Positions 1 to 64,000 of a stretch of 64,000 bases of DNA are shown here, piece by piece. The notes under the pieces were generated by a model that searched no databases, was not told the DNA's origin, and worked only from the letters and a program-made list of their open reading frames with translations. How positions within the stretch are numbered: the first letter of the stretch is position 1; every line of letters starts with the position of its first letter. The position numbers and the translations under genes are program-made. Source of the DNA: Saksenaea vasiformis B4078 (Eukaryota > Mucoromycota > Mucoromycetes > Mucorales > Saksenaeaceae); NCBI GenBank assembly GCA_000697055.1, contig JNDT01002298.1, positions 1 through 64,000 of the forward strand, read 5' to 3'.

Positions 1-442
1 TAAGATCTTCACTGGCATCTTCCTTCGTTTCGCCCTTCTTCACATCATCATTGTCACCTTCGGAACGCTTATGTGGGTGACGGTGGCGCGCCCATGGTGG
101 TATGCGGCGCTTTGTAAGATCTTCACTGGCACCTTCCTTCGTTTCGTCTTTCTTCACATCATCATTGTCACCTTCGGAACGCTTGTGGGGCAAGTGCTTC
201 CACGGTCGCCAGTGGCGTTTTGTGATATCTTCACTTGTATCCTTCTCATCGCCGGTGGATGGACCTTGTTTGGGTAGTTTGCTCACGGGGTCAGCGAGGC
301 CGGACTTTGAGCCAACATCTCCCGCAGCGTCGGTGGCCTTGTCAACCAAACCTTCTCCCTTATCAGCGATCCCAAGGTCAACAGCTTGAGCGCTGGCGAT
401 GAGGCAGACAACAGCAGAAAGTGTGAGGAAATTGATCTTCAT
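1..442 (-). CDS. Secreted precursor with Lys-Arg-delimited tandem repeats (Kex2-processed peptide type), partial
   Basis: The ATG at 442 (minus) opens a frame that runs off the left edge after 147 codons with no stop. Residues 1-20 form a signal peptide (MKINFLTLSAVVCLIASAQA). A 50-residue pro-region follows, then repeats bounded by Lys-Arg pairs. Basic, Trp/His/Pro-rich peptides (HWRPWKHLPH, then RIPPWARHRHPH) alternate with acidic spacers that begin SEGDNDDVKK and end in SEDLT before the next KR. Repeat units are 36-38 codons; the nucleotide repeat is visible at 1-114 and 115-222. This layout is known from fungal precursors cleaved by the Golgi protease Kex2, such as alpha-factor-like pheromones and repeat-containing secreted peptides. 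I do not recognise the family and infer no activity. A TATA box lies about 40 nt upstream. Confidence 0.8.
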   Translation of the reverse strand, partial: MKINFLTLSAVVCLIASAQAVDLGIADKGEGLVDKATDAAGDVGSKSGLADPVSKLPKQGPSTGDEKDTSEDITKRHWRPWKHLPHKRSEGDNDDVKKDETKEGASEDLTKRRIPPWARHRHPHKRSEGDNDDVKKGETKEDASEDL

Positions 443-3400
443 GTTGATTGATAGAGATTGCAAAGTCATAAAACAGAGGGCCTATTTATACCCTTCTTAT
501 CCTTAAAAAAAAAAGAGAACCATCGAGCTTTCGTCACCAACGTTCGGTGAAGAGAATCAACGGCTGAGTACACGCATGCAATGCCCCATAACTTGCTAGC
601 GTCCGTGAGATGCATATCTACAACACATACCCGCGTTTATCGCGGAGTTAGTTATTGCCATACGCCACATGCAACTGATGTGCAGTAGAATGCATTAGAG
701 CTACGAGACTATGCCTCAGTTGTCTTTCTTGTCCGTTGTTCCTCCGACAAAGACCACTTGAGATACTACATTACGGACAAGTATTCGTATAGAAGTTCGC
801 CGACAAATTTTGGATGAAGGTAGCATTAATGTTGATATATAGGATTACGTTATTTGAGATTTTTCTGTATGAATAACGTATTACGACATTTAGGTTGCGA
901 CATGAAAAGAGGATCACTTGATGCTGATTCCAATTCTGATGCATTATCATTCTGCATATTTTTGCGTTGGCTCCTGGAATAGTGACAAATATACTACTAA
1001 CACTAAGCGTCCTACACATGAACTACCTCCATTTCAGTTTGTTTGGTTCATAGCTCTCATTTTTTTCTAAAAAAAACTAAAGCAATCATTGTAGCATTTT
1101 CTATTCCTTGGAGAGTTGTTGGAATATTCCTTCTGATGCAGTTGTAATGGCGTGATTTGAGGGAAGACTTGCTCATACAATGAGCTCGTGCTATGTTCAG
1201 TTTACCAGTTCCAAGCAATACATTATCTGAAAGCGAAGGCTGGACTGTACATACGCCTAACGATTTTATATGAGTTTGAAACGAACAAATGCGATTACAA
1301 TGAAAAAAACTATTCCAGAAGCATAGCCAGTAAGGATTCTCATCTAAATATTAATTTCTACATACATAACCTATACGTTCAACATAATAATATCTAAGAA
1401 ATGGATTCAGCGCCTAAAATTTACGCAGTATTTTCTAAGTATTCAGCCTAGGAATAGGTTCCATGAACCACGGCATCGTGAACGCACATGTCACGCTGTA
1501 GCGCGGATGATAGGCGTCGTATCCCCCCTCCGATGGAAGGGAATAAATATTTTGTGTAATATACTTCATAGGCGCTTTATGTAGAAAGACTTCCGTATTC
1601 CCCTAGTGTATATGAAGTACCTATTTCCAGAACGGAGATCGCCAGGTCAAGAACCAGGTCGGCGCAAGGACGTTTTTGTATGTATTTATCCGAGTCTCTG
1701 GGGATATTAGTGTACGTGGCTGAAATGGTTGTACAGGGATCGTCCGAATGCAGGCTTCTTTTTATTGACCAAACGACCGAATGCACTATGGTGCTGATAG
1801 TAAGAATCCGGTAATAACGGGCTCCTTTGCAAGAATATCACACAGTCTTGATGGTTGGTGTGAGCAAGGTATTTAAAGTGAAGATAGTTGTGGAATACAC
1901 CATTCGATTGACTTTTCTCTAACTTACTGAGCTTGATAGTACAGAGTGAGCCAAGACCTGCGCGACGCCGAATAACAGCGGACTACGCTGGTTACAGCAT
2001 GTAATATAGTCCATAATTTTGGATTCGCTGCACCATGTTAAAGTTATGTCAAAGGACATTTGTACAGCCAATGATCACGTAGCCATGGTAGGGTGCTATC
2101 TTGGAAAAGCCTAAATCGCTGGCTGCAAAAATGGAAAATGTCAAGGGAACGAAATTTCTTCGAAACAAAAACGAATAATACCGAAGCCTTTTTGACGATA
2201 TAGTCAAATCAGTTTTAATTTTCCTGAAGAAAAAAAGTAGCGACATGCTTGACTTGAGTTTGAACAACAGTGGCACTCATTCTAATAGCAAAGGGATTGT
2301 GAAATAAATTCAAATTCCGGGGCCGTGATGTTGGTCGCCTGTAATAGACATATGGTCCGCTGTAATTGTAGCCTTACATGGACACTACTACTAATAACTG
2401 GCGTTTGCTTCTCAAAGGTCCTGTTAGTACGTCAATAGCCGCTTTCGATCGTGCTTCAATTTTATTTTTCTCACTACCTTGTACGGTGCTTCCGATACGT
2501 GTTGTGCGTGGGTTCGCTTGCATTTCTTCTCAGATGTGTCCTTTGTCAGTTGCTGAAATGCTAGAAAGTTAAATTGTAACAATAAGGCCACCAATCGCAG
2601 AGAAAAGTATACAATTCGGTTTTCACACCGCGCAATGAGAAGGCTACGAAACCCAAATAAAATAACGACCTTAACTAATTCTGTCCATTTTGTACTTTCA
2701 GACTGCTAGCAAGCAAAGAAAAAACAAAGGTGCCATCACATACACACTATCTCCAGTTTCCTGATATTTGTCGAATAGCTCTTCAAGGCATTAAGACGAA
2801 TTTACGATGGACTTGGTTATGCCAACTTGCTTACCAAAAAAAAAATGCCACAATACTGGTTTTAATCGGCTCTTCGTACTGACCAATTCTGTACTGCCAT
2901 AAATATCATGGCTAGACGGTGTTCATTTATCCTACTGGATATGCAATTCGGAGGATAGCTCTAGCTGCTATGTGCAAACAGCTGCCCACAGAAAGTTTAG
3001 TGACAGATTTTGAGTAACACGGGTCGGCAGCGGGCGGATCGGCAGTGTGCGTCTGTTTCCTATGTGTTATCCCGCCGTTCTCAGACGCTACAGTTGTATG
3101 TGTCACTCTTGCAGTGATGGTCAACAAATAATTAGCATTAAAAGCGCCACGTGCAGGATCTTTGTACGTTCATCTGTCTTTTCTGCGGATTCTCCTGTAG
3201 TAAATGCGAAAATGACACTAATGTGTTTTCCTTTGTTTAGAACTTTCAGTGACTCTTTTAAGTGGTCCAAAGCAAATAAGTTGATAGATGGAACTCGGGC
3301 AAATCGTTGAGCTAATGTGCGGGCAGCTGAGGAAGGAGATCTTAACGTGAATTTCAGAGCCCAAAGATAGAGCCGCAGAACCTGTAACTGCTAGTGCAAA

Positions 3401-4084
3401 GCTTAAAAATGGGCATGAATTATTGTGCATGTAATAGGCGGATACGGCGCAGGAAACTTTAGGTTGACCAGTAGAGTAACACAAGGGCTGCGTTGTTGTA
3501 TTGGATATCACTGTCACAATAAAACCTTGCGCTACCCTGATTTGTTCTATTGGTCAGCCCAAAGTCTTCAGCCGGTGCAATCTTTGTATTTGTACAATTT
3601 GGACGATACTCCGGGAACAGAACGCAACAGATGAATACTTTGCGTAGCGATGGTAATAGAGCTACTGATAACAGCTTGCTTTAAGTAGTGAAGGAAGCTT
3701 GCATAAGCGCCATCAGATTGGTAAACGCTAGACTACCAGAGTTGTCTAGCTTTAACTACTAGACCAGCCAAGTGGGAATATGCCATGGCGTTCATCTTTT
3801 CGATTATTTTCTCACCTTAAAAACGTTGGATGGTCTAAAACCATGGACACAAGGTATGCTATCAAGAAACGATTTATTTGGACATTTGAATAGTTGGACA
3901 CGTCAATTAACATTTCGAGGTAGAGTGTTGGGTTACTGTCAGTTCCTGAAGAAGGACTAATGCTCTCTACATTTTGTTACGTGTGCTGCGGACGATACGG
4001 TTTCAGACAAGGTGCGTAAAATAAGGGATAGTTGTAGAAGTAGCAATGTTCGCCTAATTCACTTTGGACTTCACTGAACGCAGA
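443..4084. other. Long stretch without a supportable gene
   Basis: Six-frame reading gives only short open frames without recognisable domains, signal peptides or splice-compatible neighbours. I saw no transposon termini, tRNA or tandem repeat. It may be decayed transposon DNA or a subtelomere-like gene desert, but nothing in the sequence decides this. Confidence 0.5.
483..490 (-). promoter_or_regulatory. TATA box of the repeat-precursor gene
   Basis: On the minus strand this reads TATAAATA, 41 nt before the ATG at 442. The spacing suits a strong core promoter with a very short 5' leader. Confidence 0.5.
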
Positions 4085-4297
4085 CTAGCGGTCTATCGGT
4101 TCTGGGATAGTCTTGTCTCTGCCGCTTGCTCTGCGTCTAGTCTCATAGAAACTGAGCTCTGGCATGTCGTTACCCAGCGTGGTGTCGTCTGCATGACTGG
4201 TCACCTGCGTTTCGTCAGCTTTCGCCTCTGTGTCAGCAGCATGAATGCTGGCAATGAAGCAAGCAGTAACAAAGAAAGTAATAACACTGAATCGCAT
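4085..4297 (-). CDS. Small putative secreted protein, 70 aa
   Basis: ATG at 4297, stop at 4085. The first 20 residues (MRFSVITFFVTACFIASIHA) make a good signal peptide ending in Ala-X-Ala. The mature part is short, acidic and cysteine-free, with an Arg-Arg-Arg run (residues 53-55) that could be a Kex2/furin-type cleavage site before a 14-residue tail. No family is recognised. It lies in a gene-poor stretch 3.6 kb from the Lys-Arg repeat precursor and shares its strand and secretion signal, but not its repeats. A chance ORF cannot be excluded. Confidence 0.4.
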   Translation of the reverse strand: MRFSVITFFVTACFIASIHAADTEAKADETQVTSHADDTTLGNDMPELSFYETRRRASGRDKTIPEPIDR

Positions 4298-5423
4298 GCG
4301 ATGGAGATTAGGTACCGGTAAGACAGCAAAGAAAAGAATCGGAGGTTTATTCTATGCCATTCCTTGTAGAATGAAATGCTTGGTGCATTTTAAAATCCGA
4401 ACGTGCTCGCAGCATTTGCAACAACCATGCCTTATTGTATATTGAATCCCTCTCCTTTTCATTCTTCCTACACTTTAGTATTGTTTGCTCTTCTTGAACA
4501 GGTCCTTTGCTACAGAGTCGCGTACTTTACAGCATTCCTTTTTTCCTTCTCATACAAATGCTTTTTTCATGCTCCAGTTTGTTGAGGTCGGACTACATGC
4601 AAAGAACTGCTATCTTCATTTATGGCAGGGTGTCCTTGAGTGTCAAGCTCCATTGCCTCCTCATATCGTCCGTAGATATCTCTGATGCTGTTCCAATTTA
4701 CTTCGCTGTTTTGCCTAAGCCGGAAGCAGCATTCCTGCAGATCCAACAGCTGGTCTAGTATCTTAAATTCCTCGCAAGTCCTAACTACGAAATAATCGGT
4801 TCAGAGGGCACAAACTACCCGACTATCATGGACACGGACATTGATGGATGAGCGTCTCTGGTCTGTGTACATGTTCCTTGTTGCACGGAATGGCACGATA
4901 AGTTTTTTTTTGCTTCCGATCAGGCACACAAACAGAGATTGTGTTTGTTTCATAGCTTGTAATATCCACAGTGTGCTTTTTATGAAGTCATGCTTCGTTT
5001 ATTTAACCATATTGGTTTGTATTGCTTCCTTGCAGAGAAACAGTAGTTATCGCTGACAAGATGACGGGAAGGTGGCAAAGACGAAGGAAGAAAACGATGA
5101 TCTCGGGGCGACCTGATCATCACGAGCTTTTTGAACACCGAATTTCTTTGAGGTGAGGCTGGCAGTATGCCTGGACCAATTTGAGCGAATGACAGCTCTA
5201 GAACAAAGTGCGGACCTTCCGCGCTGGCGAATAAAATATGATAAAACAAAGTGCGGATGTTAAAAGTTTGTTGACTGTAACAATCGGTCCTTTGGGGGGG
5301 GGGGAGCCCTACCATATAAACTAACAAAACGGGGACAAGCAAATGCTGTTGGTTCCTCATAGAAATGGCTTATATATAGCGTCCACCTTTTGACTCTAAT
5401 CTGTAAATTTTTTTATAATTATA
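4298..5423. other. Intergenic stretch, no gene seen
   Basis: Only short frames without domain resemblance. It contains an 11-nt G run at 5294-5304, just before the TATA box of the next gene. Confidence 0.5.
5371..5378 (+). promoter_or_regulatory. TATA box upstream of the DUF6729 gene
   Basis: TATATATA, 46 nt before the ATG at 5424. It supports that ATG as the original start of the mobile-element gene. Confidence 0.4.
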
Positions 5424-6545
5424 ATGGATTGCAATCAAAGCCAGTCATCTCAGCAAGATCCAACACCTTCGGCTTCAACATCTGGTCTCACTATGTGTAC
5501 GTATTGCTGTTGAACTCTCGTGAATATACATTAATGCTAACGGTTAACAGCCGGCTCGTCTGATGAAGTCAATAGAATGGAATTGGCTTCCATGGAAGAA
5601 ACGCAATCAAATCCAGAGAGACTTCCTCCAAGCGAAGACAACAGTAATGACGAGGCGTCAGATGGATCGCTACACGTTCAGTACCTGGCTACCTTGCGAG
5701 ATAGACTAAAGCAGGAAATGGAACAATCACCCAAAATTATTCCCAAATGCTATCAGAATCAGAGTTATTGGGTGACCACCTGGTCCGTATTTTGCTCTCC
5801 GTGGCCAAACAAAATTGGACCCTTCGCCACTTTACTATCCTCGCGTATTTGTGTGGCTAGTCCATCTGCTCATTAAGGATTTAAAGTGCCCTCAATGCTC
5901 TGGAGGTTTTCGCGTACGTGGCTGGGCAGACAGACCAATTGCAAGAAAGTTTTCGATGTGCACGACAATTTCTATATCATGTCGTATAGATACCAATGCA
6001 GACGGTGCAGTCGATCATACTCGGGACATGACAATGAAATTATTAAAAATCTACCGCTCCCCTTATCCGAAGAATTTCCTGCGATACTTTCTCACCGCGG
6101 AGCAGTATCTCGAGAGTTGACGAATATGATGCGTAGCTGCTTCCATTCCGGAATAGGACCTGGTCCATTTTCTCGAACCATCGGTGAGCATCATCACCCG
6201 TTACGATATATGTTGCTGATATTTGTTAGCTGGTCTTCTAACGTGTATGTCGTGCAGTACGCATCTCTTTATTGGACCTTGTACTACTCGATACGACATT
6301 TTCCCTGTTATGGCTTAGCTAACGTCGTTTCTCACGTAATTCCAAACGAATTGTGACAGAAGAACAGCGGGGAGTCTGGATGGAGTTTCTAATATAATGA
6401 GGATAGCAAATCTAGTGTTTTCCTCGTTTGGAGATAAAAACGGTTACGACAGCACATTTCCAAGTGCCAAGTGTTTAACGAATATGTACAATAATTGCGT
6501 GGAATTGCGTTCGATGGACCATTATCCTGACTTGAATAAAACGTG
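5424..6545 (+). pseudogene. DUF6729-like gene, frameshifted
   Basis: ATG at 5424; a clean 54-nt intron (5497-5550, GTACGT...CAG, branch GCTAAC) joins the first two coding blocks. The conserved core runs from a PRVFVW motif through CPQC, an IMSYRYQC segment, CRRCSRSY and an FPAILSHR block to GIGPGPFSRTI. That order, with paired CxxC motifs, matches the fungal DUF6729 domain, whose genes are usually repeated and look mobile; its biochemical role is unknown to me. The frame shifts near 5774 (one extra base) and returns near 5950 (one missing base). A 45-47 nt intron ending CAG at about 6268 fits. Downstream, a GDKNGYDSTFPSA block near 6440 still resembles the family, then stops accumulate. The copy is probably dead. 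The Fanzor gene follows within 300 bp on the same strand. Confidence 0.6.
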
Positions 6546-6831
6546 ACCTAAACATGTCGGATCTATGGTGCGACAGATTGAACATCTACGGTGTGATAGA
6601 TCCTTTTCTTAGGAGCCAGATCAAATTTCGTGGCTTGGAGATCAATAAGGTTTAGGGGTTTTGCTGTGGCACAAGCTATGGCTCCAAAAGATGCCGGTCG
6701 GATTAGATATAGCTCTTAAGAGATCTGGTGATAGATCAACAACAGTGATTTCTTTGTATTGTGAACTATAAGATAGCGACGACCACCACATTTCAGTCCT
6801 CCATCTCTTACTTTGTCGTTTTCGCCTTTAT

Positions 6832-9800
6832 CATGGAGGAGGAGGTTCAGGAACCACCTCGCCGTAGGAGACGATATGGATATCAGCATAGCCCTCTATC
6901 CGACCTGCCTGGTCGTGATTATTCGTTTGTGCGTAAACTAAAGCTGTCCAATTTCCTGCAAGAGGACTATAAGCACCTGAGGGCATGTGTATCTTGTTTT
7001 TCTCTGGACAAAAGCTAAATTCATTGATGAAGATTGCTTTTCGTGCACTTGCGGAAGAATACGCCGCTGCTTGCCAGTGTGCAATGTTTCTCGTTAACCT
7101 ACACATTCGCCGTTGGCTCGAGGGCCAGATAGAACTTTTCCCTCCGATTTCCAAGGAATATTTCTTCACTGCTGCTTTCAAGATGGTATTACAGCGAGAT
7201 CCCGGCACCAATGTCAGAGTAGCTTTTGTATGATGTTACTATAATTGATCAATCAGCAAGCTGAAATTCTTTGTCTTCTGTATACTTTGTAGTCAGCCTA
7301 TCGATGGTGCGTTGACCTGAGAGAAACTTTTGAGACCGTGTTTAATTTGTGCAGATTCGATCCACAAACATCAGAAGGTACATAAGAGGACTTACGCCTT
7401 TTAAGGATATTCATGTATTATTAGAAAACTATTCTCTCCCGACACTGACGCACGTCTTAAGAGACCTGGCTCCTTCGTTTGCAGGGAAAATAACTGCCAG
7501 TGAGCGCTTAATATCAAAGAGGCAAAAAGGCAGTTGTATATTTACGTTTTTTCGCCTTCGTAGACACCTTTGAACATGTCACGACAAATCTCCCAGTCTA
7601 CATGAGAAGAACATTTAAAGCATTCTTTCTTCGCCTTTTCGAACGGTATCCTCAAACCCAATACCACAATGTGAATGGCCTAGGTATTATATCTTATTCA
7701 TTTCCTCTACAGTAGCAAATGTGATATTTGTAATTCTAGCAACTCGCTGCACAAACGCAGTCTTGGCACAGAACAATTTCGACCATAACGCATGGCCAGC
7801 TTTTGGTACTGATGCGGTTGCAGAGTTCGAAGCATTCTATACGTAGGTTTTGTATGATTGTTAACCATTTCGTGATTGTGTATCACTAACTGCTCCATGT
7901 CTTATAGCGAGTTTCTGTGGACTTACACGGAAACCTTCGGAAACACGGACATTTCAGGCGATTTAAGCGATGAGCAGAAGGAAAGTTACTTCCCTCCATG
8001 CTACAATTTTCTTTCCAGCTGCTTAAACAATCGAACGAGTACGATGGAGAAGGCTGGTCGCTACTACCGTTAGCAAAAAATCAAATAGGTATGGTTGAAT
8101 GAGCGAAAGCCTCTACTTAGGTGTTATGGTCTAACATGCACGCTATAGGATATGTGCCGGTTTCCCACGCGATCCTATACTGGATTTTGCAAGGTGTTGC
8201 TGTGGACCTCCCGGACCATCTGTTCGTAAATGATTTACAAAAAAGTAAATGAAAATTAACTAGCCTTCCAAAAGCCTCCCCTACACAATCCCCGTGTTTT
8301 CGCCAGTGCGCACATCGGAGCGCAGTTTACCGTGAGCAGCTTTGGGAAGAGACTTTTTGTATAGACCGCGTCATGCCTAGGCGTTGGCGTTCGCAAGGTT
8401 TGCTTATAATCGATCCCATGTAAATGTTGATCTCATCATCCTTTGCTTAGGAGAAAACAATGAACAGCTTCCACAATTCGAGTTTGACTACGGTTTCAAA
8501 ACAGACGGCGTGATGGCTGCTGTTAGGTTCAAGTCTCGTAGGCCGAATCGAGGTATGGTTAATGTTTGCCACATTATGAAGCAACTAATGGGATAATCTG
8601 CGTCTCAGCTTCCTACCCTTCATCCAGAAGAGACTTCCAATTCTTGCCCCGAAATAGAGACATGTCTGTTGTCCAACGTGGTTTATACCACTTAAACAAG
8701 GAGCCCACAGGTTTCACTGCAGCACAGGACCTAGACCCCGGATTGACCCGCATAGTGGGGATTGACCCAGGTATGTCACCCGCTCTTGAAAAAATTCAGT
8801 GATAGCTATATATCATATAGGCATCCGATCCCTGGTAACTACTGTTGACACGGCGGATAACTTGCGTGATCGGCAAACAAGGCAGCACCATACGTTTACG
8901 GTCACGAATGATTATTACCAGTAATATAGCAAGATGACGTTCGTCATGGTGTGGTAACCATATCAATTTCCAGGAACAGCTCCAAATTCACCTGAGTCTC
9001 CAGATGGAGCGGAAGAACCGCTTAGCTGCGAATATGCAGCAGGTGTATGATCGTCTGGCGGAGCACCCAAGCACGCAGGCTTCGCTTTTAGGGTTTCAGA
9101 GCTATCTTTCGACGCAATTTGCGGAGAAAAATAGGTACTTTCTGAATATATATCGCTCGTATGTGTCCGTTCTAAAAGGATTTTGCTAGGACTCAGGAAT
9201 ACAAGCGTCATTATCGTCACAGAGAAAGACGCGGGCTCCTGGAATCTGCGAGAAAAATGACAATGGATGTTATTGCGGATCAAGCTGCAGGCTTCTATCC
9301 TAATACAAGTTTGGTAAGCCCATCAACGCATCATACGAGTGCATTAATCGTTATGCGAATAGCCACCTACCCAACCTGTACACAAAGAGAACAAGAGGCA
9401 CCGAAAACGAAGACGCCAGCAGCACCGGCGAAATCAGAGAGGCGGCCAACGGGACCAGCGCCGGGTTCTAATCGCTTACGGTGACGCGGACCTACATACG
9501 GCACGTATACGACGTATGGTCCTCTGCCAGTCAAGGCAAGCATTTGATTCATGTTGATATTGAATTTTTAATCGCTATTCTATGTAGACGTTTCGCAAAG
9601 TCTTGGCTCGGCGATGCCCGGTGATATGTGTAGATGAGTATAAGACCAGCAGGGTCTGTAGCGTCTGTCATAACGATACTATCCAGCTGCGTGATCCTAA
9701 CCTACGCATTTGCAACCACAAGTACGTATAATATGCGACCAAACACAACGAAAGTCTAAACATTAGAAATCGTTCATTAGAAAAAAGTACCTAAGCAAGC

Positions 9801-10187
9801 GCCCGAACAAGCGAAAGCGGCAATACTGTCTCGACGAAAACGATGAACTATTGCACGCTACATGCGAATGCCCTGACAGGCATCAACTAGGTACAGTGTT
9901 GGTACACTGTCTCTGGCTAACCGCCTTAATAGCTCCAACCGATTTTCGGAATATCGTCTATCCCATTCGGCTGTGTCCCCAGTGCGTATATGATAGACAA
10001 GGAGAGATGCCACCTTTGGTAAGTAATACGATTAGTAGGATATGCTAAGTCTCTAACATTACATTAGTTTTGGAACAGAGACGTTAATGCCGGCCGTAAC
10101 ATGCGTGAGATACTTGTCCGTTACATTGAATCCGGATGCCAGTTAACGTCTCGTCCCGAAGCGCTGTCTCGGACAGCTCAGCAGTGA
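6832..10187 (+). pseudogene. Fanzor (eukaryotic TnpB-like, RNA-guided OMEGA nuclease), multi-exon, with frameshifts
   Basis: Coding blocks spread over all three frames join through short introns. From ATG 6832: a basic N-terminus, a block ending TTNLPVYMRRTFKAFF (about 7580-7635), KTDGVMAAVRF (8500), RuvC-I motif RIVGIDPG (Asp at 8764-8766), a basic patch (9380-9465), VLIAYGDA, GPLPVK, then VDEYKTSRVCSVC (about 9630-9670, start of a zinc ribbon), a second CPQC, and the RuvC-III motif WNRDVNAGRNM (Asp at 10080-10082). The stop is at 10185-10187. Introns 8771-8820, a GC-AG intron at 9536-9587, and 10019-10067 keep phase exactly. Phase breaks occur near 8936, 9186 and 9501, and several upstream junctions also fail, so the copy is probably inactive unless the assembly has indels. 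Fanzors are programmable RNA-guided nucleases carried by eukaryotic transposons. Confidence 0.75.
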
Positions 10188-10605
10188 GGCACTGCTATCT
10201 GGTCACTCGTTTGACAAGTAAGTATTTGAGTTAGGTCTTACGAGTCACGCTTTGGAACGACGTGTTAATGAGAAATTAGGGCTATCCAGACACCGTCTGT
10301 GAGCCTGATGTGACACTTCCGCAATTTTAAGAATTCTTTGTGTACGAAAGCAGGACTGGTATATATCTAGGGACATCCTATGACATTTCTCCTCCTACAG
10401 GGTTTCCTGATACGATCGAAACCTGCATCAGCACTGTTTCTGTGTTCGAGCATTGTATTCATACATGGATTTGGACATCCACGAAGGTACAGGTATCCAA
10501 GCGGACTGCTTCTTGGATGTCCAATGTAAAAAAAAAAAATCAGGTTGAAAGGGGAAATTTATCTTTTTTGGCTGTTCCTTTTTCATTCTCCTCCATCGCG
10601 TAGCC
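10188..10605. other. Intergenic, MVD promoter region
   Basis: No gene seen. It holds a poly-A tract near 10530 and a pyrimidine-rich stretch just before the MVD start codon. Confidence 0.5.
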
Positions 10606-11888
10606 ATGAAAACTGTCACCTGTACAGCTCCTGTTAACATTGCTGTGAGTAATAGAGACAAGAAATGATGATGACACTAATTATCATTCTTTGACAGGTT
10701 GTCAAATACTGGGGCAAGCGCGACACTGAACTCATCTTGCCTACAAATGACTCTCTGTCCGTGACTCTTTCTCAGGATATCCTGCATAGCAAAACCACTA
10801 TCTCTGCTTCCGAGAAATATGAGAGTGATCGACTTTGGCTTAATGGCAAGGAGGAAGACATCACCAAGAACAAGCGTATGCACAACTGTTTCCGCGAAAC
10901 ACGCGCCATTCGTCGTCAGATGGAGAAAGATGCTGCTGCTGTAGGCAAACCTATTGAACCCCTGTCAGAATACCATGTACACGTGTGCTCTGAGAACAAT
11001 TTCCCGACCGCTGCCGGCTTGGCATCTTCTGCTTCAGGATTAGCTGCGCTTGTGTATACCTTGGCTCAACTATTCGAGTTGCCCATCACTACGTCGGAAC
11101 TTTCGCGCATTGCCCGTCAGGGATCCGGTTCTGCATGCAGATCGTTGTTTGGAGGATTTGTTGCGTGGGAAATGGGAAACAAGGGGGATGGATCGGATTC
11201 TCTGGCGGTCCAGATAGCACCTGAAACTCACTGGCCTGAGCTGGAGGCTTTGGTATGCGTGGTGTCAGATGCCAAAAAGGGAACTTCCTCGACGGAGGGC
11301 ATGCAGCACACCGTGCAGACCAGTCCCTTGATGGCTGAGCGTTTGAAGCGTGTCCCTGAGACAATGGAAGCAATGAAGAAGGCTATCCTCGACAAGGATT
11401 TCCAGTCATTTGCGGAGTTAACCATGCGCGATTCGAATCAGTTCCACGCTGTCTGTCTCGATACATATCCTCCCATCTTCTACCAGAATGACACCTCACG
11501 CGGTATTATGCGTCTTGTGCATGAGTATAACAAGACGTCGCCTGACGGTAAAATTAAGGCTGCCTATACCTACGATGCTGGCCCGAACGCTGTGATTTAT
11601 GCTCCTAAGGAGAATATGCAAGAAATCATTCAGTTGATTGCCAAGTACTTCCCCGGCACAGATCCAGCAACCTACTTCACGGATCCTTACAAGGTGTTTA
11701 GCGAGCCACATCAAGTTGGAAAGGACTTCAAACTGGCTCACGCCAATTTCAATGAAAACGTAATCCCTGTTTACCCGGCAGGCAGCGTTAGTCGTTTGTT
11801 GCATACCAAGGTCCACGACGGCCCACGTACGTTGAACGAGGTTGAATCCTTATTGAATGCGGACGGTATTCCCAAGCGTTTGGCATAA
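10606..11888 (+). CDS. MVD1: Diphosphomevalonate decarboxylase
   Basis: Exons 10606-10644 and 10698-11888, with an in-phase intron (GTGAGT...GACAG), encode 409 aa, close to the usual 400. The enzyme converts mevalonate diphosphate to isopentenyl diphosphate with ATP, feeding sterol and terpenoid synthesis. Diagnostic segments: VVKYWGKRD near the N-terminus, the GHMP-kinase ATP loop (AAGLASSASGLAAL, residues about 125-140), the DAKKGTSSTEGM segment and the YDAGPNAV block. Start choice: ATG 10606 gives the family N-terminus, MKTVTCTAPVNIAV. A putative polyadenylation signal, AATAAA, lies at 11938-11943. Confidence 0.96.
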
Positions 11889-12749
11889 AACAGTTACTTT
11901 TTCTGTTCCTTACTTTTATTAATCCATCCAAAAAAGAAATAAATCTTGTCTCTGACAATACAACTCGTCATAAGAAGGATAAAAAAAGAAGTCTCTAGAG
12001 TGATACCGCAATAATGTACCGCTCAAACAGGAGATGTGTTCACGACAGCGTCTCTTTCATCAGGGGACGTACGGTGTCCATCAGCAAGCGATGAAGACGA
12101 AAGGTGCTACTGATTTCATCGTCGCAAATAGTATAGCAACAGTAGTATGGGCCGTTTCAGCTGGCAGTTTTCTGCATGAAATATCCTTATGGGTTCTTCT
12201 TGCGCAGAATCATATCGAAAAATATACATCTGAAAAAGCGACCTGAATCTGCTGGATTTGGGATCAACGATTACTTCGTTGTCAATTTAATTCGACAGTA
12301 TATGTCTTAATGCACTACAAAGTATAAAGTAGCAGAAGCTTGAAAATCTTTTATTTCAGTCATAGTAAAACCGAGGTAACCGAAAAAGAACGTTGAAGCG
12401 AACGATTCCATTTCATCTACCACCACTATCATACGGGTCATGTACATGAGCGCTAATCCGTTATCTACAGAAGACTGGCGCGACAATCAGAGCCAAGGCC
12501 AAATGTAAAAGCTGTCAGAGAAACAGAAAACGTATCACTGTACATACGCTAAACTACCAAATTCTACCTACTTGCCACGAAATTGCTCTATAAAAACACT
12601 TGCTGGAAATACGATACTATACTGTGACATGAACCGCGACGCTTAAGGAACAACCCTTCCCTCGGATATAATGCGACTTCCCCAATTAGATTGCTGGATG
12701 ATCTTATTCACGTCTGTGTTGCATGTACGTGAGTTCTAAAGCACTCATA
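11889..12749. other. Intergenic, no gene seen
   Basis: It contains the MVD1 3' end. The remaining frames are short and unrelated to known domains. It ends at the TA dinucleotide flanking the Tc1-like element. Confidence 0.5.
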
Positions 12750-14078
12750 CAGTCCCACCCGGAAAGTCGTGGCCGAAAATAAAAAAATTTTTGACACCGA
12801 AACTTTGTATCGACTTTAAACGTAATTATCTCATGAATCACTATCTCTATCACATAGAGAAAGGTATGATGGGATAGCTCAACACATGTATTTTATTACT
12901 GTAAAAAAAAAATAAAAACTATTAATATTTTGTGTGCCCACCTTTGGCATCTATTACAGCTTGGCATCTGGCGGGCATGCTGGCAATCAATGTGTATGCC
13001 AGTTCATGCCCAAGGTTTTGCCACTCTTGAAGAAGGCAGGCTCTGAGCTCCTACCTTGTTGTTGATATGGCCCCTTCGATCATGTATAGCCTTTTCCAGA
13101 GTATGCCATAGATGTTCAATGGGGTTTAAGTCTGGGCTTTGCGCAGGCCAGTAGTCAAAGCCTGTGATTTGCCATCTATTCTTATACCATGTTGTGTATG
13201 ATCCTGTGTGGCAAGGAGCGCCATCCTCTTGAAAGATAAACTGTCGCCCTTCAGTATCTTTCAGTTTCTGAAGGTATGGGATGAAGTTGTTGGACAAACA
13301 GTTCACATACTCATCCTGATCGACAGTACTATCAAATTGAACTATGGGACCAAAGCCCCCAGCCCAGAAACAACTCCATACCATCACCGAACCTTTCCCA
13401 TACTTGTGCGTAGGAACTATGTTACTTTCCTTGTAACGGTCACCATCTCTCCTTATGACTCGCGCTGCACCGTCATAGCCAGTAACCGTAAATCTTGGCT
13501 CATCCGACCAGATGACGTTGGACCACGTATCTATGGTCCAATCCCTGCGTTCTTTCGCCCACTGAAGTCTTTTCTTCTTGTGCGCCTCAGTTAGATGTGG
13601 TTTATGTGCAGCTATACGAGAATGGGAGCCTGCATCTTGTAAATACTTGATAACTGTGTTGCGTGAAAGGAAAACACCAGCAAAAGCTAATTTAGCCTGC
13701 AGGTCAGCAATCGACTGAAATGAATCGCGCTTTGCAGACAAGACAAGTGCGTTCTTATTGGTAGAGCTGCATTTTCTGATGGCGCCCTGACCTGGGCTTC
13801 GCCGTGGTTCTCCCAGTTCGCTCCCAAGGTTGCAAGATGTTAGAGATGGATCGCGCCGGAATGTTGAGATGGGCTGCAATTTCACAATTTTTCTTTCCAG
13901 CCTCTTTCATTCCGATGATGCGTCCACATGTAAGTCCTGAATGCTCATGACGAGAGGCTGTAGATTGATTTGTTTTATCTTGAAGTGTCATGCTTTCCTG
14001 TATACTGGACTATGGGAAAAAAGGGACGAAAAAAGTCATACATTTTTGGGTTCGGCCATGACTTTTTGGGTGGGACTG
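12750..14078 (-). mobile_element. Tc1/mariner-type DNA transposon, 1,329 bp
   Basis: Both ends carry an inverted repeat beginning CAGTCCCACCC and continuing through AAAGTC[GA]TGGCCGAA, about 26 bp with a few mismatches. The element is flanked by TA on both sides (12748-12749 and 14079-14080), the expected target duplication. It carries one disrupted transposase gene on the minus strand. It sits between MVD1 and the CSC1/TMEM63 gene without interrupting either. Confidence 0.92.
12922..13991 (-). pseudogene. Tc1-like transposase, two frameshifts
   Basis: The gene starts at ATG 13991. The N-terminal helix-turn-helix region (IIGMKEAGKKNCEIAAHLNI) lies in one frame (13755-13991). The catalytic core lies in another (13004 to about 13790), and the last 40 residues in a third (12922 to about 13053). 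The triad is visible: Asp in WSDEPRF, Asp in FQEDGAPCHT, and Glu in SPDLNPIEHLW, with 35 residues between the last two by my count. Frameshifts near 13790 and 13053 mean this copy cannot make a full transposase by simple translation. No intron with proper phase explains either break. Confidence 0.9.
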
Positions 14079-14724
14079 TACATTTCTCTACTTTCAGTTC
14101 GAACAATCCGACTTGCAGGAGAATGCTTATCATAAACACCGCTTGTCCTTCTTTGAATAGGTGGTCTATATCCACGTCTGATGAAAACAAGAAGTCTGGA
14201 AAATAAGTAATGAGACTTAGTTTCTATGCATGCACGTTCCGTTTTGGAAATACAGGGACTCGAGATGTTTCGATCTTAACAGTGACAGCGGGAGGATAAA
14301 CATGTAAGTCGTGAGGGAAGGGCATACCATCTCATCTTTGAGGTAGGTTACAACAGATGGTATTGTCTACAGGTTCATCTCTTGTTTGCTCCTATAACCC
14401 TAGTTCTCGGCTTGGTGAATGAAATCTCGCAAACCTGCTCTACGATTCCTGAATTTTAACCTTAAAATTGTTCAACCTCCATTTCAAACTTTAATTTGTG
14501 GTTGGACAATCCACATCAAAACTCAATTACGATCAACAATCAACCTTATACAAATTTTTAGCCGGCTTAATGCATTCACAGGTAATCTAACCAATTTCCC
14601 CATCCACAGAGTTGGATCGTGTAAGCTTAAAGTTTGCAGGATAAAGTAATTACACTAACTACTTGTTTTTTATCGGTAATATTACAAAACGGTGAAGGAG
14701 CACAACTAAATATCTCTAGGCGTC
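14079..14724. other. Intergenic, no gene seen
   Basis: Lies between the right end of the Tc1-like element and the stop codon of the CSC1/TMEM63 gene. No open frame with recognisable features. Confidence 0.5.
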
Positions 14725-17700
14725 TTATTGTCCTTGATGACCATCGTTATTTCTGGGCGCACAGTAAGATTGCGTGCCCAAGTACTGCCGTCGGAAGTAT
14801 CCGAGAGTTGATGTCGACGAGAACCGCGGAGACGGTGCCTCAAATGGCAAAGGTGACGGAGGGGGCAGATGTTCCACAGCGTCCTCGTAATAGGTCATCC
14901 GATTATCTTGTATATCAGGTCTACTATGCCTCGATGGCACGGTATGGCTTCGGCGTACCTGTAAGAGATGACTATTTGTACTATTATTACTGAAACGCCT
15001 TCCATGCTCGTCGCTAAATGGGTTATTTTGTTCGTTTATCCGGGCGGCGGGTTGTATCCTATTCTCTGCTTCCGAGAACGTTGCGCCAGTTGCCATTGGT
15101 GCCTGAAGGTGGAAACGTGCGGGTAGCGTTTGACGTCGTTGAAGGGTGGATGTAGCATCTTCACCAGCAACACCTGTGCGCGGGACATATCGACATTGCT
15201 TCCGGCGCCTTCCTGCAGGTGCTGAGTCGCGGCGCTTTAGGTTGGCATAGTTTTGTTTTAGCTGACGCCTTACAACGATTGGCAAGTCAGGCATAGAGCG
15301 CGATCGTCTCATGGGTGTGGCGATAATTTCTAACTCGTTCTGATCTACGACTCCCATATAATCGTGTAGTATGGGGGCAGATTTGCGCTTGACCATTGAA
15401 GGTACAGGCAGACCAAATTCCGTCAAGGAGAGTGGACGTGTACTAGGATCTTCGCCAAATAGATGGCTTGTGCGGTTGTCCGGCATGCTTTGTTCCGATG
15501 GCCATGATTCGTACATTTCGATGTACTCTGAAGTGACATTGCGCTGCTGCTCCAAATGCCTGGGAGGTGCCAGGTTCCCATCACCGGATCCCACTGCCAG
15601 AGCGGCGATACCAGGAGAATAAGACATGGATGTTTCATTTACTGTCTGGGTATGAGATGGAGACGGGTGCGGCGGAGGGGGAGAAAGTGGGCCATGCTTT
15701 TCATCTTCTCTGATAAACGCGCTTCCACGTCTGAGATCATTGCCTAGACTATGTTGGTCTAGTGAGGGAGAAGATGCTAGTGCGCCTTGATTTTGTTGCC
15801 AGTATTTTTCGACATGATTATCCTGAACGAGACCACGACGATCGTCATCCAGATCACTCTGCTTTGTCTGTTGACGCAGCAGTAACTGTAACTGTTGTTT
15901 CCTTTCATTCTCCTCGTGATCACTCTCTGCCTCTGGTTCTTCGACTTCTTTTTCTGTAACAGTGCAAAATTCGAGCTGCTGTCCGTTCGCAAAGCTAAGC
16001 ACCGTTTTACGACGCTCATCTTTCGCTTTGCATAATCCTTTGTTTTCGTTGAGATCGAATCCATCTTTTACTCGCTTCGTAAACTTGTGTGCCATCTCAA
16101 TGACTTCCCCGCCACCATGACGGTGGTCAGAGCGCATCAGTGGATGATCGTCAGACTGAGGGTCATGTTGATCTGACTGCGTCGATCGCTGATACACTCG
16201 AGATAGCAGGTGTTTCACGTCATCATGAACCATCGGAATGGAAAGTTTTCCATAAAGTGCTGGATCACGGAATTTCTGCGCCAGATTGCTTTTACTTTTC
16301 TTTGGTAACATGGGCAAGTTGTCGCCGGAACCGATGATGAACGATCCAAGATCGTGTAACCGTCGAGCGTAAAAGTATTGGTAAGCCAAGGTCAGGAATG
16401 GAAGAGGAATCAGCAGGTAGCACTGAAGTGGGCCACCCTTCAAATTGAGGACGACGATCATGATTACTTGGAACAAAACCACTGAGAGCATCACTGTCTG
16501 GAATAGCACAGGCCACATCTTGCCTCCGCTTTCTGTCTCTGTCACATTGATATACATCAATAAGTACTTGTAAACCATAGTCGCAATGAAGAAATAACAT
16601 AATGCAAAAGGAAGCACGAGAGGCGCAATAGCTGAGTACACCAAGGCGATGGTAAAGAAGAAAAGCAAAAGATTGTAGTTTTGTGGGTAGTCGAAAACAG
16701 CAGGTTTGGCGAGCTCCTTTAGCTTGCGGGGGCTTGGACGTGTCACAAGTTTTTTGATCGTGATGACTAGTAATGGCATGATCTGTGCAAGATCCATAGT
16801 GATACTGAGGCCTTTGACGCACACGTAGTTGATCCAAAAATTAGATACATCCGTGATATTTTTCGCCAACTGCATCACGTATTTCGAGAGTGGCTCGTCG
16901 CTGGATAGGCTTCCCTTATTGATTAGGGCCTTTGCTTGCCCATAGAGGCCCAGCAGGATTGAAGCGAGGGAGAAGATGAGGAAATTGTTGATAATAAAGA
17001 ACGTGTAAAGTTTCAGTAGTACTTTACGATCCAAAGTTGTCTGGGTGCGATAACCTTGCAGTTGTGACAGGTACCTGAAGATATATGGCAAGACAAAGAA
17101 GAAGACAGCCATAACGATTGGTGTGAAGTAAGATTGAACGAATCCCATTAAAAATTGGTGGTTGTCGATAAAGTTGTCACCGTCAGGGAAGAAACGAATC
17201 AAGTTGACGATGTTGGATGTAGCTGATAGACCACTGATAGGGGCCATCCAAGCGAATACAAATACCCAGTACATTCCACGTCCTATCCAGCGCTTCGCAA
17301 GACGAGCTTTATTATCCATTGCCAAGTTGGACCAGATGAGATCCTTCGGTGTGGGCGAAAGTCGAACATGGATTTGCCGTTCTAAAGCCCGATTCGTCTT
17401 ATGCGCCCATTCGATATGTTCAAAGGAGGCCCATCCATAGTTGGCTGTTTTGGTGTTCCCGCGTCGCAGCTTGTTAATCTCAGCCTCAGAGTCGTTCACC
17501 ATTTTTGTATAGTGATCGATCGCGTCTATTTTTTTTCCGCCTACACCGAGAAAACCGCCTATTCTTACTTTCGGTCGTTTCTCCTTGACAGTTTTACCGT
17601 CTTGAAAAGGAAAAGCATCAACACACGATCCTATTTTCTTCATCTATTTACCATTCAGATAGTAAGACAAAGTATCTTCCAAGTTATGTACGGCTTCCTC

Positions 17701-18586
17701 GTGTTCTTGTGTCAACTTTGTCAATTTATCGCTATGGTGACCGATCATGGCTTCTTTGATGGGGAAGGGCAAGGTCTTTGTTTCCAGCCATTGCTTTAGT
17801 TTTTCATCCGATCGCATGGCTTCAGGGATGTCGCTGATTAATAATGAATTGGCTGAAGCTTCATTAGCAGGATGTGTGAAAAATTGTTGGCGCATTTTGA
17901 TGTAATCGCACGATGATCGGTACATATAATACGCGATAATAATGGAGAAAATCCACGTGGCACAGAAAGGAGACCAGTACCATCGTGTATCGGGATCCGG
18001 TCGAATCCTTCCATGAAGGTAGTTAATACTGGAGATGGATAGAAAATCAATGCTGGGAGCGGAAGGTAAATCTCTATTTTTGTTGAGTAACAGAAAGCGG
18101 AATGGATTAAAACACAACAGTAAAAATAGCAGCAAACTTCCTTACCCAGTGTGAGCAGTGGCGACGATATTTATGGGTATTAAGGCACACACCCCAATAA
18201 TGCTCATAATAATCAGAAGTTTGCGTAGAACCCGAATAAATCGTATGAATAGAACAGCATCAAAACCAATACGCTCAATCAGAAATTCATCGGATACAGT
18301 GAGCAAAGGTTTGACCCAGTCAAACCAACCAGATCCAACGATTGGCGGTTTTTTACTACAAAAAATGTTTAGTTCCTCTAAGTATATGCAAGAACTATAC
18401 TAACTTTTCAGCTAAGAATTTGTATCGAGGGGCATAAACGAGCGTATGCCGTGGTCTTAGCCAACTAAACCAAAAGACGACACCAATGGCTATGCCGAGG
18501 TTGATACCCAGCTGGACAGCCATCGATTTGACCGTAAGTTGCTCGTCTTCTTTCTTCTGATCCGACCAGGAGACATAAAGGCCCAT
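14725..18586 (-). CDS. CSC1/TMEM63 family stress-gated cation channel
   Basis: Exons 18405-18586, 18146-18355, 17652-18073 and 14725-17600 give 1,229 aa. The family forms osmo-/mechanosensitive Ca2+-permeable channels in plasma or internal membranes. Visible: an N-terminal membrane segment followed by the YAPRYKF motif, a cytosolic RRM-like loop (exon 3 into exon 4) ending IGGFLGVGGKKIDAIDHY, then about nine further membrane segments of the RSN1_7TM/DUF221 core up to residue about 695. A tail of over 500 residues, rich in Ser, Gln, His and charged residues, follows. An in-frame TAG at 17644 appears to split the gene, but it lies in a 51-nt phase-1 intron (17601-17651). Start: the first ATG is 18586. 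The 140-bp upstream gap is shared with the divergent DUF1769 gene. Confidence 0.93.
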
Positions 18587-18726
18587 GAACAAATGAAGGA
18601 TAATGAAAGAAAAAAAAATTAATAAAGAAGGAAACGATAATAATTCTGTGTGCGGCGACTTAAAAAGAGTACAATGGTTTCACCACACCTTTTTTGCTTT
18701 TCTGTAACACAAGCTATTACAACATC

Positions 18727-19579
18727 ATGTCCTACCAAGGCCTTGCCTTGCGTGTCCGCGTCGGGTCTTCCATTGATACACTCCGCCCCATCTCAATCAA
18801 TGATGACACATGCCCTGCCTATGTCAAGACGGATTCTTTTGAAGGGTACATAGGTATCCGTCTTCGTGGAATCTCCGGAAACTCGCCCTATTTCGAGCGA
18901 TTTAAAGATAAGTTTTGTATACAAATTAAGGGCCGCTTTTTGCACGCTTGCACTGCAAATGATATTCTATTCGGAAACGAGTTTGAACGACCACTGCAAT
19001 TACCTTTTGGCACGTCAGTTATTCTTCGTTTTGCGAAATGGTTCGACCCTGGTCTGGAATGCGATCTGTATTGCTCTCAACCTTATGCATTCAGTCCCCT
19101 CATTGTTTCCATGAACCGTCTTGCCATTAAACACGACAGTCTACTTTCCTGGACATCGTCCAATGGCGAACATGTGGAAGAAGATGTCAGTTTGTTATCC
19201 AAGGATTTTGAGACTCCCTATGACCGTAAATTACACTTCACGGCTGAAGATAACAGAAAGACTGTGGCAATTAATGATGGCCAAATTTGGTCAATGGACT
19301 TTTGCAATCCATATACGGATTTAAGCAATGTAAGGCAGTAACAATATAGATACTTTTTACAATATTGGTTAAACCCTTCTCCTCCCGTAGTTTACACTAA
19401 ATATTCCTGGATTTGAAATTAGCATGCTTCCCTACTGGGATGGACAGGTATCTCACTTGACATAGTCTATACATAGGTTTAATTGACTCTATGGTTTTTA
19501 GCCATGGCGTTTTATTGCAAAAACAAGAGATAACACGATAACTTTCTTTGTTATTGAATTTAACCTTGACGCTGATTAA
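18727..19579 (+). CDS. DUF1769 (UPF0590) family protein
   Basis: Exons 18727-19329, 19391-19447 and 19502-19579, all in phase, give 245 aa. The function is unknown; the family is fungal. Hallmarks in order: an N-terminal LRVRVGSS strand, VNDD-like INDDTCP, FEGYIGIRLRG, a GRF motif followed by NDILFGNEFERPLQLPFG, then DPGLECDLY with AFSPL, and the C-terminal NIPGFEISMLPYWDGQPWRF block. The last block spans two introns and is lost if translation stops in intron 1. Start: ATG 18727 gives MSYQGLALRV; the frame is open further upstream but has no ATG. The stop is only 7 bp from the stop of the convergent aminotransferase gene. Confidence 0.88.
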
Positions 19580-19586
19580 AATAATT

Positions 19587-20887
19587 TCATAAAATTTTGC
19601 GGGCCGTGTTATGAATCTCACGTCGAACCTCGTCTCGAAGGAATTCTATGAACTCAGATTGAGGAAATTCGATGGAATCACTACATAATTGTGATCGACT
19701 TAGTTCTATCATGAATAACCTTTATCCTAGCTCATACCGTCCATGGTTCAGATAGATGGTTTCAATTGGTAAAAGTAGTCTCGAAGTACCTACGTGTAAA
19801 ATGAAATTAATCAGCCTTGCGTTTCACAGACACTTACTGGTCAAGAAGCAACCCTGCCATTTTCCCACTTGTGCATCATGTAATTTAGGAAATGACCATT
19901 CAATATCAATATTATGCTTTTGGCACACGGACATTGTCACTTTCATCACCGTGCCAAGTAGGACGTGATCCAATGGCGCTGTTACAAGTACTGGCTTGCC
20001 ACCATCTCGGACGCGTACAGCGAAAAAGTTGGAACTCATGCCTTCATAAAGAAGCCCCTGGTCATCCATCAACAGCACTTCGTTCACATTAGTTAGCTTT
20101 GATTCTTCTAGTCCGACTCGGTCCCTATCCTGCTATCAGATTATGATATCATTTCGTATGGCTTACCGGACCCATTGTGAATCTTTTGCTGCGGGCACTT
20201 TTCTGGTTTTGTTTTCGACTTCAATTTTTATACGTTGTTTGGGAGGCGCTGCTAGCGACGAGAAATGAGCAGCAAAGCGAGGTCCCTTGGTCTATAACCC
20301 GTCATAAACCTGTACTCTCGTTTTTCTTCTTTCTTCCTTTGCTAACCTCAAACGAGTAACCAATTACGATCATCACCTTTGTTTCTAAAGGATGATCTGT
20401 TTTCTGCTCGACGTGATCGTAGTAACCAGCAAGTCCTTTATGCAATAGTGGTATCAGCTTTTCCTCGAGTTGTGTCAAGTCACGGAAAGAAGTGAGGCTG
20501 TCTGTGATCTCCTCCGATTCCGCTTCCTCTCCAGGTCGAGTGAACTTCATTAGAGTTAGAGAACTTGTAATGCGCTTCATGTGGGAATCCAGTTGAACAA
20601 TGGCGTTGCGACCGACCGTTCGCATGCCGGTATAGGCGCCTACAGCGCGAATTTAACATACATTGTTGACATTGCAATGAAAAAAGAGAACTTTTACCAC
20701 GTGGATACTGCAAAACGAAATCATTAGGCGTGACCTGGCTTGTCCAGGTTTTGTATTCTGCGGCTGCACCTGGCTGCAGAGGATTGACCTGCTCAATGAT
20801 GCCTTTGTCATTGCAGTTCGTGAGTCGATGAATGTAAATAGCAAGATCAAGCAAAAACGTACAGCTGTTGTTGTGAGTTGCGGTCAT
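19587..20887 (-). CDS. Class IV aminotransferase-like PLP enzyme
   Basis: Six exons (20698-20887, 20347-20639, 20167-20291, 19838-20124, 19738-19789, 19587-19680), all in phase, give 346 aa. The fold is shared by branched-chain and D-amino-acid aminotransferases and aminodeoxychorismate lyase; this subgroup, found in plants and fungi, has no firmly assigned substrate known to me. Visible: PRGAYTGMRTV, DSHMKRITSSL, the FAAHFSSLAAPPK strand, AAKDSQWVRDR (probable PLP-lysine region), LLMDDQGLLYEGMSSNFFAV (residues that bind the PLP phosphate) and FLTSTSRLLLPIETI. The N-terminal 30 residues are less certain. It converges on the DUF1769 gene with 7 bp between stop codons. Confidence 0.88.
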
Positions 20888-22303
20888 ATAGAATCGCTTG
20901 TTGATAGAGAATATAGGTACTAGGGACCTATGTTGAACGAAGAGGCGCAGAAGCTTAATGATGGAAAAGTTTAATGTGCCTGTCGGAGGTCATTAAGAAG
21001 TTGCACAATGCCCTCGGACAAAAATAAATAAATAAGGAAGAAAGGCCGCTTGATTCAATTAACAGCACCACATCCACAATTCTGCGACCTTAGATATAGG
21101 CTATCTATTGGCGTAGACATCGTTATATGGAGTTGGGTCTGGTAACATTATTTAATAGCATTGCAGCGAAAGAAGGTAAAGCTCATACCGTCACAGACAG
21201 TGTACCTTCATTTGTTTCCGATTGGGCTTTCATCTGGAGACTGTGCTGGCCCCAACTACTTTTGGCATGGTGTTTTTGTTGCAGCCACGTCTTTGGGTTC
21301 TTGCTGTACTGCCATTGGGACTTACAATGGTAAAGATAGAATAAAATACAGGTAACATTCTTGGAGACAGATTGAAATGTCAAGCATTATTATTTTGCAC
21401 CAAAGATGTATTATATTCTTGGATAGGTTTTTAGGTTGAAAACGGATAAATGGGACAGGGTATGACGATGTCGTCTACAAGCAGCACATGTAACCTTCTT
21501 TAGTTGATATACACTAGCACAGAGACGTATTAATAGCAAGATGCAGCACTACAAACCCAACAGGAGGAATACATTTGATTGAGAGTAATCGATGACATAA
21601 CTTGTAGTGATACCAAACTTTGAGGAGAGTACTATACTGGTCATGATCATTATGAATGGATGCCGCGTGTCAAAAATGGTCTTAGACGCACTTCATACTA
21701 ATCATAGCACCTCGATTGACCAGTGCTATTGAAAAGGAGTGCAGAAAATTTGCAGCTAGACGAATTACCTTGAGGAACGTCGCAGCACTTCAATACAATG
21801 TGGGCGCAAGCAGGAACACATAGATCCTAATGGAGTGACTTTGCACGACATGCTTACAAGTATATCTAGCGTGATCATTCAGAATTGATTCCCATTCCGT
21901 CTATTGAGCAGCTGTGTCACAACTTTAAAGGATATGAATAAATTTTATACTAAGTAACAGAATCAATACATGTCATATACATAATTTCTTGATTAAGACA
22001 AACGAAGGCCAATAGAGCAAAGCAAGGCGGATTGTATTTGTCACTCCCATTCCCACGATAGCTACAGCTCGAGACACCATCAAAGTACACATTTATATGC
22101 AGTGTTTCTTAAACCTTCTGGATAGCTTCCTGATATGGGATCAAACATGGTTCCAGATTGAGCTGCACGTCGGATCCTGTCGATAAGTGCATTGGCAGGT
22201 GCGAAGAGCCAGCGGTTCATGCCAGGTTTTCAGCCCACAGTCACGGACCGCGGGATCTGAAAGCACCTTTCTGTCTCTTCTTGCTCTTCTTCAGCGTATC
22301 ACG
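20888..22303. other. Intergenic, no gene seen
   Basis: Separates the aminotransferase gene and the Ert1/AcuK-like gene, both of which start at its edges and read outward, so it contains two promoters. No supportable ORF or repeat. Confidence 0.5.
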
Positions 22304-23982
22304 ATGACTGAATCCTCGTCTGCGAGCATCGCCAATGCTAATGCAGATTTAAACACGACATCATCGCATGATCCTATTACACCTACGACACCTAATGCAG
22401 ACTCCCCATCGGATACCAATAATTCACAAGATTCAAAGAAAAAGCGTACAGGGCCAAAGCGTCGAAAAGTGACACATGGTAAATCACTTTTGTCATAGTA
22501 AATCACGTTGTCTAATGTCATTAAAGCTTGTGTATATTGTCGACGTTCACATATGACATGTGATGACGGTAAGTAATTCAACTGGATCGATAGATAGATA
22601 TAAGCTAAAACTGTTCCGAAAGGTCGGCCATGCCAACGGTGTATCAAACGTAGTATCGGCCATTTGTGTCACGATGAGCCAAAGTACACAAATCAGCAGC
22701 AGCAGCAACAGAAAAACAGACAAAATAACAATACTACAACTACGACAAATAGCAACTATATGCTTGCAAATATGGCAAACAATGGTAAGCCGAGGAACAA
22801 CCCTTTTGACGGGTCGAATGATTCATTGATCTGTGCATAGCTCTGGGCTCCAACAGCAATCTTGGAGGTTTGCCATTACAATTTTTCGGACAAATGGGTA
22901 CTGGTCAATTAAGGTTTGCGAGCGAACACATGGGAAATGAGATATCAGTGATCAGGTGCGATGGATATAAGGCAAAACTGTTTACTGACATGTGCAGTTT
23001 AGTGATTTTCTTGATTCTTTGGGTGGTGATACACAAGCGATGTATAACCAACAGCAACCACAACAAGCACAGCATCAACAAGCACAACAGCAGCCAAATA
23101 ACGCAAGTACGGTTAATACTGCTGAGAAATTCTTCTTAACCGCGGCGGATCCTTCGGATGGCAAGCTGGAAGATCGATTAACCGAGGTGATAAACGCCAA
23201 ATATGAAGCAGGCTTTTTGAAGCCGTATAACTATGTCAATGGCTATGCACGGCTGCAGAAATACATGGATAATAAGTAAGGCATGAATTTGTGCCAAGGT
23301 CTCTAACCGACCGTTATTCCAGCATGTCTGCATCTAGCAGACAACGTATTTTGAATGTGATGGGCACATTTAGGCCAGCGTTCCGATCGGTTGCGCAGTC
23401 GCTCACCGACATTGATCTAATTTTGGTAGAGGAAGCTTTTGAACGATTATTGCTGGTATTTATTATAGCGTAGCGGTTTTTCTACGGAAATGATTCATTT
23501 GCCTTGTCAGGATTATGATCGTGTTTTTAGCTCCATGGGAATCCCAGCTTGCTTATGGCGGCGGACAGGCGAAATTTACAAAGGCAACAAGGAATTTGCA
23601 TCACTAGTGAATGTCCCGATAGAGACATTGAGGGAAGGTAGATTATGTATTTACGAACTGATGGCAGAAGAATCTGCTGTGAATTACTGGGAGGTAAGAA
23701 GGTTATCTCATTGATGATGATGGTGATCTTACCGCTTTTGCCAGAAATACGGTAATATCGCGTTTGACCCTGGGCAGAAAGCAGTTTTGACTTCCTGCCT
23801 GCTGAAGAACCCGGATCCTGAAAATACGAGTGTCAATTCTTGTTGCTTTTCGTTTACCATAAGGCGAGATAAATATAACATTCCTGTAAGCTATACAGCC
23901 TTGCTGTGTGTAGAAGATTTTATTAACCCTTCCTATGTAGACTGTCATTGTAGGTAATTTTCTTCCAGTGCAACTACAATAA
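22304..23982 (+). CDS. Zn2Cys6 regulator of the Ert1/AcuK family (gluconeogenesis/non-fermentable carbon)
   Basis: Nine exons (22304-22478, 22527-22568, 22623-22784, 22841-22955, 23003-23275, 23323-23455, 23511-23693, 23745-23885, 23941-23982), phase-consistent, give 421 aa. A disordered N-terminus ending in a basic KKKRTGPKRRK patch precedes the zinc cluster ACVYCRRSHMTC...RPCQRC...GHLC (residues about 59-90). A Gln/Asn-rich linker follows, then LDSLGG and the C-terminal PAS-like region (YDRVFSSMGIPACLWRRTGEIYKGNKEF), ending TVIVGNFLPVQLQ. Known relatives (yeast Ert1/Rds2, Aspergillus AcuK/AcuM) activate PCK and FBP genes. Exon 4 to 5 needs the acceptor at 23002, not the nearer CAG at 22996, to keep frame. 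Confidence 0.92.
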
Positions 23983-26256
23983 TCATCCCCCGTTACCTGT
24001 AAAATATACATTTGCAAATCAATGTCGTACTTGCCAAAAAAAAAAGGAGAATTTCTAAGAAACTATATCGGGATGTTTGTGATAGACCTGTCGTGTTTTC
24101 GGTTTTGACTTGTTGCCCAAGGAGATGTTGGAATATTCTAATGTTCAAATGTGAAGTATAAAGATAATATAAGAGAGACAGTAAGAGAGTAAAGAAAAAG
24201 TTTATTGGTATAGTGATAAAAGAATTAAATCAAATAAAAAAAACGGCTATACTACATACTATTTCTGTTCTGGGTTTCTTGACTCGGCGCGTAGCTGGGA
24301 AGAGTACAGTGCACCCTCCTAATTTCAAAAGCTTATAATTTCATTTTGGTCAAGAAATTTTAGGTCCACCGTCAGAAAGTATGGCGTAGATTTTCAAATC
24401 CTCGGTAATATCAAGTTCAATCTTGGAAAGGGCGTCGAATCTCTTATTGGGGAAGATTCAGCGCTCAAAGGTTCATCAATCGCATTGATCCTTTGCAAAA
24501 TATGATGTAATATCTCCTCATCAAGAAAGTCTATCATTGTGCCAGTGTGAAACAGTTGATCTTTTATATGGAATGCAACATTTCTCTTCAGCAGGCTTGG
24601 ATAAATCGTCAATCTCAATCTCGTCATCTTCATATCAGTGAATACGTCGTATCCAGTTCTTGGATAAACAATATTCTCTTCTTCTCGGCAGCCACTCTCG
24701 AAATCGGATATTGACATTGTGGTGCACTTGATAGCCTGAAGGTGGCAATTCATGCTTGTCACATGTTCATCCAGTACTTAGGTTGCTTCATCTCCGTGAA
24801 GAGCTTCATCCATGAGTCCCGCCTTGCGCCAGCAATTTTTGGATGGTACTACGATTGCAAGGAACCGAGGACCTGAACTTAGAAAGGAGTAAACTGGATT
24901 ATAGAAAGATTGAACTGATCCCTTTTCTTTGGTTATAGCATCGGTATGAACAATGTCTTTGGTACCATTGATGTCTCTGATGGAAGCCAGCTTGCTCTAT
25001 TCGATGAAGATCACAGGGGAGTGATATTGACCCAGAATCCTGTCAACACCAATTGAACATCAATCAACTGTGAATACGGAATTGGATAGTAAGACTATTA
25101 GGCACTGGTATCATACAAGATGGTGGTGAATTGAAAATATCCTTTTTTTTTATTGTTTCACAGTATCCATCGATAATTTCAACCACCAAAGTACGGACAT
25201 AAGACTGAAACTATCGAGAGTTGAAATTGAGTGAAATGGTTTATCTCTCAAGTTTCCCCAGAAAAGTTGAAAATTCTGAGGGCTGAAGAAAATCGAGCGT
25301 GAAACGATTGGGAGACTACCGTAGCTTTGAACATGAAAGGTCATTGTGAACTTGCAAGGGCCAAAAAGTACCAAGATTAACCAAGCCTCTCAAGATTCAC
25401 CACAAGTCGCAAAATTACTGCAACGACTGATTGGACACGCAATATCTGTATCCTTCCCCTCCCCAATGTATATGATGGCGATAATGAATGAATGACTTTG
25501 AACGTTGCTGTTGATATGATTCTTTTTTTATGCACATACTTTCAAAGTGGATGTATATAGGCAGAAACTTCTATAAGCCGAACTCGACCCGCTTCCATTC
25601 TAGACACATCTCGAGTTAATTCAGTCGAGCGCGAGAGATATGACTCGGCCCAACTAGACCCCACCATTCCGCAGTTAGTTCCTTCACGAGGAAAAATGTA
25701 CAATCAATGTATTTTTATCGATAGTAACCTTCTCTTCACATGTTCTGAGCTGCATTCTGCTTCGCTCACCTGAAGTAAAGCATTTACATCTATTCTCATC
25801 GAGAATGCAATCCGATTTGTCAAAGAAGTCTATACATTCTAAGTCCTGACATGTTTCTATGAGTCTCCTTTAATAATAAATAATCAACTAGTTTACAGCA
25901 ACGATAAATGGCCACAATCTATGCTATGATTTCGTTGTTAGGTATGTATTCAACTTCAGCGCAGCACGCCAATTTCCCAGCAGGACTGCCTTGAACAACG
26001 GCAGTTTCAACAGAAACAACCCTAATCTTCGCGCGGGCAATAATCACGTTAGGCATTACCCTCAAACATCAGCTGTAGTATGAATTTAATTCTGCTTCTT
26101 TCGCTGAAGTTTATTTTTACTTTTCTCGAGAAACATTATAGATGGTCGTTATAAGGTGTCATGTCCAGTCGCATCGAAAAAAATTTTCAAGCGGCGCAAA
26201 ACAACTGCAAAATCTGATTGTCTCTCGGAGCGCTTGTTTGTCTTGTACCGTGGTCA
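23983..26256. other. Intergenic, weak ORF only
   Basis: No gene I can support. A minus-strand frame at 24394-24762 (about 120 codons) has no recognised domain, and the +/- frames around 25150-25374 look decayed. AT-rich DNA near 24170-24245 probably holds 3' end signals of the preceding gene. Confidence 0.45.
24394..24762 (-). CDS. Doubtful hypothetical ORF
   Basis: The frame is open for 122 codons, with an internal ATG about four codons in (MNCHLQAIKC). The translation has a Leu/Ile-rich stretch (IDFLDEEILHHILQRI) but no family I recognise, no signal peptide and no promoter element. It may be a remnant of an older gene or a chance frame. Confidence 0.2.
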   Translation of the reverse strand: MTSMNCHLQAIKCTTMSISDFESGCREEENIVYPRTGYDVFTDMKMTRLRLTIYPSLLKRNVAFHIKDQLFHTGTMIDFLDEEILHHILQRINAIDEPLSAESSPIRDSTPFPRLNLILPRI

Positions 26257-28632
26257 ATGGCTGATATACCTAATCCGGCAGAACAGTTCAAAGAGTTCCA
26301 AGGCTCTCTGTTTAAAGCACTCGTATCTGCTACCACAGCGGCAACGAGTTTGCCTTCTGATGATCTTGGATTTTATCGCTCCTTGGACAGAAGTTTTGCA
26401 AAGGATCTCGATCAAGTGGGATCGCGTTTGTTGAATTTGTCCAATCGATTACTACAACACTGTGCTAGTGACACCGGTGTTGACGCATCAACGTATGAAG
26501 ATGTCGACGATGTGACAGATCGCTACGGTGGTGTTATCGATGTCATCGACAGCTTATTCGAAAAAGCTGTAAGTAAACGATCGTTAACCGGTGATCATAA
26601 TGTATCACTTTGATGATTAGGATGTTTGCCTGGACGAACTGCAAGGTCGCACTCGCAAACCAAATGCTCAGGTGGAGCAGGCAACTCCAGAAGTTACTCA
26701 GATATCAACAAAGGTATATTGGATTGCGAAAAAGCTTTCGTTAATTGTGCGATTAGTCTCAGGCACGCAAGCTGGAGTACAAGTTATTGCATGCGAAAAA
26801 CGTAGTGCGTCCACAGCTCAAGTTTAAGGATCGTGTAGACAATTCTCCAAATACACCATTTCAGCGAAAGATTACGTTCAAACCTCATGCAATGGTACCT
26901 TTGGATCATGGTAATTTGCCGAAACTATATTAAGAAATAGCTAACTTTTTCTTCAAGACATTTCTGCGACAGAGACGGAACAAGATGGCATTCATCTTGC
27001 ATTACCACACCCTTATTTATACGAAATCCAGCACATCACGTATCCCGATCATATGTTTGAGCAAAGAGAACCGATTATGTATAAGCCATTTGACGAAACA
27101 TCTGCTACATGGGTTGATACGGAACAAGGGCTGATTGATATGATGGAGAAACTCAAGGGCGAACGTGAGCTTGCTGTTGACTTGGAACATCACAACTACC
27201 GAAGCTTTCAGGGTTTCACATGTCTGATGCAGCTTAGTACACGTGAAGAGGATTTTATAATAGACACATTGGAGGTTAGAGATAAGTTATGGATGTTGAA
27301 TGAGTACTTTGCCGATCCCAATATTGTGAAGGTAAGACTAAGAGCGAGTATGGACGGGAAATGCTGACATATGATAACAGCTGTTGCATGGCGCTGACAG
27401 TGATATCATTTGGCTTCAACGCGATTTTGGTCTTTATATTGTAAATCTTTTTGACACTTACTTTGCCACCAAAGTCCTTTGTAAGTGAAAGAAATGGGAT
27501 GACCTGACACCAATAAGAACTAACCTTCTTCTTCTCGTTTTGGATAGCGTTTCCTCAACATGGTCTAGCCTTTTTGTTAAAAAAGTATTGTTCGGTAGAG
27601 GCAGACAAAAAATATCAATTGGCTGATTGGCGACTAAGGTTGGCTGAGATACGTTTTTTAAGTTTATGCTAATTCTTCGTTAGACCCTTACCCGAAGAAA
27701 TGTTAAAATACGCTCGGGCCGATACACATTACCTGCTATATATCTATGATCGCTTACGCAACGAACTACTGGAACAGTCTTCTGGTAATCAAAATCTGTT
27801 AAGATCGGTGCTCCAGCGGTCATCAGAGGTCGCCCAACAAAAATATGAGAAGGAAGTGTACGACGAAGAATATGGCTTAGGCGCTGGTGGATGGAAGAAG
27901 TTATTAGAGAAATGGCGACATCCTATGAATACACAGCAATTCGCCGTTTTCAAGGCGATCCACCGGTGGCGCGATCATACCGCACGAGAAGAAGACGAAT
28001 CCTTGGGTTATGTCTTGCCAAATCACATGTTATTTTCACTTGTGGAACGTATGCCCACCGAATCTTCTGGAGTGATTGGGTGTTGTAACCCATGCCCTTC
28101 GCTTGTACGAATGAACGCGCAGGCTTTGGCAATGATAATTCAACGCGCCAAGACGGATATTCTCATGACTAACAGCGAATCGCCGGCCCCTGTCGCTTCT
28201 GTGAAACCTAACACAGTGAAACCTGCACCTCAAGTAGTCAAGATCGAGAAAAACATTGATCCAGCGTTATTTGATCTTGCGAAAGTGCAAGAGCAGCGGG
28301 AAAAAGATTTTCAACGACTGCGTAAATCATCATCCACCTTGTTTGGTGATCTGGCCGAGTATCATGTGGATGCGGCTACGCGAAGACTTGTTGAATCGAT
28401 TAAGGGTTCCATCAAATTGACATTACCTTTTGAGGGATTAAAGGTCAAATCTGTCAGCCAAGTTGTGGATACATCAAAAGAAACCGTAGTAAAACACGAA
28501 CAGGAAGAGCAAGAACATGTGTTCGTAGCTGCCGAACAAAGAGAAACTAAGAAAAGAAAAGACAGGCAGGAGGAAGTAATTGTTTTAAAGAGTTTCAGCA
28601 AGAAAAAGAAATCAAAGAAGTCATCGGCTTAA
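26257..28632 (+). CDS. RRP6: Rrp6/EXOSC10 nuclear exosome 3'-5' exoribonuclease
   Basis: Seven exons (26257-26568, 26621-26713, 26763-26910, 26958-27331, 27381-27480, 27548-27638, 27684-28632), in phase, give 688 aa. The protein trims and degrades structured and non-coding RNAs with the nuclear exosome. Order: N-terminal PMC2NT region (residues about 5-100), DEDD exonuclease with [12 protein letters not shown] (Asp and Glu, about residue 256), [16 protein letters not shown], and [14 protein letters not shown] (Tyr and Asp, so DEDDy), then an HRDC domain (about 440-500) and a Lys-rich tail ending [10 protein letters not shown], a likely nuclear signal. Start: ATG 26257 is the first ATG in the open frame. 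Confidence 0.96.
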
Positions 28633-28818
28633 TAAAGAGAGTACCAAACTCGCATAGTTCGCATCATTTGAAAAATGTGTACTTCTTACAAGTTTCTAGA
28701 TGACACATCTATGCTTTATCCATACATGATGAAGTTTTACCGTTTCCCGTCGTCGTCGTGGGAATGCTGAATCAAAACGCTGCTCCCGCCCACACATCCG
28801 GTAAAATTACGTTTCGGT

Positions 28819-28836
28819 CCCCGCAAACGTGTGGGG
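28819..28836. promoter_or_regulatory. Inverted CreA/Mig1-like (SYGGRG) site pair
   Basis: CCCCGC on one strand is followed by GTGGGG 6 nt later, giving two matches to SYGGRG in opposite orientation, about 170 nt before the transporter start. In other fungi such sites bind the glucose repressor CreA/Mig1. Activity here is inferred from sequence only. Confidence 0.35.
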
Positions 28837-28924
28837 AAAGAAATTGCACAAAAGAAGCGAATATAAACCTTATCTGCTGAATTCTAACGGCGCGTGACTC
28901 CAGCTAGCCTGTACCACTAGCTTG

Positions 28925-28932
28925 TATATAAA
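28925..28932 (+). promoter_or_regulatory. TATA box of the transporter gene
   Basis: TATATAAA, 65 nt before ATG 28990. This implies transcription starting at roughly 28955-28960 and a short leader. Confidence 0.5.
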
Positions 28933-28989
28933 CACTGACGCATCTTCCTCTATTCTCTTATTTGTTTTTTTCTTTTTTTCGCAATATAA

Positions 28990-31058
28990 ATGTCCAGCGA
29001 TAAAGCTTCTGTAGAGCAGATTGAAGTTGTTGAGTCAAAATGGACTCGCCTGAAAAATTCTATTTACCAAAAGCCGGAGAAGCCTGTCAATGTATGGCAT
29101 TTGCTGACCAATCTGACAAACACACAACGCATAACATTCGTTGCTGGTAAGAATACCTAGTCCAAACCTGTTCATGTCTAATACATAGCTTAGCTTTCTT
29201 TGGATGGACTTTGGATGCTTTTGATTTCTTTTCTGTATCTCTCAGCACTACGCAGATCGGTAAATGAGAATCTATAGCTACAAATATAATTCTAAATGAT
29301 TACATATAGCGAATGAATTTAATGTCGAACCTTCGCAAGTTACAAGTAAGTACTTCATTAGGGCTTTTACCTCCTTTCTGCAACACGGAAGTTAACCCTG
29401 GTTGTTTGTTAGGCGCCATCACGACAACACTGGTAATTAAAAAAAAAAAGGGACATGTGTGTTTTCATGTAGAGACGAGACTGATTATTTTTTTGACTAT
29501 AGATGTTAAGACCTATTGGTGCTTTAATTTTTGGGTAAATGAAAGATATGAAACGAGTATGGAGTTTCGACCTAACTCTTCTTTATCCCTTAACAGCGCA
29601 TTGGCCGACAGATACGGCCGGCGGTGGCCTCTAATGGTCGATATTATCTTGTTTTCTGTTATCAACATGGCAAGTGGTTTTGCACCCAATCTCCAAGTTT
29701 TTATTGGACTTCGTGCAGTCTTTGGCATTGCTATGGGTGGAGAATGGGTAGGTTAACAAAGCCAGCAAATACACAGTTGTTGTAACTTGTACACATCTAT
29801 TAAGGGTCTGGGTGCGAGTCTGGCCCTGGAATCACTTCCTATTGAGGCTCGTGGTCTCTTTTCTGGAATCTTTCAGCAAGGTACGCCGTGCCTTATCAAT
29901 TTGCTTACCGGAAAAACACTTAAAATTATTTTTCCTTTTTAGGATATGCTTGCGGCTACTTGCTTGCGACTCTTGTTAGTTACGCCATCCAACAGACGAA
30001 TTCATCTTGGCGTATTTTGTTCTGGGTAGGCGCTGGATTTGCTTTATTGGCAATCGTTATTCGTTTCTGGGTACCTGAATCGCAAGTCTTTGAGAAGACG
30101 CAGGAAGCTCGCAAGGTCATTGGACGCTCGCTACTGAAAGAAACCTTGATTGTCTTGAAGCTGCATTGGCTGCGACTCGTCTATATGATCATACTGATGG
30201 CCTTTATCAACTTCCTTTCGCATGGCTCGCAAGATCTGTATCCAACTTTCCTTAAAACACAACTCGGTTACACCCCGACACAACAAACGGTTACCAGTGT
30301 GATCTATAACGTCGGTGCAATTTGCGGTGGTTGTATCGTCGGCTATCTGTCCAATTACTTTGGTCGACGTTTTTGTATGGCCGTGTGTGCAGTTCTGTCT
30401 GGAGCATTCATCCCGCTATGGATCTACGGTCCTAATATTAGTTCCCTCCAATTTGGTTCATTTATGATGCAGTTCTTTGTGCAAGGCGCCTGGGGTAAAA
30501 AAAGAAAAAAAAAAAGGACAGCAGCGCGTTACGGCAAATACTAAATGGCTTTTAGGCGTTATACCTGCGCATATCAATGAATTATCACCTCCTGCATTTC
30601 GCGGTCTGATGCCTGGCTTAGCTTATCAACTGGGAAATCTGGTAATTACTATGATACTTCAATGGTTATAGTCTTGCTAACTTCATTCTTCAACAGATCA
30701 GTGCTGCTAGCAGTCAGATTGAAGCCACGATCGGTGAGAGATATCCTCTGCGAAATCCTGATGGAAGTTTCAAGTATAAAGACGGAAAGCCCGTTGCTGA
30801 TTATGGTCTGACCCAGGCCATCTTTATGGGATGTGTATGCGGTTGTCTTTTGATTACAGGTAAAGATATCCCTGAGACCAGTGAAAAGACCGTTTGACAT
30901 AACTAATGCTATTGGTAGTCCTGGTTGGAAAGGAGGAACGTAATAAGGATTTTATGCAGCATGTGACAGAAGATGATCGATCTGCACGTGCCATAGGGCC
31001 AACTGACATCGAGGCCGAAGCAGGCTCAGAACAACAAACTACCAACGGAGAAAAATGA
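28990..31058 (+). CDS. MFS carboxylate transporter, Jen1/SHS type
   Basis: Eleven exons (28990-29146, 29194-29259, 29310-29345, 29413-29432, 29503-29534, 29597-29747, 29805-29880, 29943-30494, 30556-30641, 30697-30859, 30919-31058), in phase, give 492 aa. Two exons are tiny (20 and 32 nt). Twelve membrane segments are expected. Motifs: [10 protein letters not shown] in TM1, [14 protein letters not shown] in the TM2-3 loop, the [14 protein letters not shown] segment typical of lactate/pyruvate permeases, and [10 protein letters not shown]. Jen1 homologues import lactate, pyruvate and other monocarboxylates with protons across the plasma membrane. Short hydrophilic cytosolic ends are Glu/Lys-rich. 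Confidence 0.92.
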
Positions 31059-32297
31059 TACTGAATAGGCCATCTCGGCATCCTTTTGTATATACTTGTA
31101 GAGAGCAAATAAATAGAGCAAAACCGGCTTTTTGCTCACTTGAAAAAAAAAAGAAAGCAAAATAACGGATAAACGCTTGGAACGGGGGATTGCCACATTA
31201 GGGTAGAAGGGAAATCAGATACGATGAAGACATAGCCACCTTTCTCTATCGCGGGCTTTCATCCAGTACTTGTGATCTCCTCGTGTGTAGTGCCTTGTAC
31301 CACAGTATGGGGGAGTATTAAAGGTTTTCATGACAGTAGTCGCCATATCCTAAGAATTTGATTTCTCCAAAAGGTGTATGCCGCAGCTATGTAAATCACG
31401 TCAGCCAAAGTAACTACAGGAAACTTGAAACGATTTGATTGTTACGCATGGAAATATCGCATTCGTGTGCAGAAAACACCATCTATAAATAGATAGTAAC
31501 TTGTACACCAATGAGGCTTGAGATGTAAGAGAGAAGAAATACCTCATGTGAAAAAATGCCTACCTTTTGAATCCTTGTGCAAATGAAGCTTATACCGCGA
31601 CAAACGTCATTTACTGGTACGCTTTTCAAAGGTGCTATTCCGAAACAAGAAGTCGCGAGTATCTAGCATCGCAAAGAACGGGGTTGCTTTTCATGGCACT
31701 TTGTGTTACAGGGACAAACATGTTCCACTGGGGCCAGCACCTATGGTAAACGTCACTGTAGTTAAATTTATCGAATGAACAACCAGCAATAGTAAGATCT
31801 TATTGTGATAAAACAGTTGCAGTTAAGGGCATCTATGCAATATAACAAATATGAGCCCCCTTTACTTGCAGCTGAGAAGTAATTGACACATTACATTCCC
31901 ACCTTTGCAATGTATGGTTATTGATTAAAACAAGTAACAACATAACTTACTTTCTCAGCCTGAAACCAATGCTTCGCCTCTGCGTCAAGCCAAAAAGGGG
32001 TTATCAAAAATCAGTCCACCTTCGTTTGAAACTGCTGCATCGTTTTCATTTCGTTGCTCCGCTACTTTTTTGACTGTCCGAAAGTGTGAAGCGTGGAGCG
32101 GAAGCTACAATTGCCACGCGGAATTGTCCCGTCTCTCCCCTTCATGCACTCTATATTTGGAAAGGACATCTACTGACGATTCATAAACGAACCACCTCCT
32201 TTCTTTACCTCCTTTTCTTCTTTTTTTTCACTTTGCTTTTCCTTCCCACACGCTTATTCCTTTTTGTTTATCGTTTGGTCCCTTTTCCCAGAAAAAC
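31059..32297. other. Intergenic, no gene seen
   Basis: Contains an AATAAA-like signal near 31108-31115 for the transporter gene and pyrimidine-rich DNA (32200-32280) leading into the macrodomain gene. No supportable ORF. Confidence 0.5.
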
Positions 32298-32863
32298 ATG
32301 ACGTTTGATTTTGAAGAACGAAGGGGTAGCTTGTTCGACTGTGTTTCACCTTCCGACAGCCTTGCCGTCTGTGTGAGTGAGGATTTGCGTTTGCAAAAGG
32401 GTAAGAGTTTGGGCTATATGTTTTGAGGAAACACAGTTTCTTAGTTGTTGTTAGGTATTGCTGCGGTTTTCCGTCAACGATTTGGTGGTGTTCATCAGCT
32501 ACAGGCTCAGAAAAGGACAGTGGGTCAGGTTGCCCATTTAACGATTCAGAAAAGACACGTCTTTTATTTGATCACACGAGCCAAAGTGTACAACAGAACC
32601 AGTTATTCCGACCTTGAGGCGTCTATGATTGAGCTACGTAACTTATGTGACAGCATGGGCGTATTAAATCTGGCTTTGCCGCGTGAACTTGGTGCGGGGC
32701 TTGACGGACTGCATGAAAAGCACATTATGGATATTTTGTTTAAGGCATTTCATGGTATAACATAGTAGGAAGGTGGTGGCACTTTAGTTGTTAACGAAAT
32801 TCGGTAGGCTGGCCTGGAAAGATGACGATGTACGATGGTGGATGCGTGGATGCAGACGAATAA
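32298..32863 (+). CDS. TARG1/OARD1-like macrodomain (ADP-ribosyl hydrolase type) protein
   Basis: Exons 32298-32400, 32455-32754 and 32808-32863, in phase, give 152 aa, the size of a stand-alone macrodomain. Such proteins remove ADP-ribose from glutamate residues or deacetylate O-acetyl-ADP-ribose. Visible: GSLFDCVSPSDSLAVCVSEDLRL, GIAAVFRQRFGG (ADP-ribose loop), FYLITRAK, and GAGLDGL, whose Asp matches the catalytic Asp region of human TARG1. The ITKK segment that holds the human catalytic lysine reads ITRAK here, so the lysine assignment is uncertain. The last exon supplies the final beta strand (GKMTMYDGG). Confidence 0.85.
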
Positions 32864-33922
32864 GGAAGGCGGCACGCATTAAAGTTTTGGCGACATCGAT
32901 GATGGCAGCGATGCACATTCTCTCCTCCGAAAAAGTTTAAAAATGCACCTTGTTCCATGGACTGCGACTATCCATACTTCCCTACTGTAAGAAACCATCG
33001 ACTGCATTTCATGCGTTCTGCAAACGGCGTAGCCCAGGAAATGTCATTACGAGAGGAGAAGTGATGTAACAAGTTGTTGTTATGGTTAAATGCTAGATGT
33101 CTTTTTTTTTCTGAAATTCTCTGTGAATCTTGTTGGCACAATTAAAAAGTCAATTGGTTACATAACTATGCAGCCGCTTAAGTATGTCATTCTACAACCA
33201 GCGTTTTCACTACAAAGGTTGATAAAGGTTCACGAACATATACAATAGTAAAGGCTATGGGAATATCACAATGAATCTGCGATTGATGGAAGGACTTTTG
33301 GGCTATGACTACTTGTTAGAATAAAAAAGTTGATGGAATGACCAATCTATGTATTCCACGCTCCTGTCGTCATAGGTAAAAAGTAACTCAACAACATCAT
33401 CCCTGGGCATATTAGCTTCGGTCATCATAATGCATACGAGCTGTACATCATTAATATCAATCCTTCAACCTTCTATTGCTTCAACCATTGCTTCGACGTA
33501 ATGATCCCGTTCATCGTGAGGATGAATTATACATGGCAAAACCAATAAAAGGACGATATAGTAGATGAAGGCCGATCTGGGTCAAAAGTGACGCCATTGA
33601 ATATTATTTCTTGATAAAGATAAGGGAACAATGCTAGCGCAATCGTTGGACTTACGCTTTGGTTGATAATAGCCGCAGACCTTCCCTACACGCCAACGCG
33701 AAGACCTATAGAAGCTATCATTTTTGGATGAAGATTTTATTGGGCTTGTAAAGGTTATTTTGAACGTTTTAAGATTATTTGGCACCCCAATTCAAGATAA
33801 AGTTCGGTTTCTGTTTGCCTGATCCCTTCCTTCGGCCAAACTGCCACAATTTGAATGGTCACTCCCAATTAATAGTCCGCCATGAAATCTCCGCGAGGTG
33901 TACGGTGTACTTCGTCTTCTCT
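32864..33922. other. Intergenic, no gene seen
   Basis: No supportable ORF. A poly-T tract lies near 33100. The 3' part precedes the kinase start codon. Confidence 0.5.
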
Positions 33923-36900
33923 ATGGCCACTGCTGGCAAACACAATTCTGCGGTGCCTGCATCGCAGTCATATACCAAGTTAAAGCGAGTTGGAAAGGGC
34001 GCCTATGGATCTGTCTTTAAGGGGTAATGATAACCTCAAATTTGCTTGTAAAGTTCTGTCTTTCTTCCCGTTTGCTCATCCCATGTAGTATCAACAATAA
34101 AACGAAAAAAATCGTTGCCATCAAGGTGCTCAATTTGGACACCGAGGAGGATGATGTCGACGACATTCAGCGAGAGATCAATCTGTTATCACAACTGACC
34201 CATGCCCGTTCTGAAAATATTACACCCTACTATGAAAGTATACTTGACGGCACCAAGCTGTGGATTATCATGGATTATGCTGCTGGTGGCAGTGTAAGGA
34301 CAATTGTAAGTTTCGACATACACTGTCTGCTGCGAATACCAATTGCATTTTCTTTTTTGTTTTTGTCTTGCTAGATGAAAGCTGGAAAGCTGGAAGAGCA
34401 ATATGTTTCCATAATTACGAGAGAAATTCTAAAAGCACTATCCTATCTTCACAAGAATCATATTATCCATCGAGATATCAAAGGTCTGACAAATTAATTG
34501 AACAATGCCATCCATTAATAGTAGGGATGCTTACAGCTGCGAATATACTGCTGACTGCCGAGGGTAATGTTCAACTATGTGATTTTGGTGTGGCTGGTCA
34601 AGTGGTCAATTCACTCAAACGAAACACGTTTGTTGGTACCCCGTAAATATCATACATGATTTCGGTGCCTTTGTTTATATATTTGTGCAATATAGGTACT
34701 GGATGGCACCTGAGGTCATCAGACAAGGCTCGTCTTATGATTACAAGGTACTGAAACGGGAATTGAGCTGATGCTAGATTCCTGACTGAAAAAACGATTC
34801 AGGCAGATATTTGGTCGCTAGGAATTACTGTCTATGAAATGATGGTCGGTAATCCACCGCTTGCTCACGTTGATCCAATGCGTGCCATTATCATGATCCC
34901 AAAATCGAAACCCCCGACTTTAGAAGTGGCAAAGCTACCGCATATGAAGGAGTTTATCGATATGTGCTTATGTGAGGAGCCGGATGAGGTATAGTATAAT
35001 TCGACATACAATAAGGTGATTCATGGTGGACTCTATTAGAGACCTAATGCTGAGGCCTTGATGAAAACCAAGTTTATCAAGAACTTTAGCAAAGTGTCAA
35101 AATCGCTCCTACGTGATTTAATTGTACGATATGAGGCATGGAAAAAGACACATAGCGCAGCAAGGCGTGGCAGCATTGCATCGGATGATCTAAGTGGCAG
35201 GTAAAAAAAAAAGTCTTTTTTTTTTCATCGTCGTTATTCACAGGGCAAGAGTAATCATTTAGTGATGAGGATAAGCCTTTGACAAACGATTTCAGTGGCA
35301 TGGGTGATGACGACGATGGCTGGGAGTTTGATGTAAGATCAGGAACTTTTAAGGTATAAGGGATTCATTTTACATTGTCTCCAGACTATCAGAACTGGGC
35401 AAGCGGCTATCTATAACAGTAACACCTATAGCGCATCACCGAACGATCTGGGACAAACGCCACCATCAAACATTGCATCAATGCAGGGATTGACAGTGGA
35501 TCCTAGTTCCGAATCTGGATTAGAGCAGTTTTCATCCAGTGGACCGTATCGCCACAACCCATTATATCGTTTGTTTGTGAACACACAACAACAACCATCT
35601 TATCCCGAAAGACTGATACCTCCCAATGGCAGTAGCTCTCTAACAAGCCCGTCTTCTGCTATGGTCTCACCTCAACAACAATCCACATCCCTATCCCCGT
35701 TGATATCCTCTACTCCGTTGCGGCCTCCTTCCACCTCGCCCATTGTCGACTTGAGCTCTGGGTCATTGACACCAAACGTTCCTGATTCACCCACCAACAA
35801 ACAAACCACAGAAGCATTACACATCAATGAAACCCACACAATTAAACCGGAAAGGCCGCCTCTAAATGGTTCGCCATCAGCATCTGGTCCATTCTTATCA
35901 TCTTCTTATCCTGCCTCTCCTAATCGAGATAATGCATTATCGACCTTACAACCCCCAATTGATAATCTTAGACCTGTGAGCCCGCTTACATTGAAACCTA
36001 AGACGAGTGCGGAACATGCTACAACCCTGACCACCAGTTTATCTGAGCAAACGATGACTTCTGATTCTTTGGCAAGTTCTGGCCGGCTGGTACCCGGACA
36101 ACGACAGGGTCAGCTGGTGCCTAATACTACACCAAAGTTAACGCCAGGTTCACGAGCAGCTTCTCCCGAAGATAATACAGGTAGAGCGATATCACGGGCG
36201 CGTTCTCATTCAGACCAAAAAACAGTTCGTGAACAACAGCAGCAGCAGCAGCAACCAAAACCAGAACTGTCTCCGTCCCGACATCATCATTATGCACTGT
36301 CTATTCCCGAACCATCCAATCATCATGTACCAGATGTTGCTGGATCCATTCCCAAACAAAACCCAAATAATTCTTCAACCCCGTTGGCGCGTCGTGTACG
36401 ATCTGCCACTAGCCTACGACATACACCAGAAGACACAGTTCCTTTGAAAGCATTGGTTGCAAATAAGCAACATCAGATCTACCAGTCATCTATACAAGCG
36501 AATCGGCCAGAGGCACGAAAAAAGAACGTCCTTGATAACGCGCACAAACAAGCCCATGATTCGCACAGAAGGAGTATTAGTGCAGGTAATGTCGCAAATA
36601 CACCAAAGGTAAATAAGCTAGACAGTGTAACACAAAAGCTGGATGCTAACTTTTTTATCATCATTATTAGGACGAGCTTTGTCAAGATATCATGTCAACG
36701 AGCATATCACCGCTCACATCATTACCTTCCAAGTCATACAAGAAGCTTGCATCAGAGGAAGGAGAATTATCACAACGGGATGAATCGGCAGGAAGTTCTG
36801 CAGCAGATGCAGGCGATGGACGAGTGCTTGGCAGTTTTGATGCAGAAGGACCACCAATACGGTCGTTAAAGCTGGATTCGTTGAAAACACAGCAAGACTA

Positions 36901-36997
36901 CTATGATGAACTGTGGCAGAGTCTGGGTGACTTTCACGGCTGGCTGGAAGCCCTGGGAACAACGCTGTCCCAGATTAAAATTGAGCCTTCTCAGTAA
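33923..36997 (+). CDS. Ste20-like GCK-III kinase (Kic1/Nak1/Sps1-like)
   Basis: Ten exons (33923-34023, 34089-34305, 34375-34483, 34537-34642, 34696-34747, 34803-34988, 35040-35200, 35263-35332, 35385-36608, 36671-36997) give 850 aa. The kinase domain, residues about 15-275, shows [33 protein letters not shown] and GTPYWMAPEV, typical of MST3/4-Nak1 kinases. WEFDTIRTG follows. The second half is disordered, rich in Ser/Pro/Thr, with a Gln run, and ends in a conserved-looking helix ([20 protein letters not shown]). Fungal relatives act in the RAM/MOR polarity and septation pathways; that role is inferred by family. The acceptor at 35262 was chosen over the nearer CAG to keep phase. Confidence 0.94.
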
Positions 36998-37280
36998 ATC
37001 CTTTGTTTAATGATACCACCTTGTAATGCATCACTATGTTAACAATTAAAAAAAAATAGAATTGGGAAAATTCTTAGTTTGTTGCGGTTATTGAATGGAT
37101 TTTTTGCGCGCTATTCTCCTCGCTTCCGCTGACACAATTTTTTCCGTTTTGGGAGCTCACAGCACAGCAAAGCTCTGTAACGCAAAGAAAAGAAGCTAAC
37201 GACCGAAGTTTCGGAGTTTACTGACATCGCGTCCAGCACAGATAACCTAAATCCTGCTTCTTCCTTTTTGTTTCACACCC

Positions 37281-38750
37281 ATGAATTCCAGAGAGGAATA
37301 CACGCCATTGTTTGATGGCGATGACAAACGACGCTGGAAAAAATGTGACTTAAAGGCAATGGTGAGGTCTTCACCATGTAAACTACTGCGATGACTCAAC
37401 TGTAAAAAAAAAAAGCTTTTATATGTCTCCGTTACCTTGCTTGCGTTGGTCTTAGTGAGTAATAGCTGGTGGCTATTTTCACTGGTAACGGATCAACCGG
37501 ATTTTGATTCTCTTAAAGATTACTGTTCGCATATCTCGCCTATACAACCTGCAGAATATATAGAACGGCAACGCCGGCTGGCGAAGGCTCTCAAAACAGA
37601 AGGAGCGGATGCACTTGTGACAGAGCCTGGTCCGACCATGTTGTATTACACCAATATTGCATGGTCTCTCAGTGAGCGACCCTTTCTGGTGGTCTTGCGT
37701 GCAGATTCCTCTGCTTTCTCAGGGATCCGTACAACAGTCGTTACACCGGCTTTCGAAGCAACCCGCGCACATGAAAACGTTAAGAATGCACAGCTGCCGG
37801 AGGAGATTGCACCTGAATTTGTAGAATGGTTAGAACACCGATCACCCTATGAACAGGTCCAACACGTCATGCAGGATAGCCATAAAACTGTATTCGTCGA
37901 ACCGAACGTTCGTCTCTTTATCGCCAATGGAATATCCAAGGTGCTCAAGGATGTGCAAATGGCCTCTCGAGAAATCCAAACGCTAAGGATGATCAAGTCA
38001 CCAACAGAGCTTGATATCCTGCGCTGTGCCAACGAAGTAACAGCAAAAGCCATAGGCCTTGTTCGACCTCATGTCAAACCCGGCATGACAGAAGCAGATA
38101 TAGCCAACCTTATGGAACAAGCGCTCCATGCGGCTGGCCTGACCAATACCTGGGTACTGGCTTTGGTAGATGAAAATGCAGCATTTCCCCATGGCGAACC
38201 AGGGCAGACAAAAAAGGTGCAAGATGACAGTTCTGTGCTGATTGATACAGGTGGCGAGCTTTTGGGTACGCGAGAAAAAAAAACGTGTTCATCTACTACT
38301 ACTACTACTGTTGCTGAAACGATTCTAGGGTACCAGTCCGATACCACTCGTACATTCTTCCTAGGTCCACGTGGCCACAACCAAACAATTGAAGAGGCCT
38401 GGTACACTGTCCGTCGCGCCCAAGAAAATGTTCTAAATCGGGTCTCTACCAATTATACCTGCGCAGAGGTAGATTTGACGGCTAGAAGCGTCATTGAAAA
38501 AGCTGGTTATGGCGACTATTTTACCCACCGGTTGGGCCATGGCATTGGGGAGGAGATGCATGAGGAACCCTACATGAATAAGGGCAATACCATGTTGTAT
38601 CTCAAGCCTGGAATGACATTCAGTGTGGAACCTGGTATCTACATTACGCATGAATTTGGTATTCGTCTGGAAGATGTTGTTGTTGTAAATCAGGAGGGAA
38701 AGTTAGAGCTGCTCACAACCGGGTTAGCTAAAAATCCTTGGACACTTTAA
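37281..38750 (+). CDS. Membrane-anchored M24 (Xaa-Pro peptidase/prolidase-like) protein
   Basis: Exons 37281-37361, 37416-38265 and 38329-38750 give 450 aa. A basic cytosolic N-terminus (DDKRRWKKCDLK) precedes one membrane segment (LLYVSVTLLALVLVSNSWWLF, about 28-48), so a type II protein is expected with the catalytic part in the lumen or outside. Creatinase-like N domain, then the M24 pita-bread fold with metal ligands: Asp in VLIDTGGE, Asp in YQSDTTR, His in HRLGHGIGEEMHE, Glu in FSVEPGIY and Glu in IRLEDVVV. The 63-nt segment 38266-38328 is most likely an intron (GTACGC...CTAG), but it is in frame without a stop, so a retained form would add 21 residues beside a metal ligand. The stop lies 214 bp from that of the convergent ASNSD1 gene. 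Confidence 0.92.
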
Positions 38751-38964
38751 GATATCCCCAATAAATTTGACTTGCTATCAGCAACTTTCATGGAATATAC
38801 GTATGCAAATCGTTAGGATTTGCAGTAATATGATGATGTTATATAGCATTAGGTTCCGTTTATTTATCCCATGGATAAGCATCACTTGCCAGTTGCAACA
38901 GCATGTTTATTTGATGCAAATTGCTCATTAAATTTATCTAAAGAAGAAAATTCTATCATACAAT

Positions 38965-41326
38965 CTACACCAACTTCTGTTGCCCTTTTTCCGAGCGCGC
39001 TTCACCTGTCATTTTTGCCGTTTTTGCGCCAAACTGGATTGCTCGCTTCCAGTTGCGACTTGCTTCCACTAATCCCAAACGTTTTGCAACATGCCGTAAA
39101 AGAAGCTTCTCGCCAATGCCTCGACCGTATCGCATATCCATTTTTATATCGATTGGCTGCCTGCACAGCCAGTTGACAACATCAGTACATAGAAAAGGGA
39201 ATCGGACCTCCTTTCCATGATCTGACATGATCCGGTCATCGCGACCTAAAGAATCAATAAGCTTCTGTGAGCTTTGCATGTTCTTCTCTTCTCTTACCTA
39301 AATTTCGTGTAGATATTCTATCCACATCCAGTTGGGTCTATGCGTAGTATGAATTGGTACAAGATCAGATAATTTCCTTTTTCTTCTTACCTCAGCTATC
39401 AGGCGTTCCCAACTACCATGTCGGAATGCCTCACGATGACGTGAGTAGCCTCCTAGCTGTTCATCCGCCCCGAGGCCAGATATCAGTACTCGAGCATTAC
39501 TCGTGTACTCCTGTACAGTTTGGTCAGTCTGTAATTTCTCTTCTATCTTTAATATACCGTTACGTCATTTTCCACTGACAGAACACCTATCAAGCTGACC
39601 GTCAATTTTCTTTTTTTATTTCTACAAAGCATCCTTCTCTTACCTTTACCGCGAGCTGCAAACCAAAATGCCATGGCAATACTCTAATTGGTGTAAAAAA
39701 ATATAGGAATCTATCCGTCCTATCAATATCCCTCTTACCAAGTCCATCACTGTGTCCAGCGGGAACATCCGATCAATAATTTCTTGTCGATGTTCCATCG
39801 CCTCGGCAAAAGGTACGTTAATCTCGACAAAGTTCCACGACCTGTGAGGTGCAATCTTTCTGTTTGATAGCAAATTTTAGCAGCTGATTCAGTACCATTG
39901 TAAACTATTCTTGAGACGGTCATGAATCTGTTACCTTAATTCTTGAACACTCAGTCTTCCCGTGAGTCGATCGGGTGTGTCGTATGTCGTGCAAACTGCA
40001 GCAGCGGGTATCACCTCATTCTCGCTATCATTATTTTGTTTCTTTCTGTTCTTATTTTGTTGCTGCTTCGCTTGTTGTGAACGTGGGTTTTCAAATGCGA
40101 CATTTAGCAGATCAATTGGTTCTGAGGGAGGCAAGTATTTGTCGGCAAGCGCAGCCAGAGACACACAATCAAGTCCACCGGAAAATAAGATGGCGACCCT
40201 TGCGGATTCCGAGGAGCTAAATGGAATGATAAGGAAAAAAGAGAGAGGATTCGTTACGGCAGGTCGTTACCCTAGGTAAGGAATATCAGACACCCTACGT
40301 CGTACGCTTTCACCAAGAACATCTGTGAATTCTTGGATCGCTTTTTCCATGGCTGGATTGACATCTGCTTCGGCAGTACTGTCAGTAATGGGTTCCAAGT
40401 TCTGTGGGATGGTCTTGTTCAGTTTTGGAAATGGGAGTTTCTACAGTCAGCTGACAATTAGAGCAGTTTTTTTTGTACGCTGTAGAGGACATACCAATGC
40501 TAATCCATCGGTCATCATCGATTCATCTAGCCATGGATAATGACGCATAGGGTAACCAGCCACTGTTTCAGCTGCGTGTTTACTATTCGACGTATCAAGA
40601 TGGATACAATATACGCCATCTGCAGGAACTTCTTCCCATCTTGCTGTAGTCCCATCCTGATCGGGTGGTAAACCGACAGAGCTAAGCATGAATGGAGCAT
40701 TTTCTTTTCGACTCCAGAGGAGCGATCGCCTGCCAAGACAGTCGCGAGCAAACCACAACGTTTTTGTACGTGCCTAAGAAGCGGGTTTGAGCAACAAAAA
40801 AACATATCAAATTTGCATTGTCACATACCTGCCAAAATACAAATGCGTACGGGCCTTCAATGCTGGAAAACACTTCAAGCAGCGCTGCTGTGTCACCTTT
40901 CATCGAAACAGATGTCAAACGACGCATCAAGACCTCCGTGTCATTCTCATCGAGACGCAACTGACAAAAACCTCGGTGAGTTAACACGAAACAAAGTTGC
41001 ATTTGAAGGAGGTCTTACGTCCAGCCCATGAAATATTTCGCCGTTCCAACATAGAATATCCCCTGTTTCCTCTTCATAGATAGGCTGGATCACATTGCTG
41101 GGACCTCGAAGGTGCAACACGGTAGAAAAAAAGTCGAGAGTTGCCGATGCAACTTGGATCGTCCGCGATCGCTGCGAGTCCGGTCCTACATGGCTTGTTA
41201 GTTACCTTTAAGATGGCGCCATTGGTAGATCAGACCTCTCTTTTTGTTCAATGCTCCGAGATTTTCCCATAAGGATGGGCTGACAGGAGCATTGCAAGTC
41301 CATAATGCAAATAAAATGCCACACAT
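38965..41326 (-). CDS. Asparagine synthetase domain-containing protein (ASNSD1-like)
   Basis: Twelve exons (41236-41326, 41019-41185, 40829-40960, 40495-40773, 40271-40440, 39935-40216, 39739-39841, 39650-39683, 39564-39586, 39391-39528, 39298-39337, 38965-39245), all in phase, give 579 aa. The N-terminus MCGILFALW keeps Cys2, the nucleophile of class II glutamine amidotransferases. CWNGEIFHG and FVFWQARTKTLWFARDCLGRRSLLW follow. The synthetase half has the ATP loop SGGLDC (about residue 291), SGLGADEQLGGYSRH and GRDDRIMSDHGKEVRFPFL. A 23-nt exon (39564-39586) is needed for frame. A Gln/Lys/Asn-rich insert after the ATP loop is unusual. Its substrate is not established. Confidence 0.92.
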
Positions 41327-42091
41327 GATGGTGACGATCTCGACGATCGATCGGAAGGGTAATAAGAGTGCGTACGTTTTCATTGCAGTTCAACCAGAGC
41401 GGACTTTTATTCAGGTGACGTGCGAGCGCCCTGGGTGAACCGGTATCGCATCGCGTCGCCACGATTTGTGGAAAGGTGTGCGGATCTGCTGTAGTGTATA
41501 GATCTCCCTGGCAACGAAAAAGAGCTATTGCGATGAATTTGGATCCAGTTACTTAATCTCTGTATGGTTGATATAAGAATAGATCTACATGGAGACTACT
41601 GTTTCCTTACCAGACAGACCTCTTGTAAAGAGACAAAAGCAACAGCGCAAATGTGCCTACATAAGACCTTGGCCTGGAGGCAAACGTTGACTGATTAGTA
41701 TGTCCGTTAAAAAAACTTTGTATATGACCAGCATGGAAGAAGCTGTCACATAAAGTAAGGAACTCTCCTTCCAGGAACGCTCAATGCTTAGTAGGATAAA
41801 AACTACGGGATTTTTTTTTTTTTACCTCCGTTTCAAAAATTATTCGGCGTTACTTCCACATGAACTCTGCACTTTGAAGCATGTCTTTCTTTCTACATTC
41901 ATTCAATCCTATGAGGAAGTTGCAACTCATGTTCAATATTTTCCTTAGCGCAAATTAGACCCCTCGATGCAAGCAGGATTTATTTAGAGCGGCGGAAAGA
42001 ATCATTGAATGATAATAATAAACCGTATGGTACATATTAAAATGGTGTGACAGCCAGTGCAATGTAACAATAATAATACTATGAGGGATTA
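41327..42091. other. Intergenic, no gene seen
   Basis: Holds the upstream region of the ASNSD1-like gene and the 3' end of the P450 gene. A T-rich run lies near 41810-41825. Confidence 0.5.
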
Positions 42092-43831
42092 TTACTCTGA
42101 GCGTCGCTTAAAGTTCATCCAGACGCCGTATCGAGGCTTCGTCGTTAAAATAATTTTGGTGTCGATAATGCAACCTTTTTTGAGGTTGCAGGAGAATTGA
42201 TTAATCGTGCACGCAATCGCTGTGCGCAGCTCGAGAGTAGCTAGATTCTTTCCCAGGCAAGCGTGTTGTCCTAACGTGAAGGACAGATCGGGGAAATTAT
42301 ATTGCTGGTCAGGTAATATGTGCGCGTTCCTTGCGGTTGGACTACCGGGCATCAGGTTATCAAAGCTCGTGTCACCATGGTTATCTGGTCTTAACCAGCG
42401 AGATGGATCGAATTTGCCGGGATCCGGGAAAACCGCAGGATTCATCTGAAGGCCACGGACGTTGCACCAGATTTCTGCACCAGCAGGGACGATAACACCG
42501 TCCACCATTGTATCACGGTTAACATGAACGGGTATGAACACGACCGCCGGGTATTTTCGTAGTGTTTCACGGTACACTGCAGTGACGTATGGCATCTTGG
42601 CTAATTTTTCGGAGGTGATTGAGGCAGGGTCCAAGGGCGGAGGCCCAAGCACTTGACGGACCTGTTCAAATAGTTTGGTCTGGACGTCAGGATTTCGTGC
42701 AAGCTCCGAAAAACAGAACGCCAACGTATGGGCAGTTGTATCATAACCCGCAAAGGTAAGTGATAGAAAGTCGTTGATCAGGTCGATCTTATCGGGAGCA
42801 TACTGACCGCTTGCCATGGCCGCAGCAGCAACGGAACGAAAAGCAGTGTCCTCGGAAGACGTATCTGCTAGTGCTTTGTCCAGCGAGTCTCGAATAAACC
42901 GTTTAAGGAGCTTCCGTGAAGGTTGAAATGTTCTTTGCGCCCATTCCGTCTTGTTCAGCCCAAATGGTAGCCAGGCTTCGATGGATTGAAAACCGAGACC
43001 GAGACGATGGTGCTCTTTCTATAAAAAAAGAAAACCAATAAGCGTCAACCACATCCGCAAAAATTTTCGTACTGTACTATACCTTCAAATTTGTACGTCC
43101 TCCAATAATATCGTAGTTCAGATCATTGCGACCGTAGAGATAATAGTTGATAATGTCCATCGTCATATCTTGAAAGACTTCATCCAGTTCTACTGCTGTT
43201 CCGTGCAGTGCATGTTTGTCAAATAGGTCTAATAATTCGACTGTTCTTTGAGCGACATAGGGTAACAACTTCGGAACCAGTTCTCGAGGTTGGAATGGCG
43301 GGAGCAGGACGTGACGACGCCAACGCCAATCCTTTTCATTGATTTAACATCAAGTTAGGCAACCTGTTACCATTTTACATAACATACCTCGCCTATTGTA
43401 TTATTGATATTTTTACCACCAAATACATGGTTTTGGATTAAGCGAATTAAATTTCCTCGCTGAACGTTTGGCACTTCTTCCACTTCTTCTTCTTCTCCAT
43501 GCTTCATCTTTCGTGTTTTCTTCATCTGACCTTCAAGCAACACGTCCTTGATCCCTTTCAGTGTGTTTACCACCACAAGAGGTGTTCCAAAGATGGACCA
43601 ACATACGCTAATAGGCGATTGATCTGGATCCTGGGCCACACGGATTAGAAACTCGGAGAGCTGGTCGCATTTCTCATTTTCATTCGGGGGAGGAACCAGA
43701 CCAAAGTAAGTTGTCCAAAAACTATTACATCGAGCGACAGGTGCCCTGGCGATAGAAGAGGTATGGCGTTTATAAAAATAACGTGCGCAAGCAAGAAGAA
43801 AGAACACTGTGATAACTAGTGTAATGTTCAT
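42092..43831 (-). CDS. Cytochrome P450 monooxygenase
   Basis: Exons 43388-43831, 43083-43331 and 42092-43018, in phase, give 539 aa. Residues about 3-20 are the membrane anchor for the ER. WRWRRH is the C-helix heme-contact motif; FAGYDTTAHT is the oxygen-activating I-helix; YRETLRKYP contains ExxR; FTLGQHACLGKNLA is the heme-binding loop with the proximal Cys. An acidic Glu run (KMKHGEEEEVEEV) between the B and C helices is unusual. The substrate cannot be told from sequence, and I assign no CYP family. Start: ATG 43831 is the only ATG directly before the anchor; 89 bp separate it from the divergent ATG at 43921. Confidence 0.95.
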
Positions 43832-43920
43832 TGCAATTGCATATGCAAAATGGCCCCCATCCGTTCTGCATTTTATACTGGCCGAGTGTCGAGCCAAACT
43901 ACTGTTGCTGCTTCTATTGT

Positions 43921-44670
43921 ATGAAGATTGAACTGAACTCCATGCATGATCCCATTCAGCGATCTGCCCAATCAGATGAGTCGTTGTATCTCGTCCAATG
44001 GATAGATGAATGGGTTAAGGTTCTGTTTTATTTACCTCGCGATTTGGCCGCAAATGAATTAGAGGCCACGTTATATTACAAATGTCGAGCCGTGAGTAAT
44101 GAGCTCCGCCCATTACGTCTCTATGCAGTGGCAACTGATAGAAGTTGGCTTTCATTGGCGGACGGTGTGCAAGTAGGATGTTTGGAGTGTGCTCCATTAG
44201 ATTGGGATCTTGGTAAGTATATGAGAGTAGAGTAGAGTAGAGTAAGGAATAGAAAAAAAATTAGATAGAAAAAGTCAGAATTCAGTGCTAAACGATTGTT
44301 GACAGGAAAAGGAGGATCCACGAGGAGAAACAAGAAAACACGGGCAGTGTGGGGTAAAAATCGTTTCCATAGTTTCTATTCAGGCTCGCAAAAACTATGG
44401 ACAAGGGAGAAGAAATTATCATCAGAGCCGATAATTCATGAAAACGGTTACAATCAATCAGTCAGTCATTTTGGTCAAAGCACAAAGAAATTGCTTTTTT
44501 TTATTTTTATTTTTTTGGACATAAAATATCGCATAGATGATATATCACACACACAACATTGGACAAACTGTCTTCATGATGAATGGCTGAATACTATTGC
44601 AAAGAAAGTTTTTGTACACAAAGATGAAAGGAGAAATTACAACGGCAGCGTAAAATATACAAATACATAG
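43921..44670 (+). CDS. Hypothetical protein, two exons proposed
   Basis: Exon 1 runs 43921-44212 and ends at a good donor (GTAAGT). The intron, which contains a TAGAG tandem repeat, ends at GACAG (44305), and exon 2 runs to 44670. The N-terminal 97 residues look like real coding sequence (SLYLVQWIDEWVKVLFYLP, then LRPLRLYAVATDRSW and GCLECAPLDWDLG). Exon 2 is basic at first (STRRNKKTR) and of poorer quality later, so the 3' half is uncertain. An alternative in-frame ATG is at 43843. No family is recognised. It shares an 89-bp promoter gap with the P450 gene. Confidence 0.45.
44223..44244. repeat. TAGAG tandem repeat in an intron
   Basis: Four near-perfect 5-nt units (AGAGT/TAGAG register) just after the donor of the hypothetical gene. 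Confidence 0.7.
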
Positions 44671-44749
44671 GGAGGGGGGGTAATATGGGTAGAATTCGCA
44701 GGTTTTTTAAACAAAAAAATAAAGTTAGGAGGGTCGCTATGATTTTTTT

Positions 44750-45904
44750 TTACAGGAGGAGGCCTTGGTTTGCTGCCCACATGGAGCCCAGATTTGTCAG
44801 CATCTCGGCTAGCCCGTCCGGAATTTCCCAATATAACATTTGTTCAAGTACCCGTTGTTTACGCTCTGCCCATATACATCCGTTGTTATCCTGATCGTAA
44901 TCACTGAGGTACATGTCTGGTTCACTCAGTTCCATCGCAAATCGTTCGTAAGAAATCGTCAGTTCAGGGTAGGGTTCGTCCCCGCGGTAGTCAGCCAAAG
45001 ATTTGAATGTGACTGCCACGTCAGGCGCAAAGGGGATCAGGCCTGTGCGCGTTTCGTTAGGTCGAATAGGCATGCTGTTTGCACAAGTGGACAGGATAAG
45101 AGCCTGGATCCACTGGGGGACGTTCCCTCGGACCAGAACATCGCTGGCGTTTCCATAGGGATTTGTGTAACGTATTCCAAATGTGTAACTGTATGGGACA
45201 AACGTGGAGGCGCAGTCGAACCAAGGGAAGGAGGAGGAGGATTGTTGACAAGCACTCAGATCATCGAACTGGAATGTGTTGATGGGAGCTGATAAATTCA
45301 AAGTGTTATTATTTAACGCATTCATAACACAATGATTGTAGTAGTTACCTAAGGTATCCAGGCTAAAGGAAGCTGCATCGCCAATAGTGGATAAGGTCGG
45401 AGATGACCGTGGTGTCTGAGGTTGCCATTTTTGATGAACGAAGACGCCTTTGGACAAGCGCAATAGAGATGATTTATCGGCAATACCGAAACAGTTGATC
45501 ATTCGATGGAGAAGGTTTTCTGATCGCAATTGACGGTATGAGAAGATGTCCTCGATTAAGAAAAGTTCGTCGTTAAAAATGCGTACGCCTTGAGCATTAT
45601 CATGGATTCGTCTCTTTTCTTTAGGCAACTGTATATATTTCGTTGGTAGCGGCATTGCTACGCTTGTTGTGTTGTACATCTGTTGTTTCATCTTAGACAC
45701 TACATGTTTCCATGTATCGCTGTCGATATTGACGTATCCAGTGTCGTTGATGAGGAAGTCATCTACATCGGTGTTTGTATTTGCCACTGGAGGAGGGGAA
45801 GGGTAACTATTATTATTATTTACAGGTAGATTGTCAGACATATAGCCAGACGGTAATTGTGGAAAGAGGTAGGAGGCATCGGGAAGAGCGTAAGTTGTCG
45901 ACAT
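44750..45904 (-). CDS. Hypothetical protein, 384 aa
   Basis: A single open frame from ATG 45904 (MSTTYALPDASYLF) to a stop at 44750. The N-terminal 60 residues are Asn/Pro/Ser-rich and disordered; the rest looks globular. One block, VRIFNDELFLIEDIFSYRQLRSEN, could bind nucleic acid or protein, but I recognise no domain. Late segments, such as VPQWIQALILSTCANSM and DNNGCIWAERKQRVLEQMLYWEIPDG, look like folded helices. Codon use resembles neighbouring genes and there are no stops over 385 codons, so a real gene is likely. It converges on the hypothetical gene at 43921-44670. Confidence 0.65.
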   Translation of the reverse strand: MSTTYALPDASYLFPQLPSGYMSDNLPVNNNNSYPSPPPVANTNTDVDDFLINDTGYVNIDSDTWKHVVSKMKQQMYNTTSVAMPLPTKYIQLPKEKRRIHDNAQGVRIFNDELFLIEDIFSYRQLRSENLLHRMINCFGIADKSSLLRLSKGVFVHQKWQPQTPRSSPTLSTIGDAASFSLDTLGNYYNHCVMNALNNNTLNLSAPINTFQFDDLSACQQSSSSFPWFDCASTFVPYSYTFGIRYTNPYGNASDVLVRGNVPQWIQALILSTCANSMPIRPNETRTGLIPFAPDVAVTFKSLADYRGDEPYPELTISYERFAMELSEPDMYLSDYDQDNNGCIWAERKQRVLEQMLYWEIPDGLAEMLTNLGSMWAANQGLLL

Positions 45905-48900
45905 TGATCTGAAGTTGGGAAACGTGGGATTGTGGAGACAAAAAAAAAATGCGAAGATGAGCAAGTAATATAAAAGAAAAAAAATTTTAATTCGGCGCAG
46001 TCACCGAGATTAAAGTTGGGAAAACTTACTAATATATCAAATTTTTGAGTCAATCGGGTGGAGAACGTTCAGTGGGCATGTGCTACTCACGAATCCGAGT
46101 CGCCGCGCAATTTGGATCAACTATGGATTTACTGACGCGTCAGCTTCCTTTTTAGATCTCGTCATGCACGATCTGATAACAAAGACTGCGCAACTTCATG
46201 GGCTTTTCGTGTGACATGATCTCTTACGCAAAATACTTTCCCTTCATTTGGGTCCAAAACAACGTTTATGACTCCAGGAAGCTTCCGATGATCGGGAAAC
46301 ATGTGCTTTTCCAAAATAGGGACAAACTCGCCGCAGAAGACACACACACACACACGCTACTACTGCGGCCGTTGATCTAATACATTTTGTTCTCTGCAAA
46401 TCAGAAGACTATTGATGACGACGATCTCTGTCAGTGTTGATGACAGTTGAAAAGAATTTATGAATTTTTAACCGTTATAACATGTATTATTCTGAAACAA
46501 AGCGATCGATCAATTTCCTGTTTTTCTGTTTTGCAAGTAAAGCTGATAAGTATACTAATAAGGAAAAGGCCCTGTTCCAAAGAGTTTAGTCTAATGCTTA
46601 ATGAACGACAATAACTCGTAGCTTTTCGACCATGGCAACAACTTCCCCCAATTCAGAGAGATCGGCGGTCTCCTAATTAGACTAGTGGCGGGCGATGTCT
46701 CTCCTTTTTACATCTCCGCCTTCCCCAAAGAAAAAAAAAGTGAATCAAGGATGTTTTAAATGGACTTCAAAAAATAGTAACCGCATTGATGTGTTAAGAA
46801 ACAGTTTCTTTGTTTTACTGACATAAGGAGGAGATACATTAACCAATCAGACAATTGTATATCCTCTTTCGCGTTCAATAACAAAACAGAATAGGTTTTG
46901 GATCATCGTATCACAAAGCAAACTGAAACTTCACTGATCTCCCAAAATAACTTGCAGTTTGTGGGTAGGATTTTAGTAGTTGAAAAAATAAATTTATCGG
47001 AATAGATCAAGTTTAGAAAGTTGTGGGATCTGTTTTTCTTTTCATTCTTTAAATTTTGCTGAGTGTCCCATCACATGTGTACAAGTAAATGGTAAGGAAT
47101 GTCTAAACGTTCTCATTAGTGCGCGACAAAGCAAGCGTGATTACCATTTTAAGAAAAAATTCACCGACAGGGCAAAAGGGTGTAAATTTGAGAGATGCTT
47201 GTGTTTTGGAGTTGAGCCCGGTCGGAACGTTCTGGGCCTGAACTGGGCATTAGTAATCAAACGGTAAGCCCTTTGGGAGGCGCTCTACTTTCTTAAGAAA
47301 TTTATGTCGCGCGTGACCCAGGAAAAAAGAAACAATGGTTTCATCTGCTCCCATTACATGAAAAGGGAAGCTATTCCGCGGTCCTGCCATGATTTAAAGT
47401 TTCAAATTATCAGCATTTGATTAATCAGCTACCTCTTATCAGAACAACCTGCCAATTCTGCATGATGGATGAAGTATGTGACTTCCCAGCAAATATCCAA
47501 ATACAACCCACCTATACAGCTCAGACCCTTTTCTGCTTGTCTAGGACCCTTCCAGAGGCTGCTTTACAAAATTTGTGCGGATTTCCCTTTATAGCTTCTC
47601 CACCTCTAAAAATCAGCAGATCTGTACGACAATCGTACTGCGTGGATATTTCTTAAGCGCCCTCTTCCATGACATCATGCAATCGTTATAACAGGGAGCA
47701 TATTGCCTGTTGAATCCTAACCTTGTTTCTCCGGCAAAGCAGAATAATGAATATGCAAAGTCATATCATAATATGGGCCCCTCCGTTTCGTCCTTTTGAG
47801 ATAGATAGTTCAAAGTTTCTCGACAGCTTCTCGCCCTGACGCACACCATCCAACCGTCGCCTGCAACAGCACTTAGACGCACCACCTTCTTCACGTATCT
47901 TTTCATTGTGCACTCAGGGAGTCTTGCAAGCTTGGAAGACGAACTGCTCTTCTTTAAGAGAATGAAGCTGGATGTAATTAGAACAGGCAAGTAATGGTTT
48001 GCAAACCCTTTTTGAAAAACTCATCATTCCATAAAGAAAGAAGTGCGCTACGGAATAAAGGTGCAAACACATGAGTCATCGTCCATTTCATTTTCTCTCC
48101 GTGGCAGTCTCTTTAATTGACGTTCGGTTAGAGTCAACGCCACATGGTAGCACGCGATGGAAACGGACTCTCCTTTAAATAGTTCTTTTCAGTTTCACAG
48201 TCGTTCATGCAGTCGATCCAACGGTAAATAACACACAGATCAATGTATGCTCTTTCGCAACCGGAGCTGACATCGTATGTTGATGTTCATAACGGAGAGT
48301 TGCATAGATGGAAGGTTCCATGTCCTTCTATCGCATCCATATATTTAATAAAAGAATTCATATCTTTAAAAAGCAATGCAAACTCATATGAGAAGACTCC
48401 TTAGTAACGTTGAAACATCATTCGTTTCATATTATTTTGCATGGATAATGACGTCCAATTCCATGATGATCATCCTTACATCAGCATGACTTCAAAAGAA
48501 GATCATTTGTCAGTATGTTATGTGGGGCATCTCGATCGTTGAAATTCCGTTTCCGTAAGTGTTATGGTAGCGATAATTAAGCGCCAATCGTGATATTTAA
48601 CAGCTACTGACGTCCTATATACATGGTCATCCTCGTCGACAAACACATTATCCTAGCTGTTTTGAGTATTCTAGGTTAACTGCTGCTTGCCCGCGTAGAT
48701 TTGTAGCAAATAGGGACGTTAGAAACCTTTGCTGAACTTTTAGAAGACATTATTCACATGATGTGAATGAAACGGAAATGGAGGATGCAGCAAATTACTG
48801 GACTCATCCGTTGCATTGGCACTTTTTCATCTATTTTTGACGTACTTAACTAGAGTGAACTTGTGCGCATCTGATTAAAGACTGTGCGATCATGACATAT

Positions 48901-49521
48901 ATTTTGCATCTATGAGGAGTCGCATTCACGTAAGTAGGAGTTACAGTTCTCTCGCAAATGATATATTAGCAGCCCATTTTATTTCTCTCAGCGCGAGCTC
49001 GATTCTTTCATGGATGCAGAGTTTATTTAGAACAGTGTGAACATTCAATAAACGGCGATTCTGTGAAATGTATAACACCTGTTCGGTCCAATAATTGATC
49101 TTGAAGGTATATTCTCCTGTCGTGTGAATTTCCTTCACAAACGCAACAGTTGTTAAGGGAAGATCCAGTGAATTATTTCTTTTACACCTGTTATGGAGAG
49201 TCATAATAATGAGATTGGAAGTGTATCCAACTATCCTTGAAGAAAACTCCATAGAGCGATGGAAGGATACAGTTGTGTAGATTTACCGACAATGCTGTAA
49301 GCAATTTCTGAGTTCCAGCTTGAGCCCTACCGCGATACTTTTAGAGTTTGTTGAGAATTTGACATACGTCCCAATTAGCAGGGAAAGATAGAGGGAAAAA
49401 AGCTAGTGCAAGGGACATCACGTGTATTTAGGATGTCAAAAGGAACAGTGCCTTTGGGTGTCCGAAGTAATCCCGACGATAGTTGGTGTTGTTCCTTTTT
49501 ACGTGCAAGTTGCTGGGCCAA
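45905..49521. other. Long gene-poor stretch
   Basis: No gene I can support across 3.6 kb. A minus frame at 46162-46353 begins beside a CA repeat and contains CVFCGEF...EKHMFPDH, a weak C2H2-like pattern with no ATG. The palindrome TGACGCGTCA near 46134-46143 includes an ACGCGT (MCB-type) core. Other short frames (for example 48941-49252) lack domains. Confidence 0.5.
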
Positions 49522-51709
49522 ATGAACATTTACCAGAATCGCTTGGCCACATTTCATAACGGGCAAAAGAAATGGCCTCATTCCAGTAGACGATCGTATC
49601 CTGCGGAATCGGTACATGGTGAACTGCAAACATGTCAAACTCTGATCGCGAAACTTTTTCGTAGTTCGCCAAAGCAGGATTCTTTTTTGTTCGTAAGCCA
49701 CGCGTAGCAGATAGTGTTCGCTGCTTCCTTTGTGATGTCGAATTGAGTGGTTGGACTTCCGGACAGAGTCCAATGGATCGGCACGAAAAGGAATCGCCAC
49801 AATGTCCTTGGGTTGTCCTTCGCTATCCCGACGCGAATGAAGAATATGTTATCGATGAAAAGAATGAGAATACTCATCCAAGAAGTCAGGCGATGAGAGA
49901 TGCTCGTCTAAAGACTTTTACGCGAAATCATGCATGGCCTCCACGCCGATCGTTGCCAGCTGCGTCCAAGGCAAAGTGACAGTTCAGAGTTCCACTTATT
50001 CCGCTGACATATTTTATGTAGTTGGCCAATGCTGGTTTTTATTACTCACCCACACTTGATATGGACGATAAGGTGACATGTATATATTGCCATGGTACAC
50101 TGTCTGGTATTGATAACAATACAAAACCTCTGTAAGTTGCATACGTGGGCGTTGGGAGAAAAGTAGAAGTTTTGACCGTGGTAGGATGATTAGAGAACGT
50201 CATAGAGAAATGAAGCCTGGTTGCCCGTTCTTTAAAAGACGCAGAGCAGAGAGAAGGACTGTATCAAAGGAAGCAACGGCAACAAACGACACGGATGATG
50301 GCGAAGATTGGGCTACGGCCCCTAGTGACTCTGGGTCTGTTGTAAGTCCCATCCATTTTAATGGGAGAAAAATCCTTATTGCAAGCTGATAGAGAACCGC
50401 GGGAACAGAAGGACCTGTAACTCGTCAATCGACGCGATCACAGTCCAAAAGGGTAACAACGGGGAAAAGAAAGCTCAGAGAGGAGGATGAAGAAGAAGAC
50501 GACGACGACGGAAGTCAGCAAGGCAAAAAAAGCGCGGAGAATCAAGGATCTTTGGGCAAATCACCATTGGATGATAGCATCTGGGATATTGAGAAAGCTT
50601 TTGAGAAGCAATTACGAGAATCGGGCGCAAGCGACAAAAGAAATGTTTTTACATATTCAAAACGACAACGAAAGAAAACGACATCGTCCATATTACCTGA
50701 TGAACTGACAAGGATGAATGATAATGACAATCAGTTAGCGCAGCCAGTGCCTCCACAAGGTCCTTCGTATATCCGCAAAATTGTAACCCACAATCAAGCC
50801 CACATAACCCCTTTGAGCAAGGAGGAGGATCGCTTAAAACAGGTAAAAGTCCCTCGGAATACCAAAAAAGATTTAAGGAGTTCTCGGAAAACTCATCTAA
50901 TATAGGCCCAAGCGAAAACATTGAAGATAAAGGGGAAGGGGAAGGATGTCACTCCGATGCCGCCGACAAAGAAAGTGATCAGTCTCTCCAAGTCAAACAA
51001 AACTAAACAGAATGCATCCATTCAACGAGACACAGGAAAAGCAGAGGGAAGTGGATCGCGAATGGACGTAGATACCACACATGATGCCACGATCCATTCT
51101 CAGATGAATACAAAAAAAGCGAATATGGAAGAACAAGTAGCGGAGCAGGCTCCAGTAAATCCTTCTAAGGACAGCAAGGGATCAAGCCCGTCAACACAGG
51201 ATGATCTTGGATTCCCATACTTGGATGACGATCTTGACGATGATCTGGCATCATTGAACCTATCGCCTATCCGCCCTGAGGGGGAAATGATCTCGCGGTG
51301 GCCTGGGTTTCCTTCCGGTGGATTGTTGCACAGTACGCCTATTACGCGAAATGAACGTCAAAAAAAAAGTGGGGGGATATTTAGTGAAACAGGTGGAGTA
51401 CGGCTATTAAGACGACGTTCTCCACCAAAATCACCTACACAGAGTTATCAGGAGAAAAGGCAGCAGCATGAAGCTCCGGAATCTCCAGGTAATTTAATGG
51501 CACCTGTGTTTAGAAAGGACAAGGGGAAGCAAGTCCATTTGAGCGCGGATCAACTTCATATGACTGTTGAAGAATATCTACGATGGTTAGTTGACAGGGA
51601 AATTGATGCAGTGAAAAGGCGGGGAGAGGAGCAGATACGTGAAATTGAAGACACTGTCAAACGTATACGACAAGATCTGTTATCATCCGCACGAGAAAAT
51701 CGCCATTGA
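49522..51709 (+). CDS. BIR1: Bir1/survivin-like protein with two BIR domains
   Basis: Six exons (49522-49611, 49665-49970, 50022-50131, 50185-50341, 50393-50842, 50906-51709) give 638 aa. Bir1/survivin is the chromosomal passenger subunit that targets Aurora kinase to centromeres. BIR1 (residues about 5-65) shows RLATFHNGQKKWP, AKAGFFF, CFLC...GWTSG, His and CPW. BIR2 (about 82-155) shows RLKTFTRNHAWPP, LANAGFYYSPT, CIYC...GCPFF; Ile replaces the usual Trp after the CxxC. Intron 49971-50021 is GC-AG (AAG|GCAAAG). The middle is acidic and basic, disordered; the C-terminus has a coiled coil (EEYLRWLVDREIDAVKRRGE). Start: ATG 49522 sits directly before the first BIR. Confidence 0.93.
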
Positions 51710-52017
51710 ACAGAGCGTTTTTTTTTTCCCTCCTTGTATGCAGAATGTTTCCATTGTAAATAAATAAGTAAATAAAAAAAAACATTACTCCTGTCTGACA
51801 TTATAGTTTGAAATGAAAGGTGATCCAATCGTTACAAGCTGGCTTAGGAGATGCACTTCGTTTATGCATGCAATGTTTTTTTTTCTTGTTATAGACAGAC
51901 ATCAACATGTCCAACTATCAATGAAGTTTTATGATCAGTTGTCTCATAACGTCACTTATTCAAAGGGGACCGGATCATGAGAAAAGGTAATAGATCCGAG
52001 AATGGAAGAAAGACATG

Positions 52018-52042
52018 AGAAAGAAGAAAGAAAGAAATAAAG

Positions 52043-52106
<64 letters not shown>

Positions 52107-52127
52107 GGAGAGGGAGAGAGGGAGATA
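52018..52127. repeat. AAAG then AG microsatellite
   Basis: About 50 bp of AAAG units passes into an AG run, then into GGGAGA variants. It is a purine-only strand for over 100 bp. Confidence 0.9.
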
Positions 52128-52649
52128 TATTATATGTTTGTGTTATGTTTCCCGCGCTAAGGAGGAAGGGGATATTTTGTCCAAGTTTTTACAAGACTGC
52201 ACACAGTCCGAATATGCTATTGTAGTACAACCATTTGTCTTGCGTAGCATCAAATGACGGACCACTAGGTAAGTTTAGTTGAAATCAAAGTCAGCTAGGA
52301 GAGGAAGGAAGGAAACAGCTGGTTGCATGTAAAGAAAAGTTGGATCGGCATGGGAATGACCCACAGATAGATTGCTAAGTGTGTGTATGGGATTTATGCC
52401 GGCGTTTTCTTTCTCTCCTTAAATCAACCATGTGGTTTCTTCTTTTCATCAACTCCTTGGAAAGAAGCAAAAAAAAAAAAAAAGAGCCGATTTACATTTG
52501 TGCAACGAGGGGGCAAATTAAAGCAGAAAAATAGATGGCATGTTGTTTCAAAAAACCAGCAAACAAAACTGCAAACTAAAGTAATTTACTTAACTTTTTG
52601 AAATGAAGGGATAGAGAAGGAAAGAAGAAATGATATAATAGAAAGAAAA

Positions 52650-52684
52650 GGTGTGTGTGTGTGTGTGTGAAAGAGAGAGACAGA
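52650..52684. repeat. TG repeat followed by AG repeat
   Basis: About ten TG dinucleotides are followed by GAAAGAGAGAGACAGAG. Confidence 0.85.
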
Positions 52685-52934
52685 GATGTACTGTATGTGG
52701 CAATCCTACCAAGTTGGAGTTTTTCCCCTGTCTGTCTGTATAAAAAGGATAAACTTTTCTTTTTCCTTGCCTTCTTTTCCTTTTTACTCCATTTTTTTCC
52801 TTCTTTTTTTCTTTTTTCTTTTTTGACATACATACCAACCAATATAAATAGGTTAGCACACATAATCAAAACAACGTTGTTTCTTTTTTCTTACTTGGTT
52901 GCTAATGGCTTTCACATTTTAAGCCATTCTGTTC

Positions 52935-54947
52935 ATGTCTATTTCCCAAAAGCCTACTACTACCACTACTAAACGGTTGTCCTCATTCGAATCACCTAAA
53001 ACAAAAACTATTGACGCGTCTAGACGACCTACCTCGCTTGAACCAACGACTACTACTACAACTGTAATTCGACTTTCTAAACGAGATCTAAACAAGTCTC
53101 CTGATATGACGAGAAGATTTTCCTCTTTCGAACCTACCGCGTCCCGAACCCCTAAACGAGACACAACCAAGTCTCCTGATACTCTGGCAGTGAAGCAAAA
53201 ATTAGCTCTATCTCGGACGAGGAGTCGGTCATTGGGGGCAAACCAACAACCACCGGCGGCGGCCGTGGAAACGCCTACCAAAAAAAAATCTTCTTCACCA
53301 CCCCGCTCCGCTATGGCAATGACTGCAGCCGCTAAAGCAAAACAAGTCAAACCAGCTACACCAAGTAGTCGTACGCTTAAGGGTTCAAAATCCATTGCTG
53401 TTACAAATACATTAAAATCCTCAACAACAAACCCCGCCTCATCCGTCACCACCACCACCTCTCCCATTCGCGCACATCTACCATCCTCCACCGCTAATGA
53501 AGTAGAACCAAATCGCACCAAATCCATTCTCCGTACAAAGTCTTCTTCTTCTGCCAGAAAGGATGAAGAATACCTAGATCCTGTGCCTGAACCTCGCTCA
53601 GCACCCATGACACATCTCTTCGACAGTGACAGTGAAAGTGATGATGATGATATGAAAGAAGAAAAAAAAAGAAGAAATGCCACTATCAAGCGACGCATGA
53701 GCCTACCACCTCCTTCAACAACATCCAGTACAGATGCTAGTCATATGCCCTATTGGGATGCTTTGAGAGAGCTCAGTAGCCGTATCCACAAACTGGAAAC
53801 AGAAGAGAAGAAAGAACGACAATCGTTTGCACGGAGTCCACGTCTCTCTTATCACCAACAACGACTCAAGGAAGTGTTTAACACCTTTGAAAAGAATCAA
53901 CCTTCCTCTTCTCATACGTTGGTGCAAGCCATGTCTACTATTGTAACTGAAACAGTGGCGATGAATCAGAAGATATGGGCTGCCATTCCTCAAGATATCC
54001 AGGCGGACGCTCCCACCTTGATCTTCCTTCAAGAAAGTAGTGACAAGCAATTGAAAAAATTAACTGAAGCATTACAATGGATGAGCGAAAAGCAGGAGCA
54101 AGCTCTGCCCGCTCCCACGGACCACATGACGTTACTGGATGCAGGCGTAATGATGAACAACGAGAAACAACAAGAACTACCAGTGAACCACATGACCGCA
54201 CCGCTCCGCTCGGTCAACGAAAAACGAGAATCATCGAAGCATCAAGGAGGAGGAACAACAATGGGTGTCCCACTAAATCAAATGTCGTTGACGCGAGCAT
54301 TCCAAATGGCAGATGAAAATCAACAACAACAACAACTTTCTTCGACAGCTCCTCCTCCTCCTATGACCCGCTTGCGTAGTCAGTCTCTATCTGACCCAGA
54401 TGACCACATGTCACGGTTGAATTCTTATTCAAGCTATGATACATCTTTGCCAGAGTCTCTACCCAGTGATAAATTACGAACACAGTACACATCATCGATC
54501 GACGCAGATGCAAAATCAGATAGTCGGCACGTTAGACCTTTCAAAGTAGCTGGAATTTTAGACCAACATCATGCACCAACAAGTGGCGGACGATCGCGCG
54601 CCTCCTATGCATCGTACTATGATGGTATGTTTTATGGTGATGACACTGAGTATGTTCCTGCTGCTTCACCTCGCCTGTACGAGCAAAGAACCAGTGCTGT
54701 TGCAAATCATCATCATACTTCCCGAACCACTTATCATCATCAACAGCAGAATGATCATCATCTTCTGTCTCCCCGTCTACGTTCACATTACGTAACAACA
54801 GACAAAGCGAATCGATCATCACACTATTACGACCAGTACTCCACCTCTTCTACCAATGTACCTTCATCTCCTCGCGTCCAACGAATGCTGTCACGATATT
54901 CTACTACCTTGTACAAATCAAATTTACCCCCTGCACAATACCGATAG
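52935..54947 (+). CDS. Disordered Ser/Thr-rich protein, 670 aa, unknown function
   Basis: A single exon from ATG 52935 to a stop at 54947. It is dominated by Ser, Thr, Pro, Gln and His, with basic patches (IKRRMSLPPP resembles a kinase or 14-3-3 site) and an acidic run (DSDSESDDDD). An N-terminal repeat pairs SSFE or TSLEP with PKRDTTKSPD-like segments, seen about three times. One helical segment (YWDALRELSSRIHKLETEEKKERQ) looks like a coiled coil at about residues 274-300. Later, a short motif of the form [DN]-[HQ]-M-[ST] recurs. A scaffold, cytoskeletal or cell-cycle substrate is possible; no homologue is recognised. Confidence 0.8.
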   Translation: MSISQKPTTTTTKRLSSFESPKTKTIDASRRPTSLEPTTTTTTVIRLSKRDLNKSPDMTRRFSSFEPTASRTPKRDTTKSPDTLAVKQKLALSRTRSRSLGANQQPPAAAVETPTKKKSSSPPRSAMAMTAAAKAKQVKPATPSSRTLKGSKSIAVTNTLKSSTTNPASSVTTTTSPIRAHLPSSTANEVEPNRTKSILRTKSSSSARKDEEYLDPVPEPRSAPMTHLFDSDSESDDDDMKEEKKRRNATIKRRMSLPPPSTTSSTDASHMPYWDALRELSSRIHKLETEEKKERQSFARSPRLSYHQQRLKEVFNTFEKNQPSSSHTLVQAMSTIVTETVAMNQKIWAAIPQDIQADAPTLIFLQESSDKQLKKLTEALQWMSEKQEQALPAPTDHMTLLDAGVMMNNEKQQELPVNHMTAPLRSVNEKRESSKHQGGGTTMGVPLNQMSLTRAFQMADENQQQQQLSSTAPPPPMTRLRSQSLSDPDDHMSRLNSYSSYDTSLPESLPSDKLRTQYTSSIDADAKSDSRHVRPFKVAGILDQHHAPTSGGRSRASYASYYDGMFYGDDTEYVPAASPRLYEQRTSAVANHHHTSRTTYHHQQQNDHHLLSPRLRSHYVTTDKANRSSHYYDQYSTSSTNVPSSPRVQRMLSRYSTTLYKSNLPPAQYR

Positions 54948-55037
54948 TGATGTACCAAAGGCAAAAAAAAAAACTACACCTCTCTGATTCCCTTAAACAA
55001 AAAAAGAAGAAGAAGGAAAGGAAGTCCCCTCCTCTCT

Positions 55038-55077
55038 GCTTTGCTTTGCTTTGCTTTGCTTTGCTTTGCTTTGCTTT
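55038..55077. repeat. GCTTT tandem repeat, 8 units
   Basis: Eight perfect 5-nt units, in the presumed 3' UTR of the 670-aa protein gene. Confidence 0.95.
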
Positions 55078-55907
55078 TTCTTTTCTATATACACCTGCAA
55101 TGATTTGTACATTTTCTTTTTTTTTTACACAGCAATCCATCACGATTTATACCATTTACCAACAGCAACAACAAGCAAAGAAAAAGAAAAATAAATGTGT
55201 AGTATACAATTTTCTTTAGCATTTGACTTTTTCATTTGTAACTTTTTTTGTCATAATAAAAAAAAAAAGAAGTCGTATAAAGTTATGTTGGTTTTTGACC
55301 TCCTTTTTCATAATTATATCCGATGAGTTTAAGTCCTTCTCCGCGGAAAGTTTTACTTTTCATCAAGTAAGTACGTCTCTGTTTTTGCTCCTTAAGATGA
55401 ATTATACAAAGAGTTATCGGTGGCTCCATATCTGCCATTTCTCAAAAAAGTAAAGGAAAACATGGTAATGACAGAAGGATGAGAAATTCTCTTTTCAGCC
55501 GGCTCGGTTTTAATCACACTTGTCATCATTTGACATGTTTCCACCCCCTTTTGTCCCTGTCCAAACAATTTTTTTTTTTTTTTGCTCTGGTGAAACTCAT
55601 TCCAACTTTTGAAGTGCTACAAAGCATTATGAATCCATGGTAATGGTTGCAAGGGGGGGACGAAAATGAATGAATGTGAACCATAGAAGGTGATTCATGA
55701 TGTGTGTGGGGGAGGTACCTAGCTATGTTAAGGATCCCATTCCGTGAAAAGAAACTCTCCAATCAGGGGATAGGTTCTTTACCAAATTTGGATATCATCA
55801 CCCATAGCAAATGGGGATCTCCTTGGCTCTTTTTTTTTTTTTTTTTTTACGTCTACCTATGACATGAGCCAAGTCTTTCCTTTGTGCTACGTTCGTCACA
55901 CGGACTC

Positions 55908-55930
55908 TGTTGTTGTTGTTGTTGTTGTTG
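55908..55930. repeat. TGT/TTG trinucleotide repeat
   Basis: Seven or more uninterrupted TTG units. Confidence 0.9.
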
Positions 55931-56821
55931 CTATGTGCATTACAAAACCAACTTTACATGCATTGTAAAAAGAATAACTCAAATGTTGCTACGTTATCTG
56001 CTTCTGTAGGGGTGTCACCTGTTCCCCTCAAGTAAATCCGTATGCAATAAACATCATATTATTATTGCCTGCATTGCAGCACACACCATTGGGAAACAAA
56101 CAAAGCGTTTATCAGTGACAACCCGTGCCCTTGGCTTCTCTAATTGCCTGCAGTACAGTGTAAGCCTCATGTTTCACACTTTGCTTTTCTCTACACAAAA
56201 CGTTGTACGAGGTTTGGCAAACCAATCAATTAAAAAATAATAATTCAGTTATCGGTACCAACAATGCAACCGTTCCACCAGTTCAACTACTTTTCTGTGG
56301 CATGCATATTCCCGTACAACCACATTCATTGGTAGAATGGTGCTCCATTTACATTTTTTTAAGGAATTCCTTACAGTTTGTGCACGTACAATGCTGGAAG
56401 TATAATTTTGCCACGCTCCGTTAAAAAAAATGAGTCAGTAATCTCAATTCGAGCCGATGCTAATATTGAGTTGAACCCAACCTATTCCCAAACTCGAGCC
56501 TCGCTTCTGAGATCAAAGTGGCTAGGAAAAAAAAAACCTAGATAGATAAAAAAACTTGAACCAAAAACTAGAAAGGGTCAGGTGCAAATAAATTAAGTTT
56601 AGTTTGCCATAGATAATCGATAACTCTTAAGAAAAGCTCGGGAAAGCGCCGCAGCGGTAGACCGTGAGAACGGCGACGCAAGGAATGCTCCTGACTCTGT
56701 TATCTCTATCAGGGCCATTGTCGTCTTTGTAGTCGTTTCCGTGTTCCCTGTCCGATTTTCGCGCATTGACCATCATGATTGAGAATTCCTCCAGGCATTC
56801 CGTTTCTGACTGTCACAGTCC

Positions 56822-56841
56822 CTCTCTCTCTCTCTCTCTCT
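56822..56841. repeat. CT dinucleotide repeat
   Basis: Ten CT units in intergenic DNA. Confidence 0.9.
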
Positions 56842-57985
56842 GTAAGCCCCCAACGCTTCAGATATCATGGAACATAGAATCAAGATGTTCCTTGATATAA
56901 GGTGTCTGAAAGGTGTTGTCCATGGACGATGGTAGTATGTTATGAATACGATCATTTTCCAAGTACGAAGGACAAAAAAAAAAGGTCTGTACATAACCTT
57001 TCTACTTCTATTGGGCGTCCTTGCACAGACCAAATGATTTGCAATAATAGGAATTTGAGTCAATGTATGCCATTACTTGATGCCAAATCCAATGTATATA
57101 TTAGGACAGAAGATTAAAAAGGTGTACGTGCTGAAGGAATATAGCTGTTGGAGATAGGGACTTTACCAGACACGACGTTGGCGTTTTGTTTCTTTAGACA
57201 AGTCGAACATTATTTCAGAAACAATGTAATCTCATGGATAGATCGAATGTTCTTTGGTTCCAATCTAGACCTTCGTAGTGCGTCCCATGACGATAGACAT
57301 CCGAGACTCTGTAGCCACGGTTTCTGAGGCTTTAGCGTCTACCATTGTCAGATAATTGGGTTCGGATATGATGTAGTAGGCAGTAGCCACTCAGTCTTCT
57401 TCGGAGTACCTACTCCAAAAACTGCCTGCATTGATTTACAAGATTTTAAAGATGTTCATTGATTAATGACACATCCTCTCGACTTTCAGCTGGGGAAGAC
57501 ACCTTGCTCCGAAAGTAACCTTAAATAGATTCACAAATGGAGATGCTTTCCAGAAGTTTGAGTGAAGCATCGCATTCGACAGCGAATTTTTCTTTCTCAT
57601 GCATGAAGTGAGCTTTTTACCATATGAAAGACTAGCAATATATCTCATAATCTTTTTGGCTATCACGTATGAGCAGCATGTTGACTTGAGTCTGGCTTCT
57701 GATCGTATTGTATGCTTTATGTGCTTTTCCTTTCAAGTTTCGCTCGGCAACACTAATAGGAAGAGGGGTTGGATATTTTTTTTTTTGCGGTCGCCAGTTT
57801 ATCGTTGTTCTTGCAATCTACATTGCGCCGCTTTGAGGGCCTTGATGATTTTTATTAGTAGACGGAGCTCAATTTCCGCGTTTGGCTCATTGATGAGGAT
57901 TTGGTTTACTTGACCGAGCCCTCCGGGAAATCGTATTCAAAATCATCTCAAATTCTGACATCAGCTTGAATTCAGGCTACTGGAG

Positions 57986-58245
57986 CAATTCACGGTCACA
58001 GTGCCCTGTTGACCGCAACACAGCCACGAAGGAAGAATGGCGCGTGAGTGCTATTAAGTAGTCGAATATGTAGAAGAATAAAGGATACCTTTCTTTCGCG
58101 TAACAATAATAAGGAAGAGGCCAGTCAGAGCCTAGGAGAAAGAATCGTCATAAAGAACAATAACAAGCCTAAAAGGGCCAATCAGAGATATCACAGAAAA
58201 AGGCGGACCATCACGCGGGTGACAGGGCACTGTGACCGTGAATTG
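57986..58245. mobile_element. MITE-like element, 260 bp, with perfect 24-bp inverted repeats
   Basis: 57986-58009 (CAATTCACGGTCACAGTGCC plus CTGT) is the exact reverse complement of 58222-58245. The inner 212 bp has no plausible gene. Size and structure fit a non-autonomous DNA transposon (MITE). I see no immediate target-site duplication; GGAG occurs just left of the element and 3 bp inside the right flank. A fold-back RNA source is an alternative. Confidence 0.7.
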
Positions 58246-59282
58246 ATCGGAGCTTTTTCTTTTTTTTTCTTCCTCCCTTACTCTCAGTTTATTCTTTTTT
58301 CAATGGATCAGATAAGGAATCTGTTGGTTGCATCGTCGATGGCTGGCAGTAGTCGAATTGGAATACGTTCCTTTTTGGCGGCCTAAGTGAATGTAGCCAC
58401 GTCGTGCAGCGTCGTCGAGGTTGCATTGATAATCCACTAGTAGCGATGCGCCTCAGTAGGTATTTGCAAGGCGTCAAGAACGACACTGCATTTCAATGAC
58501 TATTGATGATCAGAGCCCAATGTCTCCTAGTGTATCTTATACTTGCTGGTGGAAAATCATCAGGCAAATTGAAAACAAGTCTACAAAATAAACACGACTT
58601 GTGAGCATCCATCCATCGACTCAGGGCTGCGCAACTGGCGTGTGAGCAAAAAACCCATCCATGCAAGAAGGTCACATGCATGATGCCCTTCCATCAGAAA
58701 TAGGTCTCTTCACCCTGAAAAGAAAGATATTTAGACAATGCCAGATTCTTCGCTTTTTATGCGGCTGCTGTACCAAACCTTGGTTGCCAACCCTCACCTA
58801 TCCAGCGCAAAAAAAGAGATTTCTGTCATCCAGCAGACACAGTTTTTGATTTGGATTGGGGTTTAGGGGCTGACGTTGATGCGTTGATGCCAAGGTTGTA
58901 GCTGGCTCCATGGCAACGTCGCTATCATCCTCCTTTTAAAGATCCTGATAGCTGCTCAAATTTAAGAGGTCTTCTAAGACCCCTGTTTCGTTTTCGTCCA
59001 TTTCCACATCGATAGCATAATGCCCTTCTTCATCATACACGTTCCCATGGCCATCCTCGTAAAGAAAACGACTTTTCTTTTCTCACTCTGTGGCTTCATT
59101 TTCTCTGCTGAGCCGAACTATTTTCCCTCCACGGGCGCCTTAAACTCTCTCGACAGGTGCCTTGTTTATTTTGGAGACGGTGACACAAATCCCCTCATTG
59201 AGCGACTTGGGTTTTTTTGGGGTGCACCTTTCAATATGCAACTGGCTGTAAATCAGAAGGGATTTAGTCATAGTCAATAAAG
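58246..59282. other. Intergenic, no gene seen
   Basis: Short frames only. Lies between the MITE-like element and the subterminal repeats of the DD34E transposon. Confidence 0.5.
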
Positions 59283-60892
59283 AGCCGCTGCAGCTCATTT
59301 TGGAGCCACTGCAGCTCACTTCGACCAATCACAGAATTCTGGTCTTTTTTTTTTTTGTTGTTGTTGTTTGCTTACCATTGCATTATTGACTTTTGATAAA
59401 GTCGTTATGGCCATTACATAGGTTCTTTGTTTCGGCACTTATCCCAGCACTTGTAAGAATGTGAAACGAAACCTTTGAAGTGATTTTTCTCCACACTTTG
59501 GCAGGCTTCTGTGATTCTCTTTGATAAAGTGTCTTCCTGCAAAAACCTATGGCGCTTTACCTTACTTTTCGCCACTGCCCAGAACTGTTCTATTGGGTTA
59601 AGCTCAGGAGAGTAAGTAGGAAGATACGCACATTTATATCCTCGATATACAATATATTTCTTTATGTTCTTATGCTTATGAATGTGTGCATTATCCATCA
59701 CTATATAATGACCTTTCATATGTGGATATTTGTTCATTTCGTCAAGAGTCGTTTTTAGGAAGCCAATGTAGTGACCTGTTACGGTTCCTGAGCTTATATA
59801 TCCATCAGCTTTTCTCTTCTTAGCTGGTCTTGGTTTTTTTACGCCGACTGCGATCAAACCTGAAGCAGAGATAGCACCCAGTATAGATGTTGTGTTTGCT
59901 CTCGTTGTAGGTCGAGTAACAATAGCACGAGTACCTTTTGTAGACCAAGCTCTCGAACACTTCATGCTGATATCAAAAGCAGACTCGTCAAGAAACACGC
60001 AATTCGCTAGGAAGTTCATGTCTGTCTTTTCCCATTGACAAACCCAATTGTATCGTCCCTTAATCTTTGCTGGACTATTTCTTTCAATAGAATGGAAATC
60101 GGCTTTTTTCAACGGAAGGTTGCATTCACGTCTCATAAAATTATAAACTGTGCTGCGAGAAACTTTAAGATCATGAAACCGTTTCAATAAATATTCGGTC
60201 ACTTCAACAACAGCGGCAGAGGGATTAGCATCAATGAAATTGACAATAGATCTTTTATGCTCATCTGTAAGAATACACTTACGACCCACTCTGTTACAAC
60301 TGTCAAAAATGTTGTCAGGGCACTTATTGTACTGCTTAACCCATCTCTGTGCTGTTCGAATGTGAATGCCCAACTGTTTTGCTGCAGCTGATGCACTCAG
60401 ACACTTTTCAATCTTCAGATCGAAAAATCTGGCCTTATCCAGGACTGTATAACGCACGTAGTCCCGTTTTGGTGTTCGCCTCCTTCATATGGACATCTTC
60501 ATCTTTTGACTTCTCTACCAACATTGGACAAGTCGAAGAAGACTCATCAGAAACTGCATTTTCCAAGTAATCAGTATGAGTGGCAATGGTTTCAACAATA
60601 AACTCATTCTGATCAACAATGTACTCCATCGGTTCAGGACCACCATTCTCATCAACGACATTTCCATGTCCATCTTCATATAAAAATAACGTACTCATAA
60701 AAAGGTGTCCCCAATTAATATTTTTCGAGTGCCAAGGCAAACGCTCAGCAAGCGACGTGGTTTCTAAAAAATATGACTTCCATTTCTGAAAAAAAGAAAC
60801 TGATTTTGATTGGCCAGCGACTTCAATTTTGATTTGACCTGTGACATCATTTTTCATTGGCAAGCGACCTTAATTTTGATTGGCTGCGACTT
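59283..60892 (-). mobile_element. Decayed IS630/Tc1-superfamily (DD34E) transposon, approximate ends
   Basis: The bounds are drawn from subterminal repeats flanking the transposase. The left side has two copies of AGCC[GA]CTGCAGCTCA[TC]TT at 59283-59301 and 59304-59322. The right side has three copies of ATTGGC-x-GCGAC[TC]T at 60808-60892, two of them followed by [CT][TA]AATTTTGATT. Exact terminal inverted repeats and target duplication are not clear, so the ends may be off by tens of bases. Confidence 0.6.
59414..60698 (-). pseudogene. DDE transposase (DD34E), one frameshift
   Basis: The likely start is ATG 60698 (MSTLFLYEDGHG). The first 75-80 codons run in one frame to near 60470; the rest continues in another frame (59414-60457) and reads KRDYVRYTVLDKARFF across the break. 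A helix-turn-helix (SASAAAKQLGIHIRTAQRWV) is followed by the DDE_3 core: Asp in VFLDESAFD, Asp in IVMDNAHIH, and Glu in ELNPIEQFW, with 34 residues between the last two. The 347-codon core is otherwise intact, so the insertion is not very old. The single frameshift probably disables it, unless there is a sequence error or a short intron I missed. Confidence 0.85.
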
Positions 60893-62147
60893 TGCTTCTT
60901 GGAAGCACTGTATGTACCTCCAGTGCCGCAAATAGCATTGGAATCAAAAAGGGGGTCGATAAATATAGAATGACGAGTGATACACCAGTTAATCATCCGG
61001 ATGTACCTGCATTTTCTCTTCATAACGATGTATATACTCGCCAACAAATTACCTGTTTATATACCGTATCCAGCTATTTTCCTTTCTTGAAAAAGGGAGA
61101 GAGAAATCAAAGCGCAAGGTTGGCCCTTTTCTTGTTGGTGCACATCAGCCACGTTTGTTCGTACGAAGCTTGTTTCTTTAGGGCACGTGCGCAGACGGTG
61201 AACAGTGCCAAGTCCTTCTTTCTTTGCATAGGGGTTGAAATAAAATAAAATAAAATAAAAATCTGAGAACAAGTATCGAAAACACTTTTTCGGCATTGTC
61301 GCATCTCCTTCTTGGCCACTTCCCAATCTGCAAACTTTCGGTTAAATTCGTTTGTCCTACTGACATTTGGTCTTGGCCATGTTACTAACGCCAGCAGTAA
61401 CGTTTCAGAGGTTGCCTCGCTAGCCATGAGGAGTTATATCCTGTACTACAAATATTTCCTCACGAGGTGGAAAGCGCAATCAATCAGGGTCACCGATCGC
61501 GGTACTTCGGCGGATGCATAGACCTTTTACTCGCTTCATCATCTACAGGAAAACGACAACCCCTGATGTGCCCTTTTCATGTATAGCAAAAAGACGGGAA
61601 ATGCGCAAAACAAAATTCTCGGAACCAAGCCATTTTTTTTTACTTGTAAGTGTTGTGCAACAAACTTAGCTTGGGAGATTCTTTTTTCCGTAGCTACGTT
61701 ATTTGTTAATATGTTACTATGAATCGTCTTCTGGACCATACAAATACAAAAAAAGATCGAAAAAGAAAAAAGAATCGTCTCTGGAGCAGAAAACTGTTCT
61801 CGGAATTCTGAGGATTGTTCATTACCGTGGAAAAAAGGACGGCGTGGAAGACCCCATAAGTGAGGTTTTTCTTTTTCTCCTTTCTTTTTTGAGATTAAAG
61901 ATTAGCCCGGATCTCTGGATGAGTCATTGAGCGTCGCACTTCTTGGAAGATTTTAAGACACAGAAATATCCATGAATTTGGGGGTTGGGGATAGACAATC
62001 TACGAAACCTAGCAACGTCGCTATTTGCGCGCTTACTTTTTCCAAAATTGCCATATCAGGAAGTTATGACGTGCACGTGGGAGCGTAGAAAAAGAAAAAA
62101 CCGCGGGTGGAAATGTGGGGATATCGTCCTTATCGATTCCTGAGGCG
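60893..62147. other. Intergenic, no gene seen
   Basis: Includes an AAAAT tandem repeat near 61236-61261. Short frames only. The right end precedes the start of the Zn2Cys6 gene. Confidence 0.5.
61236..61261. repeat. AAAAT tandem repeat
   Basis: About five near-perfect 5-nt units (ATAAA/AAAAT register). Confidence 0.8.
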
Positions 62148-64000
62148 ATGCCCGATGATCTCTCGTCTAGCAAGCGGCAGCGTGTTAGCAAAGCATGGTT
62201 TGTTAATAATAACAATAGTTCTATAATTCACGATGACTAAAAAAAAAAAATGCCATTTGTTTAGCGAACAATGTCGACGTAAAAAAGTGAAATGCGACGG
62301 AGGTTCTCCAGAATGCAACAACTGCGTGACCTTAGGCATGGCTTGTACTTACAAGGAAACAACAAAAAAGGTCTGATTGAACCCATTCTAATCGTTCTTT
62401 TGTTGTTGTTGTTGCTAAATGATGCAATCGATCTTTTTTTTTTTACATAGAGAGGTCCACCCAAAGGTTATATTGAAGCAATCGAAGGACGACTTCATCG
62501 TTTAGAAGCACTGCTAGGCAGCACTATCCAAGAAGATGATCCTCGTTCACAAGCCATTCTTGCGGAACTCAATGCACCTCTGGAGACTGCCTACGGTGAA
62601 CTAGTCCGTCCTCGACCTATGCGCAGGACGGGGATCTCGGGGTTTGAGGGAGAATGTGGGCCGCTGGATTCGAATGAACCGTCAATGCTGGGTAGACGTG
62701 AAGAAGGAGCCAACCGATGTCCCCCAGGTGCGCTGGATTCAGTGGATGACAACTTGGGCAGTCTGTCTATTGATGAGAGCGGCCAACTGCGGTATTATGG
62801 CAAGTCTTCGGGGTTCTACATGTTGCGGAGCAACAAAAATTTTCCAAACGGGTCGTTCCACTTTCATACAGGTGCCAGTCGAGAAGGGCAAGAACCCGCC
62901 GTCAATCCCTTTGAAAGACCTCCAGAAGATCTGTCGAGACAGTTACTAGATATCTACTTTAAAAATTTTTATCCTTTCCTTCCTTTGTTGCACAAAAAGT
63001 CGTTTATGGCTTCGCTCAACAGCGATCGCCCTCCACCGCTGCTATTACTCAATGCGATCTACGCTGTTGCTTCCCGCTTATCGACAGATATACGTGTGAG
63101 AGCCGATCCCGAACAGCCAGACACAGCAGGTGACATTTTTTTCGAAAGAGCCCGACTGCTACTTGATTTCGAATGGGACAATTTCCGAGTGTCAACGGTG
63201 CAAGCTTTGTTATTGATGAGCAGCCATCAAAACGGAGCACTGAAAACAATACGTGGTTGGCTGTACAGTGGCATGGTAAAAGAAAAAAAGTATAACGTGG
63301 CGGATCTGTTCATCATACTGAATTTTTTTTTGTTGTTTTTGGGGGGTTCGTTTGTTTTTAGGCGTTCCGTATGTCGCAAAATCTTGGTCTACATCGAAAC
63401 TGTGAAGAGTGGGACTTGTCAGCAGTGGAAAAAGAAGAAAGAAAACGTGCTTTCTATTGTTGCTTTGTAGTAGATCGGATGACCTGCGCCATGCATGGAC
63501 GATCGCCAATGATAGATGAGCGCGATTATGATACGCCGTATCCTTCCGAACACGACGATGATGATCTTGATAGCAGTCCCAGGATCATGGAGAACTTTCA
63601 TTATCTGATCAAACTATGCGAGATCCTTGGCGAGGTGCTTCGTGATCTGTACATGGTTAAAAGTAGGAAACAACTTTCGATGATGACCTCTCCAGACAGT
63701 GTGATCTCCATCCTGGACAAAGCACTGAACAAATGGATGGCAAAGCTTCCACCAGCACTGCAATATCGTCCTCCCAATACCAGGATCGCGGAACAAGCAC
63801 CTGCACCGGCGCTTCAATTATGCCAATTACATATGCTCTTTTACACCACACTCATTTTGTTACATCGTCCGTTCATTCCTGGGCCCGAGCAGACGACACC
63901 TCTCTCTGTGTTCCCATCTTCGTCAATCTGTACCTTTGCTGCCAACAAAATCCTGGATATTGCCGGATCACTGATGGCAGAAGGACGTCTTCGGAACGTG
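62148..64000 (+). CDS. Zn2Cys6 transcription factor with Fungal_trans domain, 3' partial
   Basis: Exons 62148-62197, 62265-62370, 62451-63275 and 63362 to beyond the right edge. ATG 62148 gives MPDDLSSSKRQRVSKAC; the first Cys codon is split by intron 1. Zinc cluster: C, EQCRRKKVKCDGGSPECNNC, MAC. A linker and a short coiled coil (GYIEAIEGRLHRLEALLG) follow, then an acidic linker and the Fungal_trans (PF04082) region: YFKNFYPFLPLLHKKSF, AIYAVASRLS, FRMSQNLGLHRNCEEW and DRMTCAMHGRSPMIDERDYD, the usual Xlnr/Gal4-type middle domain. A nuclear DNA-binding regulator; its target pathway cannot be told. It breaks at the right edge in the middle of the domain. Confidence 0.92.

What the first reader, a model, noticed from the sequence alone, without database searches (positions are those of the whole stretch)
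6832..10187. Fanzor RNA-guided nuclease locus with recognisable RuvC and zinc-ribbon motifs
Motifs GIDPG, VDEYKTSRVCSVC and WNRDVNAGRNM appear in order on one strand, joined by phase-correct introns over the last third. Established: Fanzors are eukaryotic TnpB relatives guided by an adjacent omega RNA. Inference: this is a Fanzor copy in a Mucoromycota genome. If the frameshifts are assembly errors, it could be active.
Basis: partly seen in the sequence, partly recalled or inferred. Interest (0 to 1): 0.8.

Follow-up and report, generated by a model that had tools for sequence, protein, structure and literature searches.

The report
Decayed Fanzor gene in fungal transposon
This stretch is one decayed copy of a fungal jumping gene that carries a relative of the RNA-guided DNA-cutting enzyme Fanzor, with a likely guide-RNA region at its edge; it belongs to a known kind, but to a branch and a carrier transposon that look little described.

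Summary
In detail: 6833-10187 (+) reads as one intron-rich gene with GIDPG, E-x6-CxxC and NRDVNA in order. Its C-terminal part matches eight hypothetical Mucorales proteins (best E 3e-38); three also match its N-terminal part, in order. It shows both published Fanzor hallmarks but scores just below Pfam's ribbon cut-off (25.0 against 26.3). The gene is cargo of a larger transposon, 5157-10305, with short imperfect ends, 8-bp target duplications (exact in 5 of 8 copies checked, 7/8 in the window) and a DUF6729 remnant. Six other near-complete copies are 92-97% identical over the Fanzor part. Subfamily-diagnostic changes favour third codon positions (38 of 58) more than private changes do (87 of 198), so the protein was probably selected while the element spread. 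The window copy has frame lesions of its own. From the last codons to the right end lies a stretch conserved between families, a likely omega RNA; structural support is modest. The host is a Mucorales fungus near Apophysomyces. Cleavage and transposition are inferred. Ordinary in kind; moderately interesting.

The parts
5149..5156 (.). left copy of the 8-bp target site duplication (TGAGGTGA)
   Evidence: matches 10306-10313 at 7 of 8; five other copies have exact 8-bp duplications
5157..10305 (+). whole transposon copy, 5149 bp; about 0.4 kb shorter than other copies near 6527
   Evidence: edges shared by copies; exact left end by pattern
5157..5165 (+). left end GGCTGGCAG, imperfect inverted repeat of the right end (7 of 9)
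5779..6588 (+). remnant of a DUF6729 protein; best profile match 5925-6194
   Evidence: PF20499 44.1 bits for the ORF 5877-6356, 42.0 bits for 5925-6194; tblastn with the L054 protein, which stops before the exonuclease domain
6833..10187 (+). Fanzor1-type gene, many short introns, with frame lesions in this copy
8764..8766 (+). RuvC-I aspartate codon (GIDPG)
8771..8820 (+). intron GTATGT..ATATAG, the only phase-correct option found at this junction
9135..9189 (+). likely intron
9314..9362 (+). likely intron
9636..9638 (+). RuvC-II glutamate codon in the shifted position (E-x6-CxxC)
9657..9668 (+). first zinc-ribbon pair CSVC
9722..9780 (+). likely intron
9974..9985 (+). second pair CPQC, 82 residues after the first in the spliced reading
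10019..10067 (+). likely intron GTAAGT..CATTAG
10080..10082 (+). RuvC-III aspartate codon (WNRDVNA)
10163..10305 (+). candidate omega RNA scaffold: hairpins 10163-10177, 10180-10196 (spans the stop codon), 10202-10215, terminal 10280-10305
   Evidence: support modest
10297..10305 (-). right end (GGCTCACAG read inwards)
   Evidence: 20-base right-end pattern found 23 times in the genome within 3 mismatches, 12 exact, control 0
10306..10313 (.). right copy of the target duplication (TGATGTGA); predicted guide would start here
   Evidence: guide position is inference

Best explanation
A decayed copy of a DNA transposon with 8-bp target duplications that carries a Fanzor1 gene as cargo. Shown here: the gene, its hallmarks, the element's borders, its family of copies, a codon-position signal of past selection on the protein, and a conserved tail with some structural support. 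Inferred: in working copies the spliced Fanzor protein bound an omega RNA running from the last codons through the right end into flanking DNA, cut DNA matching that flank (for example the emptied site on the sister chromatid), and so promoted retention or copying of the element. A transposase acting in trans moved it; none was recognised in the ORFs tested. The window copy is probably silent.
For: Homologues and order; DPG and E-x6-CxxC; a six-row profile holding this C terminus matches SpuFz1 6e-7, PpFz1 8e-5, GtFz1 4e-4 (the other five rows are C362 and four more genes of this genome); third-position excess window against C362 [137,90,333], subfamily-diagnostic [12,8,38], p 5e-7; duplications; tail pairs; similarity past the stop ending 28-37 nt after it in 36 of 39 other scored relatives of the C431 tail (40 of 45 candidates scored).
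Against: Pfam TNB score stays below its cut-off. Direct searches of solved structures with the window C terminus found nothing significant: one unrelated chain at E 0.29, SpuFz1 at E 2.4. The first homologue search found nothing at E<=1e-3. The structure model of a homologue was poor (pLDDT 42.8) and was not used. Private changes also exceed one third at third positions (87 of 198, p 0.0012), so the contrast is one of degree. The tail folds no better than shuffles overall (z -1.14 to 0.31); its number of pairs changed on both sides (2) is not above shuffles (238 of 500 as high); the stop-codon pair is broken in 4 of 15 tails; the terminal hairpin stands out in C362 and weakly in the window, not in C431 or C633. 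C416 and C476 show no duplication.
Confidence: 0.82

Rival explanations
1. The Fanzor gene is a passenger with no role in the element's spread; only the ends matter.
For: At least five of the other six near-complete copies carry frame differences of their own, besides those of the window; no transposase was recognised in the element's ORFs tested; the window's private changes look neutral ([6,3,6]).
Against: Subfamily-diagnostic changes are 66% third-position (38 of 58), more than private ones (87 of 198, themselves above one third, p 0.0012; Fisher p 0.0045), while the DUF6729 part shows 16 of 37 (p 0.14 against one third; Fisher against Fanzor 0.037).
Confidence: 0.2
2. The conserved tail is only a transposase-binding end plus conserved coding sequence, not an RNA.
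For: The terminal part doubles as inverted repeat; folding energies are unremarkable; only two pairs change on both sides, not more than in shuffles.
Against: Similarity past the stop covers the hairpins and then falls, 96.0% of cells pair against 24-42% when slid, no shuffle of 500 paired as well and one reached the covariation score (related sequences can exceed shuffles without structure).
Confidence: 0.25
3. The carrier is a hAT, MuDR or other named superfamily element rather than an unassigned one.
For: 8-bp duplications are usual for hAT (recalled); Fanzor1 is reported with hAT transposases and with MuDR-like ends and 9-bp duplications in Mucor, Rhizopus and Phycomyces.
Against: No transposase recognised in 18 ORFs of the element scanned with Pfam; ends begin GGCT, not the CAGGG type recalled for hAT; duplications are 8, not 9 bp.
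Confidence: 0.4

Closest known systems
Fanzor1 proteins SpuFz1, GtFz1, PpFz1 (PMC10432273, PMC11423790; passages seen)
   Same: DPG (as a Fanzor hallmark, PMC10711439), shifted glutamate, RD motif, zinc ribbon; SpuFz1 also sits in a transposon with an RNA from its right end
   Different: No pairwise similarity at E<=1 in two searches; about 80 residues between the ribbon pairs; many introns
Mucoromycota Fanzor1 elements MCi-2, MCi-4, MCi-5, PBl-3, ROr-4 (PMC3627910; section 12 read, other passages seen)
   Same: Fanzor1 cargo in Mucoromycota DNA transposons; variable 5' and constant 3' regions in MCi-2
   Different: Those have 11-12, 9 or 6-bp duplications; DUF6729 is not named in the part read. 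Their sequences could not be compared, so identity with one of them is not excluded
Fanzor1 elements of Spodoptera ascovirus and relatives (PMC10711439, section 27 read)
   Same: RNA scaffold reaching the element end
   Different: There the short duplication is predicted to be part of the scaffold; here the 8 bp differ between copies, so they would be guide

Membership tests
Fanzor1 | RuvC-I motif DPG | tested here: met
   GIDPG at 8764; hallmark from passages of PMC10711439
Fanzor1 | RuvC-II glutamate six residues before the first CxxC | tested here: met
   EYKTSRVCSVC; hallmark
Fanzor1 | D-X(125,275)-[TS][TS]-X-X-C4 zinc finger-X(5,50)-RD (motif recalled from the PMC3627910 abstract; not seen in a call) | tested here: met
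   187 residues from D to TS, one doubtful junction included; 15 residues from CPQC to RD; ribbon pairs 82 apart
Fanzor1 | ribbon spacing CxxC-x(12,18)-CxxC-x(4,8)-D (a search pattern for Fanzor-like TnpBs in PMC10711439, not a definition of Fanzor1) | tested here: not met
   82 and 15 residues
Fanzor1 | passes the Pfam TNB cut-off (a label, not a definition) | tested here: not met
   25.0 against 26.3 bits; homologues 24.7, 25.5, 19.8, 17.1 and four without a match, though the database's precomputed labels give PF07282 to two of the eight, P0005 and P0006
Fanzor1 | carried by a eukaryotic transposon | tested here: met
Fanzor1 | omega RNA from the right end | tested here: inconclusive
   conservation for it, structure modest; no expression data
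Fanzor1 | RNA-guided DNA cleavage | not testable with these tools
   needs protein and RNA
hAT transposon | 8-bp duplication | tested here: met
   5 exact and one 7/8 of 8 copies checked
hAT transposon | hAT transposase and CAGGG-like ends (recalled) | tested here: inconclusive
   ends start GGCT; no transposase in 18 element ORFs of the window copy, but the window lacks about 0.4 kb and other copies were not scanned
MuDR transposon | 9-bp duplication | tested here: not met
   8 bp

The most novel reading that the evidence does not exclude
A divergent Mucorales branch of Fanzor1, mostly below Pfam's cut-off and split in its zinc ribbon by a long insertion, rides a so far unassigned transposon whose target duplications have no fixed sequence. 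Its guide would then change entirely at each insertion, and selection would have kept the nuclease and its RNA while the companion DUF6729 gene was let go.
Probability: 0.3. Interest if true: 0.6.

Novelty: new member of a known kind. Interest (0 to 1): 0.42.

Why it matters
What Fanzors do for eukaryotic transposons is open. A family with many copies in one genome, a selection contrast between Fanzor and its neighbour gene, and variable target duplications offers a natural test of whether RNA-guided cutting helps an element persist. It also suggests that some Fanzors in Mucorales escape profile-based annotation.

Tried and rejected
A first homologue search with the whole hand-spliced protein found nothing at E<=1e-3; a search restricted to the C-terminal part of a slightly longer hand-spliced query succeeded. 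I first thought that the frame slip near 7977-7986 was shared by the family, which would have made the gene dead when it spread; the alignment showed that it is private to the window among seven copies, so that idea was dropped. Plavaka as partner: the transposase-like ORF behind DUF6729 on C133 scored only 12.8 bits against Transposase_21, and none of the 17 Plavaka matches is on one of the DUF6729 contigs; dropped. The structure model (pLDDT 42.8) was too poor for a fold search. No shared motif beside the duplications was evident by eye in the six copies that have one; not tested statistically. NCBIfam gave only weak Cas12 matches far below cut-off. Rfam gave one weak match, outside the element. 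The exon set was chosen from the window's own frames, so its 19 of 19 clean exons for the window are by construction and no evidence of intactness. Intron options were not compared with a chance control. Left out of the 15 tails: C277 and C639 (identical to the window's), C532 (altered right end), C314 (partly different) and the second Fanzor on C277.

Full report
Observation. The three motifs lie on the + strand in the order given. ATG is at 6833 and the stop at 10185-10187. At 17 of the 18 junctions between the 19 exon frames that I chose, at least one phase-correct GT-AG intron is possible, several with good consensus; the exception is 7977/7986. There was no chance control for this count. 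Joining 8602-10187 over seven introns of 49-87 nt gives one open frame. I chose among options, so the exact splice sites are not proven.

It is one protein. Against C362, about 71% identical over the gene, substitutions show three-base periodicity: in 12 of 59 overlapping 120-nt windows chi-square exceeded 9.2, and in all 12 the variable phase was the third position of the chosen frame. Over the chosen exons the counts by codon position are 137, 90 and 333 (p 1e-36 against one third). Searching 5.8 billion proteins with the C-terminal part gave 8 hits at E<=6e-8, all from Mucorales (Fennellomyces, Rhizopus microsporus, Lichtheimia ornata, Cunninghamella, Helicostylum) and all named hypothetical or uncharacterized, plus 4 insignificant hits. 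A first search with the whole protein had found none. Mapped back by tblastn, P0001 covers pieces of 7012-9704, P0003 of 7027-10172 and P0005 of 7006-10172, in order on +; the N-terminal pieces have E 3e-7, 0.019 and 0.008; the other five match between 8471 and 10190 only. So RuvC-I and RuvC-III are one gene.

Family. PMC10711439 (passages) gives two Fanzor hallmarks: DPG in RuvC-I and a glutamate six residues before the first CxxC. The window has both; of the 8 homologues 6 have DPG and all 8 have E-x6-C, one with CxxD in place of CxxC. A profile of six C termini (window, C362 and four other genes of this genome) finds SpuFz1 (6e-7), PpFz1 (8e-5), GtFz1 (4e-4) and many TnpB and Cas12 chains. 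With the window alone nothing significant was found (SpuFz1 at E 2.4). The profile of the eight homologues finds SpuFz1 first at 0.0087. The Pfam TNB model stays below its cut-off for the window (22.2 and 25.0 against 26.3) and for all 8 homologues in my scan, though the database's precomputed labels give PF07282 to P0005 and P0006. The reason may be the ribbon: 82 residues lie between its two CxxC pairs in the spliced reading (68 if a possible 42-nt intron at 9891-9932 is real).

The element. Six other near-complete copies, 92-97% identical over the Fanzor part, and many pieces exist (40 of 74 candidates scored); the left part is more divergent (80-96% over the longest matches). The copies share more than the finding: the left edge is 5157, the right edge 10305 (C532 differs over its last bases). 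Flanks form exact 8-bp duplications in C277, C475, C422, C639 and C527, 7 of 8 in the window, none in C416; C476, read by eye in the same output, shows none. Random 8-mers reach 7 or 8 matches in 348 of 20000 trials. The ends match at 7 of the first 9 bases. The right end is the better conserved: 12 exact hits and one with one mismatch among 23 within three mismatches, control 0, against 4 hits for a longer left-end pattern (lengths differ, so this is only indicative). Left ends vary even where the duplication is exact. The window copy lacks about 0.4 kb near 6527.

The companion gene. The ORF 5877-6356 matches DUF6729 (44.1 bits). In the two other loci read (L054, L055) DUF6729 is followed by a 3'-5' exonuclease domain; here the similarity stops before it and the Fanzor gene follows.

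Selection and decay. Changes that separate C475 and C422 from the other five copies fall 12, 8, 38 on codon positions 1-3 (p 5e-7); private changes 63, 48, 87, also above one third (p 0.0012); Fisher p 0.0045 between the two. The DUF6729 part gives 10, 11, 16 (p 0.14; Fisher against Fanzor 0.037); it compares the same two copies with ten others, its frames are approximate and counts small. The reading: the protein was kept while the element spread, and constraint relaxed in single copies afterwards. In the window, a frame slip between 7977 and 7986, another near 9500 and a length difference in 8292-8399 are not shared by the other six near-complete copies, one of which (C527) has a larger deletion in the second place. 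The second slip means that the 9514-9600 junction of my spliced frame is probably not the true one. At least five of the other six copies (all but C475, which I did not examine further) differ in frame in places of their own.

The right-end RNA. I compared 15 tails: 10 of the window's family, C362, C431 and three of a further family. Four helices were counted: 96.0% of cells paired, 24-42% when partners are slid. Two pairs changed on both sides; one of them involves the stop codon and is unpaired in 4 of the 15. No shuffle of 500 paired as well and one reached the covariation score, but 238 reached the number of doubly changed pairs and all 500 the number of pair types. Folding energies are ordinary. 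The last 32 nt fold better than mononucleotide shuffles clearly in C362 (0 of 1000 as good), weakly in the window (41), not in C431 (359) or C633 (643). Between families, 24 to 28 of the 31-32 aligned bases after the stop are identical, 18 to 21 of 24-25 at the end, with a looser, gapped middle. Of 40 scored relatives of the C431 tail (45 candidates), 39 besides itself, 36 lose similarity 28-37 nt past the stop. This is what an omega RNA overlapping the stop would give, as reported for some other Fanzors (PMC10432273, passages), but it is not proof.

Mechanism. Inferred: the RNA runs past 10305, so its guide is the right flank, beginning with the variable 8-bp duplication. [quoted passage not shown] that cannot hold here if the scaffold is fixed. 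A nuclease so guided would recognise the emptied donor site and could favour the element's retention. No transposase was recognised in the 18 ORFs of the element that I scanned.

Host and novelty. PMC3627910 (section 12) already describes Fanzor1 elements in Mucor, Rhizopus and Phycomyces with 9, 11-12 and 6-bp duplications. Searches of the open-licence library for DUF6729 and for Fanzor with Mucoromycota found no paper, Fanzor with Mucorales one, Fanzor with transposon and fungi 22 (listing of 20 seen). I therefore call it a new member of a known kind.

Noticed in passing
whole genome (G000): At least 137 matches to the TNB zinc ribbon in 38.7 Mb (150 of 388 candidates scored), and 40 scored matches to a second Fanzor tail: a large Fanzor/TnpB-like load, though some ribbon matches may be other zinc proteins.
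   Followed up: partly
L054, L055: DUF6729 joined to a DNA_pol_A_exo1 3'-5' exonuclease, possibly a mobile gene of its own.
   Followed up: partly
L056, L063 (C133): Behind a DUF6729 copy with the same left end lie a Tc1-like transposase (HTH_Tnp_Tc3_2), probably nested, and a decayed tnp2-like ORF (12.8 bits, below cut-off).
   Followed up: partly
C89, C128, C334, C505, C542 (L057, L058): A right-end-like motif three mismatches away sits in a repeat; the two stretches read (of five) show no Fanzor C terminus; possibly ghost right ends.
   Followed up: no
L040 (C277): A second, different Fanzor C terminus lies some 700 bases upstream of the window-family copy on the same contig.
   Followed up: no
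window 10471-10524: Inverted repeat, 16-nt arms, 94% complementary, just upstream of the decarboxylase gene.
   Followed up: no
window 1-241: Also found once elsewhere (C544, two pieces of 87% and 100%).
   Followed up: no
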